DNA from: an uncultured Mycoplasmatota bacterium
GTDB lineage: Bacteria; Bacillota_I; Bacilli_A; RF39; UBA660
Assembly (NCBI GenBank): GCA_946553095.1
Contig: CAMNRN010000003.1
Span: 1 to 52,228 of the forward strand
DNA: 52,228 nucleotides
Direction: 5' to 3'
The notes beneath the pieces were generated by a model, which saw only the letters and a list, made by a program, of their open reading frames with translations, was not told where the DNA came from and searched no databases. Both the position numbers and the translations under genes were made by a program. Positions 1-52,228 of this stretch are shown in pieces. Each line of letters starts with the position of its first letter. The first letter of the stretch is position 1.

Positions 1-74
1 AAATATATATTGTGTTATGCATAAATAATCACCTGTAATTATTATAAAAAAAGATAATTAGATTAGCAAGAAAC

Positions 75-103
75 TTGTATTTTTTTAAATATTCCTTTAT
101 AAT
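75..103 (+). promoter_or_regulatory. sigma-A promoter of galE
   Basis: The -35 box TTGTAT (75-80) and the -10 box TATAAT (98-103) are separated by 17 bp. The start codon of galE follows 17 bp after the -10 box, with the ribosome binding site AAGGTGG at 111-117. The leader is therefore very short. Positions 1-74 hold nothing else I recognise. Confidence 0.7.
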
Positions 104-120
104 GCAATTAAGGTGGTAAA

Positions 121-1140
121 ATGAAGATACTTGTGACAGGGTGTTGTGGTTATATTGGAAGTCATACTTTGGTGGAATTATTAAATAACGGGTATGAAGT
201 AGTGGGATTGGATAATTTTAGTAATAGTAAGAAAGATGTTTTGGATAAAATAGAGAAAATTACGGGAAAACAGATCGTGTTTTATGAATGTGATATGTTA
301 GATAAAGATAATTTAAGAAAGATCTTTCAGGAAAATAAAATTGAAATGGTTATCGATTTTGCTGCATATAAGGCGGTTGGAGAAAGTGTAGAAAAACCTA
401 TTTCTTATTATATTAATAATGTAAGTAGTGTTTTGATGTTACTTGATGTAATGAAAAGTTTTGGGGTTAAAAATTTGATATTTAGTAGTAGTGCAACTGT
501 TTATGGAATGGCGGAGGAAGTTCCTTTAAAAGAGACTTCGTTTGTTGGAGGAACTACTAATCCATATGGAACTAGTAAATTATTTGTCGAAAAGATATTG
601 ATGGATTTATATAATTCAGATAATGATTGGAATATATGTATATTTAGATACTTTAATCCGATTGGAGCTCATTCTAGTGGTTTAATAGGAGAAAATCCAA
701 ATGGAGTTCCAGCAAATTTGATGCCTTATATTGTAAAGGTTGCAAAAAAAGAACTCGAATGTTTAAATATATTTGGTGATGATTATGATACTGTTGATGG
801 AACTGGTGTGAGAGATTATATCCATATTATGGATTTGGCTCTGGCGCATATTTTGGGAGTGAAAAAACTTTGTGAGGTTAAGTCAGGTCTTCATATATAT
901 AACTTAGGAACTGGTAAGGGAATTAGCGTTTTGGAACTTGTCAATGCTTTTAAAAAAGTTAATAATGTCGATATTCCTTATAAAATTGCGCCAAGGAGAG
1001 CTGGAGATATTGCCGAGTGCTATGCATCTATAAGAAAGGCTAGAGAAGAACTGGGGTTTATTCCTAAAAGAGGTATTGATGATATGTGTTTTGATGCTTA
1101 TAATTATGTTTTAAAGGAAAATGAAAATGAAAAAAATTAA
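121..1140 (+). CDS. galE: UDP-glucose/UDP-GlcNAc 4-epimerase
   Basis: This protein of 339 aa interconverts UDP-glucose and UDP-galactose, or the N-acetyl forms, and supplies precursors for the surface polymer encoded downstream. The N-terminal Rossmann motif GxxGYIGS lies at residues 7-14. The catalytic Ser of the SSSATVYG block (about 122-129) and the YxxxK pair Tyr149/Lys153 are intact. The C-terminal half has the family blocks FRYFNPIGAH, NLMPY and VRDYIH. Length matches the family. The ATG at 121 has AAGGTGG just upstream. The gene overlaps wecB by 20 bp, so the two are co-transcribed and translationally coupled. Sequence alone does not tell glucose from N-acetylhexosamine specificity. 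A TGTCGAA 7-mer near 586 is inside the coding region and is probably chance. Confidence 0.95.
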   Translation: MKILVTGCCGYIGSHTLVELLNNGYEVVGLDNFSNSKKDVLDKIEKITGKQIVFYECDMLDKDNLRKIFQENKIEMVIDFAAYKAVGESVEKPISYYINNVSSVLMLLDVMKSFGVKNLIFSSSATVYGMAEEVPLKETSFVGGTTNPYGTSKLFVEKILMDLYNSDNDWNICIFRYFNPIGAHSSGLIGENPNGVPANLMPYIVKVAKKELECLNIFGDDYDTVDGTGVRDYIHIMDLALAHILGVKKLCEVKSGLHIYNLGTGKGISVLELVNAFKKVNNVDIPYKIAPRRAGDIAECYASIRKAREELGFIPKRGIDDMCFDAYNYVLKENENEKN

Positions 1141-2239
1141 AGTAATGAGTATATTTGGGACAAGACCTGAGGCGATAAAAATGGCTCCTTTGGTTAAAGA
1201 ATTGGAAAAAAGAAAGGAAATTAAGTCAATTGTTTGTGTTACAGCGCAACATAGAGAAATGCTCGACCAAGTGTTAGAAACTTTTCAAATCAAGCCAGAT
1301 TATGATTTAGATATTATGAAGCAAGGTCAAAGTTTGGGTGAGATTACTGTAAGAGCTTTAAAGGGACTAGAAGAAGTTATTAAAAAAGAAAAACCAAAGA
1401 TGGTTTTGGTCCATGGCGATACAACAACTACTTTTGTGGGCGCTTTGGCAGCATTTTATAACCAAGCGGCAATAGGGCATGTGGAAGCAGGTCTTAGGAC
1501 TTGGGATAAGTATTCTCCTTATCCTGAGGAAATGAATAGGCAAATGGTGGATAGATTAGCTGATCTTTATTTTGCTCCAACTGATTTAAGTAAAGAGAAT
1601 TTAATTAAAGAAAATATCGATTCGTCAAAGATTATTGTGACAGGAAATACGGCGATTGATGCGATGGCTACCACGGTTTGTGATGATTACCAACATCCGG
1701 AGCTCGATTGGATAAAAGATAATGAAAAAATGATTTTATTGACGGCTCATCGGAGAGAAAATTTGGGAGATCCAATGCGAAGTATTTTTAAAGGAATTAA
1801 GAGAATTATCGATGAATTTAGTGATGTTAAAGTAATTTATCCGATTCATATGAACCCTTTGGTGAGAAGTGTGGCTAAAGAAGTTTTTGATGGTTGTGAT
1901 AGAATTAAGTTAATTGAACCCCTGGAAGTGTTTGATTTTCATAATTTTCAAAATAAAGCTTATATAATTTTAACAGATAGTGGGGGTATTCAAGAGGAGG
2001 CTCCAAGTCTTGGAAAACCAGTTTTGGTACTTCGCGATACAACGGAAAGACCAGAAGGGATTGCCGCGGGGACTTTAAAATTGGTAGGAACTGATGAAGA
2101 TGTTATTTATGAAGAGACAAAGCGTCTTTTATTAGATAATACTTTGTATGAGAAAATGAGTAAGGCTTGTAATCCTTATGGAGATGGACAGGCAAGTAAG
2201 TATATCGTTGATGCAATTTTAGAATATTGTTCAAAATAA
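1121..2239 (+). CDS. wecB: UDP-GlcNAc 2-epimerase (non-hydrolysing)
   Basis: This protein converts UDP-GlcNAc to UDP-ManNAc, the donor used by TagA/WecG-type transferases; a TagA homologue is encoded at 17485. Family signatures are all present: GTRPEAIKMAPL near residues 13-24, HGDTTT near 99, HVEAGLRT, TAHRRENLG, and the long C-terminal block TDSGGIQEEAPSLGKPVL followed by RDTTERPE. The length of 372 aa is typical. ATG codons at 1121 and 1127 are both possible; I keep 1121. It overlaps galE by 20 bp. The stop codon lies inside a strong terminator hairpin, so the galE-wecB transcript probably ends here. Named mnaA in some Firmicutes. Confidence 0.94.
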   Translation: MKMKKIKVMSIFGTRPEAIKMAPLVKELEKRKEIKSIVCVTAQHREMLDQVLETFQIKPDYDLDIMKQGQSLGEITVRALKGLEEVIKKEKPKMVLVHGDTTTTFVGALAAFYNQAAIGHVEAGLRTWDKYSPYPEEMNRQMVDRLADLYFAPTDLSKENLIKENIDSSKIIVTGNTAIDAMATTVCDDYQHPELDWIKDNEKMILLTAHRRENLGDPMRSIFKGIKRIIDEFSDVKVIYPIHMNPLVRSVAKEVFDGCDRIKLIEPLEVFDFHNFQNKAYIILTDSGGIQEEAPSLGKPVLVLRDTTERPEGIAAGTLKLVGTDEDVIYEETKRLLLDNTLYEKMSKACNPYGDGQASKYIVDAILEYCSK

Positions 2240-2262
2240 TTAGATTTGAACAATATTTTTTT
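2223..2262 (+). terminator. Rho-independent terminator after wecB
   Basis: A perfect 13-bp stem has arms 2223-2235 and 2245-2257, a 9-nt loop, and a run of T's starting inside the right arm. It overlaps the wecB stop codon and separates galE-wecB from the transporter operon. Confidence 0.85.
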
Positions 2263-2283
2263 TAATGAATGATATTTTAGGGG

Positions 2284-2312
2284 TTGAAATGTTCAAAAAG
2301 ATGCGATATAAT
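2284..2312 (+). promoter_or_regulatory. sigma-A promoter of the ABC transporter operon
   Basis: TTGAAA (2284-2289), a 17-bp spacer and TATAAT (2307-2312) form a near-perfect promoter directly after the wecB terminator. It shows that translation begins at 2355, since longer in-frame extensions to 2265 would start before the transcript. Confidence 0.8.
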
Positions 2313-2354
2313 TTGTTTGTGAACATAAAGTTCGTTAGGAAAGGAAATACAAAA

Positions 2355-3326
2355 ATGAAAAAAATATTGTTGTTATTAATGGGGGCTTTTTTACTTACGG
2401 GTTGTGGTTCAGATAGAGAAAAAGTGGTTATTTATTCTTCGATGGAGGAGGAGAGGAATCAAGCTTTAAAAGAACAGTTAGAAGAAAAGTTTGAGCTTTA
2501 TGATGTCGTCGTGCAGGCTGTGGCAACAGGAAATAGTGCGGCTAAAATAAAGAATGAAGGATCAAATATTGAAGCTGATATTGTTTTAGATTTAGAAACA
2601 GCTCATATGGCTAATTTAGAGGATAATTTTGCTCTTTTGTCTGATTTTGATACTAGTATGTTCTTAGATGGGATCAATAATTCAGAAAATTATTTTACGT
2701 GGGTTAAGTATACGATGAATTTGATTATCGATAATAAATATTTTAAAGAACATAATTTGAGTATTCCAGAGACTTATGAGGATTTATTAAAAAAAGAATA
2801 TAAGGGTCTTATTGCAATGCCTGATCCTAAGACATCGGGAACAGGGTATGGTTTTTTCTTAAATGCAGTAAACATAATGGGAGAAGATAAAGCGATAGAA
2901 TATTTTAATAAATTAAAAAATAATATGCGAGAATTTACGACATCTGGTTCAGGACCTACTAATCTTTTAAAGCAAGGTGAAATTGCGATTGCGATGGGAA
3001 TGACTAATCAAGGTGTGGAAGCAATTAATGCTGGTTATGATTACACAATTGTTGAACTTAAAACAGGTTCTCCTTATAATACTACTAGTTTTGGAATTAT
3101 AAAAGGACATGAAGATAAGGCTGGAGTAAAAGAAGTTTTTGAATGGATTTTAACTGATTTTAGTCGTTATGATAAAGAACATTTTATGCCAGATCAAGTA
3201 TTAAAGAATCAGAAAATTAGTGTTAAAAATTATCCTCTTGATTTAACTTATGCTGATATGATGGGAATTGATGATATGAAAGTTAAAGAACATTTGACAA
3301 AAATGTGGGGAAAAGTAAATGGATAG
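2355..3326 (+). CDS. ABC transporter substrate-binding lipoprotein (Fe3+/2-aminoethylphosphonate type)
   Basis: This 323-aa lipoprotein has a hydrophobic signal peptide and a lipobox LLTGC, with Cys17 as the lipidated residue. The body resembles the SBP_bac_8/AfuA-PhnS family, with VVIYSSMEEER at the start of lobe 1, a YTMNLIID hinge region and PKTSGTGYGF. It probably captures a small anionic solute outside the membrane and hands it to the permease at 4080. The neighbouring cytidylyltransferase makes 2-aminoethylphosphonate or a choline-like head group more likely than iron, but that is inference. I start at ATG 2355 because it follows an AGGAAAGGAA site and the promoter at 2284-2312; the frame is open upstream to 2265. 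It overlaps the ATPase gene by 8 bp. Confidence 0.88.
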   Translation: MKKILLLLMGAFLLTGCGSDREKVVIYSSMEEERNQALKEQLEEKFELYDVVVQAVATGNSAAKIKNEGSNIEADIVLDLETAHMANLEDNFALLSDFDTSMFLDGINNSENYFTWVKYTMNLIIDNKYFKEHNLSIPETYEDLLKKEYKGLIAMPDPKTSGTGYGFFLNAVNIMGEDKAIEYFNKLKNNMREFTTSGSGPTNLLKQGEIAIAMGMTNQGVEAINAGYDYTIVELKTGSPYNTTSFGIIKGHEDKAGVKEVFEWILTDFSRYDKEHFMPDQVLKNQKISVKNYPLDLTYADMMGIDDMKVKEHLTKMWGKVNG

Positions 3327-4080
3327 TTTAGAAATTAAAAATTTATCTAAACGTTATGGAAAAAAGATGGTTCTAAAAAATATTAATTTTGAAGTCAAAA
3401 ATGGCGAGTTTTTATCTATTTTAGGGCCTTCAGGGTGTGGGAAGACTACACTACTTAGAATATTAATTGGAATTGAAGATATAACGGAAGGTTCTATTTA
3501 TAAAGACAAAAAGGATATTACGAAATTAGATCCTTCAAAAAGAGGAATGGGGATAGTTTTTCAAAACTATGCTTTATTTCCGAATATGAATGTTTTAGAA
3601 AATGTAAGTTATGCGTTAAAAATAAAATTAAAGAATAAAGAAAAAGCTAAGCGTGAAGCAATAAAAATGTTAGAAATGTTGAATATGAAAGAGCATTTGC
3701 ATAAATATCCTCATGAGATTTCGGGTGGACAACAACAAAGAGTGGCGATGGCTAGGACGCTTGTTTTAAATCCTGATATTATTTTATTTGATGAGGCGAT
3801 GAGTGCTCTTGATGCTGACAATCGATTGAAACTTCGAGGAGAATTAAAAAATATTCAAAAAAAGACAAAAACAACAATGATTTATATTACACATGATCAA
3901 GAAGAAGCATTTTCGCTTTCAGATCGAGTAATGGTTATGAATGATGGAGAAATTGTTCAAATTGATAAGCCGAGTGTTATTTTTAGAAATCCAGCAAATC
4001 AATATGTGAAGAATTTTGTAACTGATCATTTAGTTGATAAAGTTAGTTCAATTCAAAAATGTATAGGAACAGATATTTGA
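3319..4080 (+). CDS. ABC transporter ATP-binding protein (PotA/FbpC-like)
   Basis: This 253-aa ATPase powers the importer encoded around it. Walker A is GPSGCGKT at residues 36-43, the Q-loop is in VFQNYALFPNM, the signature is SGGQQQRVAMAR near residue 135, Walker B is ILFDEAMSAL, and the switch His is in YITHDQEEA. The protein ends soon after the core; the C-terminal TOBE domain of PotA and FbpC (usual length about 350 aa) is essentially missing. The start overlaps the binding-protein gene by 8 bp and the stop overlaps the permease start by 1 bp, which indicates translational coupling. Confidence 0.93.
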   Translation: MDSLEIKNLSKRYGKKMVLKNINFEVKNGEFLSILGPSGCGKTTLLRILIGIEDITEGSIYKDKKDITKLDPSKRGMGIVFQNYALFPNMNVLENVSYALKIKLKNKEKAKREAIKMLEMLNMKEHLHKYPHEISGGQQQRVAMARTLVLNPDIILFDEAMSALDADNRLKLRGELKNIQKKTKTTMIYITHDQEEAFSLSDRVMVMNDGEIVQIDKPSVIFRNPANQYVKNFVTDHLVDKVSSIQKCIGTDI

Positions 4081-5675
4081 TGAAAAAGAAGTTTGGTAAA
4101 TTAAATGTATTTTTGTTGATTTTTTTAGGAATTACTGTATTGTATCCACTTCTGATGATGATAGGTCATATAAATGTTTCTGATATCGGAAAACTTGTTG
4201 GATCGGTCGGGTTTCAAGAAGCGCTTAAAAATTCTTTGTTTGTAGGAGTGATTGCCACATTAATAAGTGTTATAGTGGCTTATTTGCTTGCTTATAGCAT
4301 CAATAGAACAAATATAAAACATCGCGCTGTATTAAAACTTTGTATTACAGTGCCAATGCTTATTCCTTCTATTTCACATGGTTTAGGGTTGATTAATCTA
4401 TTTGGAGCTAGGGGAATTATCTCGAGTTTGTTTGGTTTTAATATTGTCGGAAGCCTCGGTATAATTGTCGGTTCAGTGCTTTATTCTTTTCCAATTGCTT
4501 TTCTAATAATTGATGACGGTTTTAAATATGTTGATACAAATTTATATGAAAGTGCACGTGTGCTCGGACTTAATTTTCATCAAACATTTTTTAAAGTAAC
4601 GTTTACTTATTTGAAAAAGCCCCTTTTTTCAGCTGTTTTTGCTGTTTTTACGATGATATTTACGGATTATGGAGTTCCACTTTCTGTTGGGGGAATGTAT
4701 ACGACACTTCCTGTGTTCTTATATAAAGAAGTTATAGGCTTACTTAATTATTCAACAGGGACGATTGTGGGATTGTTTCTTTTAATACCAGCTTTTATTT
4801 CTTTTATGGTTGATACTTTTATGCGAGATTATGCTAGTACTTCAGCATCGGGAAGGGAATTGGTTTTAAAAGAAAATAAGGTACGAGATGTCATTTTTAA
4901 AATATATACTTATGTAATTATCTTAAGTGTATTTGTTATTATAGGATCGTTTGTCTATTATGCAGTAATGGATAATGTGTTGTTAAATCCTGTGTTGTCA
5001 ATGAAACATTTTAATTATGTAATCAGTAATGATGTTGGTGGATATCTATTTAATTCATTGGTGATTTCTGGGGGAGTGGCTATCTTTGGAACGCTGATAA
5101 CTTATTTTGTAGCTTATGTTACGGGGCGAGTTCGTGGAAAGATGGCCAGGATTATTCATATTTTGACAATTATTACTTTAGCTGTTCCCGGGATGGTTTT
5201 AGGACTTGCTTATTCGATTAGTTTTAGTGGGACATTTATCTATAATACGTTTTTATTGCTGATAATTGTTAATATTATTCATTTTATAGCTAGTCCATAT
5301 TTGATGGCTTATAATGCTTTGCAAAAAGTTAATATGAATTATGAAATCGTTGCTAAAACTTGTAATGTGGGATTGTTGCGAATTATAAAAGATGTGATTA
5401 TTCCTTGTACTAAACTAACTATTCGAGAAATGTTTGCATATTTTTTTGTTAATTCGATGATTACAATATCTGCTGTAGCATTTTTGTATAATACTAAGAA
5501 TATGCCATTATCAATTCTTATTAATACTTATGAGGGAAATATGATGCTCGGTGAAGCTGCAATTATTTCTTTAATTATTTTAATGTTTAATGTTATAATT
5601 AAATTAGTGATATATTTAATAAATAGAAGAGAAGATAGGAGAAAATATAATGAAGTTACTTATGAATCATTTTGA
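4080..5675 (+). CDS. ABC transporter permease, two fused membrane domains (FbpB-like)
   Basis: This 531-aa permease has about 12 hydrophobic segments in two homologous halves. Each half has an EAA-type loop: ESARVLGLNFHQTFFKVTF in the first and EIVAKTCNVGLLRIIKDV in the second. One polypeptide thus supplies both halves of the pore, as in FbpB and PhnU/V-like iron or 2-aminoethylphosphonate importers. I start at the ATG whose A is the last base of the upstream TGA (TGATG at 4078-4082), with AGGAA at 4064-4068. The frame extends to 4059 but has no better site. It overlaps the next gene by 26 bp. Confidence 0.92.
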   Translation: MKKKFGKLNVFLLIFLGITVLYPLLMMIGHINVSDIGKLVGSVGFQEALKNSLFVGVIATLISVIVAYLLAYSINRTNIKHRAVLKLCITVPMLIPSISHGLGLINLFGARGIISSLFGFNIVGSLGIIVGSVLYSFPIAFLIIDDGFKYVDTNLYESARVLGLNFHQTFFKVTFTYLKKPLFSAVFAVFTMIFTDYGVPLSVGGMYTTLPVFLYKEVIGLLNYSTGTIVGLFLLIPAFISFMVDTFMRDYASTSASGRELVLKENKVRDVIFKIYTYVIILSVFVIIGSFVYYAVMDNVLLNPVLSMKHFNYVISNDVGGYLFNSLVISGGVAIFGTLITYFVAYVTGRVRGKMARIIHILTIITLAVPGMVLGLAYSISFSGTFIYNTFLLLIIVNIIHFIASPYLMAYNALQKVNMNYEIVAKTCNVGLLRIIKDVIIPCTKLTIREMFAYFFVNSMITISAVAFLYNTKNMPLSILINTYEGNMMLGEAAIISLIILMFNVIIKLVIYLINRREDRRKYNEVTYESF

Positions 5676-6543
5676 TTGTTTAGTTGTTATAGAAAGAGAG
5701 AAGAAAAAGTTGTCACAAAGAGATATTGCTAAGTTTACAAATCTTTCTTTAGGGAGTGTTAATACAGTTATTAATGAGTTATTAGAAGCTAATCTTATTG
5801 ATGAAAATAATATGATTACTTCAAAGGGTTTGGAAGCTTTGGAACCATATAGGGTTAAAAGAGCAATTTTTTTAGCGGCCGGTTTTGGTTCTAGGTTAGT
5901 TCCTATTACGCTTAATACACCTAAGCCTTTGGTTTTAGTAAATGGAAAAAGAATTATTGAAACTTTACTTGAGGCAGTAGTGAGATCTGAAATACCAGAG
6001 ATCATTGTTGTTACGGGTTATTTAGGAGAACAGTTTGAGATATTAAAGAAAAAGTATCCTGATATAATATTTGTTAATAATAATAAGTATAATGAAGCAA
6101 ATAATATTTCTAGTGCTTATTTAGTAAGAGATAAAATGTGTAATGCTTATGTTTTAGAGTCTGATCTCGTTTTGTCTAATCCTAATTTGATAAGAAAATA
6201 TGAGTATTGTAGTAATTTTTTGGGAATACCAACAAAAAGATCTGATGACTGGTGTTTTGAAACGAAAAATGGCCATATTGTTAAAGAAAAAATTGGTGGA
6301 GTTAATTGTCATCAAATGGTTGGGATTTCTTATTATAATGAAGAAGATGGAAATAAGTTAAGTAAAGATATTGAAGAAGTTTTTAATAGTCCTGGAGGAA
6401 GAGAAAAATATTGGGAACAAGTACAGTTAGTGGAGAGAAAAAACAATTATAAAATTGCTGTACGGGAATGTAGTTTTGATGATATAATTGAAATAGATAC
6501 GTTTAATGAGTTAAAAGCAATTGATAAAACGTATGATATGTGA
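5650..6543 (+). CDS. Winged-helix domain fused to LicC-like nucleotidyltransferase
   Basis: Residues 1-70 look like a winged helix-turn-helix domain (RDIAKFTNLSLGSVNTVIN). From about residue 74 a sugar-phosphate-type nucleotidyltransferase follows, with the signature FLAAGFGSRLVPITLNTPKP and the C-terminal EIDTFNELKAID typical of LicC choline-phosphate cytidylyltransferases. PntC, a CTP:2-aminoethylphosphonate cytidylyltransferase, belongs to the same family. The likely reaction is CTP plus a phosphorylated or phosphonate head group giving the CMP-activated form, used to decorate surface polymers. The gene overlaps the permease gene by 26 bp and has AGGAG at 5637-5641, so import and activation appear coupled. 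No kinase (LicA) or transferase (LicD) is in the window. The exact substrate is undetermined. Confidence 0.8.
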   Translation: MKLLMNHFDCLVVIEREKKKLSQRDIAKFTNLSLGSVNTVINELLEANLIDENNMITSKGLEALEPYRVKRAIFLAAGFGSRLVPITLNTPKPLVLVNGKRIIETLLEAVVRSEIPEIIVVTGYLGEQFEILKKKYPDIIFVNNNKYNEANNISSAYLVRDKMCNAYVLESDLVLSNPNLIRKYEYCSNFLGIPTKRSDDWCFETKNGHIVKEKIGGVNCHQMVGISYYNEEDGNKLSKDIEEVFNSPGGREKYWEQVQLVERKNNYKIAVRECSFDDIIEIDTFNELKAIDKTYDM

Positions 6544-6582
6544 AGTATCTTTAAATAATGTTTTTTATAGTGGTGATTTTGA

Positions 6583-8883
6583 ATGAGAGATTATTTAATA
6601 AAAATAAAAGAAGATAAGAAAAAATTTTTATTAATATTTATAATATTTATTATAACTCTTTTTATCCCTTATTTCGAAGAAGATTGGATGTGGAGTGTTG
6701 AAGGTTTTAATAATATTTTTAAAAATGGGATGATTGTTGGAAATTTCTTTACAATAACTCTTACATTTAATAAATTAACTCAAGCGGTTGTTATGACCTT
6801 ATCTCTGTATTTTTTGATAAGAGAGATTTGTAATTTATTAAAATGTGATAAAAATATTGTTCTTTTTTTAATTTTTACTATTCCTTTGAGCGTTTGTAAA
6901 TCTAGTCTTTTTTGGATTACGGGTTTTGCCAATTATGTAATAGCATCTTGTTTTCTCATTTTTTGTTTGAAGTATTTAAATAAAGTGGAGGAAAAAGATA
7001 AGTTTTCTATTTTTTCTTTTCTTTTTTGTGGACTATTATTTTTTATATCTTCTTTGGTTAATATTTATTTAAGTATTTTTTTGCTGTTAATAGCAGTTAT
7101 GGGGAATCTGTTTTTAATTTTTAGAAAAAAAAGAATTCATTATAAGTTGCTCGGGTCTTTACTTGGCGTTTTAATAGCTTTTAGTGTAATTACTTTAAAG
7201 ACTGGTGGGAGTTTGTTTTTGGATAGGTCTTTGTGGCTTAGTTCTTTTTTGAGTCGATTTATAGATGTTAGCAAAAATACTTTTTTTATAGATTATATTT
7301 TAATTATAGGGATAGTTTTAAGTTTGTTTTTATATTATAAAAATAATTGTAAAGAAAATAAATTAATAAATTTTTTGTTTGTTTTACAACTGTTTTATTT
7401 GTTTTATATAATTTGTTGTCGAGCGTTTTCTAATTGGAATATTATTGGTCGAGCAACAGAGTATTTTAATTTTATTTTATGTATGATTTTCTTATTAGTT
7501 TTATTAATTCAGCTTTTTATCTTTTTTAGGAAAAAGAAGGAATTTACGAATATACTATTTTGGATTATTGGTCTAGGCGTTCTTTTAATTGCTATTACAT
7601 GGTTAAAGACGATAGAAAAAGGAAGTTACTTTATTATATATTTGTGGTTAATAATACTCTTATTGTATATGTTAGATTTAAGTAAATGGCATGCATTTAA
7701 GGAAATAAATATTATTTTAAATGTGTTTTTGATTTTCTTTGCGGGATTTGTTCTTACAATATATGGATATGTTTATTTTGTGAATTATAAATTTGAAGAA
7801 TATGTTTTGCATTTTCAGGAAACTCATCAATTTTTGAATTATCCGATTTTGCCTTATCAAAATTTTTTACGCGATAATATTGTGCCGACAAATTATGAGG
7901 CGTATTATAAAAAGAAAATGGGGTTAAGAGAAGATTTAATATTTTCACAAATGCCTTATTCGAAATGGAAGAAATTTGTCATTTCAAGTTCTTCTTTTAA
8001 AAATTCAGATACGAATTTTCGTGGGCAGTTTATCGTAGTTCCATCTTATGATGGCAGCAATCAAAATACTCATCCTTGTGTAATTTATTCTGAGGAGAAA
8101 TTACATGGATATCATTATTGGATGGCTTATACACCATGGCCTAATAATCAAAATAAATATGAAAATCCATCTTTAGCTGTGAGTAATGATGGAATAAACT
8201 TTTTTGTTCCTTCAGAGATTAAGAACCCAATTTCAGGAGAGACAGGAGATAAGTATAGCTATTATTCTGATCCTTATTTGTTTTATGATGAAGATCATTT
8301 TGAACTTTGGTATCGCTATAATCCTTATATTTATAAAGGAACAGTTGGGACTGAGGCTAATAATTTGATTTTGCGCAAAACCAGTCTAGATGGAATTAAT
8401 TGGAGTACGCATGATGTTATTTTGAATAAAGAAGATAATCAAGCTTATATGAGTATAAGTGTTGTTCATGAAAATGGTAAATATAAAATTTGGTATGTAA
8501 ATTATAATTCTTTCATGTATTATAGAGAATCAAAAGATTTGAAAAAATGGTCTGTTCCAGTTTTAGTACAATTTGAAGATTTCGATAAAACAATTTGGCA
8601 TGCTGAAGTAAAAAAAATAAATGATTCTTATGAATTGTTATTGTTTCATAATTCAGGAAAAGGAAACCTTTATCACTCTTATAGCAAAGATGGAATTCAT
8701 TTTAAAAATACTAAAGAAATAGATACTTCTTATTTGCCTAAAGATGGAAAAAATAGAATTTATAAAAGTTCATTTGTATATCAAAATGGAAAGGTTAATC
8801 TATATATTCCATATAATTTTTGGGATAAATCTTCAGAATGGTTTATTTATTTTAAACAATTAAAAGCAGAAGAGTTTAAATGA
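6583..8883 (+). CDS. Polytopic membrane protein (DUF6056-like) fused to a beta-propeller glycosidase-like domain
   Basis: Residues 1 to about 400 are highly hydrophobic, with about 11 membrane segments. They resemble the membrane protein at 18213, sharing a [FG]xxDDIQW/EEDWMW-type start, SxxFWITGFANYV and a C-terminal FVNY/FLVN helix. Residues from about 465 to 766 are soluble and extracytoplasmic, with repeated blades such as NPSLAVSNDGINFF, YSDPYLFYDEDHFELWYRY and NGKYKIWYV. These are typical of five-bladed propellers of the GH43/GH32/GH130 kind. A catalytic triad cannot be assigned by eye, so hydrolase activity is uncertain; it may instead bind or modify the surface polymer. Lone gene with short gaps on both sides. 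I do not recognise a characterised homologue of the fusion. Confidence 0.6.
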   Translation: MRDYLIKIKEDKKKFLLIFIIFIITLFIPYFEEDWMWSVEGFNNIFKNGMIVGNFFTITLTFNKLTQAVVMTLSLYFLIREICNLLKCDKNIVLFLIFTIPLSVCKSSLFWITGFANYVIASCFLIFCLKYLNKVEEKDKFSIFSFLFCGLLFFISSLVNIYLSIFLLLIAVMGNLFLIFRKKRIHYKLLGSLLGVLIAFSVITLKTGGSLFLDRSLWLSSFLSRFIDVSKNTFFIDYILIIGIVLSLFLYYKNNCKENKLINFLFVLQLFYLFYIICCRAFSNWNIIGRATEYFNFILCMIFLLVLLIQLFIFFRKKKEFTNILFWIIGLGVLLIAITWLKTIEKGSYFIIYLWLIILLLYMLDLSKWHAFKEINIILNVFLIFFAGFVLTIYGYVYFVNYKFEEYVLHFQETHQFLNYPILPYQNFLRDNIVPTNYEAYYKKKMGLREDLIFSQMPYSKWKKFVISSSSFKNSDTNFRGQFIVVPSYDGSNQNTHPCVIYSEEKLHGYHYWMAYTPWPNNQNKYENPSLAVSNDGINFFVPSEIKNPISGETGDKYSYYSDPYLFYDEDHFELWYRYNPYIYKGTVGTEANNLILRKTSLDGINWSTHDVILNKEDNQAYMSISVVHENGKYKIWYVNYNSFMYYRESKDLKKWSVPVLVQFEDFDKTIWHAEVKKINDSYELLLFHNSGKGNLYHSYSKDGIHFKNTKEIDTSYLPKDGKNRIYKSSFVYQNGKVNLYIPYNFWDKSSEWFIYFKQLKAEEFK

Positions 8884-8895
8884 GATTAAAAATCT

Positions 8896-8923
8896 TTGAT
8901 TTCTGGTAAATTATTGGTATAAT
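8896..8923 (+). promoter_or_regulatory. sigma-A promoter of tagO
   Basis: TTGATT (8896-8901), 16 bp, then TATAAT (8918-8923). The ribosome binding site AGGAG (8932-8936) and the ATG at 8944 follow closely. It probably drives the polymer-assembly genes from tagO to at least 15250. Confidence 0.75.
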
Positions 8924-8943
8924 AGTTTTATAGGAGATAGAAT

Positions 8944-10002
8944 ATGAAATTGGAAGTTAATGGTTTTAATGTTTTTAGCATTGTTTTGGTTTGCTTTATT
9001 TCCAGTGCAATATTTATATTTATTGTAAAAAAGATTGCTTTACATATAAATGCTATAGATATTCCAAATAAACGGAAAGTTCATAAAAAACCGATTCCTC
9101 GTCTAGGTGGTTTGGGAATCTTTTTGGCTTTTTTGTTAGGATATATTTTGTATGGCTCAGTTACTACGCAAATGATTAGTGTCTTAATAGGTGGTTTTGT
9201 GATTATATTAACAGGAATTGTTGATGATATAAACCCTATTAAGGCTAGATATAAATTAATTTGTCAAATAATTTCGGCGGTAGTAGTAGTTTATTATGGT
9301 GGTTTATATTTTACTAATATAACTCTTTTTGGGTATGCTTTTTATTTTCCAGAGTGGCTTAATATGATTTTATCAACTTTTTTTATTGTAGCTTTAGTTA
9401 ATGCAATTAATTTGATTGACGGTTTAGATGGTTTGGCAGCTGGTGTTAGTTCGATTTATTTTTTAACTATTGCAATTTTAGGATACTTTCTTAATCAATT
9501 GGGGGGTATTGATATTATCTTATCGCTGATTATGCTCGGAAGTACTTTAGGCTTTTTGTTTCATAATTTTCCACCAGCAAAAATATTTATGGGAGACACT
9601 GGCAGTTTGTTTTTAGGATTTATGATAGCTGTAATAGCTCTTTTAGGTTATAAAGTGGCAACAGTTACTTCGGTTATCATTCCTCTTATAATTTTGTTTG
9701 TACCTATTTTTGATACAATTTTAGCTATTATACGAAGAGTTTTGAAACGGGAATCTATCGGAACGCCAGATAAAGAACACTTGCATCATCAATTACTTAA
9801 AATGACGGCGTCACCAACAAAAACGATTTTAATTATTTATTTTATTAATTCTATATTTTCTACAATTTCAATTTTGTTTGCATTAGGTAATGGTGAACTA
9901 GCGATTGTTTTGTATATTGTTGTAATGATTTTTTTCCTATTTTTGGTATTAAAAACAAACATATTATTTGATCATAATAAAAAGGATAGAATTTCTAAAT
10001 AG
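8944..10002 (+). CDS. tagO: Undecaprenyl-phosphate GlcNAc-1-phosphate transferase
   Basis: This 352-aa integral membrane enzyme belongs to the MraY/WecA/TagO family and starts lipid-linked polymer synthesis by moving GlcNAc-1-phosphate from UDP-GlcNAc to undecaprenyl phosphate. The family motifs are in order: KRKVHKKPIPRLGG, the Mg-binding GIVDDINPIKA, NLIDGLDGLAAG, FMGDTGSLFLGF and the C-terminal HLHHQLL loop. About 10 membrane helices are visible. WecA/TagO is favoured over MraY because of the histidine-rich loop and the context of polymer genes. The TagA homologue at 17485 would act on its product. Confidence 0.9.
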   Translation: MKLEVNGFNVFSIVLVCFISSAIFIFIVKKIALHINAIDIPNKRKVHKKPIPRLGGLGIFLAFLLGYILYGSVTTQMISVLIGGFVIILTGIVDDINPIKARYKLICQIISAVVVVYYGGLYFTNITLFGYAFYFPEWLNMILSTFFIVALVNAINLIDGLDGLAAGVSSIYFLTIAILGYFLNQLGGIDIILSLIMLGSTLGFLFHNFPPAKIFMGDTGSLFLGFMIAVIALLGYKVATVTSVIIPLIILFVPIFDTILAIIRRVLKRESIGTPDKEHLHHQLLKMTASPTKTILIIYFINSIFSTISILFALGNGELAIVLYIVVMIFFLFLVLKTNILFDHNKKDRISK

Positions 10003-10037
10003 TAATTTTATTTGATAAATTAAAAGGAGAGTTGTAT

Positions 10038-11060
10038 ATGAGAAAGGTTATAGTTCCAGTTGGTTATATGGGATCAGGTTCATCTGCGGTAACTGATTTT
10101 CTAAGTGAGTTTGAAAATGTTAATAATGATTATGGTGAATTTGAATATGTCTTTTTGCATTGCCCAGATGGGGTTTTTGATTTAGAGGATAAACTGTTAA
10201 TAGGAAATAATGCAATTAGAAGTGATGAGGCTATTCATAATTTTTTACGTGTGATGAAGCAATTATATGATAAAAAATATTGGTGGGTCGGAAATTACAA
10301 AATGAAAGTAGGGGAAGAGTTTTATCGTAGAACTGAGAGATATGTTCAAGAATTAACTGATTTTACTTTTCAAAATTATTGGTATTATCAAGAAAATACT
10401 AATATACGGATGTTTTTTCAATTGATTATTAGAAAAGTAGTTTATTTATTAAGTTTTAAAAAAATTCGCTTGAAGAAGCCTTTGCTTTATGAAAAAATGA
10501 TATTGAGCTATCCTTCAAAAGATAAATTCTATCGAATAACAAATAATTATATTACTGATGTATTAAATATGATTGGTAATGCTAATGAAGATTTGTTGCT
10601 TGATCAGTTATTATTGCCTTATAATTTATTTAGAATGAAGAATTATTTTAATGATAATATTAAAGTTATCGTTGTAGAAAGAGACCCGCGAGATGTATTT
10701 TTGTTAAATAAGTATCAATGGCAAAAAAAATTAGATGGTGTTCCTTTTTCTTTAGATGTAAAAGAATTTTGCAAGCAATATCGTTTAATGAGAGAGATGG
10801 AAAAAGAAGCAAACAATAAAAATATTTATCGAATTAATTTTGAAGATTTAGTTTATAAATATGAAGATACGGCAAAAGGAATAATTGATTTTTTAGAATA
10901 TAAAGATAGAAATCATTTAATAAAAAAAGAAAGATTTAATCCAGATGTATCGATTAAAAATACGCAAATTTTTATGGATCCTAAATACAAAGAGGAAAGG
11001 GAATATATTGAAGATAATTTAAAAGAATATCTTTATTCTTTTCCAAATATAGAAAGATAA
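10038..11060 (+). CDS. Sulfotransferase-like protein
   Basis: This 340-aa protein has a glycine-rich P-loop-like 5' phosphosulfate-binding motif at the N-terminus (GYMGSGSSAVTDFL, residues 9-22). Near residues 217-223 it has the 3' phosphate-binding type motif VERDPRDVF. Both are hallmarks of PAPS-dependent sulfotransferases. The likely role is to add sulfate to a glycan in the cytoplasm before export. The gene lies between tagO and the polymerase/flippase genes. The frame opens at a TTG (10032), but AAGGAG at 10024-10029 is placed for ATG 10038. A kinase-like function cannot be excluded because P-loops are shared. No PAPS-making genes are in the window. Confidence 0.65.
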   Translation: MRKVIVPVGYMGSGSSAVTDFLSEFENVNNDYGEFEYVFLHCPDGVFDLEDKLLIGNNAIRSDEAIHNFLRVMKQLYDKKYWWVGNYKMKVGEEFYRRTERYVQELTDFTFQNYWYYQENTNIRMFFQLIIRKVVYLLSFKKIRLKKPLLYEKMILSYPSKDKFYRITNNYITDVLNMIGNANEDLLLDQLLLPYNLFRMKNYFNDNIKVIVVERDPRDVFLLNKYQWQKKLDGVPFSLDVKEFCKQYRLMREMEKEANNKNIYRINFEDLVYKYEDTAKGIIDFLEYKDRNHLIKKERFNPDVSIKNTQIFMDPKYKEEREYIEDNLKEYLYSFPNIER

Positions 11061-11071
11061 AGGTAAAATTT

Positions 11072-12685
11072 ATGAAAAAGCTAAAAAGTTTTATTTTACA
11101 AAATGTGGATTTACAAATCATTTTTTTTGTATTGTTAATTCCTTTTATTGATATTTATGATTTTTTTATTGGAGGAAAAATTGAATTATTTAACTTTTCA
11201 GTAATTGAGTTGGTTAAAATTGCAATTTTATGTTATTTGTTGATTTTAGTTTTATTAACAAAAAAAGATAAAATTTATAAAATAATAAAGAAATATAAGT
11301 TTTTATTAGTTTTAACTGTTTTTTTATATATTTTATTTTTGATAGGACATTTTTATGCTATTTATTCTTGGGATTTTTCTTTAATTAAAGGGGCAGAAAA
11401 AAGTTTTTTAGTAGAATTTTATTATATTGTAAGGACTTATGGTGTATGTTTACTTTTGTTTTTTATTATGATGTTATCAGATATTTCTGCTGAAAAAATT
11501 ATTAAACTTATTTCGCTTATAACTTTTATTGTATGCTTAATAATTGTTTTGTCTAATGTAACCAAATTAGGATATATTGCTTATAGTTCATATTTAGATA
11601 AACCAAAACAAATTGGGGGGAGCATTTTTAACTGGCTATCTAGTATTACCGTATATAACGCTGATCAATTTACTACGAAGGGTTTCTTCTTTTCGGCTAA
11701 TCAGCTTTCAATTGTGATTTTTGCAGGGGTTCTTATTTCAGCTCTTTATCTTGTAAAAAACAAAAAAGCATATTTGTATGTCACTTTTGTTATTAAGTTA
11801 TTAGGAGCTTTGATGTTATCGACTAAAGTATGTAGTGTCGGAATGTTTTTAATATTATTATTGTTTATTTTTGGTACTTTATTTTTTAATATCATAAATA
11901 GAAAAAGTATTTCATGGGGAAAAATTGGTTATTTTTCTTTGTTGTTAGTTTTATATTTTTTCTTATTCAGAATAGCTCCAATTAATTATAAATTAAATAT
12001 CTTTGTAATTAATAGTAAGAATAATGATTTTGTGTCTGATGGATTAATTGTTAATTTAAATCCATCAAAAGATGATGATTCAGATGAAGATATAAGTGTA
12101 TATGATTTAGCAATGAGAAATGATTTAACGGATGAAGAAGAAAAGTTGTTAGTTGAGCAAGTTGTAAAGTTTAGGGGTTATTTGGGGATAGATCCATCTT
12201 TTTTAGAGATTTATCCAGTAGCAGAAAATATTGATTTTTGGAAAAGAATGCTAGTTCTTCCGATTAATCATCGATTAGACTTTAGATTATTCAAGAATTA
12301 TTTATATAATGATGTTATAGAAAAGAATAATAATTTAAGTGTAAATCATTTGTTTGGAATTGGATATGTGTCTAATCTACCATATATGGAAGAAGATTTT
12401 GTGGCACAAAAAGCATGGTTTGGAATTATGGGGGTTTTATCTTTGATTGGTCCTTTTATAGTTTCTTTTTTCTGGTCTCTTTGGTATTTCTTTCGAAATT
12501 TTAAAAAGAACTTTGTTGATGAGAATGTTTATGTAGGTGGGACTATTTTATGCTTGTTTGTAATCTCTTTTTTAGCGGGACATTTATTTGGTAATTTATT
12601 TCCAATGATGATTTTGATCTTACTTTTAAAATGTTTTGCAGAGTTAAATGGAGAAAGGAAAAAACATGAAAAAAAGTGTCACTAG
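11072..12685 (+). CDS. O-antigen polymerase/ligase-like membrane protein (Wzy-type)
   Basis: This 537-aa protein has about 11-12 predicted membrane helices and one long hydrophilic loop (about residues 315-430) containing an acidic stretch around KDDDSDEDISVYDL. That layout matches Wzy polymerases and WaaL-like ligases, which act on undecaprenyl-linked repeat units outside the membrane. Wzy proteins are poorly conserved, so the call rests on topology and on direct adjacency to a Wzx flippase, whose start lies 20 bp inside this gene. The start ATG 11072 is preceded by an AAGGTAAA site. Confidence 0.65.
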   Translation: MKKLKSFILQNVDLQIIFFVLLIPFIDIYDFFIGGKIELFNFSVIELVKIAILCYLLILVLLTKKDKIYKIIKKYKFLLVLTVFLYILFLIGHFYAIYSWDFSLIKGAEKSFLVEFYYIVRTYGVCLLLFFIMMLSDISAEKIIKLISLITFIVCLIIVLSNVTKLGYIAYSSYLDKPKQIGGSIFNWLSSITVYNADQFTTKGFFFSANQLSIVIFAGVLISALYLVKNKKAYLYVTFVIKLLGALMLSTKVCSVGMFLILLLFIFGTLFFNIINRKSISWGKIGYFSLLLVLYFFLFRIAPINYKLNIFVINSKNNDFVSDGLIVNLNPSKDDDSDEDISVYDLAMRNDLTDEEEKLLVEQVVKFRGYLGIDPSFLEIYPVAENIDFWKRMLVLPINHRLDFRLFKNYLYNDVIEKNNNLSVNHLFGIGYVSNLPYMEEDFVAQKAWFGIMGVLSLIGPFIVSFFWSLWYFFRNFKKNFVDENVYVGGTILCLFVISFLAGHLFGNLFPMMILILLLKCFAELNGERKKHEKKCH

Positions 12686-14129
12686 TAATATTATTTATAA
12701 TATGTTATTTCAATTTTTCACAACTTTTTTGCCAATTATTACTACACCTTATTTATCAAGAACTTTAGGTGTAAATCAAAGTGGAGTTTTTTCTTTTGTA
12801 GAAACAATTGTAACAATGTTTACCATATTTGGGTCAATTGGGACTTCACTTTATGGTTGTCGAAAAGTAGCCTATGTTCGGGATGATAAGGAAAAGTTGT
12901 CACAAACAACTTATGAAATATTTTTACTTAAATTGGTTCTTTTAATCCCAATTTGTGTTATTTATATTATTTTCTTTTGTTTAACAGGGGAATATAGAAT
13001 TTATTTTTGGATAAATATGTTTACCGTTATTGGTTCAATGATAGAGATTAGTTGGTTTTTTAATGGGGTAGAAGATTTTAAATTAGTTACGATTCGAAAT
13101 TTTATAGTTAAAATTGTTTTTATTATTTGTTTATTTATATTTATTAAAAAACCAGAAGATTTAGGAAAATATGTAGCACTTGTTTGTGTAAGTAATTTCT
13201 TGGGAAATGTTTCAATGTGGTTTTGTTTAAAAGAATATTTGTATCCATTTAAGAGTTTAGGAAAATTACATCCTTTTAAACATTTGAAAGAATCTTTTGT
13301 TCTATTCATTCCTCAGTCAGCTAACTATGTTTACTCTTTATCAGATAAGGCAATGTTAGGTTATTTGACTCCCACTTTAGATAATGTTGGAATTTATGAT
13401 TATTCTTATCGAATTGTTAAAATGATAGTCAGTGTTTTGCAATCTATTGGTTATGTCATTTTATCGCGAATTGCAAATCTTTCTTCTAAAAATAATAAGG
13501 ATGAAATTGGAAAATATATTAATAAATCAATATATTTTACGTTTTTTTTAGGATTTCCGATGATGTTTGGGTTAATAGGAATTGCTAATATATTTGTGCC
13601 TTTATATTTAGGTGACGAGTTTTTGGAAGTTTCTAAAGTACTTCTTATTATAAGTCCTTTGGTGTTATTAACTTCATTTAATAGTGTTTTGGGAGTACAG
13701 TTGTTATTAGCTGTGAAAATGGATAAGCAATATACTATAGCAACTGTAATTGGAGCAATCATTAATATCTCATTAAATTTTTTGCTAATTCCTTGGTGGG
13801 GAATATATGGGGCCTGTATAACTTCACTTATATCAGAAATTATAGTGTTGATTTTTCAGCTTTATTTTGCTAAGGAGTATGTTTCTTTGAAAAAAGTTTT
13901 ATGGGAAAATCGTAAAGTTATTTTTTCTTCAGTTATAATGTTTATATTTTGTAAGTGTATAGGTTATATGAATGCTCATGTCGTTATCGTTTTATTGTGT
14001 CAAATGGCTATTTCGGTTGTAGTCTATTTTGGCTTAATATTTTTACTCAAAGATAAATTGTTTAGAGAAATTTTAAACAAAATATTAGCAATATTAAATA
14101 TTGAGTATAAGTTTAAGGAGAAGGTATAA
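12666..14129 (+). CDS. wzx: Polysaccharide flippase (Wzx/RfbX, MATE-like)
   Basis: This 487-aa, roughly 14-helix protein begins NIIYNMLFQFFTTFLPIIT and then TPYLSRTLGVNQSGVFSF, the classic N-terminus of Firmicute Wzx (RfbX/CpsJ) flippases. It would move undecaprenyl-linked repeat units across the membrane. The frame is open from 12648, but AGAAAGG at about 12651-12657 points to ATG 12666. It overlaps the polymerase-like gene by 20 bp. Its TAA shares a base with the ATG of the next glycosyltransferase. Confidence 0.92.
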   Translation: MKKSVTSNIIYNMLFQFFTTFLPIITTPYLSRTLGVNQSGVFSFVETIVTMFTIFGSIGTSLYGCRKVAYVRDDKEKLSQTTYEIFLLKLVLLIPICVIYIIFFCLTGEYRIYFWINMFTVIGSMIEISWFFNGVEDFKLVTIRNFIVKIVFIICLFIFIKKPEDLGKYVALVCVSNFLGNVSMWFCLKEYLYPFKSLGKLHPFKHLKESFVLFIPQSANYVYSLSDKAMLGYLTPTLDNVGIYDYSYRIVKMIVSVLQSIGYVILSRIANLSSKNNKDEIGKYINKSIYFTFFLGFPMMFGLIGIANIFVPLYLGDEFLEVSKVLLIISPLVLLTSFNSVLGVQLLLAVKMDKQYTIATVIGAIINISLNFLLIPWWGIYGACITSLISEIIVLIFQLYFAKEYVSLKKVLWENRKVIFSSVIMFIFCKCIGYMNAHVVIVLLCQMAISVVVYFGLIFLLKDKLFREILNKILAILNIEYKFKEKV

Positions 14130-15250
14130 TGCGAAAAAAAAGATTATTATTTATTATATGGTCATTTTCATATGGTGGAGGTGCTGAAAGAGTTTTAGCT
14201 GATTTAGTAAATCATTTAGATAAAGATAAATATGATATTTTTATTTTGGAATATTGGTTTGCTAATAAAAAAATAATGGAAGTAAATGAAAATATTCATG
14301 TGTTGCCTCCAGTTATTGATGCGACAAAGGCTAGTAAAGTAGAAATGATAGTAAAAAAGTTTTTGCTTGAGCATTTTCCAAAAGTTTTGAGAAAAAAGTA
14401 TTTGCCTAAAGAGAGTTTTGATTATGAAATTAGTTTTAATTGCATGATACCAACTTTTTTGTTAAGTAAAAATGGTAAAACTATTGCTTGGAATCATGGA
14501 GACGTTTATGATTTAAATTTAAGAGATAGAAAATTACAAAATGGTAGTTTTAAAAATGTTAATAGAATTGTAGCTATATCAAATAATACTTATCGCTCTT
14601 TGGTAGAACTTTTTCCTCATTATAAAGAAAAAACAATGGTTATTCCAAATGCTTATGATTTTGATGGGATATACAAAAATTGTCATGATGAAATTGAGTT
14701 AAAGAAAACTAAATTTACAGCTATTTTCGCAGGAAGATTAGATAAAAATAAGAATCCTTTGTTTTTGGTAAATGTAGCTCGAATTTTGAAAGAAAACGGA
14801 AATAATTTTGAATTTTGGTTCATTGGTCAAGGGGATTTAAAGGAAGACATTCTACAAAAAATAAAAGAATATGAATTGGAAGATTATGTAAAACTTTTGG
14901 GATTTAAAAATAATCCATATCCATATTTTAATGCAAGTGATATAGTAGTTTTATCTTCAAAATCTGAGGGTTTTCCATCAGTTCTGGCAGAAGGACTTAT
15001 TTTACGAAAGCCATTTGTTTCAACTTTGGTTGGCGGAGTTGAAGAACTTTCTCAGGAAGGAAACAATGGTTATGTGGCTCAAACAGAAGAAGAATATGCT
15101 TCAAAAGTAGAGTTGTTAATAAATGATAAAAAACTTTATACGCAAATGAGTAAGAATGGAAAAGAATATATATCTTCTTACACTTTTGATAAACAAATCA
15201 AAGCTTTAGAGAATTTATTTAAAGAAATAGATGATGAAGAGTTAAAATAA
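14129..15250 (+). CDS. Glycosyltransferase, GT4 (GT-B fold)
   Basis: This 373-aa enzyme has the N-terminal glycine-rich GGGAERVLADLVNHL block. The C-terminal nucleotide-sugar domain has AIFAGRLDKNKNPLFLV, then KLLGF, and the EX7E-type SEGFPSVLAEGL. It is retaining GT4, probably adding a sugar to the lipid-linked repeat unit. Donor and acceptor are unknown. The site AAGGAG lies 9 bp before the ATG. It is translationally coupled to the flippase gene (TAATG). Confidence 0.88.
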   Translation: MRKKRLLFIIWSFSYGGGAERVLADLVNHLDKDKYDIFILEYWFANKKIMEVNENIHVLPPVIDATKASKVEMIVKKFLLEHFPKVLRKKYLPKESFDYEISFNCMIPTFLLSKNGKTIAWNHGDVYDLNLRDRKLQNGSFKNVNRIVAISNNTYRSLVELFPHYKEKTMVIPNAYDFDGIYKNCHDEIELKKTKFTAIFAGRLDKNKNPLFLVNVARILKENGNNFEFWFIGQGDLKEDILQKIKEYELEDYVKLLGFKNNPYPYFNASDIVVLSSKSEGFPSVLAEGLILRKPFVSTLVGGVEELSQEGNNGYVAQTEEEYASKVELLINDKKLYTQMSKNGKEYISSYTFDKQIKALENLFKEIDDEELK

Positions 15251-15300
15251 AAAAGTGGAATAGCTTTTTTTTGGAATTTTATTCGATAAGTTCATTTTCC

Positions 15301-15330
15301 TTGTTTTGTAAAGCTTGTTCATGCTATAAT
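15301..15330 (+). promoter_or_regulatory. Probable sigma-A promoter of the 15359-18216 genes
   Basis: TTGTTT (15301-15306), an 18-bp spacer and TATAAT (15325-15330). A weak AAAAAG/CTTTTT hairpin at about 15249-15270 may be a partial terminator for the upstream operon. Confidence 0.6.
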
Positions 15331-15358
15331 GAAGAAAAGTAAGTAAAGGATGGAATTT

Positions 15359-16342
15359 ATGGATTTAATTACTGTTGTTGTGCCTGTTTATAATGTAGAA
15401 AAATATTTAGAAAGAAATTTGAATAGTTTAGTGAATCAAACTTATAAAAATGTAGAAATTTTAGTTATTAATGATGGAACATTAGATAATTCTCAAGATA
15501 TAATTGATAGATTTGTGAAGAAGTACTCTAGGATTGTAAAGAGTTTTATTAAGAAAAATGGGGGAATTAGTGATACAAGAAATTTTGGAATTGACCAAGC
15601 TAAGGGAAAGTTTATTGCGTTTATTGATAGTGATGATTATGTGGAGATAGATTTTTTGGAAAAGTTGTATAACAGTATCATTAGTACAGAAAGTGATATC
15701 GCGGTTAGTAATATTATTGATGAATATGAAAATACTGGAAAGTCTAGCGTTTATAAGAATTATGTACCTGAGGTATTATGTAGTTTAAAAGAAGATAAGA
15801 AACAATTATTTAATAGAATGTCTGTTTGGAATAAACTTTTTAAAAAAGAATTATTTGATGATATGTCATTGCGTTTTTCTAAGGGAAAGATTTATGAAGA
15901 TACAAGATTGGTTCCAAAACTTTTTGTTAAGGCAAAGAAGATTTCATATGTTGATGATGCTTTATATCATTATATAATACGTAGTGGTTCTTTAATGACT
16001 AGTTCTGATTTGCAAAAAAATTTAGATATAATGGATGCTTTTGATGATATAATTAATTTTTTTAAAAAAGAAAAATTATATCATCAGTTTAAGGCTGAGA
16101 TAGAATATTTGGCGATTGAACATATTGTTGTGGCTACTTTACTTAGGGTTGTCAAATCATCAGAAAAAAAAGATATTGAAAAAAATGTCAACATATATAT
16201 TGATTATATGAATAATAATTTTTCTGATTATAATCAAAATCCATATTTAATTCGTTTGTCAAAGTATCGAAAAGTGGCTTTAAAACTTATACAAAAAAGA
16301 CATTTTAAAATTTTGAGATTAATGCTTGATGTAAGAGGGTAG
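15359..16342 (+). CDS. Glycosyltransferase, GT2 (GT-A fold)
   Basis: This 327-aa inverting transferase begins ITVVVPVYNVEKYLERNL and has NDGTLDNS, GGISDTRNFGI and the metal-binding FIDSDDYVE. The C-terminal part has the common TRLVPKLF/YHYI block (EDTRLVPKLF, DALYHYIIRSGSLM) found in capsule and teichoic-acid transferases. ATGs occur at 15350 and 15359; the AAAGGA site at 15345-15350 fits only the second. The specific sugar is unknown. It is 2 bp before the next transferase gene. Confidence 0.88.
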   Translation: MDLITVVVPVYNVEKYLERNLNSLVNQTYKNVEILVINDGTLDNSQDIIDRFVKKYSRIVKSFIKKNGGISDTRNFGIDQAKGKFIAFIDSDDYVEIDFLEKLYNSIISTESDIAVSNIIDEYENTGKSSVYKNYVPEVLCSLKEDKKQLFNRMSVWNKLFKKELFDDMSLRFSKGKIYEDTRLVPKLFVKAKKISYVDDALYHYIIRSGSLMTSSDLQKNLDIMDAFDDIINFFKKEKLYHQFKAEIEYLAIEHIVVATLLRVVKSSEKKDIEKNVNIYIDYMNNNFSDYNQNPYLIRLSKYRKVALKLIQKRHFKILRLMLDVRG

Positions 16343-16344
16343 AA

Positions 16345-17472
16345 ATGGAACAAATTACTTTTTTGAATTTGCATTTGGGATATGGTGGAATTGAAACTGC
16401 GACGATTAATACGGTGAATGCATTATCTAAATACTATGATGTGAAAATTGTATCGTTTTATAATTTAGAAGAAAATCAAGCGAGTTTAATAAATAAAAAG
16501 GTTAAAATCAAATATTTATATGAAGGAGGCCCAAATAAAAATCTATTTATAAAGGCTTTAAAAGATAAAAAAATTTTAAAAGTTTTTAAAGAAGGAATAA
16601 AGGCTTTTAAAATATTAGTATTAAAAAAAAGTCTTATAAAAAAAGAAATTAAAAATAGTAAGAGTAAAATTTTAGTTTCTACGAGATGGGATTTTAGTAT
16701 ACTTTTATCTAAATATAAGCCCAAGAATTCAATTGCTATTGCCCAGGAACATCATCATCATAATAACCAAAAAAAATATTTAAATGTCTTAAGAAAAAAG
16801 TATAAAAATATTGATTATTTATTTGCTTTAACAACTTCTTTAGCTGAAGATTATAAAAATATTATTTCTAGTAGCAAACCTCAAGTTTTAGTTGTTCCTA
16901 ATATGTTAGGTTTTCTACCAACTTCTAAGAGTGACTTAAAAGGTCAAAATATTATAAGTGTAGGAAGATTACATGAAGGAAAAAAAGTTGATGACTTGAT
17001 AAGAATTAGTTCTAAGTTAAAAAATTTAGGGAAGTTTTATATTATTGGTGATGGTGATGAGTATGATTCTTTAAATAAATTAGTAAAAGAGCTAAATTTA
17101 GAAGAAAAAATAGAGTTTTTAGGATATAAAACTCATCAAGAAATAGAAAAATATTTTTTAGATTCATCTTTGTTTGTTATGGCTTCAGTTTCTGAGGGGT
17201 TGCCAATGGTTTTATTAGAAGCAATGAGTTATGGAATACCTTGCGTTGCTTATGAAGTTTTAAGTGGTGTTAGTGATATTATTGATAATAATAAAAATGG
17301 TTTTATTATAAAAGATAGAAATGAACAGGAATTTGTAAAAGCTGTTGATTATTTGCTATTAAATAATGGGGTAAGAAAAGAATTTAAAAAAGAAGCATTA
17401 GAAAAATCGTTGGATTATAGTGAAGAAAATATTATAAAAATATGGCAAAAAGTATTAGTGAATCATTTATAG
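16345..17472 (+). CDS. Glycosyltransferase, GT4 (GT-B fold)
   Basis: This 375-aa protein begins with LNLHLGYGGIETATINTV and has the C-terminal nucleotide-sugar binding blocks IISVGRLHEGKKVDDLI, KIEFLGY and SVSEGLPMVLLEAMSYG (EX7E). A lysine-rich middle segment (about residues 60-110) and an HHHHNN cluster are notable but not diagnostic. It probably extends the same repeat unit as the flanking transferases. The sugar donor cannot be inferred. Confidence 0.87.
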   Translation: MEQITFLNLHLGYGGIETATINTVNALSKYYDVKIVSFYNLEENQASLINKKVKIKYLYEGGPNKNLFIKALKDKKILKVFKEGIKAFKILVLKKSLIKKEIKNSKSKILVSTRWDFSILLSKYKPKNSIAIAQEHHHHNNQKKYLNVLRKKYKNIDYLFALTTSLAEDYKNIISSSKPQVLVVPNMLGFLPTSKSDLKGQNIISVGRLHEGKKVDDLIRISSKLKNLGKFYIIGDGDEYDSLNKLVKELNLEEKIEFLGYKTHQEIEKYFLDSSLFVMASVSEGLPMVLLEAMSYGIPCVAYEVLSGVSDIIDNNKNGFIIKDRNEQEFVKAVDYLLLNNGVRKEFKKEALEKSLDYSEENIIKIWQKVLVNHL

Positions 17473-17484
17473 AGAGGATTATTT

Positions 17485-18216
17485 ATGAAAAAATTATTTG
17501 CGAAGACATACAATAAATCAAAAAAAGAATATGTAAAGTTATTGGAAGATTGTTTAAAAGAATCGAAAAAAAAGTTTGTAGTTACAGCTAATCCTGAAGC
17601 TTTTATGCTAGCAATGAATGATGAGGCTTATTCTAAAATGTTAATGGATACAATGACCGATATTGTGCCAGATGGAATTGGCTTAGTTAAAGCTGGTCAA
17701 ATGTTGGACTTTGCGTTTGAAGAGAGAATTCCCGGGGTTGATCTTGCAGAGGAGTTATTATTGTTATCTAATGTGTATCACAAAAAAGTATTTTTATTTG
17801 GTTCTAAAAAAGAAGTTATTGAAAAAATGAGAGACGTTATTTTAGAAAAATATCCTAATTGCATTATTTGTGGTTTATATGACGGCTATGTTGATGATAA
17901 AGAAGCTGTGTTTAAAGAGATGGCAAAACAGCAACCAGATGTCGTATTGGTTGCTTTGGGAATGCCACTTCAAGAGCAATTAATTTATAAATGTTTGAAT
18001 TTATTTAAAAAAGGAATTTTTGTAGGAGTAGGTGGTTCTTTTGATGTATTAAGTGGGATGAAGAAAAGAGCTCCTAAGATATTTATCAAATTAAATTTAG
18101 AATGGTTATATAGAATTGCTTGTGAACCAAAAAGATTGAAAAGATTTTATGATAATAATGTCAAATTTATTTTTAAGATTCGCAAATATAAAAAAATGGA
18201 GGCTAAGAAAAAGTGA
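17485..18216 (+). CDS. tagA: N-acetylmannosaminyltransferase, GT26 (WecG/TagA/CpsF)
   Basis: This 243-aa transferase carries the GT26 signatures NPEAFMLAMND, DIVPDGIGLV, IPGVDLAEELL, FLFGSKKEV, ALGMPLQEQ, GVGGSFDVLSG and the C-terminal LNLEWLYRIACEPKRLKRF. It would transfer ManNAc from UDP-ManNAc to undecaprenyl-PP-GlcNAc, made by TagO (8944), using the product of WecB (1121). This gives the disaccharide linkage unit of wall teichoic acid or a related secondary polymer. No TagB/TagF polymerase is seen here; instead there is a Wzx/Wzy pair. The start overlaps nothing; the stop overlaps the next gene by 4 bp. Confidence 0.92.
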   Translation: MKKLFAKTYNKSKKEYVKLLEDCLKESKKKFVVTANPEAFMLAMNDEAYSKMLMDTMTDIVPDGIGLVKAGQMLDFAFEERIPGVDLAEELLLLSNVYHKKVFLFGSKKEVIEKMRDVILEKYPNCIICGLYDGYVDDKEAVFKEMAKQQPDVVLVALGMPLQEQLIYKCLNLFKKGIFVGVGGSFDVLSGMKKRAPKIFIKLNLEWLYRIACEPKRLKRFYDNNVKFIFKIRKYKKMEAKKK

Positions 18217-19685
18217 AAAATTATTTGAAAGAAAATCAGTTTTTTGTTTGGACTTTTATAGGATTCTTTTTACTTTCTCTTCTTTTTCCTTTTAGTGGTG
18301 ATGATATCCAATGGGGATTGATTGATTTTTCTATTGATATGTTTAAAGATTTTTCTACAAATGCTAATTTAAATGGTAGATATTTGGGAAACTTTTTTGT
18401 CGTTATAATGACAAAAAATATTTTTATTCGGGGATTTATTATGTCTTTGGTTATGACATTAATTGTTAAGATTATAAAAAGAAAAGTGAAGGTTTATCCC
18501 CTGGTGATAGTTCTTTTGCTACTTTTGATGCCTAAGTATGTTTTTTCACAATGCATAGTTTGGACTAGTGGTTTTACTAATTATGTTATTTCTAGTCTAT
18601 TTTTGCTAATATCTTTACTATTATTAGAAAAGAATATGCAATTTGAAAATAGTAAAGTAATGATTATTTTAAATTTTGTCGTTTTATTTTTATCTTCTTT
18701 GTTTGTAGAAAATTTAACTGTTTTTTTATTCTTGTTAACTATTGTTTTAAATATAATTTATTTTTGTACTCATAAAAGAATTAATATGGCTGGTATAATG
18801 GCTTTTTTAGGAAGTCTGCTAGGAATGGTGGTAATGTTTTCTCATCCTGCTTATCATCAGGTTTTGGCAGGTGATGATGGATATCGTTCTTTAAGTGGGA
18901 GTTTTGGAGAAATCTTTACTCGTATGTTTGAAAATTTTAAAGATATTATCTATAAATATACTGTTTTTGAAAACTTAATTATTGTCTTTTTAATAACAAT
19001 ATTGTTATTTATTTATTTTTATAAGAATAAAAATAAATATAATAAAATAATATCTAATATTATTAATATTATTAATTTATATATGTTAGCATTTTCTTTT
19101 TATGTTATTTTGAGTCATTTTAATAATGGTTGGAATGTTTTTCTTTCTTATTCAGAGATTTTTAATATTATTCTAACAATTATTTTTGCGTTGTTTTTAA
19201 TTATAGATACTATATTACTTTTTAGAAAATCAAAAAATTTTATGTATTTTATATCCATTTTACTGTGCATTTGTGGACTAGTAGCTCCACTTATGGTAGT
19301 TTGGCCTATTGGACCTAGAAATTTTTTTATGATATATATGTTAGAAGTCGTTTATATTCTTTTTGTTATAAAAGAATTAAATATTTCACTTATTAGTTAT
19401 AAACCTTTGTTATTGATTTTTGTAGGAGTTTTGGCTTTATATTATGTATCAATTTATGGGTATATTTTTCTTGTCAATCAAAGAAGAGAAAATTATATTA
19501 AAGAGCAAATAACTGATAGTCAAATAACTAATATTGTTGTTCCTAGGTTGCCTTATACTGATTATGTATGGTGTGGTGATTTTGATAATGATTATTTAAT
19601 GCATTTATATAAAATAAAGAATAATATTGATTTAGGCATTGTTATAGAATTTGTTGATTATCCTGCTTGGAAAGTCGGAATTTGA
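18213..19685 (+). CDS. Polytopic membrane protein (DUF6056-like)
   Basis: This 490-aa protein has about 11 hydrophobic segments and starts FFLLSLLFPFSGDDIQWG. It is a paralogue of the membrane part of the 6583 protein: matching regions include a charged pair near the first loop, IVWTSGFTNYVISS, a long central loop and the final FLVNQRRENYI. It lacks the beta-propeller domain and ends with a short soluble tail containing NIVVPRLPYTDYVWCGD. DUF6056 members are often next to GtrA/GtrB-like genes, as here. They may be glycosyltransferases or polymer-modifying membrane enzymes, but no function is proven. The start overlaps tagA by 4 bp. Confidence 0.65.
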   Translation: MKNYLKENQFFVWTFIGFFLLSLLFPFSGDDIQWGLIDFSIDMFKDFSTNANLNGRYLGNFFVVIMTKNIFIRGFIMSLVMTLIVKIIKRKVKVYPLVIVLLLLLMPKYVFSQCIVWTSGFTNYVISSLFLLISLLLLEKNMQFENSKVMIILNFVVLFLSSLFVENLTVFLFLLTIVLNIIYFCTHKRINMAGIMAFLGSLLGMVVMFSHPAYHQVLAGDDGYRSLSGSFGEIFTRMFENFKDIIYKYTVFENLIIVFLITILLFIYFYKNKNKYNKIISNIINIINLYMLAFSFYVILSHFNNGWNVFLSYSEIFNIILTIIFALFLIIDTILLFRKSKNFMYFISILLCICGLVAPLMVVWPIGPRNFFMIYMLEVVYILFVIKELNISLISYKPLLLIFVGVLALYYVSIYGYIFLVNQRRENYIKEQITDSQITNIVVPRLPYTDYVWCGDFDNDYLMHLYKIKNNIDLGIVIEFVDYPAWKVGI

Positions 19686-19717
19686 CTATGATTAAATAAT
19701 TCTTTTATGCTTCAAAA

Positions 19718-19746
19718 TTTACTTTATAAGAAATTTATGCTATGAT
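19718..19746 (+). promoter_or_regulatory. Probable sigma-A promoter of gtrA-gtrB
   Basis: TTTACT (19718-19723), 17 bp, then TATGAT (19741-19746) with an extended -10 TGC just before it. The ribosome binding site AAAGGAAG and the ATG at 19766 follow. Confidence 0.6.
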
Positions 19747-19765
19747 TATTTAAAGGAAGTATTAT

Positions 19766-20203
19766 ATGAAAAAAATATGGGATTTATATAAACGCTATGA
19801 AGAAATAATAAATTATATTATTGTCGGAGGTTGTACGACAGTGGTGAGTCTGGGAGTTAGATGGGGCCTGTTATTTACAATTTTAAGGGCTTCGAATGCT
19901 TTAGAGTTGCAGATTGCTAATTTGATTTCTTGGATAGCTGCTGTTACTTTTGCTTATGTTACAAATCGAATTTTTGTTTTTAAAAGTAAAGATACTAATC
20001 ATTTAAAAGAAGCTGGAAAATTTGTGGGATCGAGAGTTTTCACCTTGCTATTAGATATGTTTGTTATGTGGTTTTTTATTACTTTTTTAAAGATGGATAG
20101 TAAAGTTTGGGTTATTACTTGGACAATGGTAAGTCAAGTACTTGTAACGGTTTTAAACTACATCATAAGTAAGTTTTTAGTTTTTGTAAAGAAGAGTGAT
20201 TAA
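19766..20203 (+). CDS. gtrA: GtrA-like membrane protein
   Basis: This 145-aa protein has four hydrophobic helices and the family motifs NYIIVGGCTTVVSLG and FAYVTNRIFVFKSK. GtrA-like proteins are thought to flip undecaprenyl-phosphate-linked single sugars so they can be attached outside the cell. The neighbour one base downstream is the GtrB-type transferase that would make this donor, so the pair forms a polymer side-branch module. Confidence 0.88.
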   Translation: MKKIWDLYKRYEEIINYIIVGGCTTVVSLGVRWGLLFTILRASNALELQIANLISWIAAVTFAYVTNRIFVFKSKDTNHLKEAGKFVGSRVFTLLLDMFVMWFFITFLKMDSKVWVITWTMVSQVLVTVLNYIISKFLVFVKKSD

Positions 20204-20204
20204 A

Positions 20205-21155
20205 ATGGAAGATAAAAAAGATTTAATTTCTTTAGTTGTACCTTGTTATAATGAAGAAGATACTGTAGAGCTTTTTGTTAAAGCTATTGAAGATTTGCAT
20301 AAAGAAATGGATTATGTCGATTTTGAAATATTATTAGTCGATGATGGAAGTAAGGATAGAACATTAGAAATATTACGCCGGTTAGGAAAAGAAAAAAGTT
20401 ATGTAAAATACCTTTCTTTTGCTAAAAATTTTGGTAAAGAATATGCGATGATTGCTGGTTTTGATCATGCTAAGGGAGATTTTGTGGCAGCGATTGATGC
20501 CGATTTACAACATCCGCCGATTTTATTAAAAGAAATGTATGAAATTGTAAAGGCTGGAGAGTATGATTGTGCAGCTGCTAAGAGTGTAAAAAGACAAAAT
20601 TATTCTTTTATTCGTAAGTTTTTAACAAATACATATTATAAAATTATTAATTCTATCACGGAAGTGGAAATGCCTAGAAGTGCGACAGATTATCGTCTTA
20701 TGAATCGCAAAATGCTTGATGAAATGAAAAAAGTTAGAGAGCATAATCGTTATTTGAAAGGTATCTTTGAGATTGTCGGTTTTCGAACGAAGTGGATTGA
20801 GTATGAAGATAATGAAAGAGTAGCTGGAACGACAAAATGGAACTTAAAGAAGTTGTTTAAATATGCGATGACAGGAATTATTTCTTTTTCGCAATTTCCT
20901 TTGATGTTTTTACTTTATTTAGGATTGTTTTTAGCATTTATTACTTTTTTGTTAGTTTTATTGATGATTATTTTTGCAATTGGAAAATTTGATGTTAATT
21001 ATATGTTTTGGGGATTTTTCACTATTGTTATGCTTATCTGTTCCATAACGCTTTGTTCAAATGGTGTTTTAGGTCTTTATATTGCTCAGATTCAAACAGA
21101 AAGTAAAAATAGACCTCTTTATAGTATTAAGGAAGATAATTTAGAAAATAAGTAG
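20205..21155 (+). CDS. gtrB: Undecaprenyl-phosphate glycosyltransferase (GtrB/DPM1-like GT2)
   Basis: This 316-aa protein has a GT-A domain with SLVVPCYNEEDTVELF, DDGSKDRT, DADLQHPP and a TDYRLMNRKMLD block. Two C-terminal membrane helices follow (about residues 230-295). This is the architecture of bactoprenol glucosyltransferases, which load a sugar on undecaprenyl phosphate. The frame opens at a GTG (20196), but the AAGAG site at 20192-20196 fits ATG 20205, leaving a one-base gap after gtrA. The sugar is unknown. Confidence 0.88.
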   Translation: MEDKKDLISLVVPCYNEEDTVELFVKAIEDLHKEMDYVDFEILLVDDGSKDRTLEILRRLGKEKSYVKYLSFAKNFGKEYAMIAGFDHAKGDFVAAIDADLQHPPILLKEMYEIVKAGEYDCAAAKSVKRQNYSFIRKFLTNTYYKIINSITEVEMPRSATDYRLMNRKMLDEMKKVREHNRYLKGIFEIVGFRTKWIEYEDNERVAGTTKWNLKKLFKYAMTGIISFSQFPLMFLLYLGLFLAFITFLLVLLMIIFAIGKFDVNYMFWGFFTIVMLICSITLCSNGVLGLYIAQIQTESKNRPLYSIKEDNLENK

Positions 21156-21221
21156 GATTTTATATTTTAGAGTCGTGCTTTTTTTCTTATTGTGGTAAAA
21201 TATACTTAAAGAGAGTTGATG

Positions 21222-22301
21222 ATGATGAATTATAAGAGATTGGGCTTAGGTGTAGGTATTGTTATTGTTTTAGTATTTATTGGAGGTTTTATTTGGTTTA
21301 ATAAGAAAAATGAAGATGATATTTTATCCTCTTGGGGTAATACTTATTATATGTATTTAGATAGTAAAGAAAAGGAAAATGTTTTGCCAGATGAAGCAAG
21401 TGATGCTTTTGTAAAATTTTATCAAATTAATGATACTGATCCTTTGATGGTAATAAATTATAAAATGAATGAAGAAAATTATAATTTAATTTATTTTATT
21501 AAAGATGAAAAAGTAAATGAAATAAAATTTGAAGAGTCAACTAATATTGATTTATTCTTTAATACGGAAAAAGATTCCTATGATTATTATCTTTCGGTTA
21601 ATGGTGAAGAAGAATCTTATATGATGCTAGAAGATTATATAAATTCTAGTATAGAAGCAGAAAATGATGAGATTCTGTTTGAGCCTATGTATACTTTTTC
21701 TGCTCTAGATAAAATAGAGGCTATTGTTGATGGGGATAATTTGGTCTTAAAAAAACGTGATGAAATATTTATTAGAATTGATGAACAAAATGAAGGTTTT
21801 TCGTATGTAAATGGTTTGGGTGGAAAAAATTTAAAAAAGCTTATTAAAAAGTCGGTTGATGATAGTCTCGTGATAAACGATATTTTAACAGAAGATATTT
21901 TAGAAAGTATTGAGGTTAGAAGAAAAGAAATCTTGGAATTAAAAGATAAAATAGTTAGTGAAAATAATAAATTATCAATGGATGAAGTTTTTAACATGTT
22001 AAAAGGTGTTTGGTTTTGTGAAGTAAATAGTGATTCATTTTTTGGTTATACATTAGAAATAAAAATACGTAATAATAAAAAATATTTGATATGGGGATAT
22101 TTTGCATCTGAGGCATTTTTAATGGGGGAAATAAAGGATATTAAATATGTTAAAGATGATGTTTATGAATTTACAGTTGGTGAAGAAAAAGTTGAAATTG
22201 ATATAAAAAATAGAGATAATAAAAAAATAGTTTTAAATGATGATACTTATAAATATATTGCTAAAAATGTTGAAAAAGCATATGAAATTATTTTAAAGTA
22301 G
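21222..22301 (+). CDS. Membrane-anchored protein of unknown function
   Basis: About 359 aa. One N-terminal membrane segment (LGVGIVIVLVFIGGFIWF) is followed by a long acidic, extracytoplasmic part rich in Asp, Glu and Lys with no Cys pair or motif I recognise. TTG 21216 and ATGs 21219, 21222 and 21225 are in frame; GAGAG at 21211-21215 best fits 21222 or 21225. A TGGTAAAAT extended -10 at 21193-21201 may be its promoter. It stands between the polymer locus and a cation transporter and ends 12 bp before the latter. Function unknown. Confidence 0.7.
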   Translation: MMNYKRLGLGVGIVIVLVFIGGFIWFNKKNEDDILSSWGNTYYMYLDSKEKENVLPDEASDAFVKFYQINDTDPLMVINYKMNEENYNLIYFIKDEKVNEIKFEESTNIDLFFNTEKDSYDYYLSVNGEEESYMMLEDYINSSIEAENDEILFEPMYTFSALDKIEAIVDGDNLVLKKRDEIFIRIDEQNEGFSYVNGLGGKNLKKLIKKSVDDSLVINDILTEDILESIEVRRKEILELKDKIVSENNKLSMDEVFNMLKGVWFCEVNSDSFFGYTLEIKIRNNKKYLIWGYFASEAFLMGEIKDIKYVKDDVYEFTVGEEKVEIDIKNRDNKKIVLNDDTYKYIAKNVEKAYEIILK

Positions 22302-22313
22302 GTTGATGGAAGA

Positions 22314-23150
22314 ATGAAACGGGAACAAAAAGTTTTAGTTGTTAGTGCGGTTATAAATGTACTGGTTTTTACTTTGAAAATTATAGGAGGATTAGTTTTT
22401 TCTTCTATGACTTTAATTATGGATGGAATTTATACGATTAGTGATTTTGTGACTGATATTTTAGCAATTATTGGATCTAAGATAGGGAGGAAAAGAGCTA
22501 ATAAAAAACATCCTTTTGGTTATGGACGGTTTGAATATATTATGCAAGGTTTAATCGGTGTAATTATTTTTATGGTGGGATGTGGACTTTTGATTTATAG
22601 TTTTTTTATAGAATATCAAAAACCTAATCTTACAATTTTGTTTGTGCTTTTGTTAGTTATTTTATTTAAAGGTTTAAGTAGTAATTATTTATTTGCTAGT
22701 GGAAAGAAAATTTCAAGTGTTATTCTGATAAATTCTGCCAAAGAATCATTCTTGGATGTTTTATCTTCTTTATTTATTGTCTTTGTTGTTATATTTGGGC
22801 AATGGTTTTCTTGGCTTGATTTTGTGGGAAGCATTTGTATTTCGTTAATGATTGTTATTGAAGGTATTTCGATTGTTTTTGATAATGTTGTGCTCTTAAT
22901 TGGAGAAGATGATAATAATAAGGAAATAAAAAGTGAAATAAAGAAATTAATAGGAAAAGATAAAGATTTAGTATATGCTGATTCTTTCTTGATTAAAAAT
23001 GGGAGCTATTACCAAGTGGAAATTGAAATGGGAGTGAATGCTTCAATGTCTGTTAGAGAATTGTTACGAAAAGAATTGCGCATTAGAAAAGCTTTAAAAA
23101 ATAAAAATAAAACAATTAAATTTATTTCTTTTAATATTAGAAAAGGATAA
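22314..23150 (+). CDS. Cation diffusion facilitator family transporter
   Basis: This 278-aa protein has about six membrane helices. It has the CDF metal-site motifs DGIYTISDFVTD in helix 2 and the HPFGYGRFEYI loop. CDF proteins export divalent metals (Zn, Fe, Mn, Co) in exchange for protons. The C-terminal cytoplasmic domain, about 80 aa, is present. Metal specificity cannot be read directly. It lies 12 bp after the 21222 gene and is probably co-transcribed with it. Confidence 0.85.
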   Translation: MKREQKVLVVSAVINVLVFTLKIIGGLVFSSMTLIMDGIYTISDFVTDILAIIGSKIGRKRANKKHPFGYGRFEYIMQGLIGVIIFMVGCGLLIYSFFIEYQKPNLTILFVLLLVILFKGLSSNYLFASGKKISSVILINSAKESFLDVLSSLFIVFVVIFGQWFSWLDFVGSICISLMIVIEGISIVFDNVVLLIGEDDNNKEIKSEIKKLIGKDKDLVYADSFLIKNGSYYQVEIEMGVNASMSVRELLRKELRIRKALKNKNKTIKFISFNIRKG

Positions 23151-23165
23151 ATGTAGAGAGAAATT

Positions 23166-23182
23166 TGTCAAGCGATGTCGAA
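23166..23182 (+). promoter_or_regulatory. Spo0A-type box pair
   Basis: A consensus 0A box TGTCGAA (23176-23182) is preceded exactly 10 bp upstream by a weaker copy TGTCAAG (23166-23172). The pair lies just upstream of the -35 box of the peptide locus, in the same arrangement as at 38792-38818. The consensus TGTCGAA is established for Bacillus Spo0A; binding here is inferred. Confidence 0.55.
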
Positions 23183-23186
23183 GGGC

Positions 23187-23214
23187 TTGCAATAGGAAAA
23201 AATATCTATATAAT
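23187..23214 (+). promoter_or_regulatory. sigma-A promoter of the small-peptide RNA
   Basis: TTGCAA (23187-23192), 16 bp, then TATAAT (23209-23214). Transcription would begin near 23221, at the first bases of the panhandle stem. Confidence 0.7.
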
Positions 23215-23309
23215 AGCATCTTGTGTTACCAACTGGGGCGCCTACTTTAAATACGAGTAATTTAAACAACTTGAGTATTCAGGGGGTTTTAATGAAAGTA
23301 GGTGAAGTT

Positions 23310-23378
23310 ATGAAAAAAGATAATATTCTTTTAGTAATAATAATCTTATTGATTGTTGTAATATTACGATTAATATAG
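23310..23378 (+). CDS. Small hydrophobic peptide, possible type I toxin or sporulation peptide
   Basis: This 22-codon ORF, too short for routine gene calling, encodes a Lys-Lys-Asp-Asn start, one hydrophobic helix (ILLVIIILLIVVIL) and an Arg near the end. ATG 23310 is preceded by GAAAGTAGGTGAAG, nearly the same leader as the three surface-protein genes at 26251, 46998 and 48610, with AGG 7 bp from the ATG. An in-frame ATG at 23292 with GGGGG upstream would give 28 aa. One membrane-spanning helix with a basic end is typical of type I toxins; SpoVM-like sporulation peptides are an alternative. Confidence 0.5.
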   Translation: MKKDNILLVIIILLIVVILRLI

Positions 23379-23448
23379 AAAAACGACGCTAACCTTTTTT
23401 GGTTGAGCGTTGAAACTTAGTAGGCGCTTTCCAACTGGTAGCACTTAC
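23379..23448 (-). ncRNA. Putative antisense RNA convergent to the small-peptide mRNA
   Basis: A minus-strand RNA of about 70 nt should start near 23448, from the promoter at 23455-23482, and end at a hairpin (arms 23386-23394 and 23401-23410) followed on that strand by a T run (complement of A's at 23379-23383). It is fully complementary to the 3' part of the peptide mRNA, including the strand that pairs with the mRNA 5' end. This resembles the RatA, SR4 and Fst-RNAII antitoxin RNAs of Firmicutes. Confidence 0.5.
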
Positions 23449-23454
23449 ATTTTT

Positions 23455-23482
23455 ATTATAGCAAATTTTAGAATAAATACAA
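23455..23482 (-). promoter_or_regulatory. Minus-strand sigma-A promoter of the antisense RNA
   Basis: On the minus strand, TTGTAT (23482-23477) and TATAAT (23460-23455) are 16 bp apart, with an extended -10 TGC. Confidence 0.6.
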
Positions 23483-23554
23483 TATATTTTTGGAAAATTA
23501 TAGATTATTTCAGATTTTGTAGTATAATTATCACATAAAGAAAGGACGATTACT

Positions 23555-26110
23555 TTGTTAAAACTAAAAAATATAAAAAAAGATTATGAAACTGGAACAG
23601 AGAGAGTTAAAGCATTAAAAGGTATAAGTTTGGAATTTCGTGATAGCGAATTCGTTTCTATTTTAGGCCAATCTGGATGTGGAAAAACTACACTTTTGAA
23701 CATTATTGGGGGATTAGATAATTATACTTCGGGAAATTTAATTATTAGTGGAAAATCAACAAAAGATTTTAAGGATCGTGATTGGGATACTTATAGAAAT
23801 CATCGTGTAGGATTTGTTTTCCAAAGCTATAATTTAATTCCTCATCAAACAGTCTTCTCAAATGTGGAACTGGCACTAACTTTATCGGGGGTATCGAAAC
23901 AAGAACGAAGAAAAAGAGTTAGAGATGCTTTAAAACAAGTGGGACTTTTAGATCAAGCTAATAAAAAACCTAATCAAATGAGTGGGGGACAAATGCAAAG
24001 AGTTGCTATTGCAAGAGCTTTAGTTAATGATCCTGAGATATTGCTTGCAGATGAACCAACAGGAGCACTTGATTCTAAAACAAGTAGTCAAGTTATGGAT
24101 ATTTTAAAGGATATTTCTAAAGATCGTTTGATAATTATGGTTACTCATAATGCTGAATTAGCAAAAGAATATTCTTCAAGAATTATTACATTAAAAGATG
24201 GTCTTATTACTGATGATACAAATCCATTTGATTCTGAAAAAGAAAAAATAGAAGAAAATGTTGTTGAACAAAAGAAAAAGAATAAGAAAACATCGATGTC
24301 TTTTAAAACTGCTTTGTCACTTTCTTTGAACAATTTGCTTACTAAAAAGGGAAGAACTTTACTGACATCTTTTGCGGGATCAATTGGAATTATTGGAATT
24401 GCGCTTATTCTTTCTTTATCACATGGTGTACAAGAATATATCAATGGTGTTGAAGAAGAAACTTTGTCTAGTTATCCTTTAGTTATTCAAGATAATGCGA
24501 TTGAAATGGATGATTTTCTGTCTATGATGATGGGAACTAGTGAAAAAAAAGAACATGATGATGATAAAATTTATTCGAATAATGTTATGAGTGGTATTTT
24601 AAATACGATGACTGCCAAGACAAATAGTAATAATTTAAAAAGTTTTAAAGAATATATCGAGTCAACTGATGAAATTCTTCTATATACTTCAGCAATTGGT
24701 TATGGTTATGATTTAAATTTGCAAATTTATAAAGATAGTTCTTCAGAAGTTTATCAAGTAAATCCAAGCACAGTTTTAGATAGTGTCGGTATGGGAAGTG
24801 GAGATATGTCTAGTTTCTTCATGTCAACAGATTCTTTTAGTGAGTTATTTGATAATCAAGATCTTAATGAGTCAATGTTTGATTTAGTGGCAGGGTCTTG
24901 GCCTAAAAACCATAATGAAATTGTTTTAATTGTAGATGAAAATAATGAAATTATTGATTATACTTTATATACATTAGGGTTATTAGATGCTAGTGAACTT
25001 AAAAATATTTATCGAAAAATTATGAATGGCGAAGAGTTTGAAATTAAAGAAGTTAGTTATACGATTGATGAGCTTTTGAAATTAAAATTTAAATTACTTC
25101 TTAATACAGATTATTATGAAAAAGAAAATGGACTTTGGATAGATAAGAGAAATGATAAAGAATATATGTTAAAAAAACTTGCTGATGCTGAGGATATTGT
25201 TGTCAGTGGAATTATCAAACCGAGTGAAGAGTCTATTGTAACAGCTTCTGGTGGGGCTTTATATACGAAAGAATTAGTCAGTCATGTTATAAATAGAATT
25301 AATGAATCTGAGATTGTTAAAGATCAAAAGAAAAATACAGATATTAATGTTTTAACAGGACTTAAATTTAGTGAAAAACAAGAATTTAGTATTGAAGATT
25401 TGACTCCTAAGCAACAAGCCTATTTGGCTGGTTTATCACCAGAAGAATTGACCCAAGTAATTGAGACTTATACTAAACAAGCTGGGGCGACAATTAATGA
25501 TGTTTTAAGAGATTTAGGTAGTATGGATTTAGAAAATCCTTCTTCAATTTATCTTTATCCTAAGGATTTTGATAGTAAAGAAGAAATTACTAATTTAATA
25601 AATCAGTATAATACTAAAGAACAAGATGCTGGTAGAGATGAAAATGTTATTAATTTTAATGATGTTGTCGGTTCAATGATGAGTGGTGTTTCTACTATTG
25701 TCAATGTAATTAGTTATGTGCTTATGGCTTTTGTAGCAATTAGTTTAATTGTATCTAGTATCATGATTGGTATTATTACTTATATTTCAGTACTTGAAAG
25801 AACAAAGGAAATTGGTATTTTAAGAGCAATTGGGGCTAGTAAAAAAGATATTTCTCGGGTATTTAATGCAGAGACTATCATTGTCGGATTTACATCAGGA
25901 GCGATGGGAATTATTGTAACTATTCTTCTTAATATTCCTATTAATGTTGTAATTAAAAATTTGGCTAATATTTCAAATGCTTCTGTTTTACCTTGGAATG
26001 GAGCGATAATTCTTATTCTTATTAGTGTTCTTTTGACATCAATTGCTGGTTTAATGCCTGCTAAAGTAGCAAGTAAGAAAGATCCTGTTGTGGCTCTTAG
26101 AACTGAATAA
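23555..26110 (+). CDS. MacB-like ABC transporter, ATPase fused to FtsX-type permease
   Basis: This 851-aa protein has an N-terminal ATPase (residues 1-225) with Walker A GQSGCGKT (38-45), signature SGGQMQRVAIARAL, and LLADEPTGALDS. A membrane helix follows near 270-290, then a large extracytoplasmic domain (about 290-700) and three C-terminal helices with the FtsX-like block YISVLERTKEIGILRAIGASKKDI. This is the MacB/LolD-E family fused in one chain, involved in peptide or antibiotic export or in mechanotransmission. Translation starts at a TTG with AAAGGA 8 bp upstream; no ATG fits. A TATAAT box is at 23523-23528 but its -35 is poor. Confidence 0.88.
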   Translation: MLKLKNIKKDYETGTERVKALKGISLEFRDSEFVSILGQSGCGKTTLLNIIGGLDNYTSGNLIISGKSTKDFKDRDWDTYRNHRVGFVFQSYNLIPHQTVFSNVELALTLSGVSKQERRKRVRDALKQVGLLDQANKKPNQMSGGQMQRVAIARALVNDPEILLADEPTGALDSKTSSQVMDILKDISKDRLIIMVTHNAELAKEYSSRIITLKDGLITDDTNPFDSEKEKIEENVVEQKKKNKKTSMSFKTALSLSLNNLLTKKGRTLLTSFAGSIGIIGIALILSLSHGVQEYINGVEEETLSSYPLVIQDNAIEMDDFLSMMMGTSEKKEHDDDKIYSNNVMSGILNTMTAKTNSNNLKSFKEYIESTDEILLYTSAIGYGYDLNLQIYKDSSSEVYQVNPSTVLDSVGMGSGDMSSFFMSTDSFSELFDNQDLNESMFDLVAGSWPKNHNEIVLIVDENNEIIDYTLYTLGLLDASELKNIYRKIMNGEEFEIKEVSYTIDELLKLKFKLLLNTDYYEKENGLWIDKRNDKEYMLKKLADAEDIVVSGIIKPSEESIVTASGGALYTKELVSHVINRINESEIVKDQKKNTDINVLTGLKFSEKQEFSIEDLTPKQQAYLAGLSPEELTQVIETYTKQAGATINDVLRDLGSMDLENPSSIYLYPKDFDSKEEITNLINQYNTKEQDAGRDENVINFNDVVGSMMSGVSTIVNVISYVLMAFVAISLIVSSIMIGIITYISVLERTKEIGILRAIGASKKDISRVFNAETIIVGFTSGAMGIIVTILLNIPINVVIKNLANISNASVLPWNGAIILILISVLLTSIAGLMPAKVASKKDPVVALRTE

Positions 26111-26136
26111 AATTATGCCTAAGGCATAGTTTTTTG
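26111..26136 (+). terminator. Rho-independent terminator after the MacB-like gene
   Basis: The arms AATTATGCC (26111-26119) and GGCATAGTT (26123-26131) form a 9-bp stem with one wobble, a 3-nt loop, and a run of T's. Confidence 0.8.
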
Positions 26137-26219
26137 TTTGGCAAAAAAAGTATAAAAGTTGCATATTTGTGAAAACTAGTACTAGTTAATTGACAGGTGG
26201 TTATATAACTAGTATAATT
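26130..26219 (+). repeat. Duplicated promoter region, copy A
   Basis: About 90 bp nearly identical to 46842-46932. It contains a TTTTTTG/CAAAAAA hairpin, a 14-bp palindrome (26174-26187) and a perfect sigma-A promoter. The two copies precede two paralogous surface-protein genes 20 kb apart. Confidence 0.85.
26174..26218 (+). promoter_or_regulatory. Consensus sigma-A promoter with palindromic operator
   Basis: TTGACA (26190-26195), 17 bp, then TATAAT (26213-26218), a perfect consensus. A 14-bp palindrome AACTAGTACTAGTT (26174-26187) sits directly before the -35 box, and a further AACTAGT (26207-26213) runs into the -10 box. This suggests a repressor or switch protein that binds both sites. 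Confidence 0.75.
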
Positions 26220-26250
26220 GGTTTATGGTAGTTTGAAAGTAGGTAAAACA

Positions 26251-27819
26251 ATGGAGAATAAAAAGAAAAACATGTTATTGGTTATAACGCTATTTACATT
26301 GATAATCCTAGTATTTGGTGCAACATATGCTTATTTTGTGGCTCAAACGGGGAATGCTCAAAGTGCTAATATTAATGTGACAGCAAATACGACAGATAGT
26401 TTGATGTTTTCGGTAGGAAAAGATTTAAGCTTAAATGTAACTCAAGAAAATTTTGGTGAAGGAGCAGGTAATGTAAGTGATGCCACAACAGCTAAAGCAA
26501 CACTAATAGCTAATAATAAAACAAATGCTGCAAGTTATAATTATTATCTCTATTTATTTGTTGGGAAAAATGAGTTTGTATATACAACAGAAGAAAGAAC
26601 ACCAGAAATATTATTGCAAGTAACCAGACCAGATGGAACAGTACTTACAAGTCTAGAAGGATTAAATTATGTAACAGTAGGGGATACATCGGGATTTGAT
26701 ATTACAACTAGAAAAGGATTAGTAACAATTGCAAATAGCAAACTAATTGAAGTGTTAGAAAGTAATACTGAGCATAAAACAGAAGAAGAATGGCAAGTAG
26801 GAATAGCGTTTGTGAATCTAGATAGTAATCAACAAGAAAATACAGGAAAACAATTTAATGCCCAGTTAAAGATACAACAAGAAGAGTTAATATATAATAT
26901 AGGTTCGGTATGTAAAGGTCAAAATATGGCAGAATGTATTAAAGAAAATTATGAATTAGATAGTTCAATTTATTATCATAGCGAAATACTAGCTAACGGA
27001 GCAGGAGATAATTCATATAGATATGCAGGAGCTCATGATACAGTAAAAAACTTTGTATGCTTTGGAACAGATGCAGAGACCTGCCCAAATGATAACTTAT
27101 ATAGAATAATTGGTGTATTTGATAATGGGGTTAAATTAATCAAATATGATTATGCGACAAAAGAACAACTAGGAACAGGAGGAGATTATTCTCAGGAAAC
27201 AGATCCAAGTACAACATATTACAAAGGAAGTCAAAGTAAGATAAGTACATATTATTGGAATAATGTAAATACTAGCAATTCAAAAGCAAACTGGAATGAA
27301 AGTAGACTAAATACAGTTAATTTGAATGGAACATACTTAAATAATCTGGGAAGTGTATGGACAAACAAAATAGCAACAACAACATGGAATGTGGGAGGAA
27401 TGAGTGCAGCTAATGGAAGAGAAAAGGATGCCAAGACAGCATATGACTATGAAGTAGGTGCAAACAAAACAAATAAAACATACGAAGCAAAGATAGGATT
27501 AATGTATTTAAGTGATTACTATTATGGAGCATTACCAAACCATTGGACAAAACCAGGATGTGATAATACAAGTGGAGGAGAAACAAGAGATTATAGAATA
27601 GCTGTGAATGAAAACTGGATGTATATGGGGTATGTTGAATGGACAATATCGCCGTCTACGGACACTACGAATTATGCGTTCGGTGTGAGTACGACTGGGC
27701 TTGTGAGCAACGGCATCGTGTTCAGCGTCGGTGCGGTTCGTCCTACATTTAATTTAGTTCCAAGTGTGGAACTAGCAAGTGGAACAGGTACCAAGGCAGA
27801 TCCTTACAGAATTTCGTGA
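26251..27819 (+). CDS. Surface protein with TasA/camelysin-like N-terminus and DGR-type variable C-terminus (paralogue 1)
   Basis: This 522-aa protein has an N-terminal signal/membrane helix (LLVITLFTLIILVFGATYAYF) typical of TasA/CalY-like fibre proteins. A beta-rich region (about 40-210) follows, then a domain from about 225 to the end with FVCFGTD, NLYRIIGVFDNGVKLIKYDY, TTTWNVGGMS and a final VRPTFNLVPSVEL...DPYRI. Residues 476-498 (27676-27744) are a variable cassette of 61% GC and 12% A, in which the free positions all use NNY codons. ATG 26251 has AGTAGGT upstream; the frame opens at 26218 inside the -10 box, so the longer form is not translated. Function: probably a diversified surface ligand-binding protein. 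Confidence 0.75.
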   Translation: MENKKKNMLLVITLFTLIILVFGATYAYFVAQTGNAQSANINVTANTTDSLMFSVGKDLSLNVTQENFGEGAGNVSDATTAKATLIANNKTNAASYNYYLYLFVGKNEFVYTTEERTPEILLQVTRPDGTVLTSLEGLNYVTVGDTSGFDITTRKGLVTIANSKLIEVLESNTEHKTEEEWQVGIAFVNLDSNQQENTGKQFNAQLKIQQEELIYNIGSVCKGQNMAECIKENYELDSSIYYHSEILANGAGDNSYRYAGAHDTVKNFVCFGTDAETCPNDNLYRIIGVFDNGVKLIKYDYATKEQLGTGGDYSQETDPSTTYYKGSQSKISTYYWNNVNTSNSKANWNESRLNTVNLNGTYLNNLGSVWTNKIATTTWNVGGMSAANGREKDAKTAYDYEVGANKTNKTYEAKIGLMYLSDYYYGALPNHWTKPGCDNTSGGETRDYRIAVNENWMYMGYVEWTISPSTDTTNYAFGVSTTGLVSNGIVFSVGAVRPTFNLVPSVELASGTGTKADPYRIS

Positions 27820-27868
27820 TAATTGAAGGCTAAGTTTGGTCTTTTTTTGGTGGAAAGGAATTTAGTCT

Positions 27869-27895
27869 CTAGCACTTATGGTTGACAAGTGCTAA
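27869..27895 (+). promoter_or_regulatory. CIRCE operator (HrcA site)
   Basis: The inverted repeat CTAGCACTT (27869-27877), 9-bp spacer, AAGTGCTAA (27887-27895) matches the CIRCE consensus TTAGCACTC-N9-GAGTGCTAA with few changes. It overlaps the -35 box of the hsp20 promoter, which fits HrcA repression. Confidence 0.88.
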
Positions 27896-27910
27896 TGATG
27901 GTGATATACT
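27882..27910 (+). promoter_or_regulatory. sigma-A promoter of hsp20
   Basis: TTGACA (27882-27887) within the CIRCE element, 17 bp, then TATACT (27905-27910). The leader to the ATG is about 65 nt. Confidence 0.8.
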
Positions 27911-27980
27911 TAAGATGTTGATGGGAAATCAACATAAACATTTATAACATAAATGGAGTATGAAAGGAAGATGATGATTT

Positions 27981-28355
27981 ATGTTACCTAGTAGAATGTT
28001 TTTTGATGATATGTTTAATGATATGAGTTACGATAATAAAACTCGTTGTGATATTTATGAAGTTGATAGTCAAATTTTTATAGAAATGGATGCACCGGGT
28101 TATAAGAAAAGTGATATAAAAGTCGAATGTAATAAGGGAAATATTACGATAAAACTAGAAAAAGAAACGAAAGATGAACAAAATAGAAAATATTTGCATC
28201 GCGAGAGAAAAGTCTTTGGAAAAATTGAAAGAACATTTCATATTGAAGATATGGATGAGGAGTCTATTACGGCTGAATTTAAAGATGGTATTTTGGTGAT
28301 TACCATTAATAAGCAAGATGAAAATAAGAATAAAAAACTAATTGAGATTAAGTAG
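27981..28355 (+). CDS. hsp20: Small heat shock protein, Hsp20 family
   Basis: This 124-aa protein is an alpha-crystallin-type chaperone that holds unfolding proteins. It has FIEMDAPGYKKSDIKVE, RERKVFGKIERTF and the conserved DGILVITINK block. It is slightly shorter than usual (about 140-150 aa) at both ends. AAAGGAAG lies 10 bp before the ATG; nearby ATGs at 27971 and 27974 are out of frame. Its CIRCE operator predicts heat induction through HrcA. It is the only heat-shock gene in the window. Confidence 0.93.
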   Translation: MLPSRMFFDDMFNDMSYDNKTRCDIYEVDSQIFIEMDAPGYKKSDIKVECNKGNITIKLEKETKDEQNRKYLHRERKVFGKIERTFHIEDMDEESITAEFKDGILVITINKQDENKNKKLIEIK

Positions 28356-28361
28356 TATTTG

Positions 28362-28392
28362 CTAGATTATGAAAAGATAATCTAGTTTTTTT
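28362..28392 (+). terminator. Rho-independent terminator after hsp20
   Basis: A perfect 9-bp stem CTAGATTAT/ATAATCTAG (28362-28370 and 28377-28385), 6-nt loop, then seven T's. Confidence 0.92.
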
Positions 28393-28429
28393 ATTTAATT
28401 TTGTGATAAACTATGTGGGAGTGGTATTT

Positions 28430-28660
28430 ATGGATTTTTTAAAACAAGTTGGAAATATTTTGATAACGGAAAAAGAACTTGATATCTTAAAAAAATATCA
28501 AATTAATGTTAATGAACATTCTATGATTGATGAAGTTTTGCTTTTAATTGATCGTTTTCTTGCGGATTCTTATGATTTGAGTGATGAAGAGTATGAAGAA
28601 TTAGATTATGTAGCGTCATGTTTAAATGAACGTAAATATTATTTAGGAAGTCCAAAATGA
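28430..28660 (+). CDS. Small protein of unknown function
   Basis: This 76-aa soluble, acidic protein is predicted to be helical (ITEKELDILKKYQINV, then SDEEYEELDYVASCLNERKYY). The frame opens at a GTG (28403), but GGGAGTGG at 28417-28424 fits ATG 28430. Its stop overlaps the start of tag by 4 bp (ATGA), so the two are co-translated. I do not recognise a family. Confidence 0.7.
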   Translation: MDFLKQVGNILITEKELDILKKYQINVNEHSMIDEVLLLIDRFLADSYDLSDEEYEELDYVASCLNERKYYLGSPK

Positions 28661-29202
28661 AAAGATGTTCTTGGGTTAATTTAAATAATCAACTTTATGT
28701 TAAATATCATGATGATGAATGGGGAATTCCTAAATTTGATGACAATGTTTTGTTTGAGTTTTTGGTTTTAGAAATGTTTCAGGCTGGTTTGTCATGGGAA
28801 ATTATTCTTAATAAAAGGGAGAGTTTTCGCAAATCTTTTGATGATTTTCAGATTGATAAAATTATTTCTTATGATGAAGATAAAGTATTAAAGTTGATGC
28901 AAGATAAAAGTATTATTAGAAATAAAAGAAAGATACAGGCAATGATAAAGAATGCTTCTGTTTTTAAAAGTATTCAAGAAGAATTTGGAAGTTTTGCTAA
29001 TTATATTTGGTCTTATACAAATGGGGAAATAGTTAAAAGTAATGTGGTTAGATCTACTAGTCCTTTATCGGATGAGATATCTTGTGATTTACAAAAAAGA
29101 GGTATGTCATTTGTGGGAAGTACCATTATATATTCTTATTTGCAAGCAATTGGGATAATTAATGATCATGATATTGATTGTTTTAAGTGTTGTAAAGTGT
29201 AA
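28657..29202 (+). CDS. tag: DNA-3-methyladenine glycosylase I
   Basis: This 181-aa enzyme excises 3-methyladenine from alkylated DNA. It starts MKRCSWVN with YHDDEWG and EMFQAGLSWEIILNKRE, and has ANYIWSY. The zinc ligands known in the E. coli enzyme are present as Cys4, His18, His171 and Cys175 (NDHDIDCFKC). Length is normal. It follows the small 28430 gene with a 4-bp overlap. Confidence 0.95.
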   Translation: MKRCSWVNLNNQLYVKYHDDEWGIPKFDDNVLFEFLVLEMFQAGLSWEIILNKRESFRKSFDDFQIDKIISYDEDKVLKLMQDKSIIRNKRKIQAMIKNASVFKSIQEEFGSFANYIWSYTNGEIVKSNVVRSTSPLSDEISCDLQKRGMSFVGSTIIYSYLQAIGIINDHDIDCFKCCKV

Positions 29203-29218
29203 TGAGGTGTTTTATAAT
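29190..29218 (+). promoter_or_regulatory. sigma-A promoter of the HipA-like gene
   Basis: TTGTAA (29190-29195), 17 bp, then TATAAT (29213-29218). It overlaps the 3' end of tag. AAGGAG at 29231-29236 serves ATG 29248. Confidence 0.65.
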
Positions 29219-29247
29219 ATGGCTCGTGAAAAGGAGTAGCATTTAAA

Positions 29248-30234
29248 ATGAAACGAGTTAATGGATATATAGATGTAGGTAGTCTTTTTAATATTTCTTG
29301 TCTTGATTTATATAATTATCGAAGAGTAATTAAAGAATTGTTGAAAAATAAAGATGTGGAAGTTTATAAAACAAAATATGGAAAGTTGAATTTTTCTTTT
29401 TTTGTTGATGGTGTTAAATATTATTTTAAATATGATAGTTTAATCAATAGTTATAGTGAACTTGTGATGGAAGAAATTGGTCTTCTTTTAAAAATACCAT
29501 GTGTTTCCTATGATTTGGCGATAGTTGGTAATGTTAAGGGAGTTTTATCACGATCTTTTGAAAAAGATGATGGCGTTATTTTATTAGGACTAGATTTAGT
29601 AAAAGAATATTATGGTAATAGGGGAGACGTTTTTAGTATTTCTTTAAATAGTGGAAGTGATACGACGAATTTCGAGATATATAATAATTTGGAAGCAATT
29701 TGGGAAATGCTAGAAAGTCGATATAAAAATCATCCAGATCGAGATAAAGTAGTGACATATTTGATGGGCTCTTTAGTTAGGTATTTGCTATTTGCATTTT
29801 TAACAGGGCAATCAGATCAACATCTTGGTAATTGGGGGATTATTGAGTATGATGATGGAAGAATAGAATTTTTGCCTTTTTATGACAATGAAAGATTTAT
29901 GTCTTCTTCTCCAGCGGTCCTAACTTTACGCTTTTTCGTAAGTCGTGATATTACTTATGTCAATAAATATAATCTTTTTCTTTCGGGAACATTAAAAGAT
30001 AATTTTGACTATTTTCAAAAAGTTAGTTGCTTGGAGTATACGTTAGTGCTTCAGGAAGCTTTAGGTTTATTAAGTGATGAAAGTTTGAAATATATTATAG
30101 ATAGAATTGAAAAAAAGACCCAGGCGAAGATGCCAAATGATATACAAAATGATTTGTTTTCGAGGTTTAAAGAACATCGGAAATTTTTAGAAATTATTTT
30201 AAATGATAAATCACGAGTTAGAAAAAGATTTTAA
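29248..30234 (+). CDS. HipA-like kinase-fold protein, solitary
   Basis: This 328-aa protein has the features of the HipA C-terminal kinase fold. A beta-hairpin carries Lys61 (KYYFKYDS), the catalytic loop is GQSDQHLGNWG with Asp190 and Asn195, and the metal-binding stretch is FYDNE (211-215). It lacks the HipA N-terminal subdomain and there is no HipB antitoxin beside it. Similar solitary proteins occur in Firmicutes, and CtkA-type kinases are related. Kinase activity is likely but the target is unknown. It has its own promoter. Confidence 0.7.
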   Translation: MKRVNGYIDVGSLFNISCLDLYNYRRVIKELLKNKDVEVYKTKYGKLNFSFFVDGVKYYFKYDSLINSYSELVMEEIGLLLKIPCVSYDLAIVGNVKGVLSRSFEKDDGVILLGLDLVKEYYGNRGDVFSISLNSGSDTTNFEIYNNLEAIWEMLESRYKNHPDRDKVVTYLMGSLVRYLLFAFLTGQSDQHLGNWGIIEYDDGRIEFLPFYDNERFMSSSPAVLTLRFFVSRDITYVNKYNLFLSGTLKDNFDYFQKVSCLEYTLVLQEALGLLSDESLKYIIDRIEKKTQAKMPNDIQNDLFSRFKEHRKFLEIILNDKSRVRKRF

Positions 30235-30346
30235 CTCTTTTTATTTTGTTGTTTTTTAGGTATAATTAAAGTGGAAATGATTATGGATAGAACTTGGCAT
30301 AATAAATCTTGTTTTATCTTTTTTAAAATTATAGGAAGTGAATAAA

Positions 30347-32485
30347 ATGAATGAAGAGATTATAAAAAAAGTCAGTGAGAAGTTGAATTTTAAGGATTTT
30401 CAAATTAAGAATGTTGTGCAAATGCTTAGTGAAGGTGCAACAATACCTTTTATGGCGAGATATCGAAAAGAAATTACAGGAAATCTTAATGAAGAGGAAC
30501 TTCGAAGTATTGAAACAGAATATAATTATGCTGTTAATTTAAATGCTCGAAAAGAAGATGTTAAACGATTAATTCAAGAAAAAGGAATGCTTACACTTGA
30601 TATCGCTAAAGCTATAGATGAGGCAGAAAAATTAAGTGAAGTGGAAGATATTTATTTGCCATTTAAAGAAAAACGGAAAACGAAAGGAACCGAGGCAATT
30701 AAATTGGGACTAGAGCCTTTGGCAAAGCTCATTATGACTTTTCCTAATAAAACAGCTTCAGAATTAGCTAAACCTTTTTTAACTGATCAAGTAAAAACTG
30801 TAGATGAAGCAATAACAAATGCTGGTTATATTATTGCAGATATTATAAGTGATAATCCTAAATATCGTAAATGGTGTAGAAATCATTATTATTATAATGG
30901 GTTAGTTAAGGGAAAATTGAAAAAGGGAGCAGAAGATATAAACAAAGTATATGAGATTTATTATGATTTTGAATCTAAGATTACAGAAATGCGTCCTCAT
31001 CGAACTTTGGCTATAAATCGAGCTGAGAAAGAAAAAGTTATAACTTATAGTTTAAGTGTTGATTCTAAAAAGATTTTAGAGTATTTGAACAGAGAAGTTA
31101 TCAAAAAAAGTGACTTTCCTTTGAAAGAAAAAGTTCTAGAATTTATTTTAGATGCTTGGAAAAGGCTTATGGAACCAAGTTTAGAAAGAGATATTAAAGC
31201 AGAACTTTATGATAAAGCCAGTCAATTTGGTATTCAGGAGTTTGGAAATAATTTGGAAAATCTTCTTCTTACACCACCGATTAAAGAAAGGGTAGTCTTA
31301 GGCTTTGATCCAGCTTTTCGGACAGGTTGTAAATTAGCGGTATTATCTCATGTTGGTGAGGTTTTAGAAATTGGCGTGATTTATCCTCATGAACCTAAAA
31401 ATCAAGTAGCTGAGGCTGAGAAAATAATGCTCGACTTGATTAAAAAATATGATGTTAAAATTATTGCGATTGGAAATGGGACAGCATCTAGAGAAAGTGA
31501 AACTTTTGTATCAAATCTTATTAAAAATAATAATTTGGATGTTAAGTTTGTAATTGTTAGTGAAGCAGGAGCAAGTGTTTATTCAGCTAGTCCTTTAGCT
31601 AAAAAAGAATTTCCAGATTATTCAGTTGAACAAAGAAGTGCGGTTAGTATTGGTCGAAGATTGCAAGACTCTTTATCAGAATTAGTTAAAATTGATCCTA
31701 AAAGTATTGGTGTTGGATTATATCAACATGATTTAAAACAAAAAGAACTTGATGAAGAATTAGGGTTTGTTGTAAGTAAGATTGTTAATAAAATTGGCGT
31801 TAATTTAAATAATGCTAGTGAGAGTATTTTGAACTATGTTTCGGGGTTGAATAAAAAAGTTATAAAAAATATTCTTGATTATAAGAAAAAGTATGGTTCT
31901 TTTAAAAATCGAAAAGAACTTAAAAAAACGGGAATGGATGATTTTACCTTTTTGCAATGTGCTGGTTTCCTTCGCGTTTTTGGCGAGTTTCCTCTTGATA
32001 AGACTAATATTCATCCAGAAGATTATGAATTAGTAACAAAAATTTTGAGTGATTATGATCTCGATATAAATACGGTAGGTACACTAGTTATGCAAAATAA
32101 ATTAGATTCTGTAAATAGTGAGGAAGTTATAAAAAAATATGATATTTCTAGAGAAAAATGGGAACTAATCAAAACTAATTTGGTTAATGGTGTGATTGAT
32201 CCGCGTGATGATGTTAAGCAAATGGTTTTGCGAAGTGATGTTCTATCAATCGATGATTTAGAATTGGGAATGTCTTTGGAAGGTACAGTTCGTAATGTGA
32301 CTTCTTTTGGGGCTTTTGTAGATATCGGGCTTCATGATGATGGTTTAGTTCATATTTCAAAAATGAGTAAAGGTTTTGTTAAACATCCAAGCGAAATATT
32401 AAAAGTTGGAGATATTATTAACGTTTTTATTTGTGGAATAGATAAGGATAAAGGTCGGGTTAATTTATCTTTGATAGAGGAGTAG
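30347..32485 (+). CDS. tex: Tex family transcription accessory protein
   Basis: This 712-aa nucleic-acid-binding protein has the Tex N-terminal domain (FMARYRKEITGNL), the YqgF/RNase-H-like domain (VLGFDPAFRTGCKLAVLS, GNGTASRESE), a helix-hairpin-helix region (NASESILNYVSGL) and a C-terminal S1 domain (GTVRNVTSFGAFVDIGLHDDGLVH). Tex is implicated in transcription and stress tolerance. The frame opens with GTG 30338, but TAGGAAG at 30332-30338 fits ATG 30347. A TATAAT is at 30261-30266 with no clear -35. Positions 30235-30346 hold nothing else I recognise. Confidence 0.94.
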   Translation: MNEEIIKKVSEKLNFKDFQIKNVVQMLSEGATIPFMARYRKEITGNLNEEELRSIETEYNYAVNLNARKEDVKRLIQEKGMLTLDIAKAIDEAEKLSEVEDIYLPFKEKRKTKGTEAIKLGLEPLAKLIMTFPNKTASELAKPFLTDQVKTVDEAITNAGYIIADIISDNPKYRKWCRNHYYYNGLVKGKLKKGAEDINKVYEIYYDFESKITEMRPHRTLAINRAEKEKVITYSLSVDSKKILEYLNREVIKKSDFPLKEKVLEFILDAWKRLMEPSLERDIKAELYDKASQFGIQEFGNNLENLLLTPPIKERVVLGFDPAFRTGCKLAVLSHVGEVLEIGVIYPHEPKNQVAEAEKIMLDLIKKYDVKIIAIGNGTASRESETFVSNLIKNNNLDVKFVIVSEAGASVYSASPLAKKEFPDYSVEQRSAVSIGRRLQDSLSELVKIDPKSIGVGLYQHDLKQKELDEELGFVVSKIVNKIGVNLNNASESILNYVSGLNKKVIKNILDYKKKYGSFKNRKELKKTGMDDFTFLQCAGFLRVFGEFPLDKTNIHPEDYELVTKILSDYDLDINTVGTLVMQNKLDSVNSEEVIKKYDISREKWELIKTNLVNGVIDPRDDVKQMVLRSDVLSIDDLELGMSLEGTVRNVTSFGAFVDIGLHDDGLVHISKMSKGFVKHPSEILKVGDIINVFICGIDKDKGRVNLSLIEE

Positions 32486-32488
32486 ATG

Positions 32489-33193
32489 ATGAAATTAATT
32501 TTAAGAATAATTGTTATTGTTATTTCGATTGTTTTGGCGGTGGTGTTATTATTAATTTTAATTAATTTAACTTTTTTCAAAGAGTATTATAAAACTGAGT
32601 TTATGGATTCGGATGGAATACCTTTGACAAAATATGTTTATCATATGAATTCTAGCACGGATTTTAAAGGGAACTTTATGACATTTGTTTCTTATCAAGA
32701 TTTACAAAATATTAAAGATAATTATGTTGATAAATTGGAATCTTGTTATGGAAAATATTATTATGATGATAAGAATCATGTTACTTTACTTAATTATAAA
32801 ATAAATGATCAGGGAATGTATAGAACTTTAAATATATAATATCAATATGATAATTATTGTAGTAATGATTATAAATTAGAAGATGATTGGATTAATGTTT
32901 ATAGAGAGAAAAGTAAACTTGAGGAGTCATCAATTACGGTTACAAATACAGTTTTATTGATGTTAGAGTTGGAAAGCGCTGAAAAGGTAGAAAATCCTAT
33001 TATTGATGATTCATATGAAAGTAAATCTACTATTAGTTTGTTGTGTTCACAAAAAGGAGCAAATAAATATACTTTGGAAATTAAAGACTTTAGTGAAAAT
33101 GAAGTTGTAGTTGTAAAAACATTAAATAATCAAAAGAAATTTATCGTTTATAAGTTAGAAAATGCCTTTCTTTATTTGAGAAATTTAATGTAG
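32489..33193 (+). pseudogene. Membrane-anchored protein gene interrupted by an in-frame TAA
   Basis: The first part (32489-32839) encodes an N-terminal membrane helix and a soluble segment, ending in TAA at 32837-32839 after RTLNI. The same frame then continues open for 117 codons without any other stop, to the TAG at 33191-33193 (YQYDNYCSNDYKLEDDW and on). Together they would be a single protein of about 234 aa. GAGGAG at 32477-32482 serves ATG 32489. A later ATG at 32957 has no good ribosome site. The family is unknown. A sequencing error or stop-codon readthrough is possible. Confidence 0.65.
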
Positions 33194-33253
33194 ATTAGAG
33201 AATGTTTCTTTAATAATTTGACCACTTATGATAAAATATCATTGGTGGTTTTT

Positions 33254-34009
33254 ATGTTAAATATAAAAAACTTAACAGTATCTGTACAAGAAAAAACAGT
33301 GTTAAAGGATTTTGATTTACAAATTGTTGATGGGGAAATTCATGTAATAATGGGGCCTAATGGAGTAGGGAAAAGTACTCTTTGTAAAGTATTAATGAAA
33401 GATCCTCTCTATGAAATTGTAACTGGAGAGGTTTGGTGGAATGAAAAAAATTTGGCAAAATTAAGTCCAACTGAAATTGCTCGAGAAAAAGTTTATTTGC
33501 TTAATCAAAGTCCAATGGCGATTGAAGGTGTTTCTACAGCAGAAATGCTTAGAATGGCTTTGTCAGAAAATTCACAGGATAGAATTGATATATTTGCATT
33601 TAATAAAAAATTAGAAGAAATATGTAAGAGTTTAGATCTTCCAAATAATTTTGTACATAGAGAAATTAATGTCGGAATGAGCGGAGGAGAAAGAAAGAAA
33701 AATGAACTTTTACAAATGTGGGTTTTAGAGCCAAAGTTAATTTTACTCGATGAGATTGATTCTGGTCTTGATGTTGATGCTTTGAAAATAGTAGCAAAGT
33801 CTTTTTTAGAATATTGTGAAAAGTTTCATCCAACGGTGATCGTGATTACTCATCATCAACATTTGTTAGATTATATTAAACCTGATAAAGTTCATGTTTT
33901 GCAAAATGGAAAAATTGTTCAAAGTGGGGATTTGACTTTAGCAAAGAGAATTGAAAATGAAGGTTTTTCTAAGCCATTTGATATAAGTGGGATAAAAGAA
34001 AATGAATAA
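33254..34009 (+). CDS. sufC: Fe-S cluster assembly ATPase SufC
   Basis: This 251-aa ABC-type ATPase of the SUF machinery has Walker A GPNGVGKS (34-41), signature MSGGERKKNELLQ, Walker B LILLDEIDSGLDVDAL and VITHHQHLL. These are typical of SufC, which drives the SufB/SufD scaffold. The frame opens upstream at 33218, but GGTGG at 33244-33248 precedes ATG 33254. An extended -10 TGATAAAAT at 33229-33237 may be its promoter. It overlaps the next gene by 8 bp. Confidence 0.94.
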   Translation: MLNIKNLTVSVQEKTVLKDFDLQIVDGEIHVIMGPNGVGKSTLCKVLMKDPLYEIVTGEVWWNEKNLAKLSPTEIAREKVYLLNQSPMAIEGVSTAEMLRMALSENSQDRIDIFAFNKKLEEICKSLDLPNNFVHREINVGMSGGERKKNELLQMWVLEPKLILLDEIDSGLDVDALKIVAKSFLEYCEKFHPTVIVITHHQHLLDYIKPDKVHVLQNGKIVQSGDLTLAKRIENEGFSKPFDISGIKENE

Positions 34010-34628
34010 AATACAGGTAGATGTAGAAGAATTTGTTGTAAGGGATGTAGAAGCGGTTTTAGACATATTAACTTCCAAGGTATGTTTTTATGTGTATGGG
34101 CATAATGTAGTGAAATTAAATATTTTACATGAGGTTTGTTTGGATATATTTTTATATGATGATAGTAGTTTAGAAATAAAAACAATGCAACAGGGAAAAA
34201 AGGGAGATTATAAAATAAATATTAAGCAATATAATAGAACAAATTTTGTTTATAAAGAGGGAATTGATAGTGAATTTGCTAGTCAGTTAGTTATAGAAAA
34301 TGTTATTTTGGGAAATGATAATAAGAGTGAAATAGTAGTTAGAAGTGTGCAAAAAAAGGCTAAGATAGGCTTATATATTGCAGCTCATGTAAATAAAGGA
34401 ACAAAGAATAATGAGATTGTTGAAGATGTAAAAGGAATTAATCATGGAGGAAAAATATTAATAGAACCAAATATGATGATTAATTCAAGTGAAGTTATGG
34501 CTAATCATTTTGTTACAATAGGAACGATTCCAAGTAGTGATTTATTTTACTTAGAAAGCAAAGGACTTAGCCAAGCGAGGGCTGAACAACTTATTTTGGA
34601 AGGATTTTTAAAAGAAATCTGGAAATAG
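34002..34628 (+). CDS. sufD: Short SufB/SufD-family scaffold protein
   Basis: This 208-aa protein corresponds to the C-terminal beta-helix half of SufB/SufD (usually 400-460 aa). It has the family end GINHGGKILIEPNMMINSSE, then MANHFVTIG and LFYLESKGLSQARAEQLILEGF. The Fe-S and SufC-contact region is therefore retained but the N-terminal half is absent. No second SufB gene follows sufU. It probably forms a minimal SufC-SufB/D complex. Naming it sufD rather than sufB is uncertain. Confidence 0.8.
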   Translation: MNKIQVDVEEFVVRDVEAVLDILTSKVCFYVYGHNVVKLNILHEVCLDIFLYDDSSLEIKTMQQGKKGDYKINIKQYNRTNFVYKEGIDSEFASQLVIENVILGNDNKSEIVVRSVQKKAKIGLYIAAHVNKGTKNNEIVEDVKGINHGGKILIEPNMMINSSEVMANHFVTIGTIPSSDLFYLESKGLSQARAEQLILEGFLKEIWK

Positions 34629-34641
34629 AGGAGGTGATAAT

Positions 34642-35838
34642 ATGAATAGAGAAGATTTTCCAATGCTTGATAAGGATATTATATATTTTGATAATGGGGC
34701 AACAACTTTGAAACCTTATTCGGTTATTGATAAAATGATGGAATATTATAAAGAGTATAGTGCTAATGCTCATCGTGGTGATTGTGATATTTCTTATAAA
34801 GTTGATTTAGAATATGAAAATGCTCGAGATGAAGTTCAAAAATTTATTAATGCTAAATATAAAGAAGAAATAATTTTTACATCAGGAGCAACAGAGTCAC
34901 TTAATATGATTGCTAATGGTTTTTTTAAAAATATTGTTGAGGAAGGCGATGAAATTTTAATAACAACTAGTGAACATGCATCAAATGTTTTGCCTTGGTT
35001 TCGTTTAGCTAATAATTATGGGTGTGTCATAAAGTATATTCCTTTAGATGATTTTTTACATGTGACTTTAGAAAATGTCAAGAAAACTGTGACACCTAAA
35101 ACTAAGATTATTGCCATTTCGGGAGTGACTAATGTTGTTGGGGATGTAAGACCTTTAAAAGAGATCGCGAAGTTTGCTCATAGCGAGGATATATTTGTTG
35201 TCGTCGATGGAGCGCAAAGCGTTCCCCATATTAAAACGGATGTAGAGGATCTAGATATCGATTTTTTGGCTTTTTCAGGGCATAAGATGTTAGGTCCGAC
35301 AGGGGTTGGTGTTTTGTATGGAAAAAAAGAGTTACTTGAAGATATGGAACCAGTTAATTTAGGTGGGGGAATGAATGAATCTTTTGATAATGAAAGAGAA
35401 ATTTATTTGAAAGATTTGCCAACGAGATTAGAAGCTGGTACACCTAATATTGCGGGAGTTATCGGCTTAGGTGAGGCTATTCGGTATTTGCAAAATGTGG
35501 GAATGGATGTAATTCATGAAAGAGAAGTTCATTTACGAAATTATATGATTGAACAATTAGTGAAAATTCCTCATATTGATATTATAAATTTGGAAGCTGA
35601 TAGTGGGATTGTTTCTTTTAATGTTGATGGAATTTTTAGTCAAGATGTGGCTTATTATTTAAATAAATATGATATTTGTGTAAGAGCTGGGAATCATTGT
35701 GCTAAAATATTAAAGAATGCGACGGGGGTTACAAATACTATTCGTGTTAGTTTATATTTTTATAATACAGAAAATGAAATTGATGAATTTGTTGAACTTT
35801 TAAAAAATAAAGATAAAATAATGAAAGAGATGTTGTAA
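34642..35838 (+). CDS. sufS: Cysteine desulfurase SufS
   Basis: This 398-aa PLP enzyme releases sulfur from cysteine as a persulfide. The PLP lysine is Lys215 in FSGHKMLGPTGVG and the catalytic Cys353 is in RAGNHCAK. Also present are TSGATESLNMIA and TSEHASNVLPW. GAGGAGGTGAT lies just upstream. It ends immediately before sufU. Confidence 0.96.
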   Translation: MNREDFPMLDKDIIYFDNGATTLKPYSVIDKMMEYYKEYSANAHRGDCDISYKVDLEYENARDEVQKFINAKYKEEIIFTSGATESLNMIANGFFKNIVEEGDEILITTSEHASNVLPWFRLANNYGCVIKYIPLDDFLHVTLENVKKTVTPKTKIIAISGVTNVVGDVRPLKEIAKFAHSEDIFVVVDGAQSVPHIKTDVEDLDIDFLAFSGHKMLGPTGVGVLYGKKELLEDMEPVNLGGGMNESFDNEREIYLKDLPTRLEAGTPNIAGVIGLGEAIRYLQNVGMDVIHEREVHLRNYMIEQLVKIPHIDIINLEADSGIVSFNVDGIFSQDVAYYLNKYDICVRAGNHCAKILKNATGVTNTIRVSLYFYNTENEIDEFVELLKNKDKIMKEML

Positions 35839-36267
35839 GTGGATAAAGAATTAAAAAGAGAAATTATTATGGAACATTATAGTCATCCCAAAAATAGAAA
35901 AAGAATGGATGATGGGGATTATATTAAATTTAATACAAGTAATAGTTCTTGTATTGATAATTTAGATATTTATTTAAAGCTTAATGGGAATAAAATAGAA
36001 GATATAACATTTGATGGGGAAGCGTGTGCAATAAGTATCTCTTCAACGAGTATTATGATTAATAATTTGATCGGTATGACTGTTTTGGAAGCCTTGGATT
36101 ATATAAAAAATTTTCGGGCAATGATTAATGAAGAGAATTATGATCGAGATTTGTTAAAAGAAGCTTTAGTTTATGACGATATTTACAAGCAAGGAAATAG
36201 AAAAAATTGTGCATTGTTGCCTTATCTTGGGGTAGAAACGACTTTGAATGATTATAAAGAGTATTGA
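35839..36267 (+). CDS. sufU: SufU, sulfur-transfer partner of SufS
   Basis: This 142-aa protein has the four zinc ligands of Firmicute SufU: Cys38, Asp40 (SSCIDN), Cys63 (DGEACAIS) and Cys124 (NRKNCALLPYLG). SufU takes sulfur from SufS by ligand swapping. Translation begins at a GTG directly after the sufS stop; the family N-terminus (LKREIIMEHYSHPKNR) requires it rather than ATG 35869. A weak hairpin with T run at about 36256-36280 overlaps the 3' end and the next promoter. Confidence 0.93.
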   Translation: MDKELKREIIMEHYSHPKNRKRMDDGDYIKFNTSNSSCIDNLDIYLKLNGNKIEDITFDGEACAISISSTSIMINNLIGMTVLEALDYIKNFRAMINEENYDRDLLKEALVYDDIYKQGNRKNCALLPYLGVETTLNDYKEY

Positions 36268-36292
36268 TATTCTCTTTTTTTCTTGATACAAT
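36264..36292 (+). promoter_or_regulatory. sigma-A promoter of the LppM-like gene
   Basis: TTGATA (36264-36269) in the sufU stop region, 17 bp, then TACAAT (36287-36292). Confidence 0.6.
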
Positions 36293-36315
36293 AATTTTAG
36301 AAGGAAGTAGGAAGT

Positions 36316-37071
36316 ATGAAAAGATTGGTGAAACTTTGGGGAATGATTTTGGTAATGTTATTTTGCACAACAGGGTGCTATGATTATCAAGTTAAAATGA
36401 GTATTAATGATGATAAAAGCGTTGCTTTAGAAATGGGTCTTAGTTTAGATATAACAGATTATGCTGATGAACTAGGAATTACTGATAGTAGTGATATTGA
36501 TTTTACGGAGTATACAGGTATTGATAAGACTTCTATTAATAGTTTAGAAAAAAGAGGATTTAAAGTTAAGGAAGAGGCTAATGGATATAAATATTCTATT
36601 TCTATTAGCAAAGAATATGAAAATATAGATGATATTTCGAGTGAAACAGCTGTTAAGGTTGATTTAGATAAAATTATAGATTCTCGTTTTAAAGAAATTT
36701 ATTATCAAGTTGATAAGAGTTCTCTTAAAAATAAATATATTGGAGATTTTATCTTTGATTTGACAATGACTGATGATACAGAAGGGTTAGAAGATTATGA
36801 GGATTTAATGAATTTTCAATATGTTCTTAAAGTTGGTCAAAATGTTAAAGTAAGTGATGATAATAATGCTAGTAATGTTAATGATGATAAAACTGAATAT
36901 ATTTGGGATTTAAAAGTTGGAGAAAAAAATGAAGTTAATTATTCTTTTTCTTTAGCTAATCCGACGACTACTTATTTAATCTTTGGGTGTGTAGCTGTTC
37001 TAATTATTTTGGCTTTAGTTGGTTTTATAGCAATAAAAAAAGCGAATAATGATAAGAAAGAGAGTAAATAA
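36316..37071 (+). CDS. LppM-like lipoprotein with C-terminal membrane helix
   Basis: This 251-aa protein has a signal peptide with lipobox (LFCTTGC, Cys21) and the LppM-type start YDYQVKMSINDDKSVALEMGL. A C-terminal membrane helix (TYLIFGCVAVLIILALVGFIAI) and a short basic tail follow. It is thus tethered at both ends on the outer face of the membrane. LppM in mycobacteria is linked to envelope processes; the role here is unknown. GGAAG at about 36308 lies before the ATG. The next gene begins 2 bp downstream. Confidence 0.82.
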   Translation: MKRLVKLWGMILVMLFCTTGCYDYQVKMSINDDKSVALEMGLSLDITDYADELGITDSSDIDFTEYTGIDKTSINSLEKRGFKVKEEANGYKYSISISKEYENIDDISSETAVKVDLDKIIDSRFKEIYYQVDKSSLKNKYIGDFIFDLTMTDDTEGLEDYEDLMNFQYVLKVGQNVKVSDDNNASNVNDDKTEYIWDLKVGEKNEVNYSFSLANPTTTYLIFGCVAVLIILALVGFIAIKKANNDKKESK

Positions 37072-37073
37072 AA

Positions 37074-37304
37074 GTGCGTGATTTGAAAGTAGCTTTGGGG
37101 AGTAAGTGGCAACATTTTAAAGGTGATGTCGTGATGGTGGAGTCAATAGTAAAACATACTGAGACTTTAGAAGAAATTATTATTTATGAACATAAAGATC
37201 AATTGTGGGGAAGACCTATTTCCAGTTTTTTGTCAGATGAAGATGTTAGCAAAAGAGAAGATAATAAGACTGGTCAAAAATATCGTTTTGAGCAAATAAT
37301 TTAA
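37074..37304 (+). CDS. DUF1653 family protein
   Basis: This 76-aa protein has the DUF1653 pattern WQHFKGDVVMVESIVKHTETLEEIIIYEH, then LWGRPISSF. The function of this family is not established. It starts at a GTG with an AGAGAG site upstream, 2 bp after the LppM-like gene, and ends at a strong terminator. Confidence 0.85.
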   Translation: MRDLKVALGSKWQHFKGDVVMVESIVKHTETLEEIIIYEHKDQLWGRPISSFLSDEDVSKREDNKTGQKYRFEQII

Positions 37305-37337
37305 AAAAATCTTGACAGAAATGTTGAGATTTTTTTT
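37303..37337 (+). terminator. Rho-independent terminator before serS
   Basis: A stem with arms 37303-37317 and 37322-37336, including a GACA/TGTT wobble part, a 4-nt loop gaaa and a T run that continues the right arm. It ends the LppM-DUF1653 transcript. Confidence 0.85.
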
Positions 37338-37356
37338 AATGGGGATGTAAAAATTA

Positions 37357-37384
37357 TTGTATAAATAATGGATTATGTTATAAT
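37357..37384 (+). promoter_or_regulatory. sigma-A promoter of serS
   Basis: TTGTAT (37357-37362), 16 bp, then TATAAT (37379-37384) with an extended -10 TGT. The leader of about 50 nt is too short for a T-box. Confidence 0.75.
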
Positions 37385-37437
37385 AATTTTAAGGACAAAG
37401 GTAGATTATTTCTTAGTAAAGAAAGGATTGGTAGAGT

Positions 37438-38718
37438 ATGATTGATATAAAATTAATAAGAGAAAATAGTGAATTAGTAAAAGAAAATATTAGAAAAAAG
37501 TTTCAAGATGATAAACTAGGTTTAGTAGATGAAGTATTTCTTTTTGATGAAACATATCGGGCTTATAAAAAAGAAGCAGATGATTTAAGAGGGAAACGAA
37601 ATGCTTTAAGTGCTAAAATTGGGGAATTGATGAGAGAACAAAAAAAAGATGAAGTTGCAAAGATTAAAGATGAAGTTGTAATTATTAATGAAAAAATAGC
37701 TGAACTTGAGAAAAAAGAAGAAACTTTGGATAAAGAAATTAAAGATAGAATGATGGTTATTCCTAATATTATTGATTCTTCAGTGCCAATTGGTAAAGAT
37801 GATTCTGAGAATGTGGAAATTGAAAAGTTTGGTGATCCTGTAGTTTTTGATTATGAAATTCCTTATCATGCAGATGTTTGTGAAGCGTTAATGGGACTTG
37901 ATAAAGAAGCGGCAGGGAGAACTAGTGGAAATGGTTTTTATTATTTAGTAGGGGATATTGCAAGATTACATAGTGCAGTTTTATCTTATGCTAGAGATTT
38001 TATGATAGATAAAGGCTTTACATATTGTGTTCCTCCGTTTATGATTCATAGCGATGTTGTTAATGGAGTAATGTCTTTTGAAGAAATGGATGCTATGATG
38101 TATAAAATTGAAGGTGAAGATTTGTTTTTAATCGGAACAAGTGAACATTCAATGATCGGTCGTTTTCAAGGTCAAATTATTGAAGAAGATAAATTGCCAA
38201 TTGCTATGACTAGCTATTCTCCTTGTTTTAGAAAAGAAGTTGGAGCTCATGGAATTGAAGAACGTGGTCTTTATCGTGTGCATCAATTTGAAAAACAAGA
38301 AATGGTTGTACTTTGTAAACATGAAGAAGCAATGGATTGGTATAATAAAATGTGGAGTTATACCGTAGAATTTTTTAGAAGTCTAGATGTTCCTGTTCGG
38401 ACACTTGAATGTTGTAGTGGTGATTTAGCAGATTTAAAAGTTAAATCTTGTGATATCGAAGCATGGAGTCCTAGACAACAAAAGTATTTTGAAGTCGGTT
38501 CTTGTTCAATTTTAGGAGATGCACAGGCTAGGAGATTAGGTATTAGATATAAGGGGGATGAAAATCGTTACGTTACAACCTTGAATAATACTGTGGTTGC
38601 ATCACCAAGAGGATTGATTGCTGTGATTGAAAATAATTATCAAGAGGATGGATCAGTTTTAATTCCAAAAGCATTACAACCTTATATGGGTGGAAAGAAT
38701 AAAATAACTGTAAAATAA
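37438..38718 (+). CDS. serS: Seryl-tRNA synthetase
   Basis: This 426-aa class II synthetase has the N-terminal coiled-coil arm (residues about 30-100, rich in Lys and Glu) that binds tRNA-Ser. The catalytic domain has IGTSEHSMIG, the motif 2 block SPCFRKEVGAHG then RGLYRVHQFEK, and motif 3 LNNTVVASPRGLIAVIENN. Length fits the family. AAAGGA lies 10 bp before the ATG. It is monocistronic, with its own promoter and a probable weak hairpin downstream (arms 38736-38742 and 38757-38763). Confidence 0.96.
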   Translation: MIDIKLIRENSELVKENIRKKFQDDKLGLVDEVFLFDETYRAYKKEADDLRGKRNALSAKIGELMREQKKDEVAKIKDEVVIINEKIAELEKKEETLDKEIKDRMMVIPNIIDSSVPIGKDDSENVEIEKFGDPVVFDYEIPYHADVCEALMGLDKEAAGRTSGNGFYYLVGDIARLHSAVLSYARDFMIDKGFTYCVPPFMIHSDVVNGVMSFEEMDAMMYKIEGEDLFLIGTSEHSMIGRFQGQIIEEDKLPIAMTSYSPCFRKEVGAHGIEERGLYRVHQFEKQEMVVLCKHEEAMDWYNKMWSYTVEFFRSLDVPVRTLECCSGDLADLKVKSCDIEAWSPRQQKYFEVGSCSILGDAQARRLGIRYKGDENRYVTTLNNTVVASPRGLIAVIENNYQEDGSVLIPKALQPYMGGKNKITVK

Positions 38719-38791
38719 TAACAGATATCTTAAAGATTCTAAATTATTTTGGGCCCTTAGAATATTTTAATGGTTCTTTTTTTGCTTTTTT

Positions 38792-38818
38792 TGACAAGTT
38801 TTGTCGAAGCGTGTCGAA
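38792..38818 (+). promoter_or_regulatory. Tandem Spo0A-type boxes
   Basis: Two perfect 0A boxes TGTCGAA at 38802-38808 and 38812-38818 are phased by 10 bp. A weaker TGACAAG lies at 38792-38798, and the -35 region CTTGCAA (38822-38828) continues the same 10-bp phase. Head-to-tail 0A boxes at one-turn spacing are the known binding mode of Spo0A dimers. Confidence 0.65.
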
Positions 38819-38822
38819 TCGC

Positions 38823-38850
38823 TTGCAAGTGTTTTTTTTCGTGGTAGAAT
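38823..38850 (+). promoter_or_regulatory. sigma-A promoter of a putative ncRNA
   Basis: TTGCAA (38823-38828), 16 bp, then TAGAAT (38845-38850) with an extended -10 TGG. The -35 box and spacing are identical to the promoter at 23187-23214. Confidence 0.65.
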
Positions 38851-38856
38851 TGTTCT

Positions 38857-38985
38857 TGAAAGCGGGTTTTGGTAAAATTTAATATCCTGTCTATATATTA
38901 AAAGAATACAATTTTTAAGTTAAAACTTCCAATCTACAACTTTATATCCACACTACCAACTAAAATACCGCTTTCACAATTTTTA
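38857..38985 (+). ncRNA. Putative Spo0A-controlled small RNA with closing stem
   Basis: The predicted start (about 38857) coincides with the first base of a stem: TGAAAGCGG (38857-38865) pairs perfectly with CCGCTTTCA (38968-38976). Further pairing is TTTT/AAAA and GGTA/TACC. T's at 38980-38984 follow the right arm, as in a terminator. The roughly 129-nt RNA has no ATG and no ribosome binding site on either strand. The 305-bp gap between serS and miaB holds only this and its promoter. Confidence 0.5.
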
Positions 38986-39023
38986 GAGGTATGTTAAAAT
39001 AAGGAATGTTAGGAAGTGTTATT

Positions 39024-40442
39024 ATGAATTTGCCTGATTTATGTGTAGCAAGGGATCGAAAAAAAGTTGATATAAATTATATAAATTTAGATTTTGATAT
39101 AAAACCTATTTTTAAAGGAAAAAAATATTTTCTTAGAACTTATGGATGTCAAATGAATGTTCATGATTCTGAGGAAATTAAATATTATTTAGAAGCTTTA
39201 GGGTTTCAGCAAGGAAATTGTTTGGAAGATGCTGATATTGTCGTTTTGAATACTTGTGCAATTAGAGAAAATGCTAAAGATAAAGTAATCGGTTATTTGG
39301 GAAGATGTAAACATCTGAAAAAAGAAAAAAAAGATTTGATTATTTGTTTATGTGGGTGTTTGACCGAGTTGCCAAATGAAGTTATGTCTTTTAAGAAAAA
39401 TCATTCTTATGTTGATATAATTATTGGAACACATAATATTTATGAACTTCCTAAGTTGATAGCGGAAACTAAAGGATTTCAAAATATTGAAGTTTATTCT
39501 AATAGTGATAAAGTTTATGAAAATATAAAATATAAAAGAGATTCTAAGATATCTGCATGGATTAATATCGCTTATGGTTGTGATAAATTTTGCACATATT
39601 GTATTGTTCCTATGACACGAGGTAGGGAACGGAGTCGAAAAATTGAACAAATTTTGGAGGAAGTTGCTTATTTAAAAAAGGAAGGATTTCAGGAGATTAC
39701 TTTATTAGGGCAGAATGTCAATGCTTATGGAAATGATTTAAATCTGGGGTATGACTTTGCAACTCTTTTGGAGAAAGTGGCTTTAATAGGAATTCCTAGA
39801 GTTCGTTTTGTGACTAGTCATCCTTGGAATTTTACGGATCGAATGATTGACGTTATTGCTAAATATGATAATATTATGCCTTATATTCATTTGCCTCTTC
39901 AGTCAGGGAGCGATGAAATTTTAAGAAAAATGAATCGGCGATATAGTCGGCTTCAATATAAAGAACTATTTGATATGATTAAGAATAAAATAAAAAATGT
40001 AGCAGTTACAACTGATATAATTGTTGGGTTTCCTGGAGAAACAGAAGAAGATTTTCAACAAACTTTAGAGTTAGTGCAATATTGTATGTTTGATGGCGCT
40101 TATACTTTTATCTTTTCACCTAGAGAAGGGACGTTAGCTGCAAATTTTGAAGATGAGATTTCCTTAGAAGAAAAAGAAGATCGATTAAAAAGATTAAATG
40201 AAGTTGTTAATAAATATTCACTTTTGAATAATCAAAAATATGTTGGTCAAGAAGTGATGGTTTTGGTTACAGGAGAAAGTGAAAAGGGAAAAGATAAAGT
40301 TTGCGGATATACTGAGACATTTAAGTTAGTAAATCTAATTGGTGATCAAAGTTTGATTGGGAAAATAGTAAAAGTAAAGATTATTGATGCTAAAAGTTTT
40401 AGTTTAGATGGGGAAGTCGTTAAAGAGGCTTTAATTGCATAA
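39024..40442 (+). CDS. miaB: tRNA-2-methylthio-N6-dimethylallyladenosine synthase MiaB
   Basis: This 472-aa radical SAM enzyme adds the methylthio group to i6A37 of tRNAs. It has the N-terminal UPF0004 domain (YGCQMNVHDSE, CGCLTELP), the radical SAM cysteines in YGCDKFCTYCIVPMTRGRERSR, then LLGQNVNAYG, HLPLQSGSD and VGFPGETEEDF, and a C-terminal TRAM domain. The frame is open from ATG 39006, but AGGAAG at 39011-39016 fits ATG 39024. An extended -10 TGTTAAAAT near 38992-39000 may be its promoter. Confidence 0.95.
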   Translation: MNLPDLCVARDRKKVDINYINLDFDIKPIFKGKKYFLRTYGCQMNVHDSEEIKYYLEALGFQQGNCLEDADIVVLNTCAIRENAKDKVIGYLGRCKHLKKEKKDLIICLCGCLTELPNEVMSFKKNHSYVDIIIGTHNIYELPKLIAETKGFQNIEVYSNSDKVYENIKYKRDSKISAWINIAYGCDKFCTYCIVPMTRGRERSRKIEQILEEVAYLKKEGFQEITLLGQNVNAYGNDLNLGYDFATLLEKVALIGIPRVRFVTSHPWNFTDRMIDVIAKYDNIMPYIHLPLQSGSDEILRKMNRRYSRLQYKELFDMIKNKIKNVAVTTDIIVGFPGETEEDFQQTLELVQYCMFDGAYTFIFSPREGTLAANFEDEISLEEKEDRLKRLNEVVNKYSLLNNQKYVGQEVMVLVTGESEKGKDKVCGYTETFKLVNLIGDQSLIGKIVKVKIIDAKSFSLDGEVVKEALIA

Positions 40443-40473
40443 AAAGAAAGCTCAAAATTTTAAGCTTTCTTTT
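40443..40473. terminator. Bidirectional terminator between miaB and the collagen-like gene
   Basis: A 10-bp stem AAAGAAAGCT/AGCTTTCTTT (40443-40452 and 40463-40472) has T-rich sequence on both outer sides. It serves the convergent genes miaB (+) and 40477-41241 (-). Confidence 0.88.
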
Positions 40474-40476
40474 CTT

Positions 40477-41241
40477 TTAATTTATTCTAGTGATTGAAAC
40501 AGAAGCGGAATATAGATCATTTGGTACAAGTTCAATGTTTACTGGAGAAGAGTTTATGAATCTGTAAGTTGATCCTTTTTGAGCATTAAATATAGCGTTT
40601 CCGACAATGCTACCTGTTTCATTGAAGAATAGACGATTGTGAGTAGATGAATGAGCAATAAGTTCATCAGTTGGCCAGTATCTATGCAGTTCAATACCAA
40701 GTGGAGCACATGTTCTTGTAAGCGTATTATTATTGCGGACATTTACCCACCAGTTTATGATGTATTGTCCATCGTTAGGGATTGTAAATTCACCATTGGC
40801 AGGATTGTATGTTATACCATTGTTTAAATTGGTGGTGTTAAAACGAATGACATTATTACTTGGTATTTGTAATTCTGATTCATCATGTATCATAGCTGCT
40901 TCATTAAATGATGGTCCAGTTGGTCCGGTTGCTCCTGCTGGTCCTGTTGCCCCTTGAGGTCCAGTTGGTCCTGTGATGCCCGGTGTTCCTTGAGGCCCGG
41001 TTGGTCCAGTTGGTCCTGTTGCTCCTGCTGGTCCTGTTGCCCCTTGTGGTCCAGTTGGTCCGGTTGCTCCTGCTGGTCCTGTTGCCCCTTGAGGTCCAGT
41101 TGGTCCTGTGATGCCCGGTGTTCCTTGAGGCCCGGTTGGTCCAGTTGGTCCTGTTTGTCCCGTAGGTCCAGGACATCCTTTCAAATATTTAATTAGATTG
41201 CATAAACAATCTTTATTATTATTGAGAAAAATTTCTTCCAT
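40477..41241 (-). CDS. Collagen-like protein with BclA-like C-terminal domain
   Basis: This 254-aa protein has three parts. The N-terminus (residues 1-22) is short and hydrophilic with paired Cys. About 29 Gly-X-Y triplets dominated by GPT, GPQ, GAT and GPA follow. The C-terminal domain of about 140 aa ([39 protein letters not shown]) resembles the TNF/C1q-like jelly-roll of BclA and other exosporium proteins. Trimeric collagen-like filaments of this type coat spores or cells. The start is ATG at 41241-41239 with AGGAGGG (41257-41251) upstream; the longer frame from 41262 would begin before this site. The repeat region is GC-rich relative to its surroundings. Confidence 0.85.
40916..41151 (-). 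repeat. 135-bp internal repeat in the collagen-like region
   Basis: A stretch of about 101 bp starting at 40916 recurs at 41051, offset 135 bp, that is 45 residues or 15 Gly-X-Y triplets. The copies look identical over that length. The array can expand or shrink by slippage or recombination in whole triplets. Confidence 0.85.
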
Positions 41242-41265
41242 GAGATTTTTCCCTCCTTTCATTTA

Positions 41266-41274
41266 TAAGTTATG
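41266..41274 (-). promoter_or_regulatory. Possible sigma-K/sigma-E -10 element of the collagen-like gene
   Basis: On the minus strand CATAACTTA (41274-41266) matches the sporulation -10 pattern CATAnnnTA used by sigma-K. No clear -35 (AC, 16-17 bp upstream) is present, and no sigma-A promoter is seen nearby. Confidence 0.3.
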
Positions 41275-41280
41275 TTCTAA

Positions 41281-41395
41281 ATAAAAAGATGCATGGATTA
41301 AATACCTATTTTTTATGCACTTTTTAGAAAATTTGGAATAAATATATGATATTTATCTATTTTAGGTTACATATTTTATAATACTGCTTGAATTA
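41281..41395 (+). repeat. Long direct repeat, copy 1
   Basis: About 115 bp that recurs at 42288-42391 with about 12 bp missing and scattered changes. It includes a hairpin AAAAAG-ATGCAT/ATGCA-CTTTTT and a TTTTATAATACT stretch. The copies flank the interrupted gene at 41521-42246. Positions 41396-41520 hold no other feature I can support. Confidence 0.8.
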
Positions 41396-41520
41396 AATTC
41401 GAAGTTGCCAAGATATGATCATCTGGTTTTATGGATTTAGAGTTCAGTTTTTTTATTTTACACTTAAAAATCAAGTATTGCTAATAATCTTAAAGATTGA
41501 TTTAATTAAAATGATAAGGA

Positions 41521-42246
41521 GTGATTTGTATAAAAAGTGATGAGTTAAATGTGAAATTAACCCCATTTGGAGTGCTATTATGGTTGGTTGATTTAGCAAA
41601 TAAGCAATTTCCTGATGCTACAATTTCTATTTCATATGCACATCCTGTTTCTAGTGATGACGGAACTGCTGAAGAAGAAGTTACAATTGGATTAGATAGC
41701 TTAATGTACTTTAAATGTTATACAAATAAAGAATTAAAATTTATTCATCTAAAATGTGCTAATGGATATTCAATTTATGCTGATTTTAGTTATAATCTAA
41801 AACCTTTAGAAGTGACTGGTACTGAAGAGTTTGTTAATACAATAATGAAATTTCCTCTTCTTACATTAGAAGAATTTTTCAAAATTGAACACAATTATAA
41901 CGAACAAAGTAGTCGCATTTATTTACATAATTGGAAATTAGAAGAACAAGATTCTTTATTTGATTTTTCTTCTTTAATATTATGAGAAAAATTACATTGT
42001 TTCATGGATTTTGCTGATAAAGAAAAATATTCATTCTTGGTATCAACTGAAGAAACTAATGGTAGATTAGTTCAACTTTCTTCTGATAGTTTAGAATCTC
42101 AAAGTTTAATGGACATAGTTCTTAAAAAAGATGAAAAGAATTGGATATTTTATCATGAAATTTCTGGCTGTGTTTTTATTTATGATGAAGAAAATGCGTT
42201 TAGAATTTCCCATTTATTAAACGATTTTGAATTTGAAAAAAAGTAG
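41521..42246 (+). pseudogene. Gene of unknown family interrupted by an in-frame TGA
   Basis: The first part (41521-41985) ends in TGA at 41983-41985. The same frame then runs open to the TAG at 42244-42246, so the two pieces probably were one protein of about 241 aa. The second piece has an ATG at 42004 but no ribosome binding site. The only standard start of the first piece is a GTG (41521) touching the AAGGAG site; at the ideal distance lies ATA (41530) followed by AAA, as if the original ATG start has been lost. TGA is a true stop elsewhere in the window. No recognisable domain. Confidence 0.6.
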
Positions 42247-42287
42247 ATTGTCAAAGTGATAATCTTTTTTTGTTAATTACTTACTTT

Positions 42288-42391
42288 ATAAAAAGATGCA
42301 TGGATAAAATATCTATTTTTTTATGTACTTTTTAGAAAATTTGAAATAAATATATGATTTAGGTTACAGATTTTATAATACTACTTGAAAT
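42288..42391 (+). repeat. Long direct repeat, copy 2
   Basis: The second copy of the 41281-41395 repeat, located between the interrupted gene and the tRNA-Met gene. The part after the hairpin is shorter by about 12 bp. Confidence 0.8.
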
Positions 42392-42413
42392 GAGATGTTT
42401 TTTTTGATATTAT
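42385..42413 (+). promoter_or_regulatory. Probable promoter of tRNA-Met
   Basis: TTGAAA (42385-42390), 17 bp, then TATTAT (42408-42413); an overlapping TATAAT is at 42411-42416. Confidence 0.5.
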
Positions 42414-42433
42414 AATGGTGTCTTTTGATAAAT

Positions 42434-42510
42434 GGCGATGTAGCTCAGTTGGCTAGAGCATCCGGTTCATACCCGGCAGGTCGAGAGTTCGAATCTCCCC
42501 GTCGCTACCA
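42434..42510 (+). tRNA. tRNA-Met (anticodon CAT), elongator type
   Basis: A 77-nt cloverleaf with encoded CCA. Acceptor arm GGCGATG pairs with CGTCGCT with two wobbles. The D-arm has TAGCTCAGTTGGCTAGAGCA. The anticodon stem CCGG/CCGG encloses TTCATAC with CAT at 42468-42470. The T-arm has GTTCGAATC. Lack of the three G-C pairs in the anticodon stem and a normal first pair argue against initiator tRNA. A tRNA-Ile2 with a modified CAT anticodon is less likely given the closeness to Firmicute elongator Met. Confidence 0.92.
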
Positions 42511-42521
42511 ATTTGATGATT

Positions 42522-42555
42522 AACAAACCAAGGTAAATACTGGGTTTGTTTTATT
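42522..42555 (+). terminator. Terminator after tRNA-Met
   Basis: AACAAACC (42522-42529) pairs with GGTTTGTT (42543-42550), followed by TTATTTT. Confidence 0.75.
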
Positions 42556-42559
42556 TTGA

Positions 42560-42697
42560 GATTTTTTAAGATCATTGATTTCATATGAATTTTCTAAAGT
42601 TCATGGACATGATAATTATTTAAAATTTAATAATTTTGAGATACTAAGTACTTTAGCAAATACAGGAATACCAAAAATTTTCATGCTTTTATCCTGA
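42560..42697 (+). other. Possible gene remnant without a start
   Basis: A 45-codon open stretch ends in TGA at 42695 and reads like protein (EFSKVHGHDNYLKFNNFEIL, then STLANTGIPKIF). It has no start codon with a ribosome binding site and its upstream frame is closed by TGA. It may be a decayed fragment of a longer gene or simply chance. Nothing else is seen in 42556-42714. Confidence 0.2.
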
Positions 42698-42714
42698 TTA
42701 GTATAGAAATAATG

Positions 42715-42743
42715 TTGAAATGAATTAATATATTTGGTAGAAT
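42715..42743 (+). promoter_or_regulatory. sigma-A promoter of the rhodanese gene
   Basis: TTGAAA (42715-42720), 17 bp, then TAGAAT (42738-42743) with an extended -10 TGG. Confidence 0.7.
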
Positions 42744-42774
42744 GGGGATTATAGTTAGATATAAGAGGTATTTT

Positions 42775-43107
42775 ATGAAGAAGTTTTTTTTGATTATTGG
42801 GATAGTTTTATTATTAAGTGGATGTGGAAATAAGAATAATCAATTAGATAAGATATTAGAAGAAAATAATTATGTTGTGATGGATGTAAGAACGAAAGAA
42901 GAGTATGATGAAGGACATGTAGTTGGTGCTTTAAATATTTCTTATGATTTAATAGATGATACATTGTCTTTGGATAAAAGTAAAACAATATTAGTGTATT
43001 GTAAAAGTGGACATAGAAGTAAAATTGCTTATGATAAACTAATAAGTCTTGGATATGCTGTTTATGATATGGGAGCGTATAATACGATTTCTATGCCTAA
43101 GGAATAG
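42775..43107 (+). CDS. Rhodanese-domain lipoprotein
   Basis: This 110-aa protein is exported and lipidated (LLLSGC, Cys17) and carries a rhodanese domain. The domain has VVMDVRTKEEYDEGHVVGALNI and the active-site loop VYCKSGHRS with Cys76. It could move sulfane sulfur at the outer membrane face, but the natural substrate is unknown. The frame opens at 42742; AGAGG at 42764-42768 and the promoter at 42715-42743 place the start at ATG 42775. Confidence 0.87.
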   Translation: MKKFFLIIGIVLLLSGCGNKNNQLDKILEENNYVVMDVRTKEEYDEGHVVGALNISYDLIDDTLSLDKSKTILVYCKSGHRSKIAYDKLISLGYAVYDMGAYNTISMPKE

Positions 43108-43153
43108 AAAGTTTTAGTAAATGAATGTAAAGTTTTAGAAAATAGGAGATAAT

Positions 43154-43184
43154 TTGCGTATCTTTTTTCTTTTTGTGTTAAAAT
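43154..43184 (+). promoter_or_regulatory. Possible promoter of the DUF218 gene
   Basis: TTGCGT (43154-43159), 19 bp, then TAAAAT (43179-43184) with an extended -10 TGT. Confidence 0.45.
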
Positions 43185-43206
43185 TTTTTTAGAGGTATTA
43201 AAGTTG

Positions 43207-44037
43207 ATGCAAATTATTATTTTCCTTTTAAATTTGATTTTTATTTTAGTAATTTATAAAAAGTATTTTCATTTTAAATGGATTTTTTTAGGGATTCTGC
43301 CCAATTTGTTTTTGTTTTTTTCGAATTGTTATTCTTTGCTTTTTGTTTCTTTTTATGGATTATTCTTGTATTTATTTTTCTTATTTAAAAATAAGAAGTA
43401 TTTATTAGGTTGTAGTTTCTTTTTGGTGTATTGTTTTTTGATGGTGTTTATTCTCAGTGCTTTTGTTAAACAGGAAATGAAAGGAAGTATTCTTGATGAT
43501 GATTATCCTAAAGTTGATGCTATTTTAGTTTTGGGAGCAAAGGTTTATCCAGATAGGCCTAGTCCGATTTTAAAAGATCGACTTGATAAAGCAGTAGAAA
43601 TTTATAAATTGGGAGTAGCTTTAAAGATTATAGTTAGTGGAGACCATGGAACAAAGAGTTATGATGAGGTCAATGTGATGAAGGAATATTTAATAAATAG
43701 TGGAGTAAAAAGTGAAGATATATTTATGGATCATGCTGGTTTTTCTACTTATGATAGTGTTGTTAGAGCACAAAAGATTTTTGGGGTTAAAAGTATGGTT
43801 ATTGTGACACAAAAGTACCATTTATATCGTGCTTTATATATTGCTCGGGAATTTAATATAGATTCATTTGGAGTAAGTAGTGATATTCATCATTATGAAG
43901 GGGCTTTAGGACGCGAATTAAGAGAAGTATTAGCTCGGGATAAAGATGTTTTAAAATGTTTTTTTAAACCTAAACCTAAATATTTAGGCGAGATTGTTCC
44001 CGTTTCGGGAAATGGGGATTTAACAAATGATAAATAG
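43207..44037 (+). CDS. YdcF/SanA-like DUF218 membrane protein
   Basis: This 276-aa protein has three N-terminal membrane helices (to about residue 85), then a DUF218 domain. The domain has DAILVLGAKVYPDRPSPILKDRL, IIVSGDHGTKSYDEV, ESVVRAQ-like TYDSVVRAQKIF and VTQKYHLYRALYIARE. SanA/YdcF relatives influence envelope integrity and antibiotic exclusion, with undefined chemistry. ATG 43207 and TTG 43204 are both possible; AGAGG at 43191-43195 is 8 bp from the TTG and 11 from the ATG. Confidence 0.88.
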   Translation: MQIIIFLLNLIFILVIYKKYFHFKWIFLGILPNLFLFFSNCYSLLFVSFYGLFLYLFFLFKNKKYLLGCSFFLVYCFLMVFILSAFVKQEMKGSILDDDYPKVDAILVLGAKVYPDRPSPILKDRLDKAVEIYKLGVALKIIVSGDHGTKSYDEVNVMKEYLINSGVKSEDIFMDHAGFSTYDSVVRAQKIFGVKSMVIVTQKYHLYRALYIAREFNIDSFGVSSDIHHYEGALGRELREVLARDKDVLKCFFKPKPKYLGEIVPVSGNGDLTNDK

Positions 44038-44097
44038 TCACTTAATTGTAAGATTATTTGTGTTATATTAAAGTTGTAATTGAATGAAGGGATTTAG

Positions 44098-45153
44098 ATG
44101 AATATACTCATTTTAACAGGAAAATTTGGGATGGGGCATTTTAGTGCTGCTAAGGCAATAGAAGAGAAAATTTTAAGTGAACATCCAGATTTTAATGTTA
44201 CTGTAATTGATTTATTAGAATATATGTTTCCTAGGTTTGGGAAAATGGCTTATAGAATGTTTAATTTTTTGGTAAATAAATGTCCTCTTATATATAATGT
44301 TTTTGGAGGATTAGCGGCAAGGGGAAATAATGCTCCTTTTAAAAAAATAATTGCTCGAAAAGTTAATTGCCTTTTAAAAAAGCATTGTACTGATGTTGTT
44401 ATTTCAACATTGCCTTTGTGTTCTCAATATGTTGCTACATATAAAAAAATCTATCATAGTAATATTATTCTTAATACATTTATTACTGATGTTTCTATTC
44501 ATGATGAATGGATTAATAAGTATACTGATCTATATTTTGTTCCAAGCGGTAAAACAAAAGATTATTTATTGAGTAGAAAAGTTGATAAAGATAAGATAGT
44601 AGTTTCTGGGATTCCTATTAAAGCAAGTTTTATAGCTAAAAGCAAGTATTTAAAAGAAAAGAGAGTACTTATCATGGGTGGTGGATTAGGTCTTATTCCT
44701 TCCGTTGATGTGTTTTTAGACGTTTTATCACATTTGAAAAATGTTAAAGTTACACTAATAGTGGGAAAAAATGAAAAGATGTTTCATAAATATAATCATA
44801 AATATCAAAATGTTCTAGTTATTGGATTTACAAATGAAGTAGCTAAATATATGAAAGATGCTGATTTAATTATAACTAAAGCTGGAGGTATTACTTTATT
44901 TGAGGCAATTCAAAGTGAAACTCCACTTTTAATTATAACGCCTTTTTTAAATCAGGAAATTGGGAATGCTAAGTATATACAGGAAAAAGGAATTGGGAAA
45001 GTTATTTGGCATAAAAGCGATGATTTATTCGTGGATGTTATTCGTTTTCTAAAAGATGAAACTGTTCTTAAAGAGATTCGTCATAATATGCGGATTATTA
45101 AAGCTAAAATGGATAAAAGGTCTTATTTGGTTAATGCTTTAGGAGGTTTTTAA
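44098..45153 (+). CDS. Diacylglycerol glucosyltransferase-like GT28 (UgtP/MGDG synthase family)
   Basis: This 351-aa enzyme has the MGDG-synthase N-terminal domain, with TGKFGMGHFSAAKAI and an FVNKCPLIYNV-type segment. The GT-B C-terminal domain has IMGGGLGLIP, VIGFTNEVAKYM and DLIITKAGGITLFEAI. The likely reaction transfers glucose or galactose from UDP-sugar to diacylglycerol, giving glycolipids or the lipoteichoic acid anchor. Acceptor and sugar are inferred. It is followed without a gap by a polysaccharide deacetylase gene. Confidence 0.87.
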   Translation: MNILILTGKFGMGHFSAAKAIEEKILSEHPDFNVTVIDLLEYMFPRFGKMAYRMFNFLVNKCPLIYNVFGGLAARGNNAPFKKIIARKVNCLLKKHCTDVVISTLPLCSQYVATYKKIYHSNIILNTFITDVSIHDEWINKYTDLYFVPSGKTKDYLLSRKVDKDKIVVSGIPIKASFIAKSKYLKEKRVLIMGGGLGLIPSVDVFLDVLSHLKNVKVTLIVGKNEKMFHKYNHKYQNVLVIGFTNEVAKYMKDADLIITKAGGITLFEAIQSETPLLIITPFLNQEIGNAKYIQEKGIGKVIWHKSDDLFVDVIRFLKDETVLKEIRHNMRIIKAKMDKRSYLVNALGGF

Positions 45154-45816
45154 ATGGTAATTATAATAGTTTTATTATTAGTTTATTTTTTCTTGCCAAC
45201 ATTATATTTTAAATTTAAGTATTTTATAAATAGAAGCAAAAAAGGGAATGTAATATATCTTACTTTTGATGATGGACCTAGTGTATATACTGAGAAATTA
45301 CTTAATCTTTTAAAAAAATACCAAGTTAAAGCTTCTTTTTTTTGTGTAGGACAATTTGCTTTAAAATATCCAGAGATTATAGAAGAAATGAAGAATGATG
45401 GACATTTAATTGGTCTTCATTCCTTAAGTCATAAAAATTATTTATTAATGAGAAGCAATAAAACAAAACAAGATTTTTTTGAAAGTCTGATTATTATGCA
45501 TAATTTAGGGGTGAAAGTAAATTATTTTCGTCCACCTTGGGGGCATCTTTCATGGTGGGGGTGGATGTTTATCATAAAATATCAGTTGAAACCTATATTT
45601 TGGCATGTTATGGCATCAGACTGGAAAGATATTTCTGTTTCGCAAATTAAAGAAAATCTTTTGAAAAAAATAAGAGGGGGAGATATTATTTGTTTGCATG
45701 ATGGCAGAGGTACTAATGAGGCTCCAGCTAGGACTATTGAAGCATTAGAAGAAGTGATTCCTTTGTTAAAGAAGAAAGGGTATGTTTTTGAAAGGGTTGA
45801 TTTCTTTGAAAAATAA
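45154..45816 (+). CDS. Polysaccharide deacetylase (CE4), membrane-anchored
   Basis: This 220-aa protein has an N-terminal membrane helix and the NodB domain. Metal-site motifs are TFDDGP (Asp39, Asp40) and HSLSH (His89, His93); the FRPPWG block and DIICLHDGR follow. It probably removes acetyl groups from N-acetylated sugars of peptidoglycan, glycolipid or wall polymer outside the membrane. The start directly follows the UgtP-like stop codon; the stop overlaps the next start by 11 bp. Confidence 0.9.
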   Translation: MVIIIVLLLVYFFLPTLYFKFKYFINRSKKGNVIYLTFDDGPSVYTEKLLNLLKKYQVKASFFCVGQFALKYPEIIEEMKNDGHLIGLHSLSHKNYLLMRSNKTKQDFFESLIIMHNLGVKVNYFRPPWGHLSWWGWMFIIKYQLKPIFWHVMASDWKDISVSQIKENLLKKIRGGDIICLHDGRGTNEAPARTIEALEEVIPLLKKKGYVFERVDFFEK

Positions 45817-46828
45817 ATATGTTAAAGTAATTTGTTCATGTGGATTATTTATAGTAATAATTATAATGTTTTGGGTAATTTTTAAAGATGTCGATATTAA
45901 TTCTTTATGGCAAAATATTAAGAGGGTGAATATAACTTATATTTTGGTAGGAATTTTAATAATGTTTTTGTTTTCAATTGGAGAAGCTTTAAATATTCGT
46001 TTAGTTTTACAGAATTTAGGTTATCGTTTAAGCTTTGGTAAATATTTTAAATATGCTATCGTAGGTTTTTTCTTTAGTTCGATTACACCTTCTTCAAGTG
46101 GGGGGCAACCTTTGCAAATTTATGCTATGAAAAAAGATTCTATTCTTATTAGTCATTCTATTATCGCTTTAATGGTGGAATTGTTTAGTTTTCAATTTGC
46201 TTGCTTTTTGTGGGCTATTATAGGTTTTTTCTTTTTAAATAGTATGATTTTTGAATCTGTTGGGAGTTTGAAGTGGATCTTTTTTCTAGGAATATTAATT
46301 AATTTTATTATCTTATTATTTTTATTTATCATGTTGTTTTCGAAAAAATTGTTTGCTAAAATTTGTTCTTTATTACATAAATTTTTGAAGTTTATTCATT
46401 ATAAAGGGGCGGATTTATTCTATGAAAAAGCTTTACAAGAAGAAAAAAAATATAGGGAAAGTACTTTGTTTTTGAAAGAAAATAAAATTGTTTTATTTAA
46501 AGTTATTTTAATTGCTATTGGAAAAATATTTTTATATCATAGTATTCCTTATTTCGTTTATCGTGCTTTGGGTTTTTCAGATTTTTCAATTTTTCATTTT
46601 GTTTTTGTGGAAGCATTTTTGTATTGTGCAGTGTCTTTTTTGCCTTTTCCTGGAGCTATGGGAGTTAGTGAAGGCGGTTTCGTTTTGCTTTTTAAAATGT
46701 TTTTTCCCGAGTTTCTTTTGTCAAGTGCTATGCTTTTATCAAGGTCAATTAGTTTATACTTTTATTTATGTATAACTGGTTTAATATTGTTTATTATTTG
46801 GTTTAGTAAAAGAATTTACTTAGATTAG
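45806..46828 (+). CDS. Flippase-like integral membrane protein (LPG synthase TM/UPF0104 family)
   Basis: This 340-aa protein has about 8 membrane helices and the family signatures FKYAIVGFFFSSITPSSSGG, then PLQIY, and LPFPGAMGVSEGGFVLLF. It matches the MprF/AglD-like membrane domain without the soluble lysyl transferase, so it is more likely a lipid or glycolipid flippase. An upstream ATG at 45782 lies within the deacetylase gene; TTG 45806 is favoured because AAAGGG (45791-45796) is 9 bp away. It is the last gene of a three-gene operon. Confidence 0.82.
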   Translation: MKNKYVKVICSCGLFIVIIIMFWVIFKDVDINSLWQNIKRVNITYILVGILIMFLFSIGEALNIRLVLQNLGYRLSFGKYFKYAIVGFFFSSITPSSSGGQPLQIYAMKKDSILISHSIIALMVELFSFQFACFLWAIIGFFFLNSMIFESVGSLKWIFFLGILINFIILLFLFIMLFSKKLFAKICSLLHKFLKFIHYKGADLFYEKALQEEKKYRESTLFLKENKIVLFKVILIAIGKIFLYHSIPYFVYRALGFSDFSIFHFVFVEAFLYCAVSFLPFPGAMGVSEGGFVLLFKMFFPEFLLSSAMLLSRSISLYFYLCITGLILFIIWFSKRIYLD

Positions 46829-46841
46829 TTATTTCTTTTAC

Positions 46842-46932
46842 TTTTTTGTTTGGCAAAGAAAGTATAAAAGTTTTATATTTGTGAAAACTAAGTACTAGTT
46901 AATTGACAGGTGGTTATATAACCAGTATAATG
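46842..46932 (+). repeat. Duplicated promoter region, copy B
   Basis: About 91 bp nearly identical to 26130-26219. The palindrome has one extra base (AACTAAGTACTAGTT) and the -10 flank differs. Confidence 0.85.
46903..46931 (+). promoter_or_regulatory. Consensus sigma-A promoter of paralogue 2
   Basis: TTGACA (46903-46908), 17 bp, then TATAAT (46926-46931). The 66-nt leader contains a further AACTAGTTT near 46973 before GAAAGTAGGT. Confidence 0.8.
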
Positions 46933-46997
46933 ATTATTGAAAGTAGACACTTTATGTCGTATGCGTTTGGTAACTAGTTTGAAAGTAGGTAAAATAA

Positions 46998-48554
46998 ATG
47001 AAGAATAAAAGGAAAAATGTTTTGTTAGTTATAACACTATTTACATTAATTATCTTAGTTTTTGGAGCAACATATGCTTACTTTCAAGCGCAAACAGGAC
47101 TAGGTGCAAGTGCTAATATCAATGTGACAGCAAATACTACTGATAGTTTAAAATTTGAAGTAGGCAAAGGTCTAAGTTTAAATATCACGCAAGAAAACTT
47201 TGGTGAAGGGGCAGGTAATCAAAGTAGTAGTACAACAGCTAAAGCAACACTTATAGCGAACAATAAAACGAATGCTGCAAGTTATAATTATTATTTGTAT
47301 TTACTTATTGGAAAAAATGAATTCGTCTATACAACAGAAGAAAGAACGCCAGAAATGTTGTTACAAGTAACTAAACCAGATGGCACGGTTTTAAGTAGCT
47401 TAGAAGGACTTAACTATGTAACCGTTGGTGATACATCAGGATTTGATATAACAACTAGAAAAGGATTAATAACTATCGCAGATAATAAGCTGATTGAAGT
47501 ACTGGAGAGTAATACTGAACATAAAACAGAAGAAGAATGGCAAGTGGGGATAGTGTTTGTTAATTTAGATATCAATCAACAAGAAAATACGGGAAAACAG
47601 TTTAGTGCTCAACTAAAAATTCAACAGGAAGAATTAGTATTAAAGTATCATGAAGCGTGTGATGATACTTATATGGCATGCCAAATAGCAAGAAAATATG
47701 GAGTAGATAGTTCAATTTATTTACATGATGATACTTTAGAAAACGGAGCTGGAGATAACTCATACAGATATGCAGGAGCTCATAATACAGTCAATAACTT
47801 TGTATGTTTTGGAAGTGATGAAGAAAACTGTCCAAATGATAATCTATACCGAATAATCGGAGTATTTGATAATCAAGTCAAACTAATCAAATATGATTAT
47901 GCAACAAAGGAACAACTAGGAACAGGAGGAGATTATTTGAGAGAAGATACCCCAAGCGCAACATATTACAAAGGAACCCAAAATCAGATAAGTATATATT
48001 ATTGGAATTATGCAAATGGAAGAGATTCAAAAAACAATTGGAATGAAAGCAGATTGAATACAATTCATTTAAATAGTACATACTTAAGTAATCTGAGAGC
48101 AACATGGACAGATAAAATCGCAACGACAACATGGAATGTAGGTGGGATGAGCTTAGCAAGTGGAAGAGAATCAAATGCCAAGATAGCATACGATTATGAA
48201 GTAGGAGTAAATAATATAAATAAAACATATGAAGCAAAAGTAGGCCTTATATATTTAAGTGAATACTACTATGGAGCTCTACCAATACACTGGACAAAGC
48301 CAGGACATAACAGTGATGCAGCCAAAGATTATAGATCAGCAGCAAATGATAATTGGATTTGTTTGGGGGGTGGTGAATGGACAATATCTCCGAGTACTGA
48401 TGCGAGCGGTGTGTTCGGTCTGGGCGGGAGCGGGGACGTTGCTAACTTCTACATGTATGGCTTTCTTGCGGTGCGCCCTGTATTTAATTTAATATCAAGC
48501 GTAGAACTAGTGGGTGGATCCGGAACGAAGAGTGATCCATATCGTATTTTGTAA
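46998..48554 (+). CDS. Surface protein with TasA/camelysin-like N-terminus and DGR-type variable C-terminus (paralogue 2)
   Basis: This 518-aa protein is alignable with the 26251 protein over its whole length. It has the same signal helix (LLVITLFTLIILVFGATYAYF), TTDSLKF beta region, NLYRIIGVFDNQVKLIKYDY and TTTWNVGGMS. The final part is AVRPVFNLISSVEL, then DPYRI. Codons 48402-48479 (residues 469-494) form a GC-rich (62%), A-poor (8 of 78) cassette whose variable positions are all NNY. GAAAGTAGGT lies 8 bp before ATG 46998. It is followed after 55 bp by paralogue 3, apparently in one transcript since no terminator or promoter is seen between them. Confidence 0.75.
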   Translation: MKNKRKNVLLVITLFTLIILVFGATYAYFQAQTGLGASANINVTANTTDSLKFEVGKGLSLNITQENFGEGAGNQSSSTTAKATLIANNKTNAASYNYYLYLLIGKNEFVYTTEERTPEMLLQVTKPDGTVLSSLEGLNYVTVGDTSGFDITTRKGLITIADNKLIEVLESNTEHKTEEEWQVGIVFVNLDINQQENTGKQFSAQLKIQQEELVLKYHEACDDTYMACQIARKYGVDSSIYLHDDTLENGAGDNSYRYAGAHNTVNNFVCFGSDEENCPNDNLYRIIGVFDNQVKLIKYDYATKEQLGTGGDYLREDTPSATYYKGTQNQISIYYWNYANGRDSKNNWNESRLNTIHLNSTYLSNLRATWTDKIATTTWNVGGMSLASGRESNAKIAYDYEVGVNNINKTYEAKVGLIYLSEYYYGALPIHWTKPGHNSDAAKDYRSAANDNWICLGGGEWTISPSTDASGVFGLGGSGDVANFYMYGFLAVRPVFNLISSVELVGGSGTKSDPYRIL

Positions 48555-48609
48555 TATCTGTAATATGAAAGTGTCTGTATAAATTTTTATTTGAAAGTAG
48601 GTAAAGTAG

Positions 48610-50178
48610 ATGAGGAATAAAAGGAAAAGTGTATTGTTAGTTATAACTTTAATTACATTAATAATCTTAGTCTTTGGAGCAACATATGCTTACTTTCAAG
48701 CACAAACAGGATTAGGCGCAAGTGCAAATATCAATGTGACAGCGAATACCACTGATAGTTTAATGTTTTCAGTGGGAAATGACCTAGGTTTAAATATAAC
48801 GCAAGAAAACTTTGGCGAGGGAGCAGGTAATCAAAGTGACGTCACAACAGCAAAAGCAACGCTAATTGCTAATAATAAGACAAATGTTGCAAGCTATAAT
48901 TACTATTTGTATTTACTTGTTAGAAAAAATGAGTTTGTTTATACAACCGAGGAACAAACACCAGAAATATTATTGCAAGTAACAAAACCAGATGGTACAG
49001 TGCTTACAAATATAGAAGGATTAAATTATGTAACCGTGGGTGACACATCAGGATTTGATATAACAACTAAAAAAGGATTAATTACAATAGCGGATAACAA
49101 ACTAATTGAAGTCTTAGAAAGTAATGCAGAACACAAAACAGAAGATGAATGGCAAGTAAGAATAGTATTTATCAATCTAGATACGAATCAACAAGCGAAT
49201 ACTGAAAAACAATTTAGTGCTCAGTTAAAAATTCAACAGGAAGAAATTATACTAACGATAGCAGATGTATGCCAAAATGAAAATATGGCCGAGTGTATTA
49301 AAGAAAATTATACATTAGATAGATCAATTTATTATCATAACGAAACATTAGAAAATGGAGCAGGAGATAACTCATACAGATATGCAGGAGGGCATGATAC
49401 AGTCAATAATTTTGTGTGCTTTGGAAGTGATGATGTTACATGTTCAGATGATAATTTATATAGAATAATTGGTGTATTTGATAATCAAGTCAAATTAATC
49501 AAATATGATTATGCTACAAAAGAACAACTAGGAACAGGGGGAGATTATTTTAGAGTAGAGATTCCAAACGCAACATATTATAAAGGAAGTCAAAGTCAGA
49601 TAAGTAGATATTTTTGGAATTATGCAAATGCAAGTAGTTCAAAAAATAATTGGAATGAAAGCTGGTTAAATACAATCAATTTAAATGGTACATACTTAAA
49701 TAATCTAGGAGAAACATGGAGAGAGAAAATCGCAATAACAACATGGAATGTGGGAGGAATGAGTAGAGTAAATGGAGTAAATTCAAATGCTAAGACAGCA
49801 TACAATTATGAAGTGGGAATCAAAAAGACTGATAAAACATATGAGGCTAAGGTTGGGCTTATGTATGTAAGTGATTACTATTATAGTGCTCTACCAATAC
49901 ACTGGACAAAACAGGGATATGACGTTACAAGTAGAGGAGAAACAAGAGATTATAGATCAGCAGTGAATGATACCTGGCTGTATATGGGAGAAAGAGACTT
50001 GACAATATCGCCATGTACTGACAATACGGATAGTGAGTTCTATATGGACAATGATGGGGGTGTGGGCACTCTTGGTATATACAGTAGCAGTACAGTACGA
50101 CCAACATTTAATTTAGTTCCAAGCGTAGAACTAGCGGATGGATCTGGTACAAAAGTGGATCCGTTTAGAATAAGATGA
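48610..50178 (+). CDS. Surface protein with TasA/camelysin-like N-terminus and DGR-type variable C-terminus (paralogue 3)
   Basis: This 522-aa protein is the third member of the family, with the same leader GAAAGTAGGTAAAG before ATG 48610. Domain order matches paralogues 1 and 2. The cassette at 50035-50103 (residues 476-498) differs completely in sequence but keeps the constant TTC, GGG, GTG and VRP codons and NNY at every variable position. Unlike the other two it is not A-depleted, so it may be an older or less mutagenised copy. Other scattered substitutions make it the most diverged of the three. Confidence 0.75.
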   Translation: MRNKRKSVLLVITLITLIILVFGATYAYFQAQTGLGASANINVTANTTDSLMFSVGNDLGLNITQENFGEGAGNQSDVTTAKATLIANNKTNVASYNYYLYLLVRKNEFVYTTEEQTPEILLQVTKPDGTVLTNIEGLNYVTVGDTSGFDITTKKGLITIADNKLIEVLESNAEHKTEDEWQVRIVFINLDTNQQANTEKQFSAQLKIQQEEIILTIADVCQNENMAECIKENYTLDRSIYYHNETLENGAGDNSYRYAGGHDTVNNFVCFGSDDVTCSDDNLYRIIGVFDNQVKLIKYDYATKEQLGTGGDYFRVEIPNATYYKGSQSQISRYFWNYANASSSKNNWNESWLNTINLNGTYLNNLGETWREKIAITTWNVGGMSRVNGVNSNAKTAYNYEVGIKKTDKTYEAKVGLMYVSDYYYSALPIHWTKQGYDVTSRGETRDYRSAVNDTWLYMGERDLTISPCTDNTDSEFYMDNDGGVGTLGIYSSSTVRPTFNLVPSVELADGSGTKVDPFRIR

Positions 50179-50245
50179 TGATTAATTTTGTTTATTATGC
50201 TGGAAATTAAATTGGTCTTGTTTTATAATGATATTGGTGGTAGTT

Positions 50246-50830
50246 ATGAAAGAGGATAGAAGGTTAGAAATACTTGGAAGAATAGAAAAAATTAGACAAA
50301 AGAAAAGTAATGTTGTTAGTCTAAAACAACGTTTAAAGGCCTTGGAGATGGAGCCATTGTTGCAAGAGTATTTTGGGTTAGTTAAAGATGTTGCTTTTTT
50401 GGAGTCTTTAGATAATCGTGATATTGTAGAAATAGCTATTACAGAAGGATTAGAATGTAGTCATGATGTGTATCTTTTTGAGACGTATATGAATGTTTTG
50501 AATGGCGTTTGGAGTTATGCTAGAGAAGCATCAGATGATACTAAAATTGCTCTTTTTTCTTGCTTGGATTGTGGCCATCAAGTGGAAGTTCCAATAAATA
50601 TGTTAGATAGATTTCAAAAAGATCATTTAGTTGTCAATGCTGTTCCAATTTATCAAGAAGTAGATTGTAATCCTTATGATATGGATTTAATTATAGAAAA
50701 TTTAAGAGGGATGTATTTAGATTTTTTATTTGATGGTAATGGAAGTGAGGCTGTCGATAAATTTAAGGGAGCATATGCTGAGATGTTTAAGCTTGCAAGA
50801 GTAAAAGGGGAGTCTAAAGGTGAAGAATAA
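50246..50830 (+). CDS. Protein of unknown function with a Cys-Cys-His patch
   Basis: This 194-aa soluble protein is helical at the N-terminus (EDRRLEILGRIEKIRQKK) and has CLDCGHQVEV near residues 105-114 and an acidic DLIIENLRGMYLDFLF region. The CxxCGH could bind a metal but the other ligands are unclear. The frame opens at 50228; GGTGG at 50236-50240 favours ATG 50246. A TATAAT is at 50224-50229 without a good -35. Its 3' end overlaps the flavin reductase gene by 11 bp. Family not recognised. Confidence 0.7.
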   Translation: MKEDRRLEILGRIEKIRQKKSNVVSLKQRLKALEMEPLLQEYFGLVKDVAFLESLDNRDIVEIAITEGLECSHDVYLFETYMNVLNGVWSYAREASDDTKIALFSCLDCGHQVEVPINMLDRFQKDHLVVNAVPIYQEVDCNPYDMDLIIENLRGMYLDFLFDGNGSEAVDKFKGAYAEMFKLARVKGESKGEE

Positions 50831-51425
50831 AAAGATTACGAGAAAAATTAGTCAAGGGGTATATGTTCTTACTACTTCAAGTGGTGGATGTGTAGTAGAT
50901 GCTGTATCACAGGTTAGTGCGGGAGATAATCCTTATATATCTGTGGCAGTTATGAAAAGTAATTATACTTGTGAGTTAGTGAAAAAAAATAAAAAGTTTG
51001 CTTTATCTGTGTTGGGAAGAGATGTTTCAGGAAATATTATAGATACATTTGGGTTAAAATCAGGGCGAGATATTGATAAATTTCAAAATGTTGATTTATT
51101 AAGGGAAGATGATTTGCCTGTACTTAAAGATTCTTTAGGGTATATGATTTGCGAAGTAATTGATCAAATAGATACAGGAAGTCATATTTTATATATTGGA
51201 AAATTGGTAGAAGCAGATGTATTTAAAGATACAGAGGTTTTGACTTATCAATATTATCAAGAACATAAAGATGAATATATAAGGTTTGAAACTATGAAGG
51301 GAAAAATAGCTTGGGTTTGTACAATGTGTGGATATGTTTATTATGGTGAAATATTGCCAGATGATTTTATATGTTCTAGGTGTGGTGTTGGCAAAGAATA
51401 TTTTGAAAAAAGAGAGGATGCTTAA
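50820..51425 (+). CDS. Flavin reductase-like domain fused to rubredoxin
   Basis: This 201-aa protein has an FMN-binding flavin-reductase-like domain at residues 1-155 (ISQGVYVLTTSSGG, ISVAVMKSNYTCELV, FALSVL). A C-terminal rubredoxin holds two CxxC pairs (VCTMCGYVYYGE and ICSRCGVG). Such fusions (high molecular weight rubredoxin) pass electrons to oxygen- or NO-reducing flavodiiron proteins in anaerobes. Translation begins at GTG 50820 with AAGGGGAG 7 bp upstream. It ends 2 bp before the SDR gene. Confidence 0.9.
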   Translation: MKNKKITRKISQGVYVLTTSSGGCVVDAVSQVSAGDNPYISVAVMKSNYTCELVKKNKKFALSVLGRDVSGNIIDTFGLKSGRDIDKFQNVDLLREDDLPVLKDSLGYMICEVIDQIDTGSHILYIGKLVEADVFKDTEVLTYQYYQEHKDEYIRFETMKGKIAWVCTMCGYVYYGEILPDDFICSRCGVGKEYFEKREDA

Positions 51426-51427
51426 TT

Positions 51428-52165
51428 ATGTTAAATAAAAAGGTGGCAATTGTTACCGGGGGAACAAGAGGAATAGGTTTAGAAATTGTTAGGACTTTTA
51501 AAAAGAATCAGGCCGAGGTGGTTTTGTTCGGTTCAAAAGAAGAATCTGTTATGAAAACCGTTAGTTTGCTAAAAGAGGAAGGTATTGATGTTTTAGGTTA
51601 TTATCCTAATTTAAATGATTATGAAGAAATAGAAAAAAAAGTAAAAGAAATATATGAACGTTATGGACATATTGATATTTTAGTAAATAATGCAGGAATA
51701 TCAGCAAATAAGAAAATAGAAGATACGTCGATTGATGAATTTAATAGCATTATAGATCTTAATGTTAAAGCTATTTTTAATATGACAAAAGCTGTGGTTC
51801 CTTATATGAAGAAGGAAAAAAGCGGAGTTATTTTAAATACTAGTTCAATGGTTAGTATTTATGGCCAACCAAGTGGTGTTGGATATCCTGCTAGTAAGTT
51901 TGCTGTTAATGGTATTACTAAGTCACTGGCTAGAGAACTTGCTTCTGATAATATTAGAGTAAATGCTGTTGCACCAGGGATTACTAATACAGATATGGTG
52001 GCAAAATTGCCAAAGGAAATGATTGATCCTCTTATTAAGAGTATTCCTTTAGGAAGAATTGGCGAAGCTAAAGATATTGCTAATGCCTTTTTGTTTTTAG
52101 CTAGTGATATGGCTAGTTATATAACTGGTGTTATATTATCTGTTGATGGGGCTGCAAGAAGTTAG
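51428..52165 (+). CDS. Short-chain dehydrogenase, FabG-like
   Basis: This 245-aa NAD(P)-dependent oxidoreductase has TGGTRGIG (residues 10-17), NNAG (87-90), catalytic Ser140 (NTSSMVS), Tyr153 and Lys157 (YPASK), and the C-terminal GVILSVDGA. It is closest by eye to 3-oxoacyl-ACP reductase, but without other fatty acid genes nearby the substrate is not fixed. It starts 2 bp after the flavin reductase-rubredoxin gene. Positions 52166-52228 hold only a weak AGTAC/GTACT hairpin. Confidence 0.88.
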   Translation: MLNKKVAIVTGGTRGIGLEIVRTFKKNQAEVVLFGSKEESVMKTVSLLKEEGIDVLGYYPNLNDYEEIEKKVKEIYERYGHIDILVNNAGISANKKIEDTSIDEFNSIIDLNVKAIFNMTKAVVPYMKKEKSGVILNTSSMVSIYGQPSGVGYPASKFAVNGITKSLARELASDNIRVNAVAPGITNTDMVAKLPKEMIDPLIKSIPLGRIGEAKDIANAFLFLASDMASYITGVILSVDGAARS

Positions 52166-52228
52166 AGAGTTAATAGATGCTAGTACCTGTCAAGTACTCA
52201 CTAAATAAAAAGATTAAATTAATTTGAA

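Follow-up and report, generated by a model that had tools for sequence, protein, structure and literature searches.

In an uncultured Mycoplasmatota bacterium, a cation-efflux gene (22314-23150) is followed, after a short gap, by an ABC transporter gene (23555-26110), and the content of the gap raises the question of whether a small membrane peptide, an opposing RNA and a promoter with Spo0A-type boxes could together form a toxin-antitoxin module. The window analysed here is a 52,228-nt stretch of DNA (assembly GCA_946553095.1, contig CAMNRN010000003.1), and the unit in the gap occupies positions 23166-23482 (Table 1). The first-pass annotation of this DNA had described it as a Spo0A-box-controlled peptide gene with convergent antisense RNA, possibly a type I toxin-antitoxin locus. 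All of the elements that it named were found in the window unit at the positions it gave, and the unit itself was borne out. What did not hold was its solitary character, since the unit is a member of a multicopy repeat family of about 300 bp.

Table 1. Elements of the unit in the gap, with their positions in the window
Feature	Position	Strand	Remarks
Tandem Spo0A-type boxes TGTCAAG-N3 (cga)-TGTCGAA	23166..23182	+	Conserved in copies; first box with two mismatches
Sigma-A-type promoter TTGCAA-16-TATAAT of the predicted peptide mRNA	23187..23214	+	Conserved in copies
H0, 5' arm of the mRNA and partner of H3	23223..23248	+	Duplex energy, coevolution, compensatory changes
3' half of H0, CGCCTACTTT, complement of the Shine-Dalgarno (SD) region	23239-23248	+	
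AGGGGGTTT element, upstream of the SD	23281..23289	+	Conserved in most copies
SD region AAAGTAGGTG	23295..23304	+	10-bp complement to H0, -13.8 kcal/mol
22-aa hydrophobic peptide MKKDNILLVIIILLIVVILRLI	23310..23378	+	ATG 23310, stop 23376-23378; intact in 56 of 58 copies
H1/H2 hairpin, predicted intrinsic terminator of the antisense RNA	23385..23411	-	Covariation; T run on minus strand
H3, 3' arm of the mRNA, also template for the 5' tail of the antisense RNA	23419..23444	+	Duplex energy, coevolution, compensatory changes
Predicted antisense RNA, about 72-75 nt	23377..23448	-	From promoter and terminator positions
Antisense promoter TTGTAT-16-TATAAT	23482-23455	-	Same place in most copies

The unit and its copies

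A BLAST search of the home genome found four full copies of the unit, which are 85-92% identical: the window unit, two in tandem on contig 15 and a single copy on contig 34. A 43-nt remnant lies on contig 36. The tandem pair spans positions 12941-13569 of its contig, and the upstream copy has an altered 5' arm that still pairs with the 3' arm (-32.1 kcal/mol). The copy on contig 34 and the remnant adjoin genes for long, surface-like repeat proteins (repeats like LDISNFDTSQVTNMxxMF). When 99 relatives were searched, most genomes of the same genus had one to nine matches, the better ones 67-80% identical to the window copy. An iterated profile collected 70 unique copies or fragments, and the 58 full-length ones form the aligned set used below. 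Because every element of the window unit is conserved in these 58 diverged copies, the elements are not a product of chance. Tandem arrays are frequent, with about 350 bp per unit; one genome (G019) has three tandem units, each with its own box. At the orthologous site, recognised by a downstream ABC gene alignable over its full or most of its length, the unit was missing from 18 of 18 relatives, and a related efflux gene stands in front at many of these empty sites. The copies therefore turn over.

With a covariance model of the 3' half, two further genera of the GTDB family gave strong copies (five come from G393, one from G327); in several more genera, the relatives found were weaker and rearranged. 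The five G393 copies each have a TGTCGA(A/T) box, and in three of them the arms are visible by eye where the automatic H0 finder chose a wrong spot. The ORF, the arms and the antisense promoter, any of which might have been lost from homologous loci, are all kept in the 58 copies, and the layout recurs in the two other genera. Five of the rearranged relatives, from other genera of the family (L221, L222, L223, L229 and L230), lack a visible Spo0A box. Three of them, L221, L222 and L229, have a presumed mRNA 5' end (GGATAC or GGAATAC) that can pair with a 3' arm, with a T run immediately after this arm, and the panhandle itself may serve as a terminator there. A further model hit, in another family (L214), was rejected as a tRNA cluster. 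A pattern scan of GTDB genomes gave matches only in uncultured bacterial MAGs, nearly all labelled Bacilli and one labelled 'Tenericutes'. The viral contigs, phages and plasmids searched had no match to the unit, and the plasmids had none to the 22-aa peptide either.

Peptide gene, predicted opposing RNA and pairing arms

The first-pass annotation had allowed two starts for the peptide. The 22-aa form from 23310 is conserved; the 28-aa form was rejected, as its upstream ATG is not conserved and is missing in many copies. A short frame with ATG at the conserved start is present in 56 of the 58 copies. Nearly all of these frames encode 21-29 residues with a hydrophobic core, the exceptions being a few that extend to 38-40 residues and one that is frameshifted within the core. 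Two peptide types occur, with the patterns ...LLVIIILLIVVILRLI and NDxxFxQVIIILVLI...KKRR. In type A cores, the median dN/dS is 0.18 (262 pairs), and variation is found at 4 of 16 second codon positions and at 15 of 16 third positions. Judged by these coding patterns, the peptide gene is under purifying selection. The window peptide is a single hydrophobic helix (hydropathy of the best 17-mer, 3.67). Searches of Pfam and NCBIfam gave no family above the cut-off for the peptide; type B has a weak resemblance to MgtU (E 0.07, below the cut-off). The peptide may be a toxin.

On the opposite strand, the promoter and a hairpin with a T run, both named earlier, are present, and the RNA predicted from them is about 72-75 nt long. 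The promoter keeps its place and much the same spacing in most of the other copies and is better than in shuffles, and in all copies 5-8 of the 10 nt after the hairpin are T (minus strand). The two arms of the hairpin, H1 and H2, coevolve (z -7.6), with compensatory changes at all seven tested pairs. The predicted terminator sits past the stop codon, and the RNA is complementary to the 3' UTR of the mRNA. Thus defined by promoter and terminator, the predicted antisense RNA gene is conserved across copies, and the opposing RNA probably silences the peptide gene. No terminator was identified on the plus strand of the unit. An Rfam search gave no match above the cut-off for the unit; a eukaryotic snoRNA model at E 0.006, below the cut-off, was taken as a chance match.

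The 5' and 3' ends of the predicted mRNA are complementary over 22 pairs in the window, where about 23 had been counted, with an energy of -35.3 kcal/mol (z -8.4). This pairing of H0 with H3 is present in all 58 copies, with a mean of -32.1 kcal/mol, compared with -11.5 for shuffled arms and -21.3 for arms swapped between classes. Among 20 class representatives, the two arms coevolve (z -7.7), and none of 20,000 permutations, which ignore the tree, reached the observed mean. When the partner columns were slid by one to three bases, the proportion of paired cells fell from 93% to 27-46%. In the tested helices, both partners had changed at 12 pairs, in 101 cells compared with 24 in shuffles. RNAalifold, applied to the whole unit, missed the panhandle that the duplex tests detected, because the arm lengths differ between subfamilies.

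H0 can pair with the SD as well, through its 3' half (CGCCUACUUU to AAAGUAGGUG in the window), and H0 and SD coevolve across classes, a modest effect (z -3.8, P 5e-5). The antisense tail coevolves with the SD as well (z -3.0), and ten control pairings with mid-UTR, ORF or promoter stretches all gave |z| <1.7. In one large subfamily, the H0-SD pairing is mismatched, with individual z-scores near 0. Coevolution was also found between H0 and H1 (z -3.2), without apparent reason, and between H3 and H2 (z -4.3); a local 3' hairpin of the last two may compete. No pairing partner was found for the AGGGGGTTT element. In partition-function folding, the mean probability that the SD is unpaired fell from 0.38 for the full mRNA to 0.23 when H3 was left out; removal of H3 made the SD less open in 36 of the 58 copies and more open in two. 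The panhandle had been likened to those of hok and aapA1, a likeness that is not obvious, since the predicted folding opens the SD instead of closing it. The modelled folding suggests that H3 frees the SD and that H0 is an anti-SD arm, the reverse of hok and AapA.

The boxes and Spo0A

In 51 of 57 copies, the 40 nt before the -35 element contain an exact TGTCGAA (0.2% in shuffles), and all 57 have a box there with at most one mismatch; the 0A-type box at the unit promoter is thus better than chance. The tandem boxes, with a gap of 3 bp, fall into two main registers: their distance from the -35 element downstream of them is about 4 or about 9 bp, a shift of about 5 bp. This placement resembles that at known Spo0A-activated promoters, a likeness that suggests activation by Spo0A. 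No Spo0A gene was found in the home MAG, which at first spoke against the proposed link to Spo0A; the link is nevertheless supported, as 25 of 30 genomes of the genus do have Spo0A. In the relatives examined, the neighbours of spo0A are tpiA, gpmI or, in one, secA-like genes. Because tpiA and gpmI were not found in the home MAG either, in a search run without a positive control, the absence of Spo0A is likely an assembly gap. The recognition helix of Spo0A in the genus is RVERAIRHAIEISW, which we take to be near-identical to that of Bacillus subtilis. The upstream regions of spo0A itself, pooled for genus and family, have an exact box in 27 of 33 cases (39 boxes compared with 0.53 expected).

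Across the genomes, box pairs with a 3-bp gap are strongly enriched in several and hardly occur in others; set against a reversed-pattern control, for example, G019 has 31 versus 0 and G012 has 28 versus 1. Box pairs with a 4-bp gap were not in excess over the control. The tandem boxes of G019 lie at the toxin-antitoxin-like units and upstream of genes that are dnaA-, hsp20-, miaB- and copper ATPase-like by sequence, the dnaA-like gene being on contig 18 (L251). The window has a second tandem of exact boxes, TGTCGAAgcgTGTCGAA at 38802-38828, immediately before a TTGCAA promoter and a miaB-like gene; in several congeners, too, miaB-like genes have similar boxes in front of them. No unit match was found in some of the congeners that have Spo0A (e.g., G005 and G026), and other genera include similar units without a visible box. 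Both sporulating and non-sporulating members have been predicted in related uncultured orders of Bacilli (PMC10868615). The unit is probably under direct Spo0A control. Direct control of a type I module by Spo0A is not described in the titles, abstracts and consulted parts of the full texts of open-access papers on type I toxin-antitoxin systems and Spo0A.

Proposed working and known systems

We think it rather probable that the unit belongs to a new family of type I toxin-antitoxin-like modules, chromosomal and present in multiple copies, with a Spo0A-boxed promoter and an RNA switch of the following kind. The boxed promoter would produce the mRNA for the 22-aa membrane peptide, and the convergent promoter, which has no Spo0A box, would produce an antisense RNA of about 75 nt that is complementary to the 3' UTR of the mRNA. 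In the nascent mRNA, H0 would pair with the SD and hold off translation; H3, once transcribed, would capture H0 in the panhandle and free the SD. The antisense RNA, which is complementary to H3 and can pair weakly with the SD, would capture H3, so that H0 stays on the SD, and its duplex with H3 would be a substrate for RNase III. Growing cells would thus make little peptide, through the antisense RNA. At sporulation entry, Spo0A~P would bring the mRNA into excess over the antisense RNA, and the peptide would act on the membrane. The sequences themselves show the anatomy of the unit, the constraint on its reading frame, the covarying pairings, the box and the turnover of copies, whereas the transcripts, the sequence of steps, the sense of the switch, activation by Spo0A and toxicity are inferred. 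More tentatively, we propose the full scheme as a reversed long-range logic: a 5' copy of the antitoxin sequence as anti-SD, the 3' UTR as anti-anti-SD, an antisense RNA that captures the 3' arm, and a multicopy module that is fired by Spo0A at sporulation entry.

One alternative is that the switch follows the logic of hok and AapA, in which the full-length panhandle mRNA is inert, trimming of H3 from the 3' end activates it and the antisense RNA destroys the active form. A long-distance 5'-3' interaction is the hallmark of those mRNAs (PMC6733600), and one was found in the unit. However, the fold hides the SD there, whereas loss of H3 here mostly lowers access to it, and trimming would take away the very 3' UTR that the antisense RNA can pair with; we regard this logic as unlikely. 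Somewhat less doubtful is a simpler arrangement like that of TxpA/RatA, in which the antisense RNA would act solely through a 3' UTR duplex and decay by RNase III, and panhandle and anti-SD would keep basal translation low. The convergent, 3'-overlapping layout is common to Gram-positive type I systems (PMC4147584, PMC6562991), but coevolution of H0 with both H3 and the SD would be left unexplained.

The peptide may also not be a toxin at all. Small single-helix proteins can be regulators, the faint similarity of type B to MgtU being of that kind, and the unit could encode a Spo0A-regulated, antisense-tuned membrane peptide with a housekeeping or developmental function. Yet the unit has one to nine copies per genome, among them tandem arrays, frameshifted copies and remnants, and no fixed site, features more typical of addiction-like modules, and such a function seems improbable to us, about to the same degree as the hok/AapA logic. 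Still less probable is that another regulator, not Spo0A, reads the TGTCGAA box. The sites before miaB-like, hsp20-like and copper-ATPase-like genes, which are not classic sporulation genes, would fit such a regulator; the box is present, however, in the promoters of spo0A itself and at the dnaA-like gene of G019, and the recognition helix presumably matches that of B. subtilis almost fully. A dispersed, MITE-like repeat without function, with the arms as terminal inverted repeats, would account for a unit that is scattered, intergenic and missing at orthologous sites, but the arms lie inward of the promoters, the reading frame shows purifying selection and the pairings covary, and we give this explanation hardly any credence.

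If the favoured reading, a Spo0A-wired toxin-antitoxin-like module, is confirmed, a new bacterial toxin-antitoxin gene family would be wired to the decision to form spores. A multicopy module that turns over in an uncultured genus would offer a concrete system for the roles of type I modules at developmental decisions, among which arrest, lysis of siblings or of the mother cell, and addiction are candidates to ask about. The conserved quartet of H0, SD, H3 and antisense RNA would be a precise RNA switch that can be tested by mutation.

No match in Pfam, NCBIfam or Rfam places the unit in the TxpA, BsrG or Fst families, and its resemblance to known systems is one of layout. With hok/Sok and AapA/IsoA it shares the long-distance 5'-3' pairing of the toxin mRNA. 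However, that fold hides the SD in hok and AapA mRNAs (PMC6733600) and, according to computational folding, opens it here, and the antisense RNA of the unit lies over the 3' UTR instead of the 5' leader or the ORF. The Ibs/Sib systems of Escherichia coli likewise have very short hydrophobic peptides and several dispersed and tandem copies, but Sib spans the whole ibs ORF, whereas the antisense RNA of the unit is predicted to end at about the stop codon. Fst (RNA I/RNA II, par of pAD1) also has convergent RNAs, and a repeated sequence makes its antisense RNA complementary to the SD region; in the unit, SD and H3 resemble each other, but the 5' arm repeats the 3' arm in inverted rather than direct orientation, and neither unit nor peptide has a plasmid match. 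TxpA/RatA and SprG/SprF share the convergent 3' overlap of about 75 nt and the small hydrophobic peptide. The peptide of the unit is far shorter than TxpA (59 aa), and the unit has no Rfam match; we know of no panhandle or Spo0A box in TxpA/RatA. BsrG/SR4, a type I system of B. subtilis, is convergent as well, with the antisense RNA over the 3' part of the mRNA, and binding of the antisense RNA at the 3' end both promotes decay and lengthens a stem that sequesters the SD (PMC4147584, PMC6562991). The unit differs in that it has no match to this sequence family or to phages, encodes a 22-aa peptide, shorter than BsrG, has a Spo0A-type box and is multicopy. Furthermore, the structural change in the unit would run through a 5' anti-SD arm, a copy of the antisense sequence that coevolves with the 3' arm.
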